A DNA stretch of 50,635 nucleotides from a virus. Location: positions 1 through 50,635 of the IMG/VR virus record IMGVR_UViG_3300013137_002980; one strand, 5' to 3'. This document shows, one piece after another, positions 1-50,635 of the stretch (position 1 is its first letter; each line of letters opens with the position of its first letter). The position numbers were made by a program, and so were the translations under genes. The notes beneath the pieces are model-generated. The model saw only the letters and a list, made by a program, of their open reading frames with translations. It was not told the DNA's origin and did not search any database.

Positions 1-96
1 CAGCTTAGCATTGGCGGGTAAAAAGGGTTCTAGTGGGTGTGTTTATATTTTAGAATCAGTCATTTACAAATTAAGAATTTAATATAAATTAAGTTT

Positions 97-132
97 ATCA
101 TCGCATATATTTTAGCTAAAAAGTGCGATGAT
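97..132. repeat. Inverted repeat, 9-bp arms
   Basis: ATCATCGCA at 97-105 is an exact reverse complement of TGCGATGAT at 124-132. The 18-nt loop itself contains the small palindrome TTTAGCTAAA. No T-run follows on either strand, so a plain terminator is unlikely. A protein-binding site near an attachment region is possible. Confidence 0.6.
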
Positions 133-145
133 TTGAGTTTAATTA

Positions 146-211
146 TTTAGCCAAAAATCAAATTCACAAAATTTTCACAATATTTTCACAATATGATTTT
201 TTCAGGCTAAA
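146..211. repeat. Imperfect inverted repeat enclosing three phased TTCACAA repeats
   Basis: The outer arms are TTTAGCCAAAAATCA (146-160) and its complement at 194-211, interrupted by a short insertion. Between them, TTCACAA occurs three times at 163-169, 174-180 and 185-191, exactly 11 bp apart, so all copies face the same side of the helix. Such phasing is typical of cooperatively bound protein sites, for example excisionase or integrase arm sites. That role is inference only. Confidence 0.55.
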
Positions 212-257
212 AATTTATTGACTTAAATGACAGTGGAATTTTGGGAAAAATGGGCAT

Positions 258-280
258 AAAAAAGCCACCCGAAGGTGGCT
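258..280 (-). terminator. Rho-independent terminator of the antirepressor gene
   Basis: Read on the minus strand, GCCACC-TTCG-GGTGGC is followed by six T. It lies just beyond the stop codon of the antirepressor gene. The same stem recurs in this phage at 21132-21153 and 32624-32643. Confidence 0.85.
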
Positions 281-288
281 AAATATCA

Positions 289-1116
289 CTAAATGACGGG
301 GTTTAAACTGCGGCATTCTGACAGTGTTTTGTAGCCTATCCCGCCCTTATGCCAATCATGTCTTTGCGCCAACTCATAAATTGGCATGTAGACTTCCCTG
401 CCTACAATTTGCCGTGCATCTTCTGCAGCAAATTTAAAATGGTCATGGATACCATGTCCCATAGTCGGGCTAATCTTGCGGATCGCTTCTCCGAACTCTG
501 CCCACCAGTGGTTGAGCCATAGCGCGTGCAGTGCGATTGAACGTGACCGATCGGAAACAGCAGTTTGGTTTTTCTCTGCTTGAGAAAATAACGCTATTAA
601 GTGATGCACGTATTCCACCGCAACTGGTATCGCCTCGTATGGAATATCTTCTATATGCTCTACATTAAAGCGTTGATGCACAAGTTTATAGGCTTCTGAG
701 TAATTTAAGTGTTTGGTTTTAGCCACGAGCATATTCACAGCATTGGTTAGTGGTTCACGCTCTGATTTGTGGGTTTTGGCTACTGGTGCATCTACCGCTT
801 TGTCCAAAATATCTAAAACCCATTTTCGGAATTGCTTAGCGATAACTGTTTTGGAAAACATAGCAATTAGGTGAGCACCACGAAGCGAGAAAATACGGTT
901 TTCCATTTCCACTTTACCCGTCTTTCTAACGACACTCATTTTGAGGGTCGTTGTCATTGATGCAGTAAACTCATCTTTATTACGCTCATACACTTGAGTA
1001 ACTGCATCAGATTTTACATAACCTAGTGCCCCTGCCAATTCGCTCGCAGTTAACCAAACTTGCCCATCTTGCTGTATGGGATTAAATTTAACTTCATTAA
1101 ATGTTAGACTAATCAT
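289..1116 (-). CDS. Phage antirepressor with N-terminal Bro-N domain
   Basis: The 275-residue protein begins with a Bro-N domain (about residues 1-110), recognisable from FNEVKFNPIQQDGQVWLTA, ASELAGALGY and the later SLRGAHLIAMFSKT. The C-terminal half (about 115-275), with KLVHQRFNVEHIEDIPYEAI, resembles the C-terminal domains of P22 Ant/ORF6C-type antirepressors. Known members bind and inactivate phage repressors and so favour induction. A good ribosome site (AGGAG) precedes the ATG. The gene is divergent from an Arc-like gene and both promoters carry the same operator, the arrangement of the P22 immI region. Family assignment is firm; the repressor it targets is unknown. Confidence 0.85.
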   Translation of the reverse strand: MISLTFNEVKFNPIQQDGQVWLTASELAGALGYVKSDAVTQVYERNKDEFTASMTTTLKMSVVRKTGKVEMENRIFSLRGAHLIAMFSKTVIAKQFRKWVLDILDKAVDAPVAKTHKSEREPLTNAVNMLVAKTKHLNYSEAYKLVHQRFNVEHIEDIPYEAIPVAVEYVHHLIALFSQAEKNQTAVSDRSRSIALHALWLNHWWAEFGEAIRKISPTMGHGIHDHFKFAAEDARQIVGREVYMPIYELAQRHDWHKGGIGYKTLSECRSLNPVI

Positions 1117-1147
1117 GTCTTTTCTCCTGGTAGAGAATTAGATAGAG

Positions 1148-1183
1148 CCCCTTGTTTGATGTGAGAGTCGCAAGGGGTTTTTT
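1148..1183 (+). terminator. Terminator-like hairpin in the antirepressor leader
   Basis: CCCCTTG (1148-1154) pairs with CAAGGGG (1171-1177), followed on the plus strand by six T. On the plus strand it would stop transcripts running antisense to the antirepressor before they reach the Arc-like gene promoter. On the minus strand the same stem lies in the 5' leader of the antirepressor mRNA. Confidence 0.6.
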
Positions 1184-1198
1184 ATCCCCATTGGGGAT
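1184..1198. promoter_or_regulatory. Operator 2 of the arc/ant region
   Basis: ATCCCCATTGGGGAT is a 15-nt palindrome with 7-bp perfect arms. It is identical to the copy at 1234-1248, 50 bp away. It covers the predicted start of the antirepressor transcript. The likely binder is the Arc-like protein encoded at 1286. Confidence 0.8.
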
Positions 1199-1205
1199 GC
1201 ATTAA

Positions 1206-1234
1206 ACTGTATTCTTCAAAATATATGTTGTCAA
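1206..1234 (-). promoter_or_regulatory. Promoter of the antirepressor gene
   Basis: On the minus strand, TTGACA (1234-1229), a 17-bp spacer and TACAGT (1211-1206) form a sigma-70 promoter. Its -35 box overlaps the -35 box of the opposite promoter, and its predicted start falls at operator 2. Repression by the Arc-like protein is expected. Confidence 0.7.
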
Positions 1235-1256
1235 TCCCCATTGGGGATATTATTAT
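1228..1256 (+). promoter_or_regulatory. Promoter of the Arc-like gene with operator in the spacer
   Basis: TTGTCA (1228-1233), a 17-bp spacer and TATTAT (1251-1256). Operator 1 (ATCCCCATTGGGGAT, 1234-1248) fills the spacer. In P22 the Arc operator also lies between the -10 and -35 elements, there of the ant promoter. Autorepression is therefore expected. Confidence 0.75.
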
Positions 1257-1285
1257 AAAAATAATTTGGACTGAACTAACTAAAA

Positions 1286-1729
1286 ATGGCTAGAAATTTA
1301 GACGTCGAATACAAAATGCGTATGACGCAAGAGCTAAAAGACAAAATTGTCGAATCGGCTAAAGAACTAAATCGCTCAATGAATGCGGATATTGTGGCTC
1401 GACTTGAAGAAAGCTTTTTGAGAAATGAGAGTTCTGCTCCTGCCAGTTCTGATGTAAAAATCATTCATTTAAAAAATGGAAAAAAACGTGTGGTTTATGG
1501 AAAGTTGCTCAATACGCTTGATTTAGACTACACACAAGAACTCTCTGCCCTACAAAATGACATTCACCTTTCTCTAGAAGTATTAAGTGGCTCTTCTTTT
1601 TGGAATTCATTAAAGTTTTTCAATAAAGATGTTTTAGTTTTTAAGGGCGACAATCATATTGATGTTGTAGATAACGGTAAAAGAAGTCTTGGTTGGTTGG
1701 TTGTAGAAGATCATGATGTCAGTACTTAA
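1286..1729 (+). CDS. Arc/Mnt-like ribbon-helix-helix repressor
   Basis: The 147-residue protein opens with a ribbon-helix-helix domain of the Arc family (about residues 3-45): a short strand DVEYKMRMTQ, helix ELKDKIVESAKELN and helix RSMNADIVARLEESF. The remaining 100 residues are not recognised and make it longer than P22 Arc or Mnt. It most likely binds the two ATCCCCATTGGGGAT operators directly upstream and represses both itself and the divergent antirepressor gene. The ATG has no clear Shine-Dalgarno and only a short leader of about 23 nt. Confidence 0.8.
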   Translation: MARNLDVEYKMRMTQELKDKIVESAKELNRSMNADIVARLEESFLRNESSAPASSDVKIIHLKNGKKRVVYGKLLNTLDLDYTQELSALQNDIHLSLEVLSGSSFWNSLKFFNKDVLVFKGDNHIDVVDNGKRSLGWLVVEDHDVST

Positions 1730-1827
1730 AAAAGAAGTGATGAAAATTAATTTTAAGCTTAACTAAAACTCTTAAATTTAATAAGTATGAATATCAGCAA
1801 ACTAAATTATCAATAGGGCCTTTTTAA

Positions 1828-2499
1828 ATGGATATTTTTTCTAATATATGGGGCTTTCTTAAAGAGTATAGTGGTATTTTTGCTAGTATTCCTGTACTGA
1901 TCTACTTAACAAACCTTGTTATTTTAAAATTTATTAAAAAAGATGAACTGGTGCTTCAAAAGGACTTAAACATTCAATTAGAGCGAGAGAAAGCTAATTT
2001 TAATGCCAAACTTGAACGAATAAAGGCACACTATACTCAAGAGAATGAAAAGTTAAAAAGCGAATTGTCACATCAAAATGCAAGATTACAAATTGCATAT
2101 TCAGGCGTATATAAAGATCAAGCTGAAGCATTACGTTTACTTTATACTTTAATCTTAGAATTTGAAGTAGCAATACGAGATAGAAGGAATCCAAATATTA
2201 TAGATTCGAGCAAATATAAAAAGCCTGCCGAAATACTAGAAACTTTTAAAATTGAATTCTACAAAAATGCTATTTTTTTACCTCATCATCTCGATGAAAA
2301 AATATTTGAAATTATTGGCTTTGGATTTTCGAAATTTCTTTTCGATAAGTTTTTGCTTGCTGAGCAAAAGGCAATTCAGGGTGATTTAGATGAGGCAAAC
2401 AAACTTAGTGATGAAGGCTTTGTTAATGATGCTGAATTTATTAAACTTAGAGATGATTTTAGAAATGAAATAAGAAAAATCTTAGCCATAAATGAGTAA
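1828..2499 (+). CDS. Membrane-anchored coiled-coil protein of unknown function
   Basis: 223 residues. One N-terminal transmembrane segment (about residues 12-35, IFASIPVLIYLTNLVIL) is followed by a charged coiled coil (about 40-90, rich in E, K and Q) and a helical C-terminal part. I do not recognise a family. The gene is AT-rich, followed by its own strong terminator, and converges on the PARIS-like pair, which fits an independently acquired accessory gene. A link to defence or superinfection exclusion is possible but unproven. Confidence 0.7.
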   Translation: MDIFSNIWGFLKEYSGIFASIPVLIYLTNLVILKFIKKDELVLQKDLNIQLEREKANFNAKLERIKAHYTQENEKLKSELSHQNARLQIAYSGVYKDQAEALRLLYTLILEFEVAIRDRRNPNIIDSSKYKKPAEILETFKIEFYKNAIFLPHHLDEKIFEIIGFGFSKFLFDKFLLAEQKAIQGDLDEANKLSDEGFVNDAEFIKLRDDFRNEIRKILAINE

Positions 2500-2506
2500 T
2501 ATAAAA

Positions 2507-2529
2507 GCCCCTCAAGGGGGCCTTTTTTT
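2507..2529 (+). terminator. Rho-independent terminator
   Basis: GCCCC (2507-2511) pairs with GGGGC (2517-2521), followed by a run of seven T at 2523-2529. It ends the plus-strand unit at 1828-2499 and separates it from the convergent AAA/DUF4435 operon. Confidence 0.85.
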
Positions 2530-2568
2530 AGAGACAGCTTAATGTTTTAAATTTAGTTGCTATGACTT

Positions 2569-3624
2569 TTATTGTGCATACATAATAGATATAGATTTTA
2601 CTGTTTCATTAAAATGATCAACAAGTTCAATATTTCGTTGTTCATTTTTTATGTCGAATGTTCCTTTGTTCTTAAAGAGCTCCTTCCTTTTATCTATTTT
2701 TTGTTGGTCTAACAATTTATCACACTCGGTATTAATGTAGTTATCATATAGTTTAGAAAAATATTTTGCGAGCAAATCTTTTATCAAATTTTCTAAATTG
2801 TGACCTCTAAAAAACATATAGCAGTTTGATTCATTAATATTTTGAACACACATATAGTCAATGACTTTATTAAAATCTTTGATTGCATTAAAGCGAGTGA
2901 AATGCTGTAAAATATTATTTTCAAACGAATGTAACTTCTGCACTAGAGATAGCCATTCATTACAAGAAAAGAAATTTTCCTCAAAAAAACTAATATTATT
3001 AGGCTTAATTTTATTAATATCCTGTAAAATACTATAAAGTGATATTAAGCTATACTTTGCATCCCTATTCTTATCTTTTAAAATAAAATCATGGAAAATA
3101 GCTTGCAAAAGCGGCTTATACAAAATTTTTGAGAATTCAGCATAAAACCTATCTAACCAAGGTGCTTTGTTTGAAATCACGGACTTATGAATGCACAACT
3201 TTTTTGCGAAGAAATTTTGAACAAACTCTTTGTGGTATTCTATACTTTCGACAGAATGTACAAGGGTTTCAAAAATATAATCTGATTTTTTATATTCACC
3301 GTGGTCAGGATTAATGGCTTTGTTCATCAAAAAAACAATATAGTCATAATCACTATCTTTACAGACAACGAGATATTTACCCAAATTATAATGCCCTATT
3401 TTCTCTAACTGCTTACAACCTTCAGCTGGTAATATTCTTAACTCATCTGACATATCTATTGCGGTAGCAAAATCAAAGACCAAATTATCTTGCTCTGGAA
3501 ATGCATCACTCCACAACCGAACGTCTTTTTTATTTTCCACTAAAACTTTAACGTGTTTTTGATCAGTAAAGTAATCAAAGTTTTCATAATATTCACTTGA
3601 TTCTTCAAATGCTATGTCACTCAC
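2569..3624 (-). CDS. DUF4435 TOPRIM-like protein, AriB-like effector of a PARIS-type system
   Basis: 351 residues. The N-terminal part reads like a DUF4435/TOPRIM domain: VKVLVENKKD (Glu30, Asp34) then YLVVCKDSDYDY (Asp90, Asp92), matching the E...DxD acidic pattern of TOPRIM nucleases. In PARIS, AriB (DUF4435) is the toxic effector held by the ATPase AriA; the known effector is a nuclease acting on host tRNA. The start is a GTG overlapping the AriA-like stop codon, with GGAG 8 nt upstream, so translation should be coupled. The C-terminal half is helical and unassigned. DUF4435 also occurs beside other ATPases, so the PARIS label is an inference from the pair. Confidence 0.65.
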   Translation of the reverse strand: MSDIAFEESSEYYENFDYFTDQKHVKVLVENKKDVRLWSDAFPEQDNLVFDFATAIDMSDELRILPAEGCKQLEKIGHYNLGKYLVVCKDSDYDYIVFLMNKAINPDHGEYKKSDYIFETLVHSVESIEYHKEFVQNFFAKKLCIHKSVISNKAPWLDRFYAEFSKILYKPLLQAIFHDFILKDKNRDAKYSLISLYSILQDINKIKPNNISFFEENFFSCNEWLSLVQKLHSFENNILQHFTRFNAIKDFNKVIDYMCVQNINESNCYMFFRGHNLENLIKDLLAKYFSKLYDNYINTECDKLLDQQKIDKRKELFKNKGTFDIKNEQRNIELVDHFNETVKSISIMYAQ

Positions 3625-4898
3625 TCTTCAAACTCCACGCTATTTTTTAACTTTGTAACATTAATAAATCCAACATCTTCTATATCACGCGGAATTAGAG
3701 CTGGAGAGTGTGTTGATATAAAGAACTGAGATTTTGGCGCTAATTCTAGAAAAGTGCTCAACAAGATTCTCTGCCACTCTACATGCATAGCTAAATCTGG
3801 CTCATCAAAAATAAATATAGTATTGGAGTCTTTATATAAAAATACTATTAACAGTAAACAAATGAGATTTTTTTCACCTTTTGAACAGTCATACCACTGT
3901 ATCTCTTTCTCTTGTACTCCACTTCTTTTATGTATTATTTCTTTAAAATAAATCAAACCATCATCAGATAAAAGCACTTTTTTATTGATTTGCTCAAAAA
4001 ATAAATTTATTTTATCTAAAAAATCATTTGCCTCTTTTGTAAACCTTTTTTTAGATAATAGATTATTAAAAAATGATTTAATTTCATTATTATCAAAATA
4101 GTTAAAATCTTCTTTTGATTTTAAATACTCATTTGCTAAATCTTCTGATAATGAGTCATCACTAGATATAACACATTTTCTAAATTCTGATAAAAGTAAA
4201 AAAATTGATTTATCTAAATTATTGTTTTGTGAAAAAACATCTAAGCCACTTAAATTATTAGGCGTATTTAAACCTCTTGTATAAAAAAATTGCTCATCCT
4301 TATAAAATGCCGCAGACAATTTTCTTATATTAGATTTTAAGTCTTGATTGTATTGATTCATAATGGGTGATACATCTGAATACACTGTTTTTTCCAATCC
4401 TACATTTATAGCAAAAATATTTGTAGAGTTTTCTTCTCTGGCAACTTTTTTTGTTATATTAGCTGACTCTTGATTGCTGCTTAACTCCTTTACCAAATAA
4501 TCATAATACTCTTTGATACCCAAGTTTTCTTTACCTGAAACCTTTTGTGAAACTCGTTGGACACTTTCAAAATCATATTGCTTTGTAATAATATTTTTTA
4601 TAGTTATTTTTACTTTGCTATTTGGGGTGATAATACCTGGAATAGAGTCTTTATAATTTTCATAGAATTTATCATCTAATAAAGTTAATTCAACGCCCCA
4701 ATCTTTTCTTGCTGAGAAGAGTGGGCGCTGAACTTTTTGACCAACACCGTCTAATGCCAAAAATATACCATTAAGTATTGTCGACTTACCTGCACCATTG
4801 TAGCCAGTAAGGATTGTCATTCTTTTCGCATAAGAAATCTCAGTAACACTTTTATCTGAGTGCACCCCAATAAAATTAGAATTTTTTAAAAAAATCAT
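3621..4898 (-). CDS. ABC/AAA-type ATPase, AriA-like sensor of a PARIS-type system
   Basis: 425 residues from the ATG at 4898; a GTG at 4910 would add four residues but lies at the predicted transcription start. Walker A is GYNGAGKST (32-40), the signature-like segment is SKGEK (339-343), Walker B is IFIFDEPD (Asp365, Glu366) and the switch histidine is in ISTHSP (about 397). This is the layout of AAA_15/AAA_21 ABC-type ATPases without a transporter domain. In PARIS, AriA assembles with AriB and senses phage anti-restriction proteins such as Ocr. The gene is strongly AT-rich compared with the structural genes, which fits horizontal acquisition. OLD-like or retron-associated ATPases are alternatives. 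Confidence 0.65.
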   Translation of the reverse strand: MIFLKNSNFIGVHSDKSVTEISYAKRMTILTGYNGAGKSTILNGIFLALDGVGQKVQRPLFSARKDWGVELTLLDDKFYENYKDSIPGIITPNSKVKITIKNIITKQYDFESVQRVSQKVSGKENLGIKEYYDYLVKELSSNQESANITKKVAREENSTNIFAINVGLEKTVYSDVSPIMNQYNQDLKSNIRKLSAAFYKDEQFFYTRGLNTPNNLSGLDVFSQNNNLDKSIFLLLSEFRKCVISSDDSLSEDLANEYLKSKEDFNYFDNNEIKSFFNNLLSKKRFTKEANDFLDKINLFFEQINKKVLLSDDGLIYFKEIIHKRSGVQEKEIQWYDCSKGEKNLICLLLIVFLYKDSNTIFIFDEPDLAMHVEWQRILLSTFLELAPKSQFFISTHSPALIPRDIEDVGFINVTKLKNSVEFEE

Positions 4899-4916
4899 TA
4901 TGATTCTCACAATTTG

Positions 4917-4922
4917 ATTATA
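4917..4922 (-). promoter_or_regulatory. -10 box of the PARIS-like operon promoter
   Basis: On the minus strand a perfect TATAAT lies 18 nt upstream of the ATG of the AriA-like gene. No good -35 hexamer is present at 16-18 bp spacing, so the promoter may be weak or need an activator. Confidence 0.5.
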
Positions 4923-5156
4923 CTCGAGTCACAATGCACAAAGTTTTGGCAAGTGATTTGATGATCTATTATGCTTTCCCTCAAATGAGAGTCAATGTCA
5001 TTATTTATCAATCATATAATAAGTTATCATTTCAATCATAGTATTATTTTTTTGCTCTTGTCATAACTCCTATTGAATGCTACATCGTTTTACGCCAACT
5101 ATATAAATGACATAGTCAACATCAAACATGCCAAATCGCATAGACATTACCCGAAA

Positions 5157-5213
5157 GGACTAAAATCCAAATTTGTCAACCAACTTTTTGGACTAAAACA
5201 GAGATTTGTCAAC
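5157..5213. repeat. Two 24-bp direct repeats 33 bp apart
   Basis: GGACTAAAA-N5-ATTTGTCAAC occurs at 5157-5180 and 5190-5213, with the five central bases differing. A partial third copy, TTTGGACATTTAG, follows near 5224. The constant outer parts around a variable centre, spaced by about three helical turns, suggest a recombinase or repressor binding site, or a mobile-element end. Confidence 0.65.
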
Positions 5214-5250
5214 TAAAGTGCCATTTGGACATTTAGTACTGAAAAATAAA

Positions 5251-5274
5251 AGCCCGCATCAGCGGGCATTTTTT
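5251..5274. terminator. Bidirectional terminator
   Basis: GCCCGC-ATCA-GCGGGC (5252-5267) with a T-run on the plus strand and an A-rich stretch that gives T on the minus strand. The stem and loop are the same as those at 6032-6055. Confidence 0.8.
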
Positions 5275-5395
5275 ATTCTTTATTTTATTTTTGCTACGAT
5301 CTGCTCCTCACCTATCTCACAACGTATTTCTACAGCACAGTTTAGCCCAAATATAGACAACAATAATTTAAACATCATTTTCCCCAAGTATTTCT

Positions 5396-5629
5396 TTATC
5401 TATTGGGTAGATTTGAGTTATGTTTCATGCGATTCATTCGATCAATATCTGTAGGTTTGTAGCCATGATCCAAGAGATACTTGGTCTTATCATCGGGATA
5501 GTCTCTCAGAATATTGACTCTCCGACAAACCCGGTACGGTTCATTCCTTCTAGAATTACTATAGATTTCCAATAATTCAAGCCACAAGGTGTATACTCTC
5601 ACGCGATCATTAATCACATAAATAGACAT
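5396..5629 (-). CDS. Possible small hypothetical protein
   Basis: A 77-codon frame starting with ATG at 5629 (MSIYVINDRVRVYTLW...) and rich in Arg, Asp and Tyr, with a protein-like composition. The start lies one base from the start of the divergent secreted-protein gene, so each would place its ribosome site inside the other, and no Shine-Dalgarno is visible. The terminator at 5251-5274 would serve it. This is a weak call. Confidence 0.25.
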   Translation of the reverse strand: MSIYVINDRVRVYTLWLELLEIYSNSRRNEPYRVCRRVNILRDYPDDKTKYLLDHGYKPTDIDRMNRMKHNSNLPNR

Positions 5630-5630
5630 T

Positions 5631-6026
5631 ATGAAATTCATTATCTTGGCTTTATTTTTCTTTTCTACTTGGGCATCGGCAAAAGAAATTAATTCAATTC
5701 CAAATGAGTATATTGGACTCTGGGGTGATAGCGTCCGCACATGCAAAACTAAAGAGCCTAACGGGGACTTTATGCTCCTTGTAAATGTTACTCCAAAGCT
5801 TATTGAGGGGAGTTATGCGGAATCAAGCTTTACATTTAAACCTATTTTTATAGAAGATGACTGGATGCACAACAAAGCTCTACCAACTGCAGGATGGTAT
5901 GCGCCATATTACGATGAAGATGGTGATCAGCAACAAAAACCAGTATTGATGAATGTAACGCTTTTCAAAGAGCGCAATGGATTGTACATATTGCCATTAG
6001 CTAGCACAAAACTTGTAAAATGTTAA
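5631..6026 (+). CDS. Small secreted protein of unknown function
   Basis: 131 residues with a clear Sec signal peptide (MKFIILALFFFSTWASA, cleavage after ASA at about residue 17). The mature part has two Cys residues, in RTCKTK and at the very C-terminus (KLVKC), which could form a disulphide. It is probably periplasmic. It is bounded by near-identical terminators on both sides, which suits an independent moron. No family recognised. Confidence 0.7.
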   Translation: MKFIILALFFFSTWASAKEINSIPNEYIGLWGDSVRTCKTKEPNGDFMLLVNVTPKLIEGSYAESSFTFKPIFIEDDWMHNKALPTAGWYAPYYDEDGDQQQKPVLMNVTLFKERNGLYILPLASTKLVKC

Positions 6027-6031
6027 AAAGA

Positions 6032-6055
6032 AGCCCGCATCAGCGGGCTTTTTTT
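6032..6055 (+). terminator. Rho-independent terminator
   Basis: AGCCCGC-ATCA-GCGGGCT followed by seven T. It ends the secreted-protein gene at 5631-6026. Confidence 0.9.
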
Positions 6056-6066
6056 ATAGAAAGAAA

Positions 6067-6432
6067 TTAATAAATAATACCATCCCACCAACCACGCACA
6101 TCTCTGTTGGTAGTATATGAGGCAGTGTTACCTGGTTTCAGTGTGTAGTTGCAGGTGTAAACTGTTGCATACTGACGGCCAGTTCTTGCATGTGTCAGAT
6201 AATTGGTTTGTACCGCTCTTCCAGTAGAACAACCAGATAAGCTCAAGGCTTCTGATAATGTCGTATAGGAGGTTGATAGTCTTTGTGTTGGTCCATCACA
6301 TTGATATTTACCTGAATTGGTCTGCCAACAAACTGCAAGTGCTGTATTAGGAGAGTCATCAGCTATTACTTGCGTGGATCCAAAAATTGAAAAACACATA
6401 GTCATAGCTGCAAATAATTTTAAAGTCTTCAA
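6067..6432 (-). CDS. Small secreted cysteine-containing protein
   Basis: 121 residues with a Sec signal peptide (residues 1-24, ending QVIA before DDSPN). Four Cys remain in the mature chain (in AVCWQT, KYQCDG, SGCSTG and YTCNYT), enough for two disulphides, with many Ser, Thr and Tyr. It is probably exported. It is divergent from the next secreted-protein gene and has its own promoter region. Function unknown; lysogenic conversion is the natural guess. Confidence 0.7.
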   Translation of the reverse strand: MKTLKLFAAMTMCFSIFGSTQVIADDSPNTALAVCWQTNSGKYQCDGPTQRLSTSYTTLSEALSLSGCSTGRAVQTNYLTHARTGRQYATVYTCNYTLKPGNTASYTTNRDVRGWWDGIIY

Positions 6433-6585
6433 CTTTAATTCCCCTTAAAAAATTAACTCTGAAATGCTGCTTAAAATTTCATATATAGCATGACTATTTA
6501 AATAGGGATACTCCCAATATTAGGATGTCTTTTGGATGACGCTTAGATTAATTTAGTAACAGTGTTGCTATAAAGGGACTTAAAA

Positions 6586-7170
6586 ATGAAAAAAAATATT
6601 CTGGGGATAATAGCGCTTTCGGTTATATCCATGTGTACATTTGCGGCTACAGATGGGGTATACGCTATTCAAAATGGCTACTACTCTATCAATGTTAAAT
6701 TCGCAGAAAATAGTCTCACAATTGTTGAGCCTAATAAAACATCCACTTATCTAAAAGATACGAGTGGAAATTATATTTTCACAAATCCAACCAACAACAT
6801 TACTTATGGTATGCGTGTTGTGGATGATAAAACCATAGAGGCATACAAGCCAGGTGTTCCAAACTCAACAACGGTTCTCACATTAAAATCTGCATCAGCC
6901 AAAGCCTCAAGTGAGGATAAAGGTAATCAGATGAAAGCTCTTGCTGATAAATATTTTAAACTTGCGGAATCAGACAGTAACAATGTTCACACGTGGGCAA
7001 ATTGTGCCTCTGTAGCTTTGGCTTATTCGAGCCTGTCTTTGGAAAAAGCAAAAGAAATGGAGTTACAAGCAGCGACTTTAATTAAGTTAAGTCAATCGCC
7101 TGTAGCAAACTCATCTCCTTGCTCTGAAGTAATATCTAATAAAACTTGGATATCAGCTCCAAGCTATTAA
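6586..7170 (+). CDS. Secreted protein of unknown function
   Basis: 194 residues with a Sec signal peptide (MKKNILGIIALSVISMCTFA, cleavage before ATDG). The first mature half looks beta-rich (VYAIQNGYYSINVKFAENS...), the second is helical with two Cys (WANCASVALAY and SSPCSEV). AAAGGGAC upstream provides a ribosome site. It converges on the lysis cassette and shares the terminator at 7192-7215. Confidence 0.7.
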   Translation: MKKNILGIIALSVISMCTFAATDGVYAIQNGYYSINVKFAENSLTIVEPNKTSTYLKDTSGNYIFTNPTNNITYGMRVVDDKTIEAYKPGVPNSTTVLTLKSASAKASSEDKGNQMKALADKYFKLAESDSNNVHTWANCASVALAYSSLSLEKAKEMELQAATLIKLSQSPVANSSPCSEVISNKTWISAPSY

Positions 7171-7191
7171 TAAACAAAGTTAATTTAAGCA

Positions 7192-7215
7192 AAAGCCCTC
7201 ACTTGAGGGCTTTCT
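7192..7215 (+). terminator. Convergent terminator overlapping the endolysin stop
   Basis: AAAGCCCTC (7192-7200) pairs with GAGGGCTTT (7205-7213). The endolysin stop codon lies in the loop, so the last endolysin codons form one arm. It can end transcripts coming from both sides. Confidence 0.75.
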
Positions 7216-7783
7216 TATACGCATTACCAAGCTTCACATCATAAGAGTTCTTTGCATACGCAGGGCCATTATAGCCACGTGCGAATGTTCGCCAATCCTT
7301 ATTTTTGAGTGCATTAATCAGCTTGTTCGTCACAATGTAGCGGCACATCGCATCAAGCTGTGATGCTTCATCACGGTACATGGCATTGATGAAGTTTTGC
7401 AGAGTCGGATAGCCCAAAGCTTTCCAGTGATAGCCCATCACCTGACCAATGCCCCATGATGCTGACTCTAAAGCCGATTCACGATGATATTGAGCAGCTG
7501 CATTCAAACGTCCGTGCTGTGCCGAGTATAAGCCATAGTTGCCCATGGTTTTATTGCACAGATCAGGACGCTCACGCATAGCCTTGTCTGCTGTAGCTGC
7601 TTTACCGTTAGCAATCAGTCTTTGCCGAAATACATGTCGCTCAAACAGAATCACTGGTGTACCGTCAGCATTAAACCCACTGCCCTTGCACTCAACTTCG
7701 ATCACGGCTTTTAATGCAGCGGCTTCGATGCCGAGTCCCAATGCTTGTGCTTGGATTTGTGCTTCAGTTAGTTTTTTGCTCAT
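7199..7783 (-). CDS. Endolysin, N-acetylmuramidase family
   Basis: About 194 residues from the ATG at 7783, chosen because GGAG lies 6 nt upstream; in-frame ATGs at 7786 and 7795 are alternatives. The protein matches the phage muramidase family (DUF3380/Muramidase, PF11860): IEVECKGSGF with the likely catalytic Glu31, PVILFERHVF, and ASWGIGQVMGYHW. It cleaves the MurNAc-GlcNAc bond of peptidoglycan at lysis. There is no signal peptide, so release depends on the two small membrane proteins encoded just upstream. Confidence 0.9.
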   Translation of the reverse strand: MSKKLTEAQIQAQALGLGIEAAALKAVIEVECKGSGFNADGTPVILFERHVFRQRLIANGKAATADKAMRERPDLCNKTMGNYGLYSAQHGRLNAAAQYHRESALESASWGIGQVMGYHWKALGYPTLQNFINAMYRDEASQLDAMCRYIVTNKLINALKNKDWRTFARGYNGPAYAKNSYDVKLGNAYKKALK

Positions 7784-8051
7784 CATTATCTCCATGCAAT
7801 TCAGGCTGATATTTCAAGCGGGAAAAAACACTTAGCACATTGTTTAGGAAGCCAAGCCACAATACCCATGAATGCGGTAATAACTCTTTAATTTCTTGTG
7901 GCACCGCTGCCCAAAACTGTGGAAAGTTAGCGCCAAATAGCCACAACAATTCAAAAGCTGCGTACATCAAGACATAAAAAAAGGCGCTTAATGCACCCAC
8001 TTGTACTGACTTGAGTCTCCATGCTTGTTTCCAATCATTAATTAATTTCAC
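7764..8051 (-). CDS. Holin-like small membrane protein
   Basis: 95 residues with two hydrophobic segments (about 20-40, VGALSAFFYVLMYAAFELL, and 60-78, SWVLWLGFLNNVLSV), preceded by a basic N-terminus and ending in a charged tail. It sits between a second membrane protein and the endolysin and overlaps both genes, which supports a holin or antiholin role. No sequence motif decides which. Confidence 0.75.
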   Translation of the reverse strand: MKLINDWKQAWRLKSVQVGALSAFFYVLMYAAFELLWLFGANFPQFWAAVPQEIKELLPHSWVLWLGFLNNVLSVFSRLKYQPELHGDNDEQKTN

Positions 8052-8419
8052 TTGTTGCCACCCCCGATAATCGCAATAAATGCAGACTTAACTTCCGCAA
8101 TGACTTCTGCAATTGATTTACCCTGCATCAGTGCAATTGATTGATAAACGATACCAATCGTCAGTAATCCAAATACAGCGAAAATCAACATCACAAAGCC
8201 TTGCGCCATGTGTGAATATTGGTTTAATTCGTAGTATTCAATGAATGCAGCACCGCCATATAAGCTGACTGACACACTGAATAGGAACTTGCCAATCACG
8301 CCTAACGTGACTTGTATTTTTCCTTCTTTATCAATATCCCCGCTTAAAACAAGCGCAAGGATTGCCCCCACAACTGCTGGAACTAATTTAATAAACCACG
8401 GTAATGCGTTTTCTTGCAT
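8048..8419 (-). CDS. Putative holin
   Basis: About 123 residues from the ATG at 8419, which has GGAG 8 nt upstream; the ATG at 8437 sits directly behind a terminator T-run and lacks a ribosome site. Three transmembrane segments are visible (about 9-28, 45-62 and 72-95 of this form). It overlaps the next holin-like gene by 4 bp. Two membrane proteins before the endolysin suggest a holin/antiholin or holin/accessory pair. Confidence 0.75.
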   Translation of the reverse strand: MQENALPWFIKLVPAVVGAILALVLSGDIDKEGKIQVTLGVIGKFLFSVSVSLYGGAAFIEYYELNQYSHMAQGFVMLIFAVFGLLTIGIVYQSIALMQGKSIAEVIAEVKSAFIAIIGGGNK

Positions 8420-8440
8420 CGTCTTTTCTCCAGACATAAA

Positions 8441-8460
8441 AAAACGCCCTTTCGGACGCT
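8441..8460 (-). terminator. Terminator between tail and lysis genes
   Basis: On the minus strand, AGCGTCC-GAAA-GGGCGT runs into a T-tract. The stem has two G-T pairs. It separates the last tail gene from the lysis cassette and may lower lysis gene expression until antitermination acts. Confidence 0.7.
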
Positions 8461-8477
8461 TGCTTTAATTTAAATTT

Positions 8478-8708
8478 TCACACTTCGATTTGCACTACAT
8501 CACCGCTTGCTGCCAAGCGTTTTATCTCCCCATCTGAAATAAAAACTGTTGTGCCGACATTGTAGCGGGTCGTACTGGTACACATCACCAAACCTGAACC
8601 ATCTACAACTAAAACTTTATAATTCGGATGATTTTCATGCGTGATTTCGCCAACGAATTCAGGCGCTTTGGGCATTAAATCAATCAATCTTTGCAGTGCA
8701 TTACTCAC
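8478..8708 (-). CDS. Small hypothetical phage protein
   Basis: 76 residues, mostly beta-strand-like (YKVLVVDGSGLVMCTS, TTVFISDGEI) with a helical start. It overlaps the large tail-tip gene by 8 bp and is the last gene before the lysis cassette. Not recognised; a small virion or tail accessory protein fits its place. Confidence 0.7.
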   Translation of the reverse strand: MSNALQRLIDLMPKAPEFVGEITHENHPNYKVLVVDGSGLVMCTSTTRYNVGTTVFISDGEIKRLAASGDVVQIEV

Positions 8709-10779
8709 GATTCACACGCTCCACTTTGACAGTCTGATTAACTGCAGCATGACTGAATGCTACGCTGACACTTTCAACAATGCCCCACCACTCTGCGTTA
8801 AATGCAAAGACTTCGCCTGGTGCACATTCGCCTACGTCTGCAGAGATCGGCATGGTCAATGTGTGTGTTTCTACCATACCTGCTTTGGCTAATTTAGCTT
8901 TACCAAACGCCCCCATGCTCACTACATCAAACAAAGGATTGTTTTCAGGTGGCAATAGTACGTCTGCGGCTGTGCCTGTGCGTTTGACTTGCCCTTGCTT
9001 GCCTGTTCTGTCATTTGTTAGCGTGATGCCGTTGTAGTCGGGATAAAGCTCATAATCTGTGGACTGACTGGTAACGAGTGAATCAGGTACCAAGCGGTCA
9101 TAATCATCTACTGTGAGCGTATCCCAAAATGTCTTTTTATAAAGCGGCTTGATTGAAAGCGTATTGCTGCCCTTTTCGCTATAAATAAAGCCGCCACCAC
9201 TTTCTGCAATCAGTTTAATGGCTGAGATTGGTGCAAGATTGGAATAACTTAAACTGTTATTCGCTACGATCCAGCCAAGGTCATCAATCAATTGCCAGTT
9301 CAGCACGGTATTGCTAAATACACGGTCTAACTCGGCTTGTGCAAGTTGCACCGATGTACGCTCATTCTCTTGTAAAAACGAGCGCAAAGGCGCATACGGT
9401 GCATCAAGTAAAGCGGTTTGACTGCGACCTGTGAGTGTATAAGTGATATTGCCAAAATTACGTGAACGTGTGCGATTCTCAAGCAGCATGTGATGCTCAT
9501 GCCCATTGACCAAAATCTTTAAAATTACAGGTTGCCCATTGATTGGCTCAAGTTTGGCAATTTCAGTATGCGGCACAGTTAAGCTATATGACCACGCCCA
9601 ACTGCTACGATCTGAGCGATAATTACCGTCATACACTAAAATTTCTGCATCATTATCAAGCCGTGTCACAGATAAACTATTCAAGATATACCACCAATTT
9701 TGATTTGGAATTGCGGGAATACAGTCATCAACACCAAAGTTTAAAATGACGTTATGCGCATCGACTTCATTGCATAGACAGATAAAGTTTAGGTCGCCTG
9801 TACCTTCGTATTGCGGCAATTCAGGCTTTGGCCAAGGCTTTACTGGATGCTTGCGATAATGAATCGCTTTGGCTTTTTCCCAAGCTAAATCATTAGTCGT
9901 GACAAGCTCTAAACCCTTATCCCATTCAAAAGTAATATGCTTTTCAAAGACGTGTGCCACTTCATGCGCATACGTGATATTGCGGCGCTTACGAATCATT
10001 TCGTGCCAGTCTGTGACTCGATTGATACGCAGCTTTAAGGTTTCATCAAATAAGTAGCTTTGATGAATGAATCGCTTGTCGCTTACTTGCCAAATTAAAT
10101 ATGCATCAGTCTGTAGTCCAGTGGTTTTCTCATGTTCAATTCTGACTGCTTGCGCAAGTGAATTTGAACGATCAAAGCCCGCCATAGCTTGCTGACTCAG
10201 CACCAAGCCTTGGTCATAAAAAAGTGCATCATTTGATACTCTTAAAATTGGTTTTGCCCATGGTATTTCCGTGACACTCAATGCAGCGACTGCCTTTTGG
10301 CAACTAGCATCAAACGCATAAGACACCCCGACGATATGGTTTATATCGAATACGGCATCAATTTCAAACAGGAAGGCAGTATCTAAAACCGTATCAATCG
10401 TGCATAGGTTTTCTGTAAATTCCGCAACAATCTCAAAGCTAAAACTGGTGTCTAAGACAGTATCAATCTGCCCGATAACATCGGTATTTTCTTCAAAGAC
10501 AGCAACAACTTCAAAGCCAAGCTCGGTATCTAATACCGTGTCTATGACTGCAGTATTTACACCACTGTCAGCATAAATTGCTGTGATTTCAAAACTAAAG
10601 CCAGTCTCTAAAACCGTATCAACAACTGCAGATAGATCATCTCCAAAATTGAGATTAGTCGAGCCGTCGGCTAAGTGCTCAAAATTGAGAATGATGTTAT
10701 GACCGTCGGTATTGTCGGGTCTAAAATTCAGGTTTAGATTGTGCGCATCAACGGTGCCGAGCTTATTTTTAAAATCCAC
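8701..10779 (-). CDS. Large tail-tip/baseplate protein with N-terminal tandem repeats
   Basis: 692 residues. Residues 53-147 hold four tandem copies of the motif I/V-DTVLDTxFxFEIxAxF with 23-26 residue spacing. Before them are DAHNLNLNF (11-19) and DGHNIILNF (25-33), and DAHNVILNF recurs after residue 330. The C-terminal half (about 350-692: WWYILNSLSVTRL, SWSYS-like strands, VFAFNAEWWGIVESV) reads like a baseplate hub or tail-fibre-attachment protein. It is the largest gene distal to the tape measure apart from the 656-residue protein. Exact role unknown; it likely forms part of the host-contacting tail tip. Confidence 0.7.
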   Translation of the reverse strand: MDFKNKLGTVDAHNLNLNFRPDNTDGHNIILNFEHLADGSTNLNFGDDLSAVVDTVLETGFSFEITAIYADSGVNTAVIDTVLDTELGFEVVAVFEENTDVIGQIDTVLDTSFSFEIVAEFTENLCTIDTVLDTAFLFEIDAVFDINHIVGVSYAFDASCQKAVAALSVTEIPWAKPILRVSNDALFYDQGLVLSQQAMAGFDRSNSLAQAVRIEHEKTTGLQTDAYLIWQVSDKRFIHQSYLFDETLKLRINRVTDWHEMIRKRRNITYAHEVAHVFEKHITFEWDKGLELVTTNDLAWEKAKAIHYRKHPVKPWPKPELPQYEGTGDLNFICLCNEVDAHNVILNFGVDDCIPAIPNQNWWYILNSLSVTRLDNDAEILVYDGNYRSDRSSWAWSYSLTVPHTEIAKLEPINGQPVILKILVNGHEHHMLLENRTRSRNFGNITYTLTGRSQTALLDAPYAPLRSFLQENERTSVQLAQAELDRVFSNTVLNWQLIDDLGWIVANNSLSYSNLAPISAIKLIAESGGGFIYSEKGSNTLSIKPLYKKTFWDTLTVDDYDRLVPDSLVTSQSTDYELYPDYNGITLTNDRTGKQGQVKRTGTAADVLLPPENNPLFDVVSMGAFGKAKLAKAGMVETHTLTMPISADVGECAPGEVFAFNAEWWGIVESVSVAFSHAAVNQTVKVERVNRE

Positions 10780-10796
10780 ATGAGCACCCTTTTAAT

Positions 10797-11183
10797 TTAA
10801 GGTCTTAATTTGATGGACTGGATAAACAGCGTACCGCCCACGACTAAATTGGTATTAGCCAAGCTAATGTCAGTACCCACAGTTAGATCCGCTGCCACCT
10901 CGCCCGCACCGTTAAAGATACGCGCCCACGTTGCTGTGCCTGACTTAATCACACTGCCTGTATCTGTTGGGTGTAATTCAACATAAGTGGCTGTGGTTTC
11001 TTTAATGCAGGGTTCAGGAAAAACCAAAGTGACTAAAGCATTATTGGAATCTGCCGCCACCGATGTATCTGCAGGCTGCGCACCTTCATAAAAAATAACG
11101 GTAGCACTTTGGCTACCACTATCCATGAAATTTGCAAAGGCTTGAATCATGGCAAGCCGAGCATTGACTGAAGTTTGACTCAT
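10797..11183 (-). CDS. Tail-associated structural protein
   Basis: 128 residues, alanine- and threonine-rich, with alternating beta segments (SATVIFYEGAQP, ALVTLVFPEP, VVGGTLFIQSIKLRP). It overlaps its upstream neighbour by 4 bp within the tail-tip block. No named family recognised; position supports a virion component. Confidence 0.65.
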   Translation of the reverse strand: MSQTSVNARLAMIQAFANFMDSGSQSATVIFYEGAQPADTSVAADSNNALVTLVFPEPCIKETTATYVELHPTDTGSVIKSGTATWARIFNGAGEVAADLTVGTDISLANTNLVVGGTLFIQSIKLRP

Positions 11184-11476
11184 TTTGGCACCACATTATC
11201 TTGTATGACTGCGTTGAATTGCTGTTTTTTGTCAAAAGCCACAACAAAAGTCTTTAAGTCCGTGTTTAATCCTAAAAACTGATAATTACCATTTTGATCG
11301 GGCTTTCTCATTGCGATTGGTTGTAGATTAGCCTTGTTATAAAGTAGCACAGTCGCATCTTGGTATTGCTGCCCCAGCTTTTTAACTGAGCCTTGAATTT
11401 TCGCAATAACCTGCCCACCTTGAATATTTTGAAGGTGATTATTGGTTTTTGTGGCTACTCTTGAGCATGGTTTCAT
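11180..11476 (-). CDS. Small Ig-like/carboxypeptidase-regulatory-like tail protein
   Basis: 98 residues. The segment GSVKKLGQQYQDATVLLYNK then QNGNYQFLGL and KTFVVAFDKK has the pattern of a carboxypeptidase regulatory-like (CarboxypepD_reg) beta-sandwich domain, often seen in tail tip proteins. It overlaps both neighbouring genes by 4 bp. Confidence 0.65.
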   Translation of the reverse strand: MKPCSRVATKTNNHLQNIQGGQVIAKIQGSVKKLGQQYQDATVLLYNKANLQPIAMRKPDQNGNYQFLGLNTDLKTFVVAFDKKQQFNAVIQDNVVPK

Positions 11477-12744
11477 TCAAACTCTCCCAGATAAAAATAC
11501 ACACTTCCAGCATCCGGGTTGGCCCAAATTGCATCAATAATATACATGGAGTTATCAGACAATAAAGGTGTTGTTTGGGTCACATTCCCTCGGTTGTTTC
11601 CAGAATAATGGATGTGCTTTAAATTGCCTCTTAATCTATTCTGGTTATCAAAAAATGGAAGTTCTAAAGCCGCTACCGATGTTGCGCCATAAATGCCACT
11701 TCTCCCTGTTAAAAGGTCTGGGATTATGGATGTTGCGATTGTATGATTAACAACTTTGCTTATGATGTTGTAATTTGTGGATAAAAATTTAGCCTTGTCT
11801 GCGTCAAATGCTAATGGTGTGCCACCTGTAACCGAGACAAAGCCTCCAGAAGTCGAGCCAGCTTCTGTAACCTTTAAGGTAGTCATTAGAAACCAGGAAG
11901 GAACAATAGACCCATCTAATATGGAATTAAATAACCCACATCCTGAAAGAAGTTTATTTTGATGATTGTCTGGTGTTAATGACCTGGTGAAATAGAACGC
12001 ATCCGCATCTCCCAGCAAAGTGAAATTTCTATTTCCACTGGGCGGTGTGCTGAAATCAAACGGCCCATTGGGCATGGGTTGTGAACAAGCGTAATACCAT
12101 TTGCTCCAGCCACGATAATTACTTGTCCCCGACCCAGTAAGGGACCAGTTTTTTTTCAAATTGCTGGTATCGATTGGTAATTGTAAAACGCCTGGATTTT
12201 CATAATCATCAATGTGCTCCATGCTTTCAAGTAGACCCACCATAGCGGACTTTGCATAACTCGAATTATAAGTATTTGTCTCATCTGAAGTCGTTTCATC
12301 TACACGTATATATGGGTGTTGTGACATTGGGTTTTTGGCACGATAAACACGCTTTACATCGTTTGCATCACGGAAAATAATTTCATAGCCGAGTGATGCT
12401 AATTTTCCTGCGCCTACTGTTGTGATGCTTGTTTCTGCAATTGCGGTATGTGGTTTTAGAATGAGTTGTGTGGTGTTAGGCACGCCTTTGATTCGGTATT
12501 TCTGGTTAAAAGAAGCAGGCGCAAAACCTGTTAGTTCTACCACCTGAAGTAGCATGGCGTTATGTGCTGCGTATAGTGTGATATGCACATCACCTTGTGC
12601 ATCAATTGATGCTGTTGTGATTTGGGTAAAATCAATGCCTGTCACCAAGGCTTTATCAAGCAAGCGAATTAAATCACCCCAGTTATTCCCTAGAGTTAAG
12701 CCATTTAAGTGGCTAAAGTATTGAACATCTACATCTGTCGCCAT
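11473..12744 (-). CDS. Distal tail/fibre-like virion protein
   Basis: 423 residues. The N-terminal 130 residues are beta-rich (DVHITLYAAHNAMLLQVVEL, YRIKGVPNTTQLIL), followed by a Gly/Ser/Asn-rich region with aromatic residues (WSKWYYACSQPMP) like receptor-binding tail proteins. It is preceded by a terminator (12758-12780), so it may start a separately regulated segment. A host-recognition role is inferred. Confidence 0.65.
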   Translation of the reverse strand: MATDVDVQYFSHLNGLTLGNNWGDLIRLLDKALVTGIDFTQITTASIDAQGDVHITLYAAHNAMLLQVVELTGFAPASFNQKYRIKGVPNTTQLILKPHTAIAETSITTVGAGKLASLGYEIIFRDANDVKRVYRAKNPMSQHPYIRVDETTSDETNTYNSSYAKSAMVGLLESMEHIDDYENPGVLQLPIDTSNLKKNWSLTGSGTSNYRGWSKWYYACSQPMPNGPFDFSTPPSGNRNFTLLGDADAFYFTRSLTPDNHQNKLLSGCGLFNSILDGSIVPSWFLMTTLKVTEAGSTSGGFVSVTGGTPLAFDADKAKFLSTNYNIISKVVNHTIATSIIPDLLTGRSGIYGATSVAALELPFFDNQNRLRGNLKHIHYSGNNRGNVTQTTPLLSDNSMYIIDAIWANPDAGSVYFYLGEFE

Positions 12745-12757
12745 TTTTCACATCCAT

Positions 12758-12780
12758 AAAAAAGACCGCATACAGCGGTC
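12758..12780 (-). terminator. Terminator inside the tail operon
   Basis: On the minus strand, GACCGC-TGTAT-GCGGTC is followed by six T. It lies between the 538- and 423-residue tail genes. Confidence 0.8.
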
Positions 12781-12796
12781 ATATTTGATTTAAGTT

Positions 12797-14413
12797 TTAA
12801 ATCACACGGTCAATATCACCACGTAGCATGATCTGGAACTGATCCGACATAACAGTTGGCTCAGATTGCTTCACTGTACGAATTACCCAAACTGGGAAGT
12901 TCGCAGCAATAGTATTGAAGCGCAACACGTTACCGTTTGCCCAACCCGCACCCCAACCTTCTTTTTTCACTGTGAAGTAAGGTAAGCCAGTCACAGGGTT
13001 AATCGGTGCAAAATCAGCGGTCACGCTACCTGTGCCAATTTGCCCTGAATACTCACCAACGCATCGGAATGATTGTGCATCCGTAAAGATTAATGCCCAG
13101 CGTTCCTGAATTGCACCTTTGTTGGTCACAGTGATTGGATACAAGGCATCGTTGTAGTTTGCCGAGATACCGCCACCGGTCGCCTCATCTGCCCAAGTAT
13201 TGTTCCATGACTGCTGCACAAATTTACGTGTGTAGCGTGACTGCATATCACCAATTACCAGGGCTGAACCAACAATGGTGTCGATTGCATCATAGTTATG
13301 TGTAAGCGGCTTGGTGAAGGTCAGCTGCCCGCTGATCTGCACATCACGAATTAAGCCCATGTCCTGATAGCGATACTTGGCCACAATTGGCGCAACCAGA
13401 GTATTTAGCGAAAAATCACCGTTTAGCGTCACTTTGCCGTAGTCATAATCGACTACATACATATCAAATGGTACTTTGGCACCTTCGCTATCTTCAAGCT
13501 CACACCATGAAATACGCTGATCGTTTAAATCATAGGTTTGCCCTGCAATATGGCTTGGCAATTCCTGTGTTTTGCTAGAGCTGACAATACCAATGTCACC
13601 AACTCGGAAAATAGGTACACGTCCATCGAGGGGCAGACGTGTTGCAGACAATCCTAAAATTTCAGAATCAAGCGGAATATAAGTATAGGCAATTGCGTTA
13701 TAACGCACCGATGAACCATCAATCCAAACTGGTACATTGATGTAGGTTTTGCCCGCTTCCTCGTACTCCATACGCACGTCATACCAATCTTTAGCGGTAA
13801 TTTCTGCACGATTGGCTTCGGTAATTTCGGTTTTATCGTAGAAGTAAATATCAACAAAACCTGTGATATGATTAATCTTGCCGTGTGCAAGGCTTGTTTC
13901 AATCACGCCATTTTCATCGGTGGTCAGTGTTAATTGCCCATGCTCTAACGATGCTACAACCACAGTTAAAGACTGCGGGCGAATTGGAATTACGGGCGTT
14001 CTAAAGCTGATTTGGTTCATCGGTGGCAAGTCGGTTGTGGTCGTCAGTGAGTCCAAACTAACTGTGTTGTCACTGTTTGGTGTCCATGACTCGATTTCTA
14101 CCTGACCTGTGCCGTATTGAATCGAACCCGATGCAATGCCACTATTGTTTGATGGGTCTACATTGCGATATAGAACCCCATCACGATCTAAGAAAGTATC
14201 TGCACCAACTCTAAAGCGTGCCGATCCTGTCAAAATCTGCTCGTCATAACCAGATGACAGATCAAGCCGTAACTTATCAGCCACAGCAATTGTACTGCTT
14301 TGGTTTACACCTGAACTGTCACGGTATTTCACAGAAATTGTAGTTTCGTTATAGGCCCGAAATGCTTGTGTGGTGCCACTAATTTGGGATGTAACTGGAG
14401 AATAAAAAGACAT
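12797..14413 (-). CDS. Beta-rich tail structural protein
   Basis: 538 residues, beta-rich throughout. It repeats a hairpin motif of the type G-x-I-x-Y-x-T-G, for example GSIQYGTGQVEIESW and GKINHITGFVDIYF, shared with the upstream 656-residue protein, so the two are probably related. The C-terminus (SDQFQIMLRGDIDRVI) is compact. It lies between the tape measure and the tail-tip genes. Siphophage tail-tip complex component is the best guess. Confidence 0.65.
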   Translation of the reverse strand: MSFYSPVTSQISGTTQAFRAYNETTISVKYRDSSGVNQSSTIAVADKLRLDLSSGYDEQILTGSARFRVGADTFLDRDGVLYRNVDPSNNSGIASGSIQYGTGQVEIESWTPNSDNTVSLDSLTTTTDLPPMNQISFRTPVIPIRPQSLTVVVASLEHGQLTLTTDENGVIETSLAHGKINHITGFVDIYFYDKTEITEANRAEITAKDWYDVRMEYEEAGKTYINVPVWIDGSSVRYNAIAYTYIPLDSEILGLSATRLPLDGRVPIFRVGDIGIVSSSKTQELPSHIAGQTYDLNDQRISWCELEDSEGAKVPFDMYVVDYDYGKVTLNGDFSLNTLVAPIVAKYRYQDMGLIRDVQISGQLTFTKPLTHNYDAIDTIVGSALVIGDMQSRYTRKFVQQSWNNTWADEATGGGISANYNDALYPITVTNKGAIQERWALIFTDAQSFRCVGEYSGQIGTGSVTADFAPINPVTGLPYFTVKKEGWGAGWANGNVLRFNTIAANFPVWVIRTVKQSEPTVMSDQFQIMLRGDIDRVI

Positions 14414-14424
14414 TTAGACCACCT

Positions 14425-16395
14425 TTATGCAGAGGCATAAGTTGCTGTATATCGCGCTTCGTAAACATATCTAAATGTTTTATAAGAAGCTGTTGGCGTC
14501 ACAATGCATTGACCTGTGCTGTAATCAATCGTGCCTTGAATATCGCCTGCATCATTGATTAAATTACCCATATTGCCGCCTGTTGGGTCGTCTTTAAGAT
14601 GCACCATAAGCGTATTTAGACCTGATTGATCTGTCACAGGAATCTCTAAAGCCACACTGCTCGGCTGAATGCTTGAACCTGTGCCAATAGTAAAAGTCAG
14701 TTGTTGATCGCCCTCAGGTATCGCTGACTTGGATTGGCTAAGCTGTGGACCATAGTTATACGTGATGTTGAATTGCGTATTTTTCTGCGGCAGTTTGTTC
14801 GGAATAATCCGCCCTGTACCTGTGGCATAGTTGATATATCCCGCTGCATCACCTGTAAACAAACCTTTTGAATTGCTAGATGCGGTTTTAGTTGCACCTT
14901 CTAATAACCAGGTCACAGTAATGCCTGTCGCAACACCTGTGTGTCCAAGATTAAAATCAAAGCCAGCTTCCCTTACACGCAAACCTGAACGCACGAAAGT
15001 TGCAATCGGTGTGCCCCAATGCGCCAAAATTGGCGTATCAACATCTGGCAATGCACCTGTAGTTAGCAAAAATGAACCCGTTTCATAGTTAATCATGCCA
15101 GAGCCAAAGGAGCTGTGAACACCTTTTAATTGACCTGATCCATCGTCTTTTAGCTCATAAAACTTGCCTTGTGACATATACGACAGCGATAAACTGCCAG
15201 GCGCAGGAATCGGAATTAATACGCCCGTCCAGTTGGTGCTTTGGCTATTTTGCGTCACAGGAATGGCATAGCTTTGGAAATACTGTCTTGGTGCAGCAGC
15301 AGGCTTAAATGTAATTACCAAGATGGTCGAGCCAGTGCCTGCAGCAGAAGTCCACTGAATCAAGCCACGCTGATAATCAATCGTACCGACTTGTGTGCCT
15401 TGACTGTTTTTAAGCAATCCACCTTGGTCGCTAACAGGCTGACCAAACAATGTAAACGCAATGCTTGAGGGCATCACGCTTGAGCCTAAATACAAGTTTT
15501 GACTCACGCCCACAGTGGTTGGGAAGTTTGCAGTAATGCTGCCATCATTACCAGGCACCAAAATAATGCTCTCACCTGCAGCATTCACATCAATAATCGG
15601 AGTTTCAGTCTGTGCTGATGGAATCAACTGTGTGAACATGCTAGATGCATTCACAGTGAACTCACCGACTTGCGCATTTGATGCCAATTTTACCGATGCA
15701 CAATACTCACCTGTGTCAGCCACCAAAGATTCACGAATGATGGTTTTAGACTGTGTGTTACCACCGTACCACTGGGGAGCAGTCAACCCAACAAAATCAC
15801 GCTCAAGCGGGTCGTTAATGGTGTAAGTGGCAATCTTGTATTCCACGTTTTTACCATCAACCACCATAATCGCAATACGAGTTTCCACTTTAGTGATACG
15901 CACATATTGCTCAAATTCAAGCGCCTTGCCTTCGTCACTGACTAGAACAATGGTATCGCCAACGCTTGATTCCGCTTCTTGTGGAAACATAGCCACTTGC
16001 AACTGCTTCATGCCTTGCCAGTGTGTATCCAGTGGTGTGCCTGCAATCTGCCCACCTTTAGCCAAGTAATTCTCTACTCGGTTTTGGGCGCTACGGCGTT
16101 CATCAGTCCAGTTTTTTGTACTGAATAGTAAAGCCGACACGTTTGGGTCTTGTGGGTTTTCCGAAATGAATACCGTTGCGCCCATCAATGAATCTGTATC
16201 TTCAGTAATCACAGCAGGAAAGATTTTACGCATGGATACGTCACCCATGGTTCGATCCATTTCTGACACGTCATTGAACAAGTTATTACTTTGACCATCA
16301 ACGATGACCTGACCTGAATACTTACCACCACCATCGTCTGTGTCAGTCAATCGCTCCGATTTATAGAGCACCAAATCTTTTGTTTCAATTGCCAT
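14425..16395 (-). CDS. Large beta-rich tail structural protein
   Basis: 656 residues from the ATG at 16395, which overlaps the previous stop (TAATG) and has GGAG 7 nt upstream. At least four G-x-I-x-Y-x-x-G hairpins recur (GTIDYQRGLIQW, GMINYETGSFLL, GYINYATGTGRI, GTIDYSTGQCIV), suggesting a string of similar beta domains. It lies directly after the small protein following the tape measure, where siphophages encode distal tail or baseplate proteins. Confidence 0.7.
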   Translation of the reverse strand: MAIETKDLVLYKSERLTDTDDGGGKYSGQVIVDGQSNNLFNDVSEMDRTMGDVSMRKIFPAVITEDTDSLMGATVFISENPQDPNVSALLFSTKNWTDERRSAQNRVENYLAKGGQIAGTPLDTHWQGMKQLQVAMFPQEAESSVGDTIVLVSDEGKALEFEQYVRITKVETRIAIMVVDGKNVEYKIATYTINDPLERDFVGLTAPQWYGGNTQSKTIIRESLVADTGEYCASVKLASNAQVGEFTVNASSMFTQLIPSAQTETPIIDVNAAGESIILVPGNDGSITANFPTTVGVSQNLYLGSSVMPSSIAFTLFGQPVSDQGGLLKNSQGTQVGTIDYQRGLIQWTSAAGTGSTILVITFKPAAAPRQYFQSYAIPVTQNSQSTNWTGVLIPIPAPGSLSLSYMSQGKFYELKDDGSGQLKGVHSSFGSGMINYETGSFLLTTGALPDVDTPILAHWGTPIATFVRSGLRVREAGFDFNLGHTGVATGITVTWLLEGATKTASSNSKGLFTGDAAGYINYATGTGRIIPNKLPQKNTQFNITYNYGPQLSQSKSAIPEGDQQLTFTIGTGSSIQPSSVALEIPVTDQSGLNTLMVHLKDDPTGGNMGNLINDAGDIQGTIDYSTGQCIVTPTASYKTFRYVYEARYTATYASA

Positions 16396-16796
16396 TATTC
16401 GCTCCAAAATCTTAGCGTTAAACGCATCATTTCATCTGAACTGGTCGCTGGTGAACCCCACACGCTGACCGCTTCCAGTGCCGTATCTTGGTGATTGAAA
16501 ATCACATCAAATTGCCGATTGTCATGTGGCCATTCAAACTGCAAGCGAAATTTCTCGCTTAAAGCTGACCATTCCTGCAGCTTGCGCACATCACTTAACT
16601 TCGCCCAACCACGGTTGCTATCAGGTGTTAAAGTGATAGGTCGGGCACCGACTTTGATGCCTTCTTGAATAATAGCCGCGCCACTAATGGCACGTTCCAC
16701 GGTTTGCTCTTTAGGCTTCCATTCAAATTCGTCAGACCATAAAAAACCGTCTTCTAATGAGACGGTTTCGGATGTTGCTAAGCGTATTAATTTCAT
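16395..16796 (-). CDS. Minor tail protein (distal tail region)
   Basis: 133 residues from the ATG at 16796, which overlaps the stop of the tape measure gene (TGATG). Features include a central WAKLSDVRKLQEWSALSEKF helix and beta strands FDVIFNHQDTALEAVSV and RLTLRFWSE. Its place right after the tape measure and its size suggest a distal tail or tape-measure-associated adaptor. Confidence 0.65.
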   Translation of the reverse strand: MKLIRLATSETVSLEDGFLWSDEFEWKPKEQTVERAISGAAIIQEGIKVGARPITLTPDSNRGWAKLSDVRKLQEWSALSEKFRLQFEWPHDNRQFDVIFNHQDTALEAVSVWGSPATSSDEMMRLTLRFWSE

Positions 16797-19700
16797 CACA
16801 TTGCCTTTTTCAGCATTTCAAATTCACGCAAGATGCTTTCCATCATGTCTCCATCTTCCTGTGAGCCTTGCATTTCAAAGCGTTTGCCGCCTGATACAAA
16901 CTCAAAGCGCACGTTTTTGGTTGGTGTGGTTTCAACATCACGGAAGTTTGGTTGAGGGATACTTGGTGCATAGTCATTCACCTTTGGTACGCTGCCAGTG
17001 CTTCTAACATCAAGATTACGAAGTAATTCATTAATCTTGTTGGTACCGTGTTGCGTGGTCAGACCTTTTGCTGCGGCGTTATTAAACTCCTGCTCAATGA
17101 GCTTATTCATTGCCAGGTTGCCGCCTTTACCGTATGCGGCAAATTTAGCATCACGGTCCGCACTCAAGCCTTGGGACCAAATAGACCCGGCCAGTTTTTT
17201 GGCCTCGGAATCGCTATACCCCATGCTCTTGATCTGGGCAATGACATCATTTTTAGAATATGACTCATAGCCTGAAATAGCAGCGCTTAGGCCTTCGCCT
17301 TGGCGTTTCATTTCAGCATCCCATTTTCTGGCTGACTCTTCAACGGCCTTATTCCACGTTTGTTGAGCAGCGTTGGCTTCATCACGTGCAATTTTGCCAG
17401 CTTCACGATAACCATCACCAATACGGCGGGCAGAATCTCGGACACGGTGGTTTGCTTCGGTCAAGTCATCCATGGCTTTGACTGAGGCTTTACCGGTGTC
17501 GTCGATTTCAACACGAAGCCCATGTGCTGCCGCCTTGGACTGGACTAATGCAATTTGAGCCTTGTCACCAGATGCAATGGCTGCATTCAGCATGGTTGTG
17601 TAGGCTTTTTGAATACCCTCTGCTGTCGCCTGGCCACTTTGAGATACCACTTCAAAGTTTCTTTGAGCTACAACAGCCGCCTCTGCTAATTGGTCTTTGG
17701 TCTTGATTCCTAGAGCATTAAAAGCCGCAATAGCCGGGTTTAATGCAGCTGGTAGATCAGCTCCCTTTTTCTCAATCAGGCTTAGGCCGAGCGCTACTTG
17801 CTCACCAGTAATTAACCCTTGTCTCTCAAGCTCGATTAACTTGCTTTTTGCATAATCAAGCTCTGCTCTGGTTTGCGCAGTATCAATGGCTTTGTTTAGA
17901 TTGCTTGATAGCGCAAGCCCTGTATCAATTCCTTGTGCCTTGTACTCATCCAATTTGTCTATAACAACTTGGACATTGTTTGCAGCGGATTGAAATGAAC
18001 TCGAAAACTTACCCTGAAGATGTTCTGTGCTTAGTCCGGTGCGTTCCAGTGCGGCACGCATTACAGCCTCTGTCACGGCGGCCGATTTTTCAGCCTCCTT
18101 TGCAGTGCCAGCAAAAGCTGCCCGGGCATTGGTTTCGAAGACGACCAGATCCTTACCATCAAGCGCCTGCCCCAGACTGAGTTGCAACTCTTCAGCAGTT
18201 ATCTCGCCTTGTTCTTTAAGCAGAATTAAAGAGGTTACTGCATCATTGATGCCTTTCGTAGAGTCAAACTGCATGGCCTTGGTGATTTTATCCAATGCCT
18301 CTTTGGTTGGCTCACCTTTTTCAATAAGCTCATCAAACTGCTCGACAAGATTTTTAGCTTCTTCTGTCAGCTGATAAGTTTTGTCACGGCTCTTTTCTGC
18401 TGCAGCCGCAATCTCAGCTTTGGATTCAGCTACCACTTTTGCCCGAGCAATATCTAACTGCTCCTGACGCTCAAGTTTTTCAAGCGCTTCACCATAACCC
18501 ATGGCTTTGGCAGCAGCTTCACCCATCCAGGTGCCAAGTGGCTCAAGCATGCCATACGCAGCCGCCCCCACAACACCCAATGAAGTGATTGCAATGCCCA
18601 GAGTGCCCAATCGACCAACCAGCGTCATAATGCCGCCATCCGCCGCTTTGGTTGATGCTGTTACGGCATTGGAGCTCGTTGCCAATTGCCCTTTAGCTGC
18701 GGCCGCTGTGCGTGTGGCATTTGCATTGGCAATCTGCGCCTGCGTATTAGCAACAACTGCTGATGTTTCCTGAGTGATTGCGGTAGAAGCCGCCTGAATG
18801 TTTCGTGCTTTGTCCAAAAACATTAAGCCAATATTCAGTGCCTTATAGGCAACAAAAGCTTGGCCAGCCAGCATCAGAGTTGAAACAATCGAATCGAGGT
18901 TTTCGGCCACAAACTTGATTGCAGAAGCAACTTTTGAACTTGCTCCAGTTGCAGCATCCGCCTCACCAATGTACATGGTCCATGCGGTTTTCAAGTTCTC
19001 AATAGATGCGCCAATCGTTGCTGGGAACTTATCAAACTCGGAACTGATTCGCTCACTCTGACTTAAAAGCGCCTGTGTAACAACCTCGGTTGTAAGTTTG
19101 CCTTCACCTGCCATTTCTCGCAGTTTGCCAGTGGTTACATCCAGCCCATCAGCTAATGCCTGAGCCAAACGTGGTGACTGCTCCATCATTGAGTTAAATT
19201 CATCACCACGCAAAACACCTGAACCTAAAGCTTGGTTAAGCTGTGTGATTGCTGCTTCGTTTGATGCTGCTGATCCGCCACCAACCTGAATTGCTTTGTT
19301 AATAGTTTCAGTTAGTGCTAAAGCTTGCTCTTGTGGCCATTTCATTTCCTGCCCGATTTTGGTTAATCGTGCATATAGCTCGCCTGTCGCCTCAAGGTTT
19401 GAGTTGGTTGCGATTGCGACGTTTTTAACATCGTCCATGGCTTTTTCTAGGTTGCCATGTTCGCCAATCGCAATACTAAGGCGACCAGATAGGTTTTTAT
19501 AAGCATCTGCGGTCTGTGCAATTTCACTTGCCGTTACACCAATGCCGAGCGCAGCCAAAGCGCCAGTAAGCGCATTAAAACCTGTTCTTAATCCCTGTAA
19601 CTCACCAGATACGCCTTTAGCTGCCTGTTCTGTTTGGCTTAATTCCTGACTGGTTGTTTCAAGCTCTTTATCAAGCTGTTTTACTTGTTGCGCTGTTTCT

Positions 19701-19885
19701 TGTGACTGTGTACCAAGTTTATCAATCTCTTTTGTAGCGCCTTCTGTGCTGCCTGTAACCGATGCTGCACCATCCCTTAATACCGCAAACGCTTCCTTTG
19801 CAGCTTTTTCGGATTGGTGCATATTGCTAACAAAGCCTTTGGTATCGGCTTCCATTACCAACTTGAAAGTTAAATTTTTTGCCAT
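16796..19885 (-). CDS. Tail tape measure protein
   Basis: 1029 residues. The N-terminus is a tape-measure domain (MAKNLTFKLVMEADTKGF...SEKAAKEAF) followed by long Ala/Glu/Gln coiled coils (60-95), the conserved segment ALPQLNQALGSGVLRGDEFNSMMEQ-type block (about 205-240) and a hydrophobic stretch (about 415-445, IMTLVGRLGTLGIAITSLGVVGAAAYG). The length would correspond to a tail of roughly 150 nm at about 1.5 angstrom per residue. It is the longest gene in the window and lies between tail assembly and tip genes, as in siphophages. Confidence 0.92.
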   Translation of the reverse strand: MAKNLTFKLVMEADTKGFVSNMHQSEKAAKEAFAVLRDGAASVTGSTEGATKEIDKLGTQSQETAQQVKQLDKELETTSQELSQTEQAAKGVSGELQGLRTGFNALTGALAALGIGVTASEIAQTADAYKNLSGRLSIAIGEHGNLEKAMDDVKNVAIATNSNLEATGELYARLTKIGQEMKWPQEQALALTETINKAIQVGGGSAASNEAAITQLNQALGSGVLRGDEFNSMMEQSPRLAQALADGLDVTTGKLREMAGEGKLTTEVVTQALLSQSERISSEFDKFPATIGASIENLKTAWTMYIGEADAATGASSKVASAIKFVAENLDSIVSTLMLAGQAFVAYKALNIGLMFLDKARNIQAASTAITQETSAVVANTQAQIANANATRTAAAAKGQLATSSNAVTASTKAADGGIMTLVGRLGTLGIAITSLGVVGAAAYGMLEPLGTWMGEAAAKAMGYGEALEKLERQEQLDIARAKVVAESKAEIAAAAEKSRDKTYQLTEEAKNLVEQFDELIEKGEPTKEALDKITKAMQFDSTKGINDAVTSLILLKEQGEITAEELQLSLGQALDGKDLVVFETNARAAFAGTAKEAEKSAAVTEAVMRAALERTGLSTEHLQGKFSSSFQSAANNVQVVIDKLDEYKAQGIDTGLALSSNLNKAIDTAQTRAELDYAKSKLIELERQGLITGEQVALGLSLIEKKGADLPAALNPAIAAFNALGIKTKDQLAEAAVVAQRNFEVVSQSGQATAEGIQKAYTTMLNAAIASGDKAQIALVQSKAAAHGLRVEIDDTGKASVKAMDDLTEANHRVRDSARRIGDGYREAGKIARDEANAAQQTWNKAVEESARKWDAEMKRQGEGLSAAISGYESYSKNDVIAQIKSMGYSDSEAKKLAGSIWSQGLSADRDAKFAAYGKGGNLAMNKLIEQEFNNAAAKGLTTQHGTNKINELLRNLDVRSTGSVPKVNDYAPSIPQPNFRDVETTPTKNVRFEFVSGGKRFEMQGSQEDGDMMESILREFEMLKKAM

Positions 19886-19908
19886 ACCAACCTCAAATTT
19901 TGGGCATT

Positions 19909-19930
19909 AAAAAACCCACCGAAGTGGGTT
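19909..19930 (-). terminator. Terminator upstream of the tape measure gene
   Basis: On the minus strand, AACCCAC-TTCG-GTGGGTT followed by T. It ends the unit containing the small membrane protein at 19945. Confidence 0.8.
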
Positions 19931-19944
19931 ATGTTTTGATTGAA

Positions 19945-20505
19945 TCAACTCAATACAGCGCAACTCTTTTTTTCCGATTCAGCCAATTCAAGTTGCTTTC
20001 TATAATCAATCATTTTTGTGGCTGCCTCCAACTCATGCTCACTCCCACGCATAAAGGTTAGGTATGCATCAATATTGGTGGTCATAGCATCCACGTATAA
20101 AAGGCGTGTTGACTCAGCGCAGCCTTGATATTTTTTTGATGATATATTTCGCTTAATTTCCTGCATTTTTGCTACTGGCTGGGATAGTGTAATTCTGCTC
20201 GTTGCTCCTGCAACTGTTGCAGCATCTGTCCACTCTAAAATGATTTTATTAAGCTCACTCGCTTGCTGAGGTGTAACTTCAGGGTTTTCAGTTAGCTTTG
20301 CATCAACCACCTGTTGAATGGTTTCTTTTTTAATCGCAGTACCACCAAGTTGTTTATCTAATTCTGCGGCGCGCTCAGATTCTAATTTTTGTTGATGCGC
20401 AATTTCAGCCTGCTTCAATCTCTCTGCATCAGCTTTATTGCTCTTATCCATGAAGTAAAATGCACCAAGAACGATAACCAGAGCGCCGATCAATAGATAT
20501 TTCAT
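19945..20505 (-). CDS. Membrane-anchored helical protein of unknown function
   Basis: 186 residues with one N-terminal membrane anchor (MKYLLIGALVIVLGAFYFMD) and a long charged helical region (25-60) facing the periplasm or cytoplasm. Two late Cys residues (KYQGCAE, KKSCAVLS) are present. GGTGGGG serves as ribosome site. It interrupts the tail genes and is followed by its own terminator, typical of a moron. Superinfection exclusion is one possibility. Confidence 0.65.
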   Translation of the reverse strand: MKYLLIGALVIVLGAFYFMDKSNKADAERLKQAEIAHQQKLESERAAELDKQLGGTAIKKETIQQVVDAKLTENPEVTPQQASELNKIILEWTDAATVAGATSRITLSQPVAKMQEIKRNISSKKYQGCAESTRLLYVDAMTTNIDAYLTFMRGSEHELEAATKMIDYRKQLELAESEKKSCAVLS

Positions 20506-20559
20506 ACCCCACCGTTTATTTAATATTTTTCAGTATATTAATAAATTCTGTGACATGAA

Positions 20560-21120
20560 TCACTGTATATTTAGCTCTTTTCTAAACTTGTCAAAACCCT
20601 TTTTATCTGAATGTTGTGCAGCACGCACGGCGGTAGCACTTAAGCTAACATCATTCATATAATTCTTTCGACCAGCTTTCAGATAAGCCTGAAACGCCCC
20701 ATAGGACATATTCATAATATCCTCATGCCGATGGCCCAGACTGATTAAGAATTGAAATGAATCAAACCAGCTGGCGTCAGGATCGGCCTTGCCTTTAGGC
20801 TTTGGTTCCACCTTAAGGCCTGCGCTGTTCACACTCACAATGGTACGCAGCAGCTTAATAAGTTCTGGCTGATCAACCGCCAGTTTCTTCAACTGATCCG
20901 CGTCAATCGAAGTCACCAACAGGCACATTTTAAAAACATCTACCGGATGAGCTAAAAACAGCTGTGTTAAAACTTCATCTGAATGATCTTTCTTATCTAA
21001 AAACACTTTGATTTGTGCAGTACAGCCAAGCCATTGATCATAGTTTTTCACCTGAATCTGGCGAACTTCAATATCACCAAGCCGAATGCTGCGATTATCT
21101 GCTATAAAAAAATCATTCAT
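20560..21120 (-). CDS. Putative tail assembly chaperone
   Basis: 186 residues. The position between tail tube and tape measure and the segment SWFDSFQFLISLGHRHEDIMNMSYGAFQAYLKA, with a basic C-terminus, fit tail assembly proteins of Mu-like and siphovirus type (DUF6246-like). No slippery site leading into a second frame is obvious, and the next gene encodes a membrane protein, so a frameshifted product as in lambda G/GT is not supported. Confidence 0.6.
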   Translation of the reverse strand: MNDFFIADNRSIRLGDIEVRQIQVKNYDQWLGCTAQIKVFLDKKDHSDEVLTQLFLAHPVDVFKMCLLVTSIDADQLKKLAVDQPELIKLLRTIVSVNSAGLKVEPKPKGKADPDASWFDSFQFLISLGHRHEDIMNMSYGAFQAYLKAGRKNYMNDVSLSATAVRAAQHSDKKGFDKFRKELNIQ

Positions 21121-21131
21121 GATGGAGTCTC

Positions 21132-21153
21132 AAAAAAGCCACCCGAAGGTGGC
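21132..21153 (-). terminator. Terminator after the Rha-like gene
   Basis: On the minus strand GCCACC-TTCG-GGTGGC is followed by six T, the same stem as at 258-280. Confidence 0.85.
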
Positions 21154-21161
21154 GTTGGTTT

Positions 21162-21698
21162 TTAGTCAAATAAGCATGGTTGAATCTGCCGATCCACGTT
21201 TGCAATTGCAGCGGTTAAGCAATCACGTTGTTTTTTCCAAACCGATAACCCTTTTCCGCATGCGCTTGCTATTTCTTTTTCACATTCAAGTTTTGCGCTT
21301 AATGTTTCACGCTCCCGAATAAGAGAGAAATAATCGGTTTGCAATAAGGTGCGAGCCTCAAAAAATGCCTTAACAAGCGCCTTTTTGAAATCAATAACCT
21401 TTGGACTGTTCCGCATTAAAGTCATTAAAAAATATGATTGCTGCTCATTCAAGACTGCGTATCGAGTGTGGCGACCTCTTGTTGATTCGCGTTCTGAATT
21501 CGCCATTTCAAATGCGGAATTCAAAGTTTCAAATTTAACGCGCCCAAACTCCTGAATATCAGGGAGGTAAGTGCGGACCAATTGAATTACTGTTTTATGG
21601 GTTAATCCTAATCCAACCGCTATCTGTAGCGTTGTTGTGGTTGGCTCGCCTTTTTGCACATCCACCAGTTTGATTACTGGATTAAATTTAGCATTCAT
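21162..21698 (-). CDS. Rha family regulatory protein (moron in the tail operon)
   Basis: About 178 residues from the ATG at 21698, which has AGGAG upstream; a longer frame to 21752 lacks a ribosome site. The Rha pattern is clear: LQIAVGLGLTHKTVIQLVR, then GRHTRYAVLNEQQSYFLMTL and VIDFKKALVKAFFEAR. Rha (from phage phi-80) interferes with growth in some hosts lacking IHF and is thought to be a DNA-binding regulator. Here it is flanked by terminators on both sides within the late operon, so it is probably an inserted unit. Confidence 0.85.
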   Translation of the reverse strand: MNAKFNPVIKLVDVQKGEPTTTTLQIAVGLGLTHKTVIQLVRTYLPDIQEFGRVKFETLNSAFEMANSERESTRGRHTRYAVLNEQQSYFLMTLMRNSPKVIDFKKALVKAFFEARTLLQTDYFSLIRERETLSAKLECEKEIASACGKGLSVWKKQRDCLTAAIANVDRQIQPCLFD

Positions 21699-21761
21699 AA
21701 TTAACTCCTTTGAGTTGTGTTGAGCCTGAATGCAGAATGCAAATACAAACAAACAGGCATT

Positions 21762-21789
21762 AAAAAAGCCGACTTGTTAGGCCGGCTTT
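21762..21789. terminator. Bidirectional terminator before the Rha-like gene
   Basis: AAAGCCG (21765-21771) pairs with CGGCTTT (21783-21789), with A-run to the left and T to the right, so it may work on both strands. It isolates the Rha-like gene from the tail tube gene. Confidence 0.7.
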
Positions 21790-21885
21790 GCTTTAAAAAT
21801 ATAGATTCTTGTCAATAGGTTGGTAAATCACTTTGAGTTGTAAAAACCCCTTAATACAATTCAAAGTAATCTAAAAAACAGGCAC

Positions 21886-21906
21886 AAAAAAAGACGCCTA
21901 TGCGTC
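21886..21906 (-). terminator. Terminator after the tail tube gene
   Basis: On the minus strand GACGC-ATAG-GCGTC is followed by seven T. It lies just after the tail tube stop codon at 21936. Confidence 0.85.
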
Positions 21907-21935
21907 GTGGAGTTTTCTTGTGCCTGTAATGTGTC

Positions 21936-22697
21936 TTACGGCGTAACAGCTGCCGGAATAATGACGATATGGCCATACAATCCAAGCTCTGGATCGCTCT
22001 GCTTCGTAATATCAGAAAGCGCCTGGCCAGAGATTGCATATTGACCCAGTTCTTCATGGATTAATGGGAATGTGGTTTCCGGTGACTTCTTAGTACGCCA
22101 TAAGCGAACCGCCATGTGTTCACCATTGGCCGTATTGATACCCTTGAAGAATAGCTCGTACTCTTCACTGAAGTTCGACGCCAGCGTGGTATGTGACACC
22201 GCACCATTGGTATAAGACGCTAGGATCGGCATCGTCAGGCCTGCCACATCGTTAAATGTAACCGTACCAAACTTAGCATCGAGCGTGTACTGGTCTTCAG
22301 TCAGCGTAACCGGTGTGCCGACAGTAGAGTCTTTGAAAGTCACAGCGGAAAGGTTGTAGCCATCGAGTTTGATTTCTTCACCAGCAGCCACGGTGCCCAG
22401 TGAAACATCGGTGACAACTTCCGAAGCAACGTCTGTATTGGTACCAGAAACAATGTATTCCAGATTTTCTTTGTTCACCTCTTCCAGCTGGCCAGAGAAG
22501 TTAACTGAAGTGGTCTGCACCATCGTAAAGTCGGTCGTACGCATTCCAGACTTTGATTCAGTATGCTCCAGCACATCTGCACCAATTTCCAGTTCAAACT
22601 CTGGCACGTTGCCGATGTGGCGCATAGCACCTGCCACGCCCGCTGTAATTTTGGCTAAGTAAAACTTACCCTGGAGTGAAATATAATTTGTGCTCAT
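21936..22697 (-). CDS. Major tail tube protein
   Basis: 253 residues, beta-rich, with the order and size of siphophage tube subunits: NYISLQGKFYLAKI at the start, FELEIGADVLEHTESKSGMRTTDF, a middle domain and the C-terminal ELFFKGINTANGEHMAVRLWR. It starts with TAATG overlap to the small gene upstream, and a strong terminator follows. It forms the tail tube around the tape measure. Confidence 0.8.
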   Translation of the reverse strand: MSTNYISLQGKFYLAKITAGVAGAMRHIGNVPEFELEIGADVLEHTESKSGMRTTDFTMVQTTSVNFSGQLEEVNKENLEYIVSGTNTDVASEVVTDVSLGTVAAGEEIKLDGYNLSAVTFKDSTVGTPVTLTEDQYTLDAKFGTVTFNDVAGLTMPILASYTNGAVSHTTLASNFSEEYELFFKGINTANGEHMAVRLWRTKKSPETTFPLIHEELGQYAISGQALSDITKQSDPELGLYGHIVIIPAAVTP

Positions 22698-22867
22698 TAC
22701 TTAGTATCCCCTGCAGATGCCTTTTTAGCTGTAACAGCCGTAGTTTTCACTTCTTCAATGACACCTTTGGCCAGTAATTCCTTAATCTGGGCATCAGCCA
22801 GACCGCCTACAATATCGCCTTCTTGGAAGCGACCGACCGGCTTTAATGCTTTGTATTGTTTTGCCAT
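22697..22867 (-). CDS. Small head-tail region protein (56 residues)
   Basis: A 57-codon gene starting MAKQYKALKPVGRFQEGD and ending at a stop overlapping the tail tube start. Its core (PVGRFQEGDIVGG...IKELLAKGVIEEV) matches the N-terminus of the protein encoded at 24239-24598 (SIGHFRPGQEIEG...LQALLASGAIEEY), so the two are paralogous domains. GGAGCCAGTC upstream gives a ribosome site. Function unknown; probably a virion assembly protein. Confidence 0.75.
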   Translation of the reverse strand: MAKQYKALKPVGRFQEGDIVGGLADAQIKELLAKGVIEEVKTTAVTAKKASAGDTK

Positions 22868-22876
22868 GACTGGCTC

Positions 22877-23299
22877 CTAAATGAATTTTTGTGATTCAAA
22901 AATAATCGTGATGTATGCAAAGCCTGGACTATACCCATCCCGAACCGAAATCATTTCTAGTGCCGTTCGTGATGCCTGAGGCTGCCAGCCGGAAAGTAAT
23001 TGAATGACCTTCTCGGTTAACAACCCAGCTTCATCACTCACCGCTCGGCCATCAGTCATCTGAGATTGAGCATTACGACATGCCACCGTGACCGCCCATT
23101 GCTGACCGATCTGATTAATACTTCCACGACCTGCACTGGCTTTCTTGTCGATACGGACAAAATTGACGTGTGCTGACGGCGTAACCTGCGACATCTCGGT
23201 TACGCTGACTGAGTTTAACGGCGTATAGATCTTTAGAAGTTCTGGAATTTCTTTCAGCTTTTCTGCAATCTCATCACGCACCGCGAAGAAGGTGCTCAT
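22877..23299 (-). CDS. Minor tail protein / tail terminator-like (Mu gp37-like)
   Basis: 140 residues. FFAVRDEIAEKLKEIPELLKIY at the start and the later beta block with ISVRDGYSPGFAYITIIFE fit Mu Gp37/DUF1834-type tail completion proteins. It overlaps its neighbour by 26 bp and precedes the tail tube gene, the usual site of the tail terminator. Confidence 0.65.
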   Translation of the reverse strand: MSTFFAVRDEIAEKLKEIPELLKIYTPLNSVSVTEMSQVTPSAHVNFVRIDKKASAGRGSINQIGQQWAVTVACRNAQSQMTDGRAVSDEAGLLTEKVIQLLSGWQPQASRTALEMISVRDGYSPGFAYITIIFESQKFI

Positions 23300-23771
23300 C
23301 TATAAAACTCCCGACAATATCTAAAACCATGGCTTCATCTTCTGCATCAAGACCGAGTTGAGTCCGAGGCGGTAAAATCGACTGCTTAACTTTCCGATAT
23401 TGACCACCCACTGCAAAAGTAATGTATTGGCCATTCTTAGGTAGGATTGTTGCGCCGTAATGCAGATGCGGTGCGTACGCAACATCAGTGCCCACTTCCA
23501 CACCACTTGAAAGTACATTGTGTGTGTAGGAATTCATTAGACGGCCAGTATCACGCAGCGTCTCGCCACCTTGCATGCGTGCACGCCATGAAATCTTCCA
23601 CGGGTTTCCATCTACGCCAGTACCAGTTAGAAACCGATGCTGAATACTGTTGACCAGCCCAGCACCAATCTCATCAAACAGCTGGTTCTTTAAAGAATCA
23701 AAGTTTCCTAATTGCTTAAGTACTGCTTCAATCGGTGAACTATCTGCCTGAATGGTTATTGCAAAAGCCAT
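23274..23771 (-). CDS. Virion morphogenesis protein (Mu gpG / tail completion)
   Basis: 165 residues from the ATG at 23771 with GAGGTG upstream. The pattern HRFLTGTGVDGNPWKISWRAR, ETLRDTGRLMNSYTH and VGTDVAYAPHLHYGATI is diagnostic for the phage virion morphogenesis family (PF05069, Mu gpG/P2 gpS). These proteins complete the tail or its joining to the head. Confidence 0.88.
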   Translation of the reverse strand: MAFAITIQADSSPIEAVLKQLGNFDSLKNQLFDEIGAGLVNSIQHRFLTGTGVDGNPWKISWRARMQGGETLRDTGRLMNSYTHNVLSSGVEVGTDVAYAPHLHYGATILPKNGQYITFAVGGQYRKVKQSILPPRTQLGLDAEDEAMVLDIVGSFIDEHLLRGA

Positions 23772-23778
23772 AAGCACC

Positions 23779-24231
23779 TCACTTCAAGCTAGGCATCTGG
23801 TCCAAGATAGAATCTCCAAATACACCACCGGTATATGAAGTACCGACTGGCGCCGTTGAAGGTCGTCCTTTAGGTTGGTCATCCACGATCTGGTTTGTTT
23901 CAGGTAACTGAATCTGCAAATGTGCTTTGTTATCAGCCACACGCTTTAAGAATGCAATTGCATCTTCATAGCGTTTTCGCACCTCATCGGTTGGCTGCTC
24001 AAAATGAAGGCGGTAGCGTGCAATATCACACGCCATACGCTTTAAATTGCTCGGCACATTGGGAAGCGGCAAAGGATAACGACCACCGATATGACCGTTA
24101 ATCTCCTCCATTGCATCCTGGATTGCATCATTAATTGCTTGAGAACCTTTTGCTGCATCTTCATACATCAATTTCAGGTTCTCAATTGAAGCCCCAAATC
24201 GTGCGACCAAATCTGCTTCAGTCGCATACAT
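23779..24231 (-). CDS. Head-tail connector protein, DUF1320 (Mu gp36-like)
   Basis: 150 residues. It begins YATEADLVARFG and contains INDAIQDAMEEINGHIGGRYPLPLP, the signature of the DUF1320/gp36 family of head-completion adaptors. A flexible Pro/Gly C-terminus follows. It lies between capsid and tail completion genes, as expected. Confidence 0.88.
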   Translation of the reverse strand: MYATEADLVARFGASIENLKLMYEDAAKGSQAINDAIQDAMEEINGHIGGRYPLPLPNVPSNLKRMACDIARYRLHFEQPTDEVRKRYEDAIAFLKRVADNKAHLQIQLPETNQIVDDQPKGRPSTAPVGTSYTGGVFGDSILDQMPSLK

Positions 24232-24238
24232 AAATCAC

Positions 24239-24598
24239 CTACTTGGCATCGTCAGCAGGTTTTGAGTCTGCTTTAGGTTTTGCAGCAGACTTCACCTTTT
24301 CCAGTTCAGCCACCTTGGCTTTGAGCTCAGCAATTTCTTGCTCAGCTTTAGCCTTGTCTGCAACTGCTGCCTGATTGGCTTTAGTTAAGGCTTCATTGGC
24401 TGCTGTTAGCCCAGCTTTGGCTTTTTCAAGTTCAGCTAAACGTGCAGCGGTACCATCTGCCTTAGGTTCTTCCGGCTCTTGATATTCTTCAATAGCCCCA
24501 GATGCTAAAAGGGCCTGAAGATGTTTAGCTTCAAGCCCCTCGATTTCCTGACCAGGACGAAAGTGCCCAATCGACTGTTTGGCAATGTACTTTGGCAT
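24239..24598 (-). CDS. Head-region protein with coiled coil
   Basis: 119 residues from the ATG at 24598 with AGGAG upstream. An N-terminal domain (KYIAKQSIGHFRPGQEIEG, to about residue 40) is followed by an Ala/Lys/Glu coiled coil (about 55-119). The N-terminal domain is paralogous to the 56-residue protein encoded at 22697. Located just after the major capsid gene; role unknown. Confidence 0.7.
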   Translation of the reverse strand: MPKYIAKQSIGHFRPGQEIEGLEAKHLQALLASGAIEEYQEPEEPKADGTAARLAELEKAKAGLTAANEALTKANQAAVADKAKAEQEIAELKAKVAELEKVKSAAKPKADSKPADDAK

Positions 24599-24608
24599 TT
24601 GATTCTCC

Positions 24609-25682
24609 TTATACGAACCCACGACCACCGACTAAACCGTTTTTATTGTTCGGAATAGCAAGTGGAGATGATTCAGCCAATAATTGAATGCTTGAAGGAT
24701 TCTTTTCCTGCCACTGGCTTAAATAGAACTCCAGTGCCTGACCAAATGCTTCAACGTTCTGCAATGCACAGTGTGCAATCCAACCATTCGCATCAGAAAC
24801 CAAACCAAAGAAATCTTCTGGAATAAAGCGCTCTGCAACACCTTCCATATTGTGTTTAACGTCATAGGTCCAGATTTCAATATTATCGACAGTACCTCGG
24901 AACTGAGGCTTATCAGCGTGGTCAAAAGTTGGAGTCAGCGGAACACTGATACCGGTATACGGCGCAATGAACTTCTCCTTGAACTCTGGGTCCTTGATTA
25001 AGGTGTTGTATACCTTAGAAGTGGTCAGAGCCATGATAGGTGATGTACCTGAGTGCTCAATAGACAACTCAATCATGGATTGAATGTCTTTAACAGGCGT
25101 TGCACCAGCTTGGCCCCATTTGACCAATGGTGTGAAATTACAGGCCGCATTACGCTCATAATCGACTTCATACATTGGGAAGTCAGCGGAAGCAAAAGTG
25201 GTTTTACCGTAAAGCAATACATCACGTGCAATCAATAATTTTCGGTTATCAATTGATTGACGAAGATATAAAGCCTTTTGAGCCTGATCAATCAGCAGTA
25301 GATCTGCATCAGATAGGCGATTTGAACCGGTAGCAATTACACCAAACTGGCGTAAACGTGCAATAAGTGCAGTATTCTGAATTTCACTCGGCATTACCGT
25401 CATCATCGGTTTTAGATAAGCCGGCTTCACGAATTTCACGTTACCAGATTCACCCACTTTAATCTGACGGCCAGCTGCAGTCGGAGTAACAAACGGTGCA
25501 AGTGGTGTCGCAGTATTCAGCTCACCCACAGGTACTTCTTTTTTAGTGTATGACACACGTTGTGGAAAGAAGCGATCCATTAACCAGGTATCAACCTTTT
25601 GAGTAGTATCGGTCAATAACACTAGCTGTGGAACGTCCAGCAATTCAACTGGTGCATTTTGAAATGTAAAAGTTTGACTCAT
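24609..25682 (-). CDS. Major capsid protein (lambda gpE family)
   Basis: 357 residues matching Phage_cap_E (PF03864): VDTWLMDRFFPQRVSYTKKE, TPLAPFVTPTAAGRQIKVG and VKFVKPAYLKPMMTV at the N-terminus, and EIWTYDV and ERFIPEDFFGLV later. It forms the icosahedral shell. It follows the protease/scaffold and decoration genes in the standard order. Confidence 0.9.
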   Translation of the reverse strand: MSQTFTFQNAPVELLDVPQLVLLTDTTQKVDTWLMDRFFPQRVSYTKKEVPVGELNTATPLAPFVTPTAAGRQIKVGESGNVKFVKPAYLKPMMTVMPSEIQNTALIARLRQFGVIATGSNRLSDADLLLIDQAQKALYLRQSIDNRKLLIARDVLLYGKTTFASADFPMYEVDYERNAACNFTPLVKWGQAGATPVKDIQSMIELSIEHSGTSPIMALTTSKVYNTLIKDPEFKEKFIAPYTGISVPLTPTFDHADKPQFRGTVDNIEIWTYDVKHNMEGVAERFIPEDFFGLVSDANGWIAHCALQNVEAFGQALEFYLSQWQEKNPSSIQLLAESSPLAIPNNKNGLVGGRGFV

Positions 25683-25685
25683 GTC

Positions 25686-26072
25686 TTAGTTCCCCACAAC
25701 TTTACGAAGTTCGATTTTATTAACCAATGCTTGTGCACGTACTGCATCATATTGAGCAGTAGTCAGAGGTGTTCCATTCACAGTAACTACTGCAATATCA
25801 AATGGACCTTGTACGTAGATCGGCATTTCCAAATTATTAGCAGCATGATAAGTGGCCTGCTCTGCTGTGAAATCTGATACAGCAATTGCATTCCATTCAC
25901 CCACCACACCTTCAGTGACAACAGGATGATCAGCAACGTTATTGGCACCCACGTTAAGTAAATCGCCGCGCTTATATGCTGTAGCGGTTTTTACTTTGGC
26001 ATTTTCTGTGCGCACTCCATCACCAACCACCAACTGTTTATTTTCAATAGTGCCTGTTAATACTTGACTCAT
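25686..26072 (-). CDS. Head decoration protein (lambda gpD-like)
   Basis: 128 residues. The architecture (ATAYKRGDLLNVGANN, GEWNAIAVSDFTAEQAT, MPIYVQGPFDIAVV and a closing helix VRAQALVNKIELRKV) matches the head decoration protein family (PF02924). It sits between the protease/scaffold and capsid genes as lambda D does. Confidence 0.83.
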   Translation of the reverse strand: MSQVLTGTIENKQLVVGDGVRTENAKVKTATAYKRGDLLNVGANNVADHPVVTEGVVGEWNAIAVSDFTAEQATYHAANNLEMPIYVQGPFDIAVVTVNGTPLTTAQYDAVRAQALVNKIELRKVVGN

Positions 26073-27037
26073 GATTTAGCTCCTTGTTGCTGCGCCGCCA
26101 TAAACTGATTGAATGCCTGATCTAAAGCCGAACCTTGTGGAGCTTGACCACCCTGCCCCGGATTGGCTTGATGAGTAAACAAGTGAGCAAACGCTGGGTT
26201 TACACTTGGTGTTTGTGTTTGCTGTGTTTGGCCTGCAGGTGTTTGTGGCTGACTTGGTGCTGCAAATTGCTTAAGCGTAGTGGCCATCAAATCAAAAGCA
26301 TCATCAGGCATAGCTGCAAACTTGGTTTTTTCTTCAGCAGTAAATTCTTTGCCCAAGTCTTTACTTAAAGACTCGATAGCAGAATTGCGCTTGTCTGCTG
26401 CAAACTGTTTGTTTTGTTCAGTCAAAGTGGATACTTGACCTTCCAATTCTTGAATTTTCGCTTTCGCTTGTTCTAAGTCCACGTCTGTGTCCTCTTTGCT
26501 AGATTGTGTTGGGTTGTGGCTGGCTGCCACGGCGTTTGTGTTGTCATCTGCACCCAAAGCACAGAAAGACACTTCACGAATACGACCACCACGAAATACC
26601 GTGATTGGCCCTTGGTGAACTTTTCCATTGACTGTGACAGATGCATCAGCCTGAATTTCCTCAACAGAGGATGGCTCAATACGAACCGACATTTGCCACG
26701 GGAAACCATCGTCAGAGTCTTGAGCGACTTCAGTGCCAAACTCGTTGCTCATTAAGTCGCCTGAAACAACCAAGCCTTGTTGGTGGTTAATGCTGTGTTC
26801 ATTGATGACACCTGCACGCTGACGTGGTGAGTGGTCGAGTAATGCAGGAATACGCCCTTTAATTTGCATAGAATCCAAATCAAAAATAATGCGGTCCCAA
26901 TACCAATGGTCTGTAATCACTTCACCGCTATATGCCACGCCTGTGAATGTGCGTTTTTTCTTGCCTTCTTCGGCTTGATTGACGTTCAGATCACCAAGCC
27001 GAAAGCAGTATTTATCCTGTGTTTCCTCTACTGGCAT
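26069..27037 (-). CDS. Prohead protease fused to scaffold domain
   Basis: 322 residues. The N-terminal protease part (about 1-165) has the conserved histidine in PALLDHSPRQRAGVI and serine in WQMSVRIEPS of phage prohead proteases. A Gln/Glu/Ala-rich C-terminal region (about 180-322) with coiled coil and PQTPAGQTQQTQTP looks like a scaffold, as in Mu gpI/Z and lambda C/Nu3. It would template and then mature the prohead. Confidence 0.83.
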   Translation of the reverse strand: MPVEETQDKYCFRLGDLNVNQAEEGKKKRTFTGVAYSGEVITDHWYWDRIIFDLDSMQIKGRIPALLDHSPRQRAGVINEHSINHQQGLVVSGDLMSNEFGTEVAQDSDDGFPWQMSVRIEPSSVEEIQADASVTVNGKVHQGPITVFRGGRIREVSFCALGADDNTNAVAASHNPTQSSKEDTDVDLEQAKAKIQELEGQVSTLTEQNKQFAADKRNSAIESLSKDLGKEFTAEEKTKFAAMPDDAFDLMATTLKQFAAPSQPQTPAGQTQQTQTPSVNPAFAHLFTHQANPGQGGQAPQGSALDQAFNQFMAAQQQGAKS

Positions 27038-27051
27038 TTTTCATGCTCCAT

Positions 27052-27075
27052 AAAAAAACCGCCCTTTCGGACGGT
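27052..27075 (-). terminator. Terminator within the head operon
   Basis: On the minus strand, AACCGTCC-GAAA-GGGCGGTT followed by a T-run of seven. It separates the small membrane protein gene from the protease gene, so capsid expression needs read-through or antitermination. Confidence 0.85.
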
Positions 27076-27092
27076 TGTAATTGGTTTAAAAG

Positions 27093-27314
27093 TTAATTTC
27101 TTTCATACCGCACACAATGCTCAGTAATTTGTGGCACTATGACTTTCCCTGTGACAATGTTATTCACTTGCGTTTCAGTCTTGGTGCAAGTCCAATCTGA
27201 TTTATTTAGTGAAATTTTTTCACTTTTAGCGTCTTGCCATACCACATAACCAAAAAACAGAGCAATGGAAAAAATTAGGATAGCTGCGCCCCACATCAAA
27301 TACTTATCTGTCAT
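27093..27314 (-). CDS. Small membrane protein in the head operon
   Basis: 73 residues from the ATG at 27314 (AAGG 6 nt upstream). One transmembrane segment (about 7-26, MWGAAILIFSIALFFGYVVW) and a polar part with two Cys (DWTCTKT, EHCVRYE). Followed by a terminator. Unusual among head genes and probably a moron; the topology suggests a periplasmic C-terminus. Confidence 0.65.
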   Translation of the reverse strand: MTDKYLMWGAAILIFSIALFFGYVVWQDAKSEKISLNKSDWTCTKTETQVNNIVTGKVIVPQITEHCVRYERN

Positions 27315-27376
27315 TTTAGCCTTGTCCATGCTTTTGAGATTAGATCATAAACGATTTGCTGCTCTTGTGTAGTCAT
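27311..27376 (-). CDS. Translationally coupled 21-residue mini-ORF
   Basis: The ATG overlaps the stop of the Mu F-like gene (TAATG) and its TGA overlaps the start of the next gene (ATGA). The product would be MTTQEQQIVYDLISKAWTRL plus Lys. GGTGAG precedes it. It may encode a peptide or simply couple translation of the membrane protein. Confidence 0.4.
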   Translation of the reverse strand: MTTQEQQIVYDLISKAWTRLK

Positions 27377-28581
27377 TAACTCACCAATGCTTTTAATGTA
27401 TAAATCAGCTTGCCTTTGATCGTTTCAATAGAAACCACCTCAAATGACAGTCCCAGTGGAATTAAAACCCCTTGCCCTGCATTCAGCTTTTCCAGATCAA
27501 TACCCAATCCCTTGGCATTCTCAATCTGAATCACAATATCACCTGCAGTTTCAGTCATGAGTAACGGCGCGCTCAATTGAACTGTCTGCCCAACCTGATA
27601 CGCTGCAACCTGCTGGATAGTTGCACCACCGACCACAGTTGAAGCTGTATTGCTTGCCACAGCTTGAATCGCTGCCATATCAGTAGTGAGCCATCGCTTC
27701 AGCACATCGTCTGCCAGTGAAGCTGTGGATGCATTTAAATACGTGGTCAATGCTGAGTCATTACCTTGCACATAATCTAGAAAAGTCCGAATCGCACTTG
27801 GCCTGATCTGCGGATCAAGTGGAATCACTGTATCTGCAATCGTATTAAACAGATCTCGAGTTTTGTCATCCATCGGGGCAAACAGACTTGTCAGCTTTTT
27901 GGATGCAGTCCACTCGGCCTGAATAACCTGCTTTTGCTCTAACAGGTATTCTTTATCCAGGGAAGAAACACTGATCTTTTTATCAACCAGTGATTCAAGC
28001 TCACCAAACTGCAGTGGATGTGAACTCCAGTCCAATGCTTCAGCGACTTCAGGCAGTTGATCATCTGGTGTGATGCCGTATTTCAATGCCTGTTTCTCAG
28101 TCAGTGCAATCACTGTGCACCGGCAGCGGTACCCCAGTGGTGGGTAATGTGACAGCCAAAACGGATGGTCAATCGGCAATACGATTCGATCTAACGCTAA
28201 GTGACTGGGACGCACTCGGCTATCATTGATCGCTGAGTACATCAAATACGGTCGTTTAGCCTTGTTTCGTTGCTGTTGTTGCCATCGGCCGTGACCGTAT
28301 GCACTCTGAATATTGGTGCGGAATACATTATCCAGATAATGTTTTGGCAGGATGATTTCAGATTCTTCAATCAGCTTCTGAAAATCCTTAAACGTCCCAC
28401 CGTCTGCAATGGATTTATTCACCGCCTTGATGACTGTCTCAATCTGCTCAAGACTCGACAAAAAGCTAACTGTGGTTGCCATCTGTCGAGTCTTAAGGTC
28501 CATTGAATAGAAATCATCAGGTAGTACGATTTTTTTATTGTGGGCGTATCGCAAGGCCTCAAGAAAGGTAACTGGTTGCAT
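27376..28581 (-). CDS. Minor head / head morphogenesis protein (Mu gpF-like)
   Basis: 401 residues. The Phage_Mu_F domain (PF04233) is seen at about 85-165: VFRTNIQSAYGHGRWQQ, YSAINDSRVRPSHLALD, PPLGYRCRCTVIAL. The C-terminal half contains a repeat-poor beta domain. It acts with the portal in head assembly and lies immediately after the portal gene. Confidence 0.88.
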   Translation of the reverse strand: MQPVTFLEALRYAHNKKIVLPDDFYSMDLKTRQMATTVSFLSSLEQIETVIKAVNKSIADGGTFKDFQKLIEESEIILPKHYLDNVFRTNIQSAYGHGRWQQQQRNKAKRPYLMYSAINDSRVRPSHLALDRIVLPIDHPFWLSHYPPLGYRCRCTVIALTEKQALKYGITPDDQLPEVAEALDWSSHPLQFGELESLVDKKISVSSLDKEYLLEQKQVIQAEWTASKKLTSLFAPMDDKTRDLFNTIADTVIPLDPQIRPSAIRTFLDYVQGNDSALTTYLNASTASLADDVLKRWLTTDMAAIQAVASNTASTVVGGATIQQVAAYQVGQTVQLSAPLLMTETAGDIVIQIENAKGLGIDLEKLNAGQGVLIPLGLSFEVVSIETIKGKLIYTLKALVS

Positions 28582-28583
28582 GG

Positions 28584-30041
28584 CTATTTACCTTTTTGAG
28601 CTGCCGCATACCCCAGCACATCAGCCGCATACAAAGCTTGATCCAGATTGGCCGTGAACTGCGTCTGTGTTGCCTCTGGAATCAGTTGCATTAAGTTAAA
28701 TGCCAGGCTTTCAGGACTATCCGATTTAAACACCAGCTCTTTCACCTGCTCATTGGACAGCAGCTGTAATTCACCTTGGCCATCCGTCAGTTCTTCAACT
28801 TCTTGCTGGGCATCCGATAGCTTGTTCGGCTTGGCTTTGAAGCTGAATGCTTGCTTCGGTACGGCGCTAAACTGACTGAAGTTGATTTGTGTTTGTTCCA
28901 TCAAATCGCCTTCTTGTAGGCCATATTCACGGATGAAATAAGCATTCGAGAAATTTGCACCGGCATTCTTCAAATATCCGTCACGTTCAGCCTGGTCTTT
29001 ATTCAGCGGTTTAGGCTTTTCACCCAGCATGACCTTGTGCTCACCCCAATTATTTAGAGCGCATACAGCATCAACCACCGCTTGTAGCGTAGGTGTGACC
29101 AGTCGAATATCGGATTTAAGCTTATCCATACGGACGTTTTCATGCACTTGACCTAATGCACGACTACCAGTGCCATCGGTGCCACTGGTGAGTGTTTGTC
29201 CCAGCACGACTTTCTGGATCTGGCGAATCAATACATTGTTGAATGATTCAAATGCAGCGCCGGCGGTACCACTGGTGCCCGAGGTTGAAAGAATCGAAAC
29301 CTCATCTTCAATATCAATTGATAGAACACTTTGAGCATGGGCATTCAGTAAAGCTCGGCTCATGTCTTCAGTTTCAGTATCTTTGCACTTACCAAGCAAA
29401 ATTGGTGTACCGAAACGTTCCAAGAACTTGGCCCAGAACTTAAAGCCATTTTGCTTAAAGAAGAACAGCCAATACAGCGTTGCCAATAATGCTTTTCCGT
29501 AAGGCTGCTCATAAGTGGCTTTACGTTGCGTCAGGAAGAACTTAAAAACCCGGTCAACTTCATGACCTGCACCACTGCCATCTACCCGCAAGATCAGCCG
29601 ACCATCATTTTTAGGCTCAAACCATTGCATTGGTTTTTCACCAATCCATTGCAAGCCAATATGCCCTTCAGGCTTTAACTCATAGACAGCCTCTTGCACG
29701 GAATAGCCAAAAAATAAAGCATTCAAGGCCCCGGTAGCAATTTCGTGGTACCACTCCTTCAGCATTTCATTCAGAAGCTCGGCCTCTGGTGTATCGCTCG
29801 GCTCTATCCGTAGCGGGGTGGCCAGCAGTGCATCTAGCCGGGTTTCAACGACCTGTGCAATTTCATCATCATCAAGCAAGACACGTAATTTATGACGTGT
29901 AATACCCGCTTTGCGCAGTACTTCATCAGTGTCCGGCTGGCGACCAAAGTTAACTAAAAACTGAGTTACGGCTTCTTGAGTGTATAAGTTGCCATAGGAC
30001 AAAGCCTTTTTTGACGCTTTGCCCTTTTTAGACTTTGCCAT
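28584..30041 (-). CDS. Portal protein, DUF935 (Mu gp29-like)
   Basis: 485 residues of the DUF935 family: LYTQEAVTQFLVNFGRQPDT, ETRLDALLATPLRIEP, GALNALFFGYSVQEAVY and the long helical core. It is the dodecameric DNA entry port between terminase and capsid genes. A lysine-rich start (MAKSKKGKASKKA) is typical of the family. Confidence 0.9.
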   Translation of the reverse strand: MAKSKKGKASKKALSYGNLYTQEAVTQFLVNFGRQPDTDEVLRKAGITRHKLRVLLDDDEIAQVVETRLDALLATPLRIEPSDTPEAELLNEMLKEWYHEIATGALNALFFGYSVQEAVYELKPEGHIGLQWIGEKPMQWFEPKNDGRLILRVDGSGAGHEVDRVFKFFLTQRKATYEQPYGKALLATLYWLFFFKQNGFKFWAKFLERFGTPILLGKCKDTETEDMSRALLNAHAQSVLSIDIEDEVSILSTSGTSGTAGAAFESFNNVLIRQIQKVVLGQTLTSGTDGTGSRALGQVHENVRMDKLKSDIRLVTPTLQAVVDAVCALNNWGEHKVMLGEKPKPLNKDQAERDGYLKNAGANFSNAYFIREYGLQEGDLMEQTQINFSQFSAVPKQAFSFKAKPNKLSDAQQEVEELTDGQGELQLLSNEQVKELVFKSDSPESLAFNLMQLIPEATQTQFTANLDQALYAADVLGYAAAQKGK

Positions 30042-30052
30042 GGGTTTTCCTT

Positions 30053-31459
30053 TTAATAGGTGCGACTACCTGCACCGGCTGGTTTTTTCGGTGTTCTGGT
30101 TTCATTTAGTTCATTGAATGCATCACTACCCGCATCAACCTGGTCATCATAACGACCATTCGGAAAGCTTCTTAACTCCTCAATAAATGGCTTATTCCAG
30201 TCACCGCGGAGCATTTTTACATTTCCTACGTTCACCTGAGCTGCAAATGGCTGAGCGCGAGTGATCTTGTCACCTGAAACCGTTTCGGCTTTGACATTAA
30301 AGCCGGATAGTTTGGTAATAAAGTTTTTGGCTTGAGCCTTACCAGCTTGCCCCGGGTCTTGTGGCAGTCGGATCGCTACAGACTTGCCATCAAGCTCAGC
30401 AGTTTGCGTAATACGCTTCTCAACACCATCTGGGCCTAGTTGCGCACGTTCAACATCGACAATATAGATATAACCATCCTTGCCTTTCGCCTCACGCACA
30501 CCTACTGTGTAGTCCCCTTCATTTTCTGATGATGCTAAATCCCATGCACGTACATGGTGGAGAAGATCCGCCGGTAGAGCATCAACAATTTCAATATTGT
30601 CGGGCTTGAAGAAACCACCTGCAGGTGGTGATGGCATTTGGCGATATTGCCCCGCAAATACATACGGCGCTGCTAGCTCCATTCTTTCTAGCGTTTCTAT
30701 GCTGTGTTTCTCAGGCCATAAAGCAGAACCATCAGGCTGAATAGCCGATAAGCATAAATGCTCCCACTCCTCACCGTTCCCACCATCCAGAAGCCATCCG
30801 GCCAAGTCTTCTTCATGCAAACGCTGCATAATGACAATAATCGGGGTATCTGGTGAGTTGGTACGTGATTCAAGAGTATTTTGGAACCACTCAATTACAC
30901 TTTTACGGATGGTGTCTGAACGTGCTTCACTGGCTTTATGCGGGTCATCAATAATGATTGCCCCGCCGAATGAATCACGAAATTTACCAGCACCAAAACC
31001 TGTGATGGTACCGCCGGTACCTTGTGAGTAACAGACACCACCTTGCGCGGTTCGCCAGTCATCCTTCGCTTTACTATCATCGCGTAGTTCAAATTCAGGA
31101 AATACGCGCCTATATGCTTCTTCCTGCACTAAATTACGTGTCTGGAAAGCGTTGTTAGCCGCCAAGGTTGCAGAATAACTAATATGAATAAATTCACTAT
31201 CAGGTGTCTTGCCAAAGCACCATGCCATGAAATTAATAACGGCCAGTTCAGTTTTAGAATACCGTGGTGGAATATTGATAATTAATCGCTTAGTTTCCCC
31301 ACGGTACACCTTCATTAATGCATCACAGATTGCGCGATGGTGCCAGTTGTGCAGCCACTTGTACTTTCTGCGCTCTTTAAACATATAACGCGAGAAAAAA
31401 TACAAATCTTCTTGAGCTTCAATCTGTATGGCCAACTCACGCGCTGGATCAATACTCAT
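30053..31459 (-). CDS. terL: Terminase large subunit
   Basis: 468 residues. ATPase motifs: Walker A-like INIPPRYSKTE (about 59-69), Walker B FGGAIIIDDPHKA, and the coupling motif IIVIMQRLHEEDLAGW. The nuclease domain begins VRAWDLASSENEGDYTVGV with its conserved Asp, and a later GRYDDQVDA carries another. It packages DNA through the DUF935 portal. The start overlaps the end of the small subunit gene by 11 bp. Confidence 0.93.
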   Translation of the reverse strand: MSIDPARELAIQIEAQEDLYFFSRYMFKERRKYKWLHNWHHRAICDALMKVYRGETKRLIINIPPRYSKTELAVINFMAWCFGKTPDSEFIHISYSATLAANNAFQTRNLVQEEAYRRVFPEFELRDDSKAKDDWRTAQGGVCYSQGTGGTITGFGAGKFRDSFGGAIIIDDPHKASEARSDTIRKSVIEWFQNTLESRTNSPDTPIIVIMQRLHEEDLAGWLLDGGNGEEWEHLCLSAIQPDGSALWPEKHSIETLERMELAAPYVFAGQYRQMPSPPAGGFFKPDNIEIVDALPADLLHHVRAWDLASSENEGDYTVGVREAKGKDGYIYIVDVERAQLGPDGVEKRITQTAELDGKSVAIRLPQDPGQAGKAQAKNFITKLSGFNVKAETVSGDKITRAQPFAAQVNVGNVKMLRGDWNKPFIEELRSFPNGRYDDQVDAGSDAFNELNETRTPKKPAGAGSRTY

Positions 31460-31916
31460 CTAAAACCCGCTCCCTAGCTTTTAGGTAGCTTTCGGTTGAT
31501 ACATTCTGGTTTATAGTTTCAATGGGCTTGCCATCCTTTCCTGTGATTTCTTGCCGGTTAGTGAATTGCCCACCAACATCCTTGGCCGCCTGCTCCAGAA
31601 TCTTGAGTGACATCACTACATTTTTAGAGTTACGCTCTAATTGCTTCTGGTACTGCTTGAGCCGGTAATGCTTATTTGCAATCGGGATGTCAATTAAGCC
31701 AGCATCAAAATCAGCGCGGGTTTTGTTGAATAGCTCGACAAACTTTTTGGAAAGGTTTTTGCCTGCCAGCTTGGTTGGATCGTATGAAGCACACTGCCGA
31801 CGATCAATTTCTATCTTAAACTCTTGTTTGACCGCATCAGCAACTTCTTGAGGTGTGTCACGGCATGCAAGAGCTTGAACTATAAATATTTTTACAGGCT
31901 CTTTTAGCGCTGCCAT
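31449..31916 (-). CDS. terS: Terminase small subunit, DUF2280
   Basis: 155 residues from the ATG at 31916 (GAGGTG upstream). MAALKEPVKIFIVQALACRDTPQEVADAVKQEF with YDPTKLAGKNLSKK is the DUF2280 pattern (PF10045), an HTH-containing terminase subunit that recognises the packaging site. It overlaps terL. Confidence 0.88.
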   Translation of the reverse strand: MAALKEPVKIFIVQALACRDTPQEVADAVKQEFKIEIDRRQCASYDPTKLAGKNLSKKFVELFNKTRADFDAGLIDIPIANKHYRLKQYQKQLERNSKNVVMSLKILEQAAKDVGGQFTNRQEITGKDGKPIETINQNVSTESYLKARERVLDEY

Positions 31917-31961
31917 AACCACCTCTTTGTCATACTACGTCAAACAAAATAGGCAAAAAAA

Positions 31962-32609
31962 TCACGCCAACTTCAATAAACACGTACCACATGCATGAGC
32001 AATTTTTGCCTTGCCGATTGTAGGACCATCATTTGCAAGCTCCACCATTTTTTGAACGTCTGGTGATGCACCGTAGCGCTGGACCACGCCATGGAATTCT
32101 TCGACGTCATGACCACGCATTTTAAGCTTTGGCCTACCTGTTGTTGGGCTGATATACATCTCACCCTCATGATCCAACTCATAGCCGATGTGGTAAAGCT
32201 CATGTTCTACCAGGGCGCAAAAGTCTGAATCACTGGCGGACTCAGCAAAGCCGGCATCAATGGTGATGATGTATTTCGGGATATAACCAAACCACTGGAC
32301 CAGTTGAAGCTCTTGGCGTTTTCGCTTCCAGCCACCAGCCATGATTGCGACCTGTTCAGCCTGTCCTAAGACAATATGCCCGCCCTTTTCAAATGGCCGA
32401 CTGGCCCACATAAAGCCGATCAAATCCCGATTGTAGTAAGACAGGTGAACGTGATCTGGATTGCAGAGTTCACCCTCTTCATCTATGAACGTACTCCAGA
32501 CCCAATCCTTTAAATCCTCATCTGGCCGGAAGTCATAAGGCACATCGTTATGCATGCTCCAATCGAAATCAAACACGCCTATGTCTTTGGGTGGCATTGG
32601 TCGTTTCAT
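31962..32609 (-). CDS. Putative phage metallopeptidase
   Basis: 215 residues from the ATG at 32609. VEHELYHIGYELDHEG contains the zinc motif HExxH (HELYH), matching the phage 'putative metallopeptidase' domain (PF18894). Substrate is unknown; homologues sit next to terminase genes. It is the first gene after a terminator at 32624. Confidence 0.8.
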   Translation of the reverse strand: MKRPMPPKDIGVFDFDWSMHNDVPYDFRPDEDLKDWVWSTFIDEEGELCNPDHVHLSYYNRDLIGFMWASRPFEKGGHIVLGQAEQVAIMAGGWKRKRQELQLVQWFGYIPKYIITIDAGFAESASDSDFCALVEHELYHIGYELDHEGEMYISPTTGRPKLKMRGHDVEEFHGVVQRYGASPDVQKMVELANDGPTIGKAKIAHACGTCLLKLA

Positions 32610-32623
32610 AATCTTCACCCATT

Positions 32624-32643
32624 AAAAAACCACCCGAAGGTGG
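32624..32643 (-). terminator. Terminator upstream of the metallopeptidase gene
   Basis: On the minus strand CCACC-TTCG-GGTGG is followed by six T. It lies between the hypothetical gene at 32656 and the packaging genes. Confidence 0.8.
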
Positions 32644-32655
32644 CTTAATTTTTTA

Positions 32656-33102
32656 CTATGCATCAATTTCAAGTGTGTAGTTCTGTGGATCTAAAACCTT
32701 TTTTAAAGTAAATCCATTAGAGTTGTTAATCTTTATAAAGAGACCGTCTGCTTTGTCACTAAAATATACGAAATCTAAGTAGTGGGTTTCACCATCATTG
32801 CAAATCCAGGGTATGTAAGTAGACTTTAATTTTCCTGCTGAATATTGATGGATTTGAAACCCTTGAAAATTTACTAAAATCTTATCACCTTGTTCTTCTA
32901 ATGGAATATATAACCCTTCCCTTGATTCAAACAGATTTAAATCATCTATATCCCCGCTGTTAGCAAGGATGCATGTAGGCGATGCTAAAGATTGAACCAA
33001 ATCTGATACTCCACCCACTTTAGGTTTTTTTCTTTCCAGCTTAAGCTTATAAAAAAAATTCTTGTTCATAATAAAGATCTCGTTGATATTTTTAGAGATC
33101 AT
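32656..33102 (-). CDS. Hypothetical protein
   Basis: 148 residues, AT-rich, with a basic start (NKNFFYKLKLERKKPK) and a beta-rich middle and end (ILVNFQGFQIHQYSAGKL, THYLDFVYFSD). The ATG at 33102 lies 1 nt after the NinB stop; an in-frame ATG at 33069 is an alternative. Base use differs from neighbours, suggesting an inserted moron with its own terminator. Confidence 0.65.
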   Translation of the reverse strand: MISKNINEIFIMNKNFFYKLKLERKKPKVGGVSDLVQSLASPTCILANSGDIDDLNLFESREGLYIPLEEQGDKILVNFQGFQIHQYSAGKLKSTYIPWICNDGETHYLDFVYFSDKADGLFIKINNSNGFTLKKVLDPQNYTLEIDA

Positions 33103-33103
33103 A

Positions 33104-33589
33104 TCATTGATAACACCACTTCAAATCATCCGGCACAGTTAAATGTACACCCAACTTCACTACTGCAAAGTCATGCACGTAATTCAAATACTCGGTCATC
33201 TGCTTAACGCTTAACTTGGTTGTACTGCAAAGCCTTATCACCTGCTCTGCAATCACCCGGTATTCTTCACACTCATTCTGTTTAAGCATTGCAATCGCAT
33301 TGCAGGTTTCAGCAAACTTTTGATCATCACGACGATAGATATAAATCAGAAATCGTTTCTTAAACTCGTAATGGAGTGAGTCTTTATCCTGGCCAGTCTT
33401 TCTTTCAATCTGGCCAAGCCACATCCAATACAAACGATTCTGAGCTGTTGATCTATCATCCTCTTTCTGATCAATCACCACCCTTAACGGCTTACCCTCA
33501 TTAATTGCTTGAGTGTAATGGGTGTGCATGAAGTTAATGGCTTTGGTGATGTCGGCATAACTCTGGATAGGAAACACGGCTTTTTGCAT
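33104..33589 (-). CDS. ninB: NinB-like recombination protein
   Basis: 161 residues. PLRVVIDQKEDDRSTAQNRLYWMWLGQI is the NinB (PF05772, lambda Orf) signature; the C-terminal MTEYLNYVHDFAVVKLGVHL is also typical. Lambda Orf binds single-stranded DNA and helps RecF-pathway-like recombination. AGGAG lies upstream. It belongs with RusA and the HNH gene to the recombination module. Confidence 0.88.
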   Translation of the reverse strand: MQKAVFPIQSYADITKAINFMHTHYTQAINEGKPLRVVIDQKEDDRSTAQNRLYWMWLGQIERKTGQDKDSLHYEFKKRFLIYIYRRDDQKFAETCNAIAMLKQNECEEYRVIAEQVIRLCSTTKLSVKQMTEYLNYVHDFAVVKLGVHLTVPDDLKWCYQ

Positions 33590-33598
33590 CTCCTGCTC

Positions 33599-33874
33599 CT
33601 AGAAAACTTCTTTATCTTCCATCACCAACATCCGATTCACCCTCACCAACCACTTCTCAAACATGGCTTCGCTCTCGGTCCGGGTGCCAAGCTCAAAACG
33701 GTCGAATCTTTGATGGCATCCCACGCAAAGCGGCACCGTGTAAGCATCGTCAGCTTTTATACCCCTGCCTTTACCATGTCCTGAACTATTTGAATGAGCA
33801 GCCTGGCTGCGTGGATTACCGCACCGAATGCATGGTAGTTTTCTGATTGCTGCGAGTCTTTTTGGATTCCGCAT
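33599..33874 (-). CDS. Small HNH/DUF968-like zinc protein
   Basis: 91 residues. CIRCGNPRSQAAHSNSSGHGKG then VPLCVGCHQRFDRFE shows the CxxC...H...CxxCH arrangement of the HNH-type DUF968/Ref-like phage nucleases. It likely cuts DNA during recombination or packaging. Confidence 0.8.
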   Translation of the reverse strand: MRNPKRLAAIRKLPCIRCGNPRSQAAHSNSSGHGKGRGIKADDAYTVPLCVGCHQRFDRFELGTRTESEAMFEKWLVRVNRMLVMEDKEVF

Positions 33875-34037
33875 TTAATTGTTCTTCTATGCCGTGGATC
33901 TGCTTATTTACTTTGCGAAGTTCAGCACCGCACATTTCTTTAAATGCATAGCTTGAATACAAATGGTTGTAATTCATCAATCGGCTGCGGTTCTTTTCGA
34001 GTACTTCTAAATTCCGTTTTGCTTCTACTGTGTCCAT
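33816..34037 (-). CDS. Small hypothetical helical protein
   Basis: About 73 residues from the ATG at 34037 (MDTVEAKRNLEVLEKNRSRL), highly charged and helical with a Lys/Arg-rich C-terminus. It overlaps the HNH gene by 59 bp. The longer upstream frame is hydrophobic and lacks support, so I use the internal start. Confidence 0.55.
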   Translation of the reverse strand: MDTVEAKRNLEVLEKNRSRLMNYNHLYSSYAFKEMCGAELRKVNKQIHGIEEQLNAESKKTRSNQKTTMHSVR

Positions 34038-34199
34038 AACCCATCCCAACCTTCCGGTATTTCCGGATAGTTCAAATCGCAACCCTCTTTGCCGAACCCA
34101 TAACCATCCATATCCACCACCAATAAGAAAAGAAAACCCCGCCAATATCTAGTATGTGGCAGGGTCTTATATGCCGAAATCCGTTCGGCTATGGAGAAA

Positions 34200-34313
34200 T
34201 TAATCAATCTCTTTTAAACATTCTCGACACACTTTGATTTCTTCATCATCAATCGTGTGGTCAATCTCGGTCACACCGTGTAGGCCGAATAAACATAATA
34301 AGAATTGGAGCAT
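34200..34313 (-). CDS. 37-residue protein with CxxC motif
   Basis: Starts with ATG at 34313 behind TAGGAGATTC, a strong ribosome site, and ends with TAA at 34200. The hydrophobic start LQFLLCLFGLHGV and the end VCRECLKEID place a Cys, a His and a CxxC pair in a pattern seen in tiny zinc-binding phage proteins. It is the first clear gene behind the proposed late promoter. Confidence 0.65.
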   Translation of the reverse strand: MLQFLLCLFGLHGVTEIDHTIDDEEIKVCRECLKEID

Positions 34314-34657
34314 GTGAATCTCCTAAATAAAACAACCCAGTTATCCAAAATGAATAACCGGGCTGAGTAGTTTCGTAATTTAAGGCTAACTTATGCGTTA
34401 AGAGCTTGCCAATTCTCACAGTAGACACTCGCCTTTTTAGGTGGTCAATCCAAGGGTGGGATTTATTTAAATCTCGACACCCATCTATGCACTCTGCTGA
34501 CCAGCGCAAAGCATCTATCACTTTTGGCATGAAGGGCTGATAGATAACCTTCAGACAATAAAAAAGCCCACCATTTGGCGAGCTTTTAAATCAATCTAGT
34601 GCTTTAACGTACACTTCGATCACTATAACAGAAATATAGCAATTGGCGTTTAAACGG
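34314..34657. other. Late leader region, no supported protein gene
   Basis: Between the proposed late promoter and the 37-residue gene. It contains the leader terminator (34560-34582) and, at 34336-34362, a second hairpin CCC-x-GTTAT / ATAAC-x-GGG followed on the minus strand by TTGTTTT. The open frame at 34261-34530 lacks a ribosome site and runs through that hairpin. A short transcript of about 200 nt could be made here, but evidence is thin. Confidence 0.4.
34560..34582 (-). terminator. Terminator in the leader of the late promoter (tR'-like)
   Basis: On the minus strand GCTCGCC-AAAT-GGTGGGC (two wobble pairs) then six T. It lies about 45-65 nt downstream of the predicted start of the promoter at 34633-34661, so most transcripts should stop unless an antiterminator acts, as at lambda tR'. 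Confidence 0.7.
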
Positions 34658-34661
34658 TCAA
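34633..34661 (-). promoter_or_regulatory. Candidate late promoter (pR'-like)
   Basis: On the minus strand TTGACC (34661-34656), exactly 17 bp, TATATT (34638-34633). A second -10-like TATAGT (34627-34622) overlaps the predicted start, resembling the element that pauses RNA polymerase at lambda pR' for Q loading. It lies just downstream of the Q-like gene and before the late operon. Confidence 0.65.
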
Positions 34662-34864
34662 TAGTTTTCGTAAGTTACCAAAACTTCAAATGTTGCAAAT
34701 GTGTCATTACCTTTCCAAATTTCAGTTTGAGTAATTTTTGTCTTTTTTCCTGCGACCATGCGATCATCTTTTTGCTCAGGCTTGCTTCTAAGTATCACCC
34801 AATTGTTAATTTGGTTCTCTACATCAGTTAAATTGTGTCCACTAAATGCTTTAACAAAATTCAT
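34658..34864 (-). CDS. Small hypothetical protein
   Basis: 68 residues (MNFVKAFSGHNLTDVENQINNW...TYENY), polar, with an alpha-beta look. It lies 2 bp downstream of the Q-like gene stop; its stop codon overlaps the -35 box of the proposed late promoter. Not recognised. Confidence 0.65.
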   Translation of the reverse strand: MNFVKAFSGHNLTDVENQINNWVILRSKPEQKDDRMVAGKKTKITQTEIWKGNDTFATFEVLVTYENY

Positions 34865-34866
34865 TT

Positions 34867-35307
34867 TTATTCCATCTTTAAAAAGTTATATTTACCAGCA
34901 AGATAGAATCTAGCACACCCAACTACAATATTCACTTGTCCTTTTGACTGATTCGTCATTGTTGCTACTGCGCTTAAACTACGATTCTCCACCTTATGCT
35001 TCACCAGACACATCACTGCATACTTAGCCGCATAATCCACCGCATCAGAGTTAAAGATACCTTTCAGTAGATCCTGCACCTGATCCGCTTCAAAATCACT
35101 AATTTCGCACTTGATATAGCACTTCGAGTTACGTGGAGTTTTATCAGCTTCACGAATCAACCAGTAAATCTGGTTTACGTGTAACCCATCCGGCAAATCA
35201 CCACCCTTCATGCGAACAGTTTCACACCATGCCCCAAACTGCTCCAGCCACCCATCAATGTTGTACTTCGTCCAATCCATCACTTCTGTCTTTACCATCG
35301 CATTCAT
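34867..35307 (-). CDS. Q-like late antiterminator
   Basis: 146 residues. W-rich start (WTKYNIDGWLEQFGAWCETV) and C-terminal YAVMCLVKHKVENRSLSAVATMTNQSKGQVN...ARFYLAGKY fit the phage antitermination protein Q family (PF06530). Such proteins load at a promoter-proximal pause and let polymerase read through terminators. Several terminators inside the late operon and the promoter/terminator pair downstream support the call. A ribosome site GAGGGAATAGGG precedes the ATG. Confidence 0.65.
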   Translation of the reverse strand: MNAMVKTEVMDWTKYNIDGWLEQFGAWCETVRMKGGDLPDGLHVNQIYWLIREADKTPRNSKCYIKCEISDFEADQVQDLLKGIFNSDAVDYAAKYAVMCLVKHKVENRSLSAVATMTNQSKGQVNIVVGCARFYLAGKYNFLKME

Positions 35308-35317
35308 CCCTATTCCC

Positions 35318-35830
35318 TCAAACCCTTAACTTTTCAACTTGAATAATCAGCTTCCCGCCTTTTTCTGATGGCAACCGCTTTACCAGCAATTCATCCACCT
35401 GAGAATCATCCAGAATCAACCCACCTTTTGACAAAGCATCGAAGCATGGTTTTACGATGTTATCGATGTCACGTATTTTCGCATCAGGTGGCGCGTATTC
35501 GATCTTTACGCGAACTCTGCCCTGATACCCTGCCGGCTCGATAAAACGCTTCATAACGTCAATAAAGTGGATTGCACGCTTACTTAATCGGTTGGTTTTA
35601 TTGGCTCCACGAATCCAGTAGTGATTTACCGAAGGAGGTGTAATTAAAACTTCACACCAGAGTAATTCATCGTTCATCGGGCCAAAACCTTTCCCCTCGA
35701 CCAAATGAGCCGGAACCTTTGGCATTGGATCAGGATTAGATTTCTTTTTCCCCGACTTGGCTGCCACACCAAATCGAGGTCCAATACCGGCTTTTCGTGC
35801 CTGTGCTGCGGTAATGCGAAGATTAGTCAT
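35318..35830 (-). CDS. rusA: RusA family Holliday junction resolvase
   Basis: 170 residues from the ATG at 35830, which overlaps the preceding small gene. Catalytic acidic residues are in PPDAKIRDIDNIVKPCFDAL and ILDDSQVDEL, the RusA pattern. An extra basic N-terminal part (about 50 residues) precedes the domain. It resolves recombination intermediates before packaging. Confidence 0.9.
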   Translation of the reverse strand: MTNLRITAAQARKAGIGPRFGVAAKSGKKKSNPDPMPKVPAHLVEGKGFGPMNDELLWCEVLITPPSVNHYWIRGANKTNRLSKRAIHFIDVMKRFIEPAGYQGRVRVKIEYAPPDAKIRDIDNIVKPCFDALSKGGLILDDSQVDELLVKRLPSEKGGKLIIQVEKLRV

Positions 35831-35945
35831 TGGCACCTCGCATTATCCAAACATAACGATCATGGCAAATCGACCAGTAGACATACTCACCGCGCTTTCT
35901 GAGTTTTCGTGCGCGTCTGTTTGAAATTTGACGATGTTTATTCAT
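35823..35945 (-). CDS. 40-residue arginine-rich protein
   Basis: Starts at ATG 35945 behind GAGGTGAG; the stop overlaps the RusA start. The first half is very basic (NKHRQISNRRARKLRKRGEY), the second aromatic (VYWSICHDRYVWIMRGAND). It could bind nucleic acid. Coupling to rusA and the strong ribosome site support a real gene. Confidence 0.65.
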   Translation of the reverse strand: MNKHRQISNRRARKLRKRGEYVYWSICHDRYVWIMRGAND

Positions 35946-35953
35946 GACTCACC

Positions 35954-36514
35954 TCACAAATCGATCTGGTGCTTAGTAAGGCGAGCACCATTGTTTATTT
36001 GATCTTCCGCCTTCTGACGCGCATCAGTGAATGGGTCGCTAGCACCTCGCAGGGCTTTTTCCAAAATTCGTTTAATTGGATTTAAGATCTGCACTTTTGC
36101 TTGCCACCAATTCTTGGTTTGCATATCAGATGCTTCTGTTTTTAAATCTCTAAAGCACTCAATTTGTCTTTTCACATGTGTTAAGGCTTTATCTGTAACG
36201 CTATGCAGTTCATCCCGCTCAACCACCATCTTTAAATATTCAGCCTTCCATGAACTAGCTTGCATTTGCTCATAAGCAATCTTCTCAGCATCCTTCTGCA
36301 TATCCTCCTTGTAGACAGCTAATTGGGTTTTCAGGCTTTCAATCTGCTTCTCATACTTCCGCAGGTCAACATCTTGAAGCTTGATTACTTCATCCATTTC
36401 TTTGATAGCGGCTTCCTGATGAGTCCAAGCCTCTAAACAAGATGCGCGTCGACCTAAACGATTTTGATCACCGTTTAATATTTTTTCCTCATAAAAAGTT
36501 TCAAAATCACTCAT
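35954..36514 (-). CDS. Coiled-coil hypothetical protein
   Basis: 186 residues from ATG 36514 (GGAGG upstream). A long coiled coil spans about residues 35-100 (VDLRKYEKQIESLKTQLAVYK...). No domain recognised. The start overlaps the stop of the 54-residue gene, so it belongs to the early operon. Confidence 0.65.
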   Translation of the reverse strand: MSDFETFYEEKILNGDQNRLGRRASCLEAWTHQEAAIKEMDEVIKLQDVDLRKYEKQIESLKTQLAVYKEDMQKDAEKIAYEQMQASSWKAEYLKMVVERDELHSVTDKALTHVKRQIECFRDLKTEASDMQTKNWWQAKVQILNPIKRILEKALRGASDPFTDARQKAEDQINNGARLTKHQIDL

Positions 36515-36671
36515 CCCAACCCCTCCAATCACCCCGAATCAAATCTTCAAACTGCTTACTTTCTTCATCTGCCGCCTGGTGCATCATTTCAAATTGCTGC
36601 TGAAGTAATTCCTTTTCTTGCAAGTCAGTCGTTTTATTGATCTGATCTCTCAATTCTGTAAATCCTGTCAT
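36507..36671 (-). CDS. 54-residue acidic helical protein
   Basis: MTGFTELRDQINKTTDLQEK starts the frame; the C-terminus is FEDLIRGDWRGWDE. AGGAG precedes the ATG by about 9 nt, and both ends overlap neighbouring genes by a few bases (ATGA; ATGAGTGA). No family recognised, but arrangement and composition support a real gene. Confidence 0.65.
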   Translation of the reverse strand: MTGFTELRDQINKTTDLQEKELLQQQFEMMHQAADEESKQFEDLIRGDWRGWDE

Positions 36672-37258
36672 GCCGCCAACTCCTGTAAACGATATTTTCT
36701 GCGCATCCCGCGATTCACACGCTCAGCCTTAAACTTGTTGTAAGACGCGAAATCCTTAAATCTCACATCCGCTTTCATGTAGCACATGCACTTAAATAGC
36801 TTGTAGCCCTTGTCTAAAAATGGCTTATGCACATCATCGGTTTCCTTCTCTAAACCATTCCATCTGCGCTTAAATCCATGTTCATCCACCAACTTTGCAT
36901 CACTTCCGCCAAGCTTAAATTGGTCGTATGTCATGCTCGGCACATTGAATTGCACTGCTGAAGTCTGGATGTCGCTTGGGTCGTCCTTGTGGTAGTAGTA
37001 AGAATCCATGCCTACGAAAAACGCAGTGTCATCAGTCATCAAATCCCACAAAATTGGCACAACAAGATCACCATCAAAATACTCATACATGCCTTCAATG
37101 GCCTGTTTTTTTGACACGCCAGCCGCTTTCAATTTGTTCGAAGCTTCGGTCAATTCAACATCATCAAACGATGACCACAATTCATAGGTTTTAGCCAATT
37201 CATTTCGATACAGATTGACCAACTTGTTCGGGTTGTATTTTTTATTGCGCTTTTTCAT
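36668..37258 (-). CDS. Hypothetical early protein
   Basis: 196 residues from ATG 37258, overlapping the previous stop (TATGA). Basic start (MKKRNKKYNPNKLVNLYRNE), acidic middle and basic end (AERVNRGMRRKYRLQEL). No motif is known to me. It lies between the DNA-binding protein and coiled-coil genes; nucleic-acid contact is plausible from charge only. Confidence 0.65.
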   Translation of the reverse strand: MKKRNKKYNPNKLVNLYRNELAKTYELWSSFDDVELTEASNKLKAAGVSKKQAIEGMYEYFDGDLVVPILWDLMTDDTAFFVGMDSYYYHKDDPSDIQTSAVQFNVPSMTYDQFKLGGSDAKLVDEHGFKRRWNGLEKETDDVHKPFLDKGYKLFKCMCYMKADVRFKDFASYNKFKAERVNRGMRRKYRLQELAA

Positions 37259-37752
37259 ACTGCTGCCCGCTCCCACTTCTCAATCGCTTTCATCGCCAAC
37301 TTAATTTGCTCGTAACGCTCTTTTGAGCATGGTCTAGTTTGATTGGTTATTTGCGATATGAATGAATGTGCCATCTTTAACTCTCGGCATAAATCTCTAC
37401 CGCGGCCCTTGCGTTCTTTGCACCACTGATCCAAAGCTTGAATCTCTGCTAGGGTTGCCTGATCTTCTTTTTGTCGAGCACGTTTCTTGTGGGCTTCTGA
37501 TACAGCACTTGCCATAACTGCGCGCATGGTCTTTTGCGCGTTTTTCGGTTTTGTCAGTCGGTTGTTAAACAATGCACCTGGTTCCCCAGATTGCCCGGTT
37601 GGAATGCGTTTAATTTCTCCACCTTTGGCCAGATATTCAGCCAGTTCTGTGTCCAGCTGCTCACGTAAACTGCGTTTAGCTTCCATCTGAGCGTAAGTGT
37701 TGTCTTTCCCGATCTGGACGGCTCTGACTGATTCGCGTAGGTTTTCGTTCAT
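37255..37752 (-). CDS. Putative DNA-binding early protein
   Basis: 165 residues from ATG 37752 with GGAGGTG upstream. The C-terminal part (about 110-160: CKERKGRGRDLCRELKMAHSFISQITNQTRPCSKERYEQIKLAM) looks like a helix-turn-helix of YdaS/Cro type. The rest is charged and helical. It may regulate early genes. Confidence 0.6.
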   Translation of the reverse strand: MNENLRESVRAVQIGKDNTYAQMEAKRSLREQLDTELAEYLAKGGEIKRIPTGQSGEPGALFNNRLTKPKNAQKTMRAVMASAVSEAHKKRARQKEDQATLAEIQALDQWCKERKGRGRDLCRELKMAHSFISQITNQTRPCSKERYEQIKLAMKAIEKWERAAV

Positions 37753-38090
37753 GCTGCACCTCCGCTCAACCAATGACATTCAACCTCAAATCCCTCAATG
37801 TCTTTAAACAGGTTTTTGGCAAATGCGGTTTTTAGATACCATGAAATACCAGCTGCCCATGTTTTATTGTCCTTTGGGTTTAAAGCATTCGTAACTTCAA
37901 AAAATTCCTTTTCCCATTTATCAAAATCCACATGCTTCTCAGTAAAATGTTTCTTTTGCTCATCGCTCAGCATGTTCTTTTTGATTAATTCGATGAAACG
38001 CTCAAACTCCCCAAGTCGGAATACACCCAGAATCTCTACCCAATTAATTTCATATTCGCCACGAGCAACCAAGATAGTAAAAACCTTCAC
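37749..38090 (-). CDS. Hypothetical early protein
   Basis: 113 residues with a mixed alpha-beta pattern (KVFTILVARGEYEINWVEI; LKTAFAKNLFKDIEGFEVECHW). It overlaps both neighbouring genes by 4 bp, downstream of the helicase loader. Not recognised. Confidence 0.65.
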   Translation of the reverse strand: MKVFTILVARGEYEINWVEILGVFRLGEFERFIELIKKNMLSDEQKKHFTEKHVDFDKWEKEFFEVTNALNPKDNKTWAAGISWYLKTAFAKNLFKDIEGFEVECHWLSGGAA

Positions 38091-38839
38091 ACCCCACCTC
38101 TCATACGCGCATCAGACCAGTTGCACTCCACCATATCCAGGCCATCGTGCTGGAACCTGGACCACAGGCGATCACCCAAATCCTTGCGCAGTTCTTCAAG
38201 CGTAAAGTTTGAAATCAGCATTGTTGGTTTGCCTTCGTCGTAACGGGAATACAAAACCTTGTGGACCAGCTGCAGACGGTTTTCATGTCGATCATGCAGG
38301 CCGTATTCATCCAGGATCAGCAGGTCATATTCCGTAAACCGGTAGATTGCGTTTGATTCGCTGTCATTAGCCTCTTTCTTCCAGGCATTGGCAATCTCAT
38401 TGGCCATGTCTTCGGAAGTGATGTAACGGGCGTATTTACCGTGCTCCAATACGTTTCTGGCCACCGCACAGGACAGATGCGTTTTACCGGTACCCGTACG
38501 GCCCACCATGATCAGGTTTCGGGTTTTACCGGCAATAAAATCCTTGGTGAATTTCACGCAGGTCATTTTTGCCAGCTTCTGGCCATCGTTCTGGGTCTGG
38601 TATTCAGCAAAGCCGCTTTGAGCATGACGGGCTGGCAACCTGGCACCGGCAAAGTGTTTTTTACGCACTTCGGTATCAACCTGCTTCTGGTGTTCACGGT
38701 TTGCCTGGATCAATTTTTCTTTGGCACAGGTACCGCAAATCGGGCCACCACCGGTGATCAGTTTTGGCTCGGCGTGAATTGCACAAAGTTCGTGACTGAC
38801 TTCAAGATTGAATTGTTGAGCAACAGCGGGTGAGTTCAT
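38087..38839 (-). CDS. DnaC-like helicase loader
   Basis: 250 residues. An N-terminal zinc-binding part (Cys19, His22, Cys35, Cys38) is followed by an AAA+ domain: Walker A GRTGTGKT (113-120), Walker B DLLILDE (172-178) and the end WSRFQHDGL. It matches DnaC/IstB-type loaders that bring the host DnaB helicase to the phage origin. It overlaps the O-like initiator gene by 4 bp. Confidence 0.9.
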   Translation of the reverse strand: MNSPAVAQQFNLEVSHELCAIHAEPKLITGGGPICGTCAKEKLIQANREHQKQVDTEVRKKHFAGARLPARHAQSGFAEYQTQNDGQKLAKMTCVKFTKDFIAGKTRNLIMVGRTGTGKTHLSCAVARNVLEHGKYARYITSEDMANEIANAWKKEANDSESNAIYRFTEYDLLILDEYGLHDRHENRLQLVHKVLYSRYDEGKPTMLISNFTLEELRKDLGDRLWSRFQHDGLDMVECNWSDARMRGGV

Positions 38840-39744
38840 ATCAAATCCCCCAGCTCAATGTCATCGGTGCACGGTGCGTAGTGCTGGATCTCTCCCCAGG
38901 CATCGTTGACGTTTCGAGAATGACCCGGCTGACTCAGTGGTTTTTCGAATTGAGCCGATCTTTGGCCAACCTTGCTGCGTTTCACCCACTTCACGAAATT
39001 TGCATACATTTGGGTCGGTGTGAGTGAACCAGCGTTCAAGCGAGGTTCGTAATACGCATTCACCTCAAGCAGAATTTGATCGACCTGCTCTTGGGTCATC
39101 TTGGCTTCACCTGATCGCTGTAACCAGGAATTCAGTGAGTGCAAATCAGGTGTCCAGATTTGTAAAACCTGATCGACTGAATTTTCTTGCGCGCTACACT
39201 CTTTAAAATTTTCTTTAATATTTTCTTTAAGTGTTTCTTTAATAGGGTCCCGTTCAACGGTACTAGTCCCGTCCCCTTTGATGGGACTACCCCCGTCCCG
39301 TTTTGTGGTACTAGTCCCCTCCCGTTCAACGGTACTAGTCCCGTTTGAAGGCAGTCCCGTTTCATGGGACTGGTTAAGGGCCAAACTGTACACATTTAAA
39401 CAGCCGGTTTTGCGCTCAACTTTGATGAGTTTTTTATCTTCCAGTTCCTTGATACAGGTCATCACCGTGTCACGTTTTTTGATGCCGCAATACTTCTGAA
39501 ATTGGGTAATTGAGATTGAGTGAGATGTACGATCAAAGCCGGATGTTTGCCGCACAATGAACATAAGGCACTTAAAAGCTTTATCGTTTAATTGCGCCAT
39601 TATCTGGTCGTCAATTAAAGAGTTAGGCGTTCTTGTGTAGCCCTCTTCTTTTTTTGACATTACTTGTCGCTCTTTTTTGGGGAACCAAACCACTTCAGCT
39701 TGAGGTGCTGCTGGTTCATGTGCTAAATTTGCTCTTGTATTCAT
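38836..39744 (-). CDS. O-like replication initiator containing the origin
   Basis: 302 residues from ATG 39744 (GAGGT upstream). The N-terminal wHTH (about 35-115: YTRTPNSLIDDQIMAQLNDK, SISITQFQKYCGI) is of the phage replication protein O type. Residues about 126-166 encode 8-residue repeats (GTSTVERE, GTSTTKRD, GGSPIKGD, GTSTVERD), because the DNA carries 24-bp iterons. The C-terminal part should contact the DnaC-like loader encoded next. This is the lambda O/P layout. Confidence 0.85.
   Translation of the reverse strand: MNTRANLAHEPAAPQAEVVWFPKKERQVMSKKEEGYTRTPNSLIDDQIMAQLNDKAFKCLMFIVRQTSGFDRTSHSISITQFQKYCGIKKRDTVMTCIKELEDKKLIKVERKTGCLNVYSLALNQSHETGLPSNGTSTVEREGTSTTKRDGGSPIKGDGTSTVERDPIKETLKENIKENFKECSAQENSVDQVLQIWTPDLHSLNSWLQRSGEAKMTQEQVDQILLEVNAYYEPRLNAGSLTPTQMYANFVKWVKRSKVGQRSAQFEKPLSQPGHSRNVNDAWGEIQHYAPCTDDIELGDLI
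39200..39245. other. AT-rich unwinding element of the origin
   Basis: A tract containing three copies of TTTCTTTAA directly beside the iterons. In lambda, an AT-rich stretch beside the iterons inside O is where the duplex opens. Confidence 0.65.
39248..39370. repeat. Replication origin iterons (six copies)
   Basis: Sixteen-bp units of the form TCCCGTTYRAYGGKAC start at 39248, 39272, 39296, 39320, 39339 and 39355. The first four are exactly 24 bp apart, then 19 and 16 bp. Each unit is an imperfect inverted repeat (CCC...GGG). They lie inside the initiator gene and beside an AT-rich tract, as in lambda ori. Confidence 0.85.
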
Positions 39745-39790
39745 ATTTGATTTACCTCGAATAAGAATCCCAAAAGCCTGATCTTGACCA

Positions 39791-40249
39791 TCAGGCTTTT
39801 TCTTTTTTATCAACACAGGCATGGACCTGCGCATCCAGTTCAGCTAAGACCATGTGAAGCGTGTGGATGACTTTGGACATATCCATTGCTTCTCCCAGTG
39901 TTACCCGGCCATCAGCCATCATTTCCTTGAAAACCGCCTGTATATCTCCACCAGCAATTCCCATATTCAAAATCAGTTCTGTCAGTGCAGAATCCCGGCA
40001 TTCGGGAATGACCGGTAAATCAATAGCGACTTTCCCATGTTCAGCATTGAGGCTTTGCAAAATGCGTGGATCGCCTGTAATGGCCATGAGTTTTGAGGCT
40101 TCAACAAGTGAAATATGGTGCGTATCGGTATTCGGATTTACTTTGCTGTTGAGAACAGCCGGGCTTTTAATACCCATGCGTGGAGCCAGTGCATTTGCAC
40201 CGCCCGGGTAGTCGTGCACCGTGTGATAAGCCGCGTCTACAATGTTCAT
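39791..40249 (-). CDS. CP76-type phage regulatory protein ('CII')
   Basis: 152 residues. MNIVDAAYHTVHDYPGGANALAPRMG with VLNSKVNPNTDTHHISLVEA is the Phage_CP76 (PF06892) pattern, annotated as regulatory protein CII in many phages. It is not related in sequence to lambda CII. Placed between cro and the O-like gene, it may set the lysis-lysogeny choice. Confidence 0.88.
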   Translation of the reverse strand: MNIVDAAYHTVHDYPGGANALAPRMGIKSPAVLNSKVNPNTDTHHISLVEASKLMAITGDPRILQSLNAEHGKVAIDLPVIPECRDSALTELILNMGIAGGDIQAVFKEMMADGRVTLGEAMDMSKVIHTLHMVLAELDAQVHACVDKKEKA

Positions 40250-40272
40250 TTGCGATTCCTTTGAACGTGTTA

Positions 40273-40518
40273 TTAGATAACGGCTTCCTTACTATTTTGA
40301 GTAGAACGAACATACACCCAATTAATATCAGGACGCAGTTGCTCCGCTCGAACAATTCCTTTCGTAAACTTTTCAATTGGAAGACAGCGCTCTTCTGGAA
40401 TTTTGTCGAAGTTCCACTTACTTAAAGCCCAAGGCGTTATATCCAGATTTCGAGCCAGAGCAGATTTACTGCCTGCAATTTTGATTGCTTTTTCAAAAGC
40501 GTCTTTTGGAGTTGACAT
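40273..40518 (-). CDS. Cro-like repressor (YdaS-type HTH)
   Basis: 81 residues from the ATG at 40518; the longer frame upstream is just the operator region. KAIKIAGSKSALARNLDITPWALSKWN is a YdaS/Cro-type helix-turn-helix. It is divergent from cI and separated from it by three operators. It is the first gene of the leftward early operon. Confidence 0.85.
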   Translation of the reverse strand: MSTPKDAFEKAIKIAGSKSALARNLDITPWALSKWNFDKIPEERCLPIEKFTKGIVRAEQLRPDINWVYVRSTQNSKEAVI

Positions 40519-40534
40519 AATGCTACCAACAAAA

Positions 40535-40547
40535 CTACTTAAAGTAG
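40535..40547. promoter_or_regulatory. Operator O1 of the immunity switch
   Basis: CTACTTAAAGTAG, a 13-nt palindrome with 6-bp arms, at the predicted start of the cro transcript. The identical sequence recurs at 46102-46114. Confidence 0.85.
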
Positions 40548-40552
40548 AAGAT

Positions 40553-40582
40553 AATATACTACCAAAAATAGAATTGGTGCAA
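40553..40582 (-). promoter_or_regulatory. Promoter of cro and the leftward early operon
   Basis: On the minus strand TTGCAC (40582-40577), 18 bp, TATATT (40558-40553). Operator O2 lies in its spacer and O1 covers its start, so bound repressor would block it. Confidence 0.72.
40559..40571. promoter_or_regulatory. Operator O2 of the immunity switch
   Basis: CTACCAAAAATAG, a weaker match to CTACTTAAAGTAG, 24 bp from O1 and inside the cro promoter. Confidence 0.65.
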
Positions 40583-40602
40583 CCTAAAATACGGGGTAAT
40601 AT
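40574..40602 (+). promoter_or_regulatory. Promoter of cI
   Basis: TTGGTG (40574-40579), 17 bp, TAATAT (40597-40602). Operator O3 begins at the end of its -10 box. This promoter should also drive the defence genes behind cI. Confidence 0.7.
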
Positions 40603-40618
40603 TCTACCTAGCGTAGAA
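40602..40618. promoter_or_regulatory. Operator O3 of the immunity switch
   Basis: TTCTACCTAGCGTAGAA, arms of 6 bp, over the -10 and start of the cI promoter; its core CTACCTAGCGTAG resembles O1. Binding here should repress cI. Confidence 0.75.
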
Positions 40619-40636
40619 AATGAGAAGGTCCGTAAG

Positions 40637-41299
40637 GTGCAAACAGCCAAATATCAAGAATTTGCTTCGCGGCTTAATAGCCTCATGCAAAAAGAAGGCT
40701 CACCAATAAAAAACGTGAACCAATTAAAAGATGCCATTCAGGTTACTTATGAAATGGCTCGTCGCTACACGCTTGGTATTGCAAAACCTCGTGAAGAGAA
40801 AATGCAAATACTTGCTGAAAGATTTAATGTAGATATTAGTTATCTGGACCACGGTACAGGTATAGAACCAAACGTCACTGCCCCTTTCCCTATCGCTGGT
40901 CGATTGATACCTGTTATTTCCTGGGTACAGGCTGGATCCTGGACCACAGTTGACTCCGTTCCAGCCGGTACTCAATTTGAAGAATGGCTGCCACCTAACC
41001 CGAAATGTGGAAAGAATGGATATGGCTTAGAGGTCGTTGGTGAATCAATGCTTCCAGACTTCCGCCCTGGTGACAAAATTTATGTGAATCCAGATTTTCA
41101 ACCAGACGATCTTAAGACTGGTGATCTGGTGATTGTGTCTTGCGAAGACGATGCCGAAGCGACGTTTAAAAAATTAATTTTAGAAAGTGGCCATATTTAT
41201 TTACAGCCACTAAACCCAAACTGGCCAGAACAGACTATTCCTTTAATAGATGGATGTAAGTTGGTTGGTAAAGTGGTTGGGTTGTATCGGGATGTTTAA
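40637..41299 (+). CDS. cI: CI-type repressor, LexA/S24 family
   Basis: 220 residues from the GTG at 40637, which has GAAGG about 8-10 nt upstream; the longer frame to 40403 reads through the operators and is not credible. An N-terminal HTH (about 8-70) is followed by an S24 peptidase: self-cleavage site Ala99-Gly100 in WVQAGSW, catalytic Ser137 in VVGESMLPDF and Lys178 in EATFKKL. It holds lysogeny and should be cleaved on RecA activation after DNA damage. It is the first gene of a unit continuing into two defence-like genes. Confidence 0.92.
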   Translation: MQTAKYQEFASRLNSLMQKEGSPIKNVNQLKDAIQVTYEMARRYTLGIAKPREEKMQILAERFNVDISYLDHGTGIEPNVTAPFPIAGRLIPVISWVQAGSWTTVDSVPAGTQFEEWLPPNPKCGKNGYGLEVVGESMLPDFRPGDKIYVNPDFQPDDLKTGDLVIVSCEDDAEATFKKLILESGHIYLQPLNPNWPEQTIPLIDGCKLVGKVVGLYRDV

Positions 41300-41326
41300 T
41301 TTTCTAAAATATTATTGGTTTTAAAA

Positions 41327-42508
41327 ATGCCTAATGAAGAATTAAATTTAACTAAGCTTATTGATACCTTAGAAGATGAAAAAACAGGTGCACATGCGCG
41401 CAAGGGCTTTGCGTATCAAGACTGGTGGGCAGCTCATAAGTCATTCGAATTACTTAGTAACAACAGCAGTAAAGATTTCGCTATTGGCGTTGAAATCAAA
41501 GAAGATGTAATTATTATCGACTCACTAGCCAATCCTTCTCAGTTTGAATTTTATCAAATTAAGAAAAAGGAACCTAACAATTGGTCTATTTCGGGTTTAT
41601 TAAAAGCTGAAAAAAAAGTTTCTACTCAAGAAAAATCTACTATTTCAAAACTTTATTCTAGATATAGAGATTTCAAAACCGACTCAACACACTTATATTT
41701 TGTATCAAATGCTCAATTGCAAATAGAAGTTGTAGAAAACAGCACTAAAAGAAAACATTTGTTGCATAACTCTAATTTTGCTACAGATTTAGATGTGGCT
41801 AATCTTACAAAAATTGAGGACAAGATTCGATCAGAATTGAAATTAGACCAAGACGAGATTGTTAATTTCGATCGCTTAAACTTCCAGAGGTCTGATATTA
41901 GTGCTTTATCCCCTGATATGTCTGTGATAGGTGCTGTTACTGGCTTGAATGAAGACAACAAACTTCCATTCAAATTGAATAATATCTCTTCAACTTGTAG
42001 ATTATTAGCTTCAAAATTCCAAAAATTAGGCATGAATACTGATTTTGCAAAAAATTTAGCACAGTTGCAAAAGAGGTGCTTAACAAAAATAGAGCTATTG
42101 GAATTTTTAAAAATAATAAATGAAAAAATTAAATCACCCGAAGATTATTTAAAAGAAGGAATAACTCAATTAAGATCCGAAAACTATCCCTTTCCAAAAT
42201 TGGAATTGCTTATAGATGAATCCAGACAAATATTAGTTGATATAACAGATAGAACAAAATTGGATGTGCAAAATCTATTTCATCAGGCCCATCAACTTTA
42301 TAAAACCCGCAATAGTTCATATTACAACCTAAACTCACTTACTGAAATGGTAAATAATTTTACTTCTGACCTAATGTCTTATAGTGATGAACCTACACAA
42401 AATATAAACTATATTAAATGTATCACTTTGCTTTTTTTTATATCCAAAGGTGAGATATATAATGAAAGATATTTCAACATACCAGTTACTCAGACTGATT
42501 CGAAATAA
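41327..42508 (+). CDS. DUF4297/Cap4-type nuclease, effector of a candidate Lamassu/ABC-3C system
   Basis: 393 residues from the ATG at 41327. The N-terminal 100 residues match DUF4297 (Cap4 dsDNA endonuclease): GFAYQDWWA (27-35), FAIGVEIKEDV with Glu56, Glu59 and Asp60, and FYQIKKKEPNNW (Gln77, Lys79), a PD-(D/E)xK core. The rest is helical and may be the region that meets the ATPase, as in ABC-3C effectors. In Lamassu, LmuA nucleases of this type cut DNA when the SMC partner senses phage replication. It lies 27 bp after cI in the same direction. No strong ribosome site; very AT-rich. Confidence 0.75.
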   Translation: MPNEELNLTKLIDTLEDEKTGAHARKGFAYQDWWAAHKSFELLSNNSSKDFAIGVEIKEDVIIIDSLANPSQFEFYQIKKKEPNNWSISGLLKAEKKVSTQEKSTISKLYSRYRDFKTDSTHLYFVSNAQLQIEVVENSTKRKHLLHNSNFATDLDVANLTKIEDKIRSELKLDQDEIVNFDRLNFQRSDISALSPDMSVIGAVTGLNEDNKLPFKLNNISSTCRLLASKFQKLGMNTDFAKNLAQLQKRCLTKIELLEFLKIINEKIKSPEDYLKEGITQLRSENYPFPKLELLIDESRQILVDITDRTKLDVQNLFHQAHQLYKTRNSSYYNLNSLTEMVNNFTSDLMSYSDEPTQNINYIKCITLLFFISKGEIYNERYFNIPVTQTDSK

Positions 42509-42525
42509 ACGTAAAGGCTTATGTA

Positions 42526-44223
42526 ATGAAAAAGAAAGTCACTTTTTTAGAACTCAACTTGCTATCAAAGAAAGAGCAGAAAGCACTTCAGGTGGATCTA
42601 AACCATCAAAAAATAATTTTACACGGTGAAAATGATACAGGAAAATCTGTAATAATCCGACATATATTTTGGTGCATGGGTTTAAATCCTGTAAATATAT
42701 TTTCAGATATATGGGACCATAATATTACTGGCATGCTGAGAATACTTTATGACGACAAAGAATATTGTTTCTATAGAAATAAGGATGATAGATATTTATT
42801 TCATAATGAAACCCTAATTTTTAGTTCTAATAAGAATAGTGAGTGGAATGGTTTGTTGGGTGTTTTTTTTAATTACCCATTAAAGCTGCGTCTCAAATCC
42901 AATCATATAGAGAATTATGCTGGGCTAGAAGGTTTGCTAGTTCCTTATTTTATAGAGCAGGATACAGGTTGGTCGCTAAATTGGAGTGGGCCTTTTATTG
43001 GTTTAGCTCGTTATAAAGATTTTTATAAAGAAATATTATCAAACTTTACTGGATTTAACTCTATAGAGTCTATTGCTATTAAACAAGATATTGATTTATT
43101 TAAATCTGATCTAACAAAATTAAAAACACAACTTAAACTTTATGAAGATTCTTTTCATAAAATAAAAATAGAAACAAGCCATGCTCTACCAAGAACCGAT
43201 AAAAACCAATTCAGAAGAGAAATTAAAAAATCAAGTAATGAACTGAAGTCTTTACTTATAAAACAAAAAAATCTTAAAAATAGCTTATCTGAGTTAATTC
43301 AAAAAAAATTTAAATTAAAATCTATTTTAAGATCAAGTATAAGATCTTACAAAGAGATTGCTCTTGATATTGATTATTTAGATGAGAATCTTGAAGTTGA
43401 GTGTCCTACTTGTGGAACCTTGCACAAAAAAACATTAGAAGCATCGGCATCTTTAGAATTTGATTATACAATTTTAGACAACAATATAAAAAATTTAAAA
43501 AATGAAATACTAGAAATAGACAAAAAAATTGCTCCACTAAACTCCTCTTTAGTTGCTATCGACAAAGAAATAGATAATTTTAATAAAACTTTACAATCAT
43601 CAAAAAATAATATTATCTTTCAAGATATTATTGATGTTGAAGCAAATAAAAAAATTTCAAAATCATTTGAAAGAAATATAAAATCTGTGGCCGTGGATAT
43701 TAAAAAAATTGAAGAAAAAATCTCATTAGCTGAGAAAAGTATTGAAAGTTTAGAATCTAAGGATGTTAAGAAGGAAATAAAGAAAATTTTTGAAAATAAA
43801 TTAAAATATAACTTTAATCAACTAAACATTCCGTTTAATGGGAAAATAAATCAAATTCAATCTAGGCCCAATATCGGTGGAGGCAGTTCAAATCCACGAG
43901 CAATTTTAGCTCTTCACATGACATATCTTGAACTTAGTTTAATTAAAACTAATCTACCACTATTCCCTTTTGTTATAGATACACCACAGCAAAATGGACA
44001 AGATATGAACAATCTTTCTAATACATTTAATCATTTAGAGAATATTGATTTCACGCAATTAATAATTGGCTCAGAAATAATTCCAAGCCAAGCTAATCTA
44101 AAAAATTATAAAGTTTTAGAATTTAAAAATAAAAATGCGGTACTAAATTTAAAAGATTATACAAAGGTATCGAAATTATTTAACAATTTTGATACTATTA
44201 TGAATAATCTATTAGAGGTTTAG
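42526..44223 (+). CDS. Rad50/SMC-like ATPase, LmuB-like partner of the DUF4297 nuclease
   Basis: 565 residues. Walker A is GENDTGKS (34-41); two long coiled-coil arms (about 180-280 and 315-410) surround a CPTCG motif at Cys293 and Cys296, placed like the Rad50 zinc hook. A signature-like GGGSSNPRAI follows at about 450-460 and Walker B is FPFVIDTPQQ with Asp485. This is the design of SMC-like ATPases of Lamassu and ABC-three-component defence systems. It follows the nuclease gene by 17 bp, leaving no room for the small middle subunit of ABC-3C systems. Confidence 0.75.
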   Translation: MKKKVTFLELNLLSKKEQKALQVDLNHQKIILHGENDTGKSVIIRHIFWCMGLNPVNIFSDIWDHNITGMLRILYDDKEYCFYRNKDDRYLFHNETLIFSSNKNSEWNGLLGVFFNYPLKLRLKSNHIENYAGLEGLLVPYFIEQDTGWSLNWSGPFIGLARYKDFYKEILSNFTGFNSIESIAIKQDIDLFKSDLTKLKTQLKLYEDSFHKIKIETSHALPRTDKNQFRREIKKSSNELKSLLIKQKNLKNSLSELIQKKFKLKSILRSSIRSYKEIALDIDYLDENLEVECPTCGTLHKKTLEASASLEFDYTILDNNIKNLKNEILEIDKKIAPLNSSLVAIDKEIDNFNKTLQSSKNNIIFQDIIDVEANKKISKSFERNIKSVAVDIKKIEEKISLAEKSIESLESKDVKKEIKKIFENKLKYNFNQLNIPFNGKINQIQSRPNIGGGSSNPRAILALHMTYLELSLIKTNLPLFPFVIDTPQQNGQDMNNLSNTFNHLENIDFTQLIIGSEIIPSQANLKNYKVLEFKNKNAVLNLKDYTKVSKLFNNFDTIMNNLLEV

Positions 44224-44270
44224 CTCTAGATATTTATTTTTCTATTAATATAACTAACTTTCATCCTATA

Positions 44271-44292
44271 CCCACCTAATGGTGGGTTTTTC
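44271..44292 (+). terminator. Terminator of the cI-defence unit
   Basis: CCCACC-TAAT-GGTGGG followed by T-rich sequence. It is about 50 bp after the ATPase stop and marks the end of the transcription unit. Confidence 0.85.
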
Positions 44293-44339
44293 TATAATTT
44301 TATTTATAATCTATGCTGAAATTACAACAAGACAAAACT

Positions 44340-44665
44340 ATGAAAAAACAGCCATAACCACCCTACTCCTTGTTTTGATCATCACTGGCTGCCAAAAGCG
44401 GCCAGCTGCTCTACCTGAAGAAGAACGTGCAAAGATAACAGAGCAGTTTGAAGACTCGGATGAAAAAATTAACGGCTATTTTGATTTATTGGAAAATCCA
44501 GATACTTCACAAAAAGTACGCAAACAGATCCTTTGCAAAGACTGGCCTGATATCTATTACAAGCAGTACGTCCCTGCTTTAAAGCAACTTTCACCAGAAT
44601 ATACCGATGAAGAATTAAGTCAGGCTCTCGACAGAGCTGTGGACTACTACAAGAAAAATATGTAA
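44340..44665 (+). pseudogene. Small lipoprotein gene broken by a 1-bp shift in an A-tract
   Basis: The only plausible start (ATG 44340) reads MKKQP and stops, because the A-tract at 44343-44348 has six A. One more A would give MKKTAITTLLLVLIITGC, an ideal lipoprotein signal, in frame with the body of the protein (lipobox IITGC, then a charged helical domain to 44665). The alternative ATG at 44279 lies inside the terminator. Either a true frameshift, a slippage-controlled gene, or a sequencing error. Confidence 0.65.
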
Positions 44666-44769
44666 TCAGCTGCAATCAGTAAAGTAAAGCTCGTGTCATA
44701 TCTAGTGACTACTATCTAATCAAGGTCAATCGCAATCCTCACCTGTTATAACGAAGTAGCGCAAAACAG

Positions 44770-44800
44770 ACCCACCAATGCCTATCGGTGGGTTCTTTTT
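44770..44800 (+). terminator. Rho-independent terminator
   Basis: ACCCACC (44770-44776) pairs with GGTGGGT (44787-44793), then TCTTTTT. It follows the broken lipoprotein gene by about 100 bp. Confidence 0.8.
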
Positions 44801-44892
44801 GTGTAATAACTCTGTAACAGTGGATTTAAACGAAGTCTTTTACCATTTATTATATTTACTCTAATGATTTAGAATACAAAAAGGAAAACAAA

Positions 44893-45246
44893 ATGAAATA
44901 CGTGTTAGGTGCAACTCTTGTAGCTCTAGCAATCACTGGCTGTAATTCGACTCCAAATAAAGAAGTAACGCGCGAAAACGTGATACGCAATGCTCCTAAA
45001 AACACACAAATTATCAGTTTTGTAGGCCCTAATGATTTAAAACTTTTCCTAAAATCATCTGACTTATTTGAAACTGCACAAATGATTGATGGATCGGGTA
45101 AGGTTTATCATCTTAAACGCGCTGTTTCTGGCAGTGGAGTTCGCTTAGCAAATGTTGATGGTGTTTCTATCCACTTCAAAGGCGGTGAAGGTATTGTCGA
45201 GTTTGAGAAAGACAAGCCGATCAGTATTACTGAAGTAAAAAAATAA
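44893..45246 (+). CDS. MliC-like lysozyme inhibitor lipoprotein
   Basis: 117 residues with a lipoprotein signal (MKYVLGATLVALAITGC, lipid-attachment Cys17). The C-terminal part VYHLKRAVSGSGVRLA...VSIHFKGGEGIVEFE follows the MliC pattern (PF09864; membrane-bound inhibitor of c-type lysozyme). It would protect the lysogen from animal lysozyme, a lysogenic conversion trait. It lacks the cysteine pair of some family members. AAGGA precedes the ATG; terminators lie on both sides. Confidence 0.7.
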   Translation: MKYVLGATLVALAITGCNSTPNKEVTRENVIRNAPKNTQIISFVGPNDLKLFLKSSDLFETAQMIDGSGKVYHLKRAVSGSGVRLANVDGVSIHFKGGEGIVEFEKDKPISITEVKK

Positions 45247-45263
45247 AGTATCAACTTAAGATC

Positions 45264-45290
45264 AACCCACCCTAGCGGTGGGTTTTCTTT
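45264..45290 (+). terminator. Rho-independent terminator
   Basis: AACCCACC-CTAGC-GGTGGGTT followed by TTCTTTTTT. The stem is nearly the same as at 44271, 44770 and 46012. Confidence 0.85.
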
Positions 45291-45378
45291 TTTAAAAATC
45301 CATATTTTCCCTGATAGTATGGACTTAAGACCTTGTGCCAACATTATTCTTAAATAACCATAAATACTGGAGAAAAGA

Positions 45379-45885
45379 ATGGCTTTAGATAGAGATTTGC
45401 AATTAACACTACTAACTAAATTAAGTGATGTCTACCCTTATAATTATGATTTTAATCAAGACTTTGAATACAACTCGGAAGAACGAGAAAAAGCACTGAA
45501 AAATCTGTATTACTTACAATCACATGGACTAGTTAGTGAAAAAAGTGTCCATAAATCAAATTCACTTGGAAGTCAGGCTCCAATTATATTTGGTTCATCA
45601 GCGATTACTCACAAAGGTATGGATTTTTTAGCTAATGATGGTGGACTCTCGGCTATTTTGGGTGTTGTTACTGTCAAATTTGAGGCAGATACTTTAAAAG
45701 CAATTTTAGAGAATCGTATTAATCAGTCGGACTTATCGCCTGAGAATAAGCAATCAATGATTGATTCGCTTCGAGAGCTGCCTGCCGAGTCCATAAAACA
45801 CCTGACCATGAAATTACTGGATGAGGGCTTGGAGAATCTGCCAAATGCGATCGTATTAATTGGAACGTATCTTGGTTTATCCTAG
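45379..45885 (+). CDS. Hypothetical protein with possible winged helix
   Basis: 168 residues. The N-terminal third (RDLQLTLLTKLSDVYP...LKNLYYLQSHGLV...ITHKGMDFL) has the layout of a winged-helix domain; the C-terminal part is helical and ends hydrophobic (NAIVLIGTYLGLS). TGGAGAA lies upstream of the ATG. It is a separate unit between two terminators. Function unknown. Confidence 0.7.
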   Translation: MALDRDLQLTLLTKLSDVYPYNYDFNQDFEYNSEEREKALKNLYYLQSHGLVSEKSVHKSNSLGSQAPIIFGSSAITHKGMDFLANDGGLSAILGVVTVKFEADTLKAILENRINQSDLSPENKQSMIDSLRELPAESIKHLTMKLLDEGLENLPNAIVLIGTYLGLS

Positions 45886-46011
45886 AGAATTCTAAAAAAA
45901 TATTACCAGCATCAATGCATACACAATTATGCTTTGTTTTTAAATCAATATATATTCCCTTTCTTTTAGGGTTCACTACTACAGAGTTAAACATTTTTAA
46001 TTAATCCATCC

Positions 46012-46037
46012 AACCCACCCCAGCGGTGGGTTTTCTT
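46012..46037 (+). terminator. Rho-independent terminator
   Basis: AACCCACC (46012-46019) pairs with GGTGGGTT (46025-46032), then TTCTTTT. It isolates the gene at 45379 from the right early operon. Confidence 0.85.
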
Positions 46038-46057
46038 TTGCCTACTATAAATCAAAA

Positions 46058-46117
46058 CAACTAAAAGTAGAATTATTTTCTACTAAGTATTGACATTATT
46101 TCTACTTAAAGTAGTAT
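46058..46117 (+). promoter_or_regulatory. Promoter of the right early operon with repressor operators
   Basis: TTGACA (46090-46095), 16 bp, TAGTAT (46112-46117). The sequence CTACTTAAAGTAG (46102-46114), identical to O1 of the cI/cro switch, fills the spacer. A second weaker copy CAACTAAAAGTAG lies at 46058-46070. CI and Cro should therefore repress this operon too, as at lambda pL/pR. Confidence 0.8.
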
Positions 46118-46136
46118 TTATTTCACCAGACAACAA

Positions 46137-46172
46137 AAAAGCCCAGCTACTTTGGAAGGGAACTGGGCTTTT
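46137..46172. terminator. Terminator-like hairpin in the right operon leader
   Basis: AAAAGCCCAG (46137-46146) pairs with CTGGGCTTTT (46163-46172), a 10-bp stem between the promoter and the first gene. Only four T follow on the plus strand, so it may be a partial stop or attenuator; on the minus strand the T-run is longer. Confidence 0.55.
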
Positions 46173-46190
46173 GCTAAACGCGAGATAAGT

Positions 46191-46622
46191 ATGAACAGAA
46201 AATTCACTCCTTTCAATACCCTGGCCATCACAATCGTTACAGCTTCTGTAACTGTTGGCGGTTTGGCCCTGGCATACAAGCCACAACAGGCGGCCCACGC
46301 ACCTGTTTATCAGCCTAAGGTTGCGCCTTCTGAGTACGGCATCAGCACCTTGGTCATGACTTCTGAAACCGAAGGTCGTGCAGTCATCAATCTGGATGGC
46401 TTTAGCGTTCACGTTCCTTTCACTGTTGACGCCTTCCAGGACAGCTACGGCGTTCCAGGCTCGGAATTTACTGCGGTTGAAGTTCAGCAGCTGGGTGAAA
46501 TCAAAGTTTTTGATGCCAATGGCAATCCTTACAACGATTTCACCGATCACGTGGACCACTACAACATCAACCTGCTGATCAAAGGCTATATCGAAAAACA
46601 CCGTTTAGTGGAGGCTGCGTGA
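46191..46622 (+). CDS. Membrane-anchored early protein of unknown function
   Basis: 143 residues from the ATG at 46191. A hydrophobic segment (about residues 9-28, NTLAITIVTASVTVGGLALAY) looks like a membrane anchor or signal. The rest is beta-rich (TEGRAVINLDGFSVHVPFTV). First gene of the operator-controlled right operon. Function unknown. Confidence 0.65.
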   Translation: MNRKFTPFNTLAITIVTASVTVGGLALAYKPQQAAHAPVYQPKVAPSEYGISTLVMTSETEGRAVINLDGFSVHVPFTVDAFQDSYGVPGSEFTAVEVQQLGEIKVFDANGNPYNDFTDHVDHYNINLLIKGYIEKHRLVEAA

Positions 46623-46921
46623 TGACGACTGACACCAAACAATTTTCTAAGTACTTGGGCACTGATGCCAACGGCAATATGCGTATGCGCCTTGGCCCTC
46701 ATGTCTATGTACGCATCGGCCACCGCTTCTACATCGAACGCGATGATGGCCTTGAGCTGGTCACGCTTGAAACACACGTTGCCCGCCCGTGGATCATGAG
46801 CAATTTTGAACGTGAAGCTGCTTATCAGCGTCGTAAGACTTTGGCTCAGGCATTACAGGCATCACACATCCCATCCTACGAGCGCAAGGCATATAAGCGT
46901 CGTATGGGTTGGGCCAGATAA
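46622..46921 (+). CDS. Hypothetical basic early protein
   Basis: 99 residues from ATG 46622, overlapping the previous stop (TGATG), with GGAGG upstream. Contains MRMRLGPHVYVRIGHRFYIERDD and a basic C-terminus (YERKAYKRRMGWAR). Nucleic acid contact is possible by charge only. Confidence 0.7.
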   Translation: MTTDTKQFSKYLGTDANGNMRMRLGPHVYVRIGHRFYIERDDGLELVTLETHVARPWIMSNFEREAAYQRRKTLAQALQASHIPSYERKAYKRRMGWAR

Positions 46922-46933
46922 GGAGCATCTGTC

Positions 46934-48055
46934 ATGGCTTTACCAATTATTACTGCAGATCAGGTTTTAAATGTGAGCGCCATCATCACTTACATCTACG
47001 CCGACCCTGGTCTGGGCAAAACCTCACTTGGCTTTACTGCAGACAAAGCAATCTCGTTTGACTTCGACCGTGGTGCTCATCGTACTGGTGAGCTGCGTCG
47101 CGGTGCTGTGGTACAGGTCCAGCAATGGGCAGATGTGACTAACCTCACCCCGCAGGACCTGGCACCTTACAACACCGTGGTGATTGATACCGTGGGCGCG
47201 ATGCTGGAAAGCATCAAAACCCACCTGCTGTTGACGGCCAACAACCGCCAGAAAGATGGTGCTTTAAAACTGAAAGCCCAGGGCTTGGCTAACCAGACCT
47301 TTAAGAACTACATCAACATGCTGATCAGCTTGGGTAAAGATGTCGTGTTCATTGCCCATGCTTCGGAAGATCAAAACGGCGACCAGATTATCTATCGTCC
47401 AGATCTGGGCGGTAAAAACCGAAATGAGCTGTACCGCATTGCAGACATCATGGGCTATTTGACCACTGTCACTACCGGTGAAGGCAAGAATGCCCGGGTA
47501 ATTAGCTTTCGACCGTCGCCAACTCACCATGCCAAAAATTCAGGCGCCTTAGGTGGTGATACTGGAGAAGTGTGGGTGCCAGACCTGAAAGATCATCCGC
47601 AGTTTTTAGCGGATCTGATTCAACAGGCCAAAGACCATATCAACACGCTTACCCCTGCCCAGCTGGCCGCGGCAAAAGCCAATGAAGAACTTGAAAACTG
47701 GAAGCAAAGCTGTGCTGAAGCTCAGTATGCAAGTGACTTAAACCAGCTGACTGAAGCGCTTGATGACACGCATCTGAATTACAAGGCTATGCGCGCCGAA
47801 ATGGTCCAGCGCGCAAAAGAAATGGGATGCACGTTTGATAAGCAGCGCAACGCCTGGATTGATCCACCGGAATTTAACGGACTGAATGATCAGCAGCTGG
47901 CAGATCTGCAGGGCTTTATTGATGAACGCGGTCTGGACACTAAAACCGTTTGTGAATACCTGGGCTTGGATGCTTTAGCTGAAATCGAAGCTCAGAAACT
48001 ACCAGCAGTAAAAAAAGACATTGAAAAATTAGCGAAAGAAATGGTGAACGCATGA
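46934..48055 (+). CDS. Sak4-like/AAA_24 nucleotide-binding recombination protein
   Basis: 373 residues. RecA-like core: Walker A ADPGLGKTS (about 23-31), Walker B NTVVIDTVGAM, and VVFIAHASED, the AAA_24 (PF13479) phage nucleotide-binding pattern of Sak4-type annealing proteins. A C-terminal extension (about 235-373) is helical and may bind partners. It probably supports phage recombination; known Sak4 proteins work with a single-strand binding protein, but none is obvious here. Confidence 0.8.
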   Translation: MALPIITADQVLNVSAIITYIYADPGLGKTSLGFTADKAISFDFDRGAHRTGELRRGAVVQVQQWADVTNLTPQDLAPYNTVVIDTVGAMLESIKTHLLLTANNRQKDGALKLKAQGLANQTFKNYINMLISLGKDVVFIAHASEDQNGDQIIYRPDLGGKNRNELYRIADIMGYLTTVTTGEGKNARVISFRPSPTHHAKNSGALGGDTGEVWVPDLKDHPQFLADLIQQAKDHINTLTPAQLAAAKANEELENWKQSCAEAQYASDLNQLTEALDDTHLNYKAMRAEMVQRAKEMGCTFDKQRNAWIDPPEFNGLNDQQLADLQGFIDERGLDTKTVCEYLGLDALAEIEAQKLPAVKKDIEKLAKEMVNA

Positions 48056-48201
48056 ATATTTTAAATAGCAAAGAAGCTTTTGACGCAATGATGGCTGCAT
48101 ATATCAAGTGCGCAGAATCAAATTCCAGAATGGTGAACAGCTACTTGGTATTGGCAGAAAAGAAATGTGCTGGGTTTTCGCAAAAAATTTTGAAAAATTA
48201 G
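48052..48201 (+). CDS. 49-residue protein
   Basis: ATG 48052 overlaps the stop of the ATPase gene (ATGA); the frame ends with TAG at 48201. MNILNSKEAFDAMMAAYIKC, then SNSRMVNSYLVLAEKKCAGF; helical with two Cys. Coupled translation and composition support it. Confidence 0.65.
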   Translation: MNILNSKEAFDAMMAAYIKCAESNSRMVNSYLVLAEKKCAGFSQKILKN

Positions 48202-48214
48202 GGAAGGTGAAGTG

Positions 48215-48499
48215 ATGGATATTCATATCAACAGACCTCGATTTAACGCCAAAAGAATAGTTCGATTTAAATGCCCTGACTGCAAGAAAAATAGTCGAGC
48301 TATTGAGTTTTTTCAACACTATCGTGGATGGGATTCAACTTGCATAAATTGCGGCAGACAGTGGTGTGATGGCGAATGGGTGTATTTGGATTTTTATCGT
48401 GGCGTGCGGAAAAAGAATATCAATGCAGCTAAGCAGCTATGGCGAAAACTAAAAGATATTGGCAACGAAATAACATTTGAAGAATTTGAGGTGGCGTGA
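48215..48499 (+). CDS. Zinc-ribbon protein
   Basis: 94 residues from ATG 48215 with GAAGGTGA upstream. Two cysteine pairs, FKCPDCKK and CINCGRQWCDG, form a zinc ribbon, followed by a basic helical tail. Possibly binds DNA or RNA in the early operon. Confidence 0.7.
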   Translation: MDIHINRPRFNAKRIVRFKCPDCKKNSRAIEFFQHYRGWDSTCINCGRQWCDGEWVYLDFYRGVRKKNINAAKQLWRKLKDIGNEITFEEFEVA

Positions 48500-48735
48500 T
48501 GGTATTAGCAAAATTCACAGCAAGCACACAAAAGCTTAAAAAGGCTGGCTTATATCAAATCGGAGCAAGAAAGAACCTAGTAATTAAGGTTAATAGATAT
48601 GCAAATTGCACAGTGAAGCTTACAGAAAACGGCCCTGTAATCATCCCTGAAAATCTTATCTACTTTTTCAACGAAAAAGAAATTCAAGCATTAAAGGATG
48701 GGAAGACACTAATTAAAAATGGGAAGGTGACGTGA
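48499..48735 (+). CDS. Small hypothetical protein
   Basis: 78 residues from ATG 48499 overlapping the previous stop (TGATG). Lysine-rich with beta strands (NLVIKVNRYANCTVKL) and a short helix (EKEIQALKDGKTLI). Not recognised. Confidence 0.65.
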   Translation: MVLAKFTASTQKLKKAGLYQIGARKNLVIKVNRYANCTVKLTENGPVIIPENLIYFFNEKEIQALKDGKTLIKNGKVT

Positions 48736-49034
48736 TGGATTTACAGAAAGAAATGCAAATTTGCAGCAAAGAGTTTGAAGAAAGATGGGGTGTTTTCTGT
48801 GAGGCACATGGTAGCAGGCATAACAAAAGCGTCGCTAAGTATTTTTTCTTTTCTTCATGGCAGCAAGCGAAAGCCTGGGTGGTTCCGGAAGGATTTGTTC
48901 TTGTTTGGAGAACAGATCTTGAATGTGCAATTGACGCTGTGAACTGGCCATCTATTGACGATTGTGATCACTACACTAAACAACCAGGCGGCTTGGAGGA
49001 TGTGCTTAAAGCACAGGAGCCAACCAATGACTGA
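48735..49034 (+). CDS. Small hypothetical protein
   Basis: 99 residues from ATG 48735, overlapping the previous stop (TGATG). Contains aromatic strands (YFFFSSWQQAKAWVV, GFVLVWRTDLE). Its end overlaps the next start. No family known to me. Confidence 0.65.
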   Translation: MDLQKEMQICSKEFEERWGVFCEAHGSRHNKSVAKYFFFSSWQQAKAWVVPEGFVLVWRTDLECAIDAVNWPSIDDCDHYTKQPGGLEDVLKAQEPTND

Positions 49035-49341
49035 AATTCAACTAACAAACATCCAGTTTGCAGAGCTTCAGCTCGATAACCTTGTCGCAAAAGACAAGCC
49101 TTACATCGAATCGTGGTCCGCCGGTGATGTTGGCTCATTCAATGCGATTTTAAATGCGGTGGATTACGACAATGAGTTCACGTATCACATGCGCGGCTGG
49201 TCAAGACAGCGAGTTAAAAGCGGCACCGGTGCAATGATTGAAGTGAATGAAATGAATGCGGACCAGTTGTATCACTTGTTCACCTGCTTTTTGAGCAAGT
49301 TGCCAAGTGGGGTTGTAGAGAGCTTAAAGGAGGTTTCTTGA
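49027..49341 (+). CDS. Small hypothetical protein
   Basis: 104 residues from ATG 49027, with AGGAG 9 nt upstream. The longer frame upstream overlaps the preceding gene and is rejected. Acidic, with an alpha-beta mix (MTEIQLTNIQFAELQLDNLV). Not recognised. Confidence 0.65.
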   Translation: MTEIQLTNIQFAELQLDNLVAKDKPYIESWSAGDVGSFNAILNAVDYDNEFTYHMRGWSRQRVKSGTGAMIEVNEMNADQLYHLFTCFLSKLPSGVVESLKEVS

Positions 49342-49619
49342 TGGCGCGTTACACCATCACTGTTGAAGCTGAAAGACCGCCGCAAATCATGCTTGGCCAA
49401 GAGATCGGCGGCGCAACAGTGAAAGAGTTAAAAGAGGTTGATATTGAGCTGGTTTCAGCAGCCCACCTGGCCCGGAAGTACAATCTGTCTGTGACCACGA
49501 TTCGAGAAAAGTTAGCCCCGATCAATCAAGGTACACAAGGCAAGGCGCTATACAATCCACGTTTAGCGCATGACCTGCTCACAACAAAAGTGAAAAAAGG
49601 CAGACCGAGAGCTAATTAG
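49341..49619 (+). CDS. Small HTH protein, candidate excisionase
   Basis: 92 residues from ATG 49341 (GGAGG upstream), overlapping the previous stop. SAAHLARKYNLSVTTIREKLAPI is a helix-turn-helix or winged helix as in MerR/Xis-type proteins, followed by a basic end (KVKKGRPRAN). It is the last gene of the right operon, convergent with and overlapping the integrase gene by 4 bp. The size and place suit a recombination directionality factor, but no family match was confirmed. Confidence 0.6.
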   Translation: MARYTITVEAERPPQIMLGQEIGGATVKELKEVDIELVSAAHLARKYNLSVTTIREKLAPINQGTQGKALYNPRLAHDLLTTKVKKGRPRAN

Positions 49620-50635
49620 CTCTCACTGTCGTTAAACATCTCTACTAAATCCTGGGCATCTGGATTGTAATAGGTATTAATTAAAATCCCGATTGTCTTA
49701 TGCCCTGTGATTTTCGCCAAAACTTCAACCGGCAACTTACGAACCTTCACCATTCTTGTAATTGCCTCATGTCGGGAATCATGGAAGTTAATATGCGGCA
49801 GACCTGCTCTTTTCTTAGCTCTTACCCATGTTGCGCAGCATATATCTTTATCAATCGGTAGCAGCTCATCATTATCCGGTGGCAATAAGGACAGCAGGCG
49901 CTTGGCTTCTTTTGATAGCGGAACGTTCCTGGATTCACCATTTTTTGTCATCGGCAGATGAACAAACCCATCCTTTAAGTCAGCCCTGCGCATCGCCAAA
50001 ATTTCGCCCTGGCGCATGGCGGTTTCAAGTGCAAACAGAAATGCCCATGCTACATAGTGTTTAGACTTTTCCGGTGTGGTCATACCGTCCCAGTCCAGTG
50101 CTTTGAGTAGCTCAGCTTGCTGCTCAGGTGTGATGCGCTGGTTTCGTGATTTTTCTTTACTCGGCATTGGTACTGCATGCCAGACATTCGACTCTAGCAA
50201 AAACAGTTCTTTCATTGCATACGTAAAGATGGCCGAGTAAATAGCATGCTCATTTCTCAGTGTTGCCACTTTCACTTCCTTTTTCCGTTTATTGCGCCAC
50301 TCCACAATGTCGCTGGGCTTAAAGTCGTAAATGGATTTATCGGCAATGTTTGGCGCAATTCTCTCAAGGTTTTTTATCTTGAGCATGATTGTCCGGGCAG
50401 ATCGCATGTGTCGGCCATGTTCGTGGTAATACTTATCGCAGAGCTGGCGAAAAGGATACGCTGGTTTTATCCCATGTTCGATATTCGCTTTCCCTGTTTT
50501 TAATTCTAGTAATTTGAGCGAAGCCCACTGCTCACATTCTTTTGCTGTATCCCTGGTTGCTGTGTATCTTTTATTTTCAAAAGTGACAGTGATGCGCCAG
50601 CTTGAGCCGCGCTGAATCGGTTTTGGAAGTTTCAT
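49616..50635 (-). CDS. int: Tyrosine recombinase integrase
   Basis: 339 residues, full length at the window edge. The catalytic set is visible: Arg208 in ETAMRQGEILAM, Lys231 in MTKNGESR, His285 and Arg288 in FHDSRHE, His312 in ITGHKT and the nucleophile Tyr322 or Tyr323 in NTYYNPD. The N-terminal part holds an arm-binding domain (about 1-50) and a SAM-like core-binding domain (60-160). It integrates and excises the phage DNA. Its att site is probably right of the window, upstream of the start codon. Confidence 0.95.
   Translation of the reverse strand: MKLPKPIQRGSSWRITVTFENKRYTATRDTAKECEQWASLKLLELKTGKANIEHGIKPAYPFRQLCDKYYHEHGRHMRSARTIMLKIKNLERIAPNIADKSIYDFKPSDIVEWRNKRKKEVKVATLRNEHAIYSAIFTYAMKELFLLESNVWHAVPMPSKEKSRNQRITPEQQAELLKALDWDGMTTPEKSKHYVAWAFLFALETAMRQGEILAMRRADLKDGFVHLPMTKNGESRNVPLSKEAKRLLSLLPPDNDELLPIDKDICCATWVRAKKRAGLPHINFHDSRHEAITRMVKVRKLPVEVLAKITGHKTIGILINTYYNPDAQDLVEMFNDSES

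Follow-up and report, generated by a model that had tools for sequence, protein, structure and literature searches.

A probable arc-less relative of the P22 immI module, with RHH repressor and antisense RNA control of ant, in a temperate Acinetobacter phage

As a textbook genetic switch, the immI region of phage P22 is a natural reference for any phage locus in which an antirepressor gene (ant) faces a divergent repressor gene. The Rfam family of its antisense RNA does not reach the phages considered here, and no description of this module in Acinetobacter was found among the papers searched. The locus examined in this study lies in an IMG/VR virus record of 50,635 nucleotides that was analysed over its whole length (the window). 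Two identical palindromes occupy the promoter region shared by its ant and repressor genes, which raises the question of which protein reads them, and whether that protein is the only control acting on ant. Besides genes for an integrase (49616-50635) and an S24-type CI-like repressor (40403-41299), the record has a tape measure gene and a replication O-like gene, and is therefore assigned to a temperate phage. We hypothesize, and consider very probable, that the locus is an arc-less relative of P22 immI that serves a temperate Acinetobacter phage as a secondary immunity module, in which ant would be controlled both by an RHH repressor and by an antisense RNA.

Divergent promoters and paired operators

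The palindrome ATCCCCATTGGGGAT occurs as two identical copies, O1 and O2 (Table 1), each symmetric as 7 bp, a central T and 7 bp. No further copy was found in the whole 50.6-kb record, even when 3 mismatches were allowed, and the 15-mer is likewise absent at the CI-like repressor of the same phage. Both copies are embedded in a pair of divergent sigma-70-type promoters, each with a 17-bp spacer. O2 fills the spacer of the plus-strand (repressor) promoter (1234-1250), its centre lying at about -22 relative to that promoter and at about -42 relative to the ant promoter (Pant), and the first base of O1 is one bp downstream of the predicted Pant start (1199). The first-pass annotation of this DNA had claimed overlapping -35 boxes, two identical operators, and the placement of one operator in the spacer of an arc-like promoter and of the other at the start of the antirepressor transcript; all of this was borne out, the transcript start being a predicted one.

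Table 1. Positions of the genes, promoter elements, operators and predicted RNA features of the module in the window.
Feature	Coordinates	Strand	Remarks
ant, antirepressor, 275 aa	289..1116	-	Bro-N N-terminal domain, P22 Ant-like centre
Psar-like extended -10, TGtTAGACT	1102..1110	+	overlaps ant codons 3-5
Predicted ~66-nt sar-like antisense RNA	1117..1182	+	complementary to ant leader including Shine-Dalgarno
Hairpin I of antisense RNA	1117..1143	+	loop CCUGGU complementary to ant Shine-Dalgarno region (CCAGGAG)
ant Shine-Dalgarno region, AGGAG within CCAGGAGA	1122..1129	-	~6 nt before ATG at 1116
Hairpin II and T-run	1144..1182	+	predicted intrinsic terminator of antisense RNA
Operator O1	1184..1198		~+2 to +16 of predicted ant transcript
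Pant -10 box, TACAGT	1206..1211	-	predicted start ~1199; position conserved
TTGTCAA, overlapping -35 boxes	1228..1234		TTGTCA plus (1228-1233); TTGACA minus (1234-1229)
Operator O2	1234..1248		-35/-10 spacer of repressor promoter
Repressor promoter -10 box, TATTAT	1251..1256	+	predicted start ~1263
Mnt-position RHH repressor, 147 aa	1286..1729	+	PF03869, E 1.4e-8

Single promoter matches are expected by chance in such AT-rich DNA (promoter-like sites alone: 5 found against 3.6 expected, not above chance); the argument is therefore built on the paired palindromes and on conservation of the whole geometry. A near-identical pair of 13-15 bp palindromes within 100 bp arose in 0/60 dinucleotide simulations, which, together with the lack of any other copy in the record, rules out chance palindromes. 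A scan for intrinsic terminators flags O2; the reading of the palindromes as terminators was rejected, since O2 sits in a promoter spacer, ahead of the predicted start.

Related loci were drawn from IMG/VR, GenBank phages and 176 Acinetobacter genomes. An exact 15-mer scan of genome contigs returned mostly chance matches in unrelated bacteria, and only matches in Acinetobacter and Psychrobacter were followed. About 20 distinct prophage loci of Acinetobacter/Psychrobacter share this geometry, with the operators 48-50 bp apart: the plus promoter keeps TTGTCA-17-TATTAT and the minus promoter TTGACA-17-TAAATT or similar, and one palindrome always occupies the plus-strand spacer, with its partner at the ant transcript start. 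Within this conserved geometry the operator takes at least three different sequences (ATCCCC..GGGGAT, ATCCCT..AGGGAT and ACCCC..GGGGT); sister operators include ATCCCTACTAGGGAT, ACCCCAGTGGGGT and ATGTCCACTGGACAT, the last being a further class with a different promoter layout. O1 and O2 differ by a mean of 1.7 positions within a locus and 4.6 between loci (0/10,000 permutations as good), so that both copies change in step as the promoter boxes stay constant. One locus (L219) carries a natural deletion between the operators, ~60 bp upstream of the RHH gene, which leaves one operator and a -10 and removes both -35 boxes; it looks like the product of recombination between the operator repeats.

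Which protein reads the operators

The 147-aa product of the plus-strand gene consists of an Arc-family RHH domain (residues ~1-46; PF03869, 34.9 bits against a curated cut-off of 20.4), whose profile matches the AmrZ, Arc and Mnt structures, and an exchangeable C-terminal domain without an assigned fold. The C-terminal part has no Pfam match and the whole protein matches only Arc; the Mnt tetramerisation domain (PF11423) is not matched in it, and is matched in the P22 Mnt control. An AlphaFold2 model reached a pLDDT of 55 and was not used. The protein had earlier been called Arc-like, a description that holds for its domain family, whereas its gene, divergent from ant, occupies the place of mnt in P22.

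The RHH proteins of the related loci are mosaic: a single DNA-reading arm occurs with many C-terminal domains, and the C-terminal domain of the 147-aa protein is found on several other arms as well. The arm and C-terminal halves are therefore statistically separable. With operator and C-terminal classes assigned by hand, a Mantel test ties operator differences to differences in the RHH arm (r 0.71, p 5e-5), with no such correlation for C-terminal class (r -0.05, p 0.79): where the arm is the same and the C-terminal domain different, operators show 0.46 differences (41 pairs), against 5.1 where the arm differs and the C-terminal domain is the same (26 pairs). Operators differ between the arms EYKMRM, EYKVRM and AYNLRL, and the operator class of the AYNLRL arm (GTCCAC) resembles a ggtccacggtggacc palindrome just after Pant in P22 immI, which we take to be the Mnt operator. 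By alignment, the putative DNA-reading residues of the 147-aa protein are E8, K10 and R12. Contact with bases by alternate arm residues is a known mode of RHH proteins (for example, Lys18, Val20 and Arg22 of AmrZ; PMC3325190), and in Arc and Mnt specificity is determined by a short stretch at the N-terminus (Knight and Sauer 1989, cited in PMC3325190); the window protein is like AmrZ, Arc and Mnt in its RHH fold and predicted alternate-arm reading, and differs from them in operator and C-terminal domain.

Because the operator follows the RHH arm and not the C-terminal domain, the adjacent RHH protein is the most likely reader of both sites, and would most likely repress both its own gene and ant. 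The earlier proposal that one protein could silence both genes thus gains support from comparative genomics. A reading in which a different regulator, such as the CI-like repressor or a host protein, acts at the operators and the RHH gene is merely adjacent strikes us as highly improbable. Operator and arm lie at most ~120 bp apart, so linked inheritance contributes to the covariation as a partial confounder, and the covariation could be hitch-hiking; yet the operator class tracks the arm even as C-terminal domains are swapped, the two copies change together beside constant promoter boxes, and the 15-mer lies nowhere else in the phage, the CI-like repressor included.

If the RHH protein does read both sites, it could also activate ant from O2 at low dose and repress it from O1 at high dose, an unlikely alternative in our assessment. 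The O2 centre at ~-42 of Pant is a typical class II activator position and the operator spacing is fixed, but fixed spacing would equally result if each operator simply held its position within its own promoter, no surface for activation is known, and O2 abuts the -35 box, from where it could just as well occlude Pant. Repression from both sites by the RHH protein is the reading that we prefer. Elsewhere among the related loci, RHH repressors are lengthened by extra C-terminal domains, as in L128 (3806-4837, 343 aa) and L131 (4001-4792, 263 aa).

Predicted antisense RNA over the ant leader

The ant product matches PF02498 (E 1.6e-11) and the phrog_2127 anti-repressor family (3e-77), and is 42% identical to P22 Ant over 109 aa of the central region (residues 111-219). 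No open reading frame lies between Pant and ant in the window, that is, the arc gene is absent. The leader would hold a further layer of control, a predicted antisense RNA, that the first-pass account of the switch had missed. The plus strand of this stretch folds into two hairpins (-25 kcal/mol, z -4.25), and no plus-strand gene lies upstream that would need the hairpin II terminator. The -35 of the predicted RNA start is weak.

Distinct relatives (47) were gathered by a motif and terminator search, which selects for hairpin II and total energy and not for hairpin I; exactly two hairpins are present in 47/47. An alignment of 19 sequences is 95.6% paired, with a covariation of 0.333 against 0.193 when shuffled, and one of 44 sequences is 94.7% paired, with a covariation of 0.421 against 0.205+-0.011 in shuffles and at most 0.105 in slid controls. 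RNAalifold on a MAFFT alignment found hairpin II only, because hairpin I was misaligned, and a structure-guided subset recovered both. The plus-strand pair cells hold 86 G-U against 4 A-C in alignment A4, whose fitting to the covariance model favours the structure; for hairpin II the unfitted alignment A1 gives 19 G-U against 1 A-C. The large excess of G-U over A-C shows that the selected RNA is the antisense strand.

The hairpins might instead belong to a structured ant mRNA leader (an attenuator, or a fold that sequesters the Shine-Dalgarno), as the complementary strand folds too (ant leader -26 kcal/mol, O1 hairpin included). Several features make this very unlikely: a T-run follows the stem on the plus strand only, the 86:4 pair ratio favours the plus strand, the plus strand is the more stable in 43/47 relatives, a -10 is conserved within the ant codons, and the layout is identical to that of P22 sar. 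The predicted promoter of the antisense RNA is visible in codon usage: in ant genes starting M-x-S-L, a set chosen by protein similarity and not by the -10 motif, Ser is AGT and Leu is TTA/CTA in 43/43 distinct genes, while TA-ending codons make up only 38% of the Leu codons in the rest of those genes. The extended -10 consensus that overlaps the ant codons is TGnTAnACT.

The covariance model scores the window's copy at 18.9 bits (E 0.03), below a terminator-like stretch at 46136-46193 (23.8 bits), and support for this copy therefore comes from its architecture and the identity of its parts. Among 20 sampled Acinetobacter matches of the model, the promoter motif stands in exact register (position 988) in 12 and is missing from most of the rest; weak genome matches are partly generic terminators and are not trusted alone. 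Across 295 genomes of the wider order the model gave zero matches, missing a known Psychrobacter copy too. A few hairpin II loop sequences in the relatives (L122-L246) are interchangeable, with CCGCCAAG, CCGUCCAAAG and UUGGUA recurring on different stems, and several place UUGG, a candidate for the YUNR U-turn motif (described in PMC6562991), in the sense or antisense loop.

These models point to a conserved, sar-like antisense RNA that probably blocks leaked ant message, and from them and the promoter layout we infer the following order of binding and regulation. In the prophage, RHH repressor made from the plus promoter would bind O2 in that promoter's spacer and so repress its own gene; on O1, at the ant transcript start, it would repress ant. 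O2 also adjoins the Pant -35 box, and the overlapping -35 boxes would admit RNA polymerase to one promoter at a time. The antisense RNA of ~66 nt, whose predicted promoter lies in ant codons 3-5 and whose terminator sits immediately ahead of O1, would pair with the ant leader and block the Shine-Dalgarno, leaving leaked ant mRNA untranslated. On infection of a naive cell, ant could be made until repressor builds up, and Ant, once made, would probably inactivate the S24-type CI-like repressor, its likely target, such that lytic growth is favoured; an inducing signal is presumably involved.

Relation to P22 immI and phage context

In P22, the RF00262 model places sar at X01916 599-532 on the minus strand (68 nt), starting one base before the ant ATG; a -10, TGcTATACT, sits at the same place in the ant codons and the fold has the same two hairpins. 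The predicted start of the window RNA falls on the corresponding base, and its length is 66 nt. Position, length, two-hairpin layout and a promoter inside ant are thus common to both, whereas the sequence is too divergent: RF00262 finds nothing in the window region even when E values up to 5 are admitted (P22 control, 97.8 bits), nor in L124, L128, L194 and L239 at gathering. By analogy, the window RNA would work like sar, yet it is no member by the RF00262 model. There is no Rfam c4 match here either, and c4 is not known to lie antisense across the start of ant as predicted for the window RNA. The c4 RNA of P1/P7 is a small RNA that silences an antirepressor (PMC12197685).

The module had been proposed as a compact relative of P22 immI with a different operator; the relationship stands, but this is an arc-less mnt/ant module with another promoter geometry. 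Common to both are an Arc-family repressor gene divergent from ant, operators in the shared promoter region, a homologous Ant, and an antisense RNA, predicted in the window, that starts next to the ant ATG and has its -10 in the ant codons. Unlike P22, which carries mnt and arc (PMC11016777), the window has no arc gene, and its two identical operators go with one repressor, whereas in P22 the operators of Mnt and Arc are separate. In the window the -35 boxes overlap back to back, where Pant and Pmnt of P22 overlap face to face; Ant has a Bro-N and not a P22_AR_N N-terminus; and the repressor is without the Mnt C-terminal domain. A separate RHH gene of ~52 aa is present ahead of ant, in the Arc position, in sister loci L178, L193, L197, L200, L206 and L241. 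Ant morons without an arc gene have been noted before in CUS-3 and HS-1, as a variable module (PMC2629481), a likeness to the window that is taken from their naming in that paper alone.

At a larger scale, we incline to the view that sar of P22 belongs to a wide family of antirepressor antisense RNAs that had gone unrecognised. If this is true, these RNAs persist across Acinetobacter-group prophages while repressor arms, C-terminal domains, operators and Ant N-termini get exchanged around them, and the prophages hold a natural collection of immunity types and of RHH-operator pairs that differ in specificity. The three-layer immI logic would recur in Acinetobacter prophages with arms and operators swapped as matched pairs, which would provide candidate orthogonal repressor-operator pairs for probing the RHH recognition code, predict immunity groups among Acinetobacter prophages, and add an unannotated small RNA present in dozens of prophages. 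The retention of so elaborate a double control bears on the role of Ant in nature.

Just downstream of the repressor gene, a 223-aa protein (1828-2499, plus strand) has a hydrophobic stretch at its N-terminus and a region that looks helical; profile searches gave it no convincing family, and it is possibly cargo. A probable PARIS defence system neighbours the immI-like module: two adjoining genes (2569-4910, minus strand) share a 4-nt overlap and match AriB (E 4e-11) and AriA (E 4e-25). A probable Lamassu defence system follows immediately after the CI-like repressor gene, where genes at 41315-44223 (plus strand) match LmuA (2e-42, with a Cap4 nuclease domain) and LmuB (2e-93).
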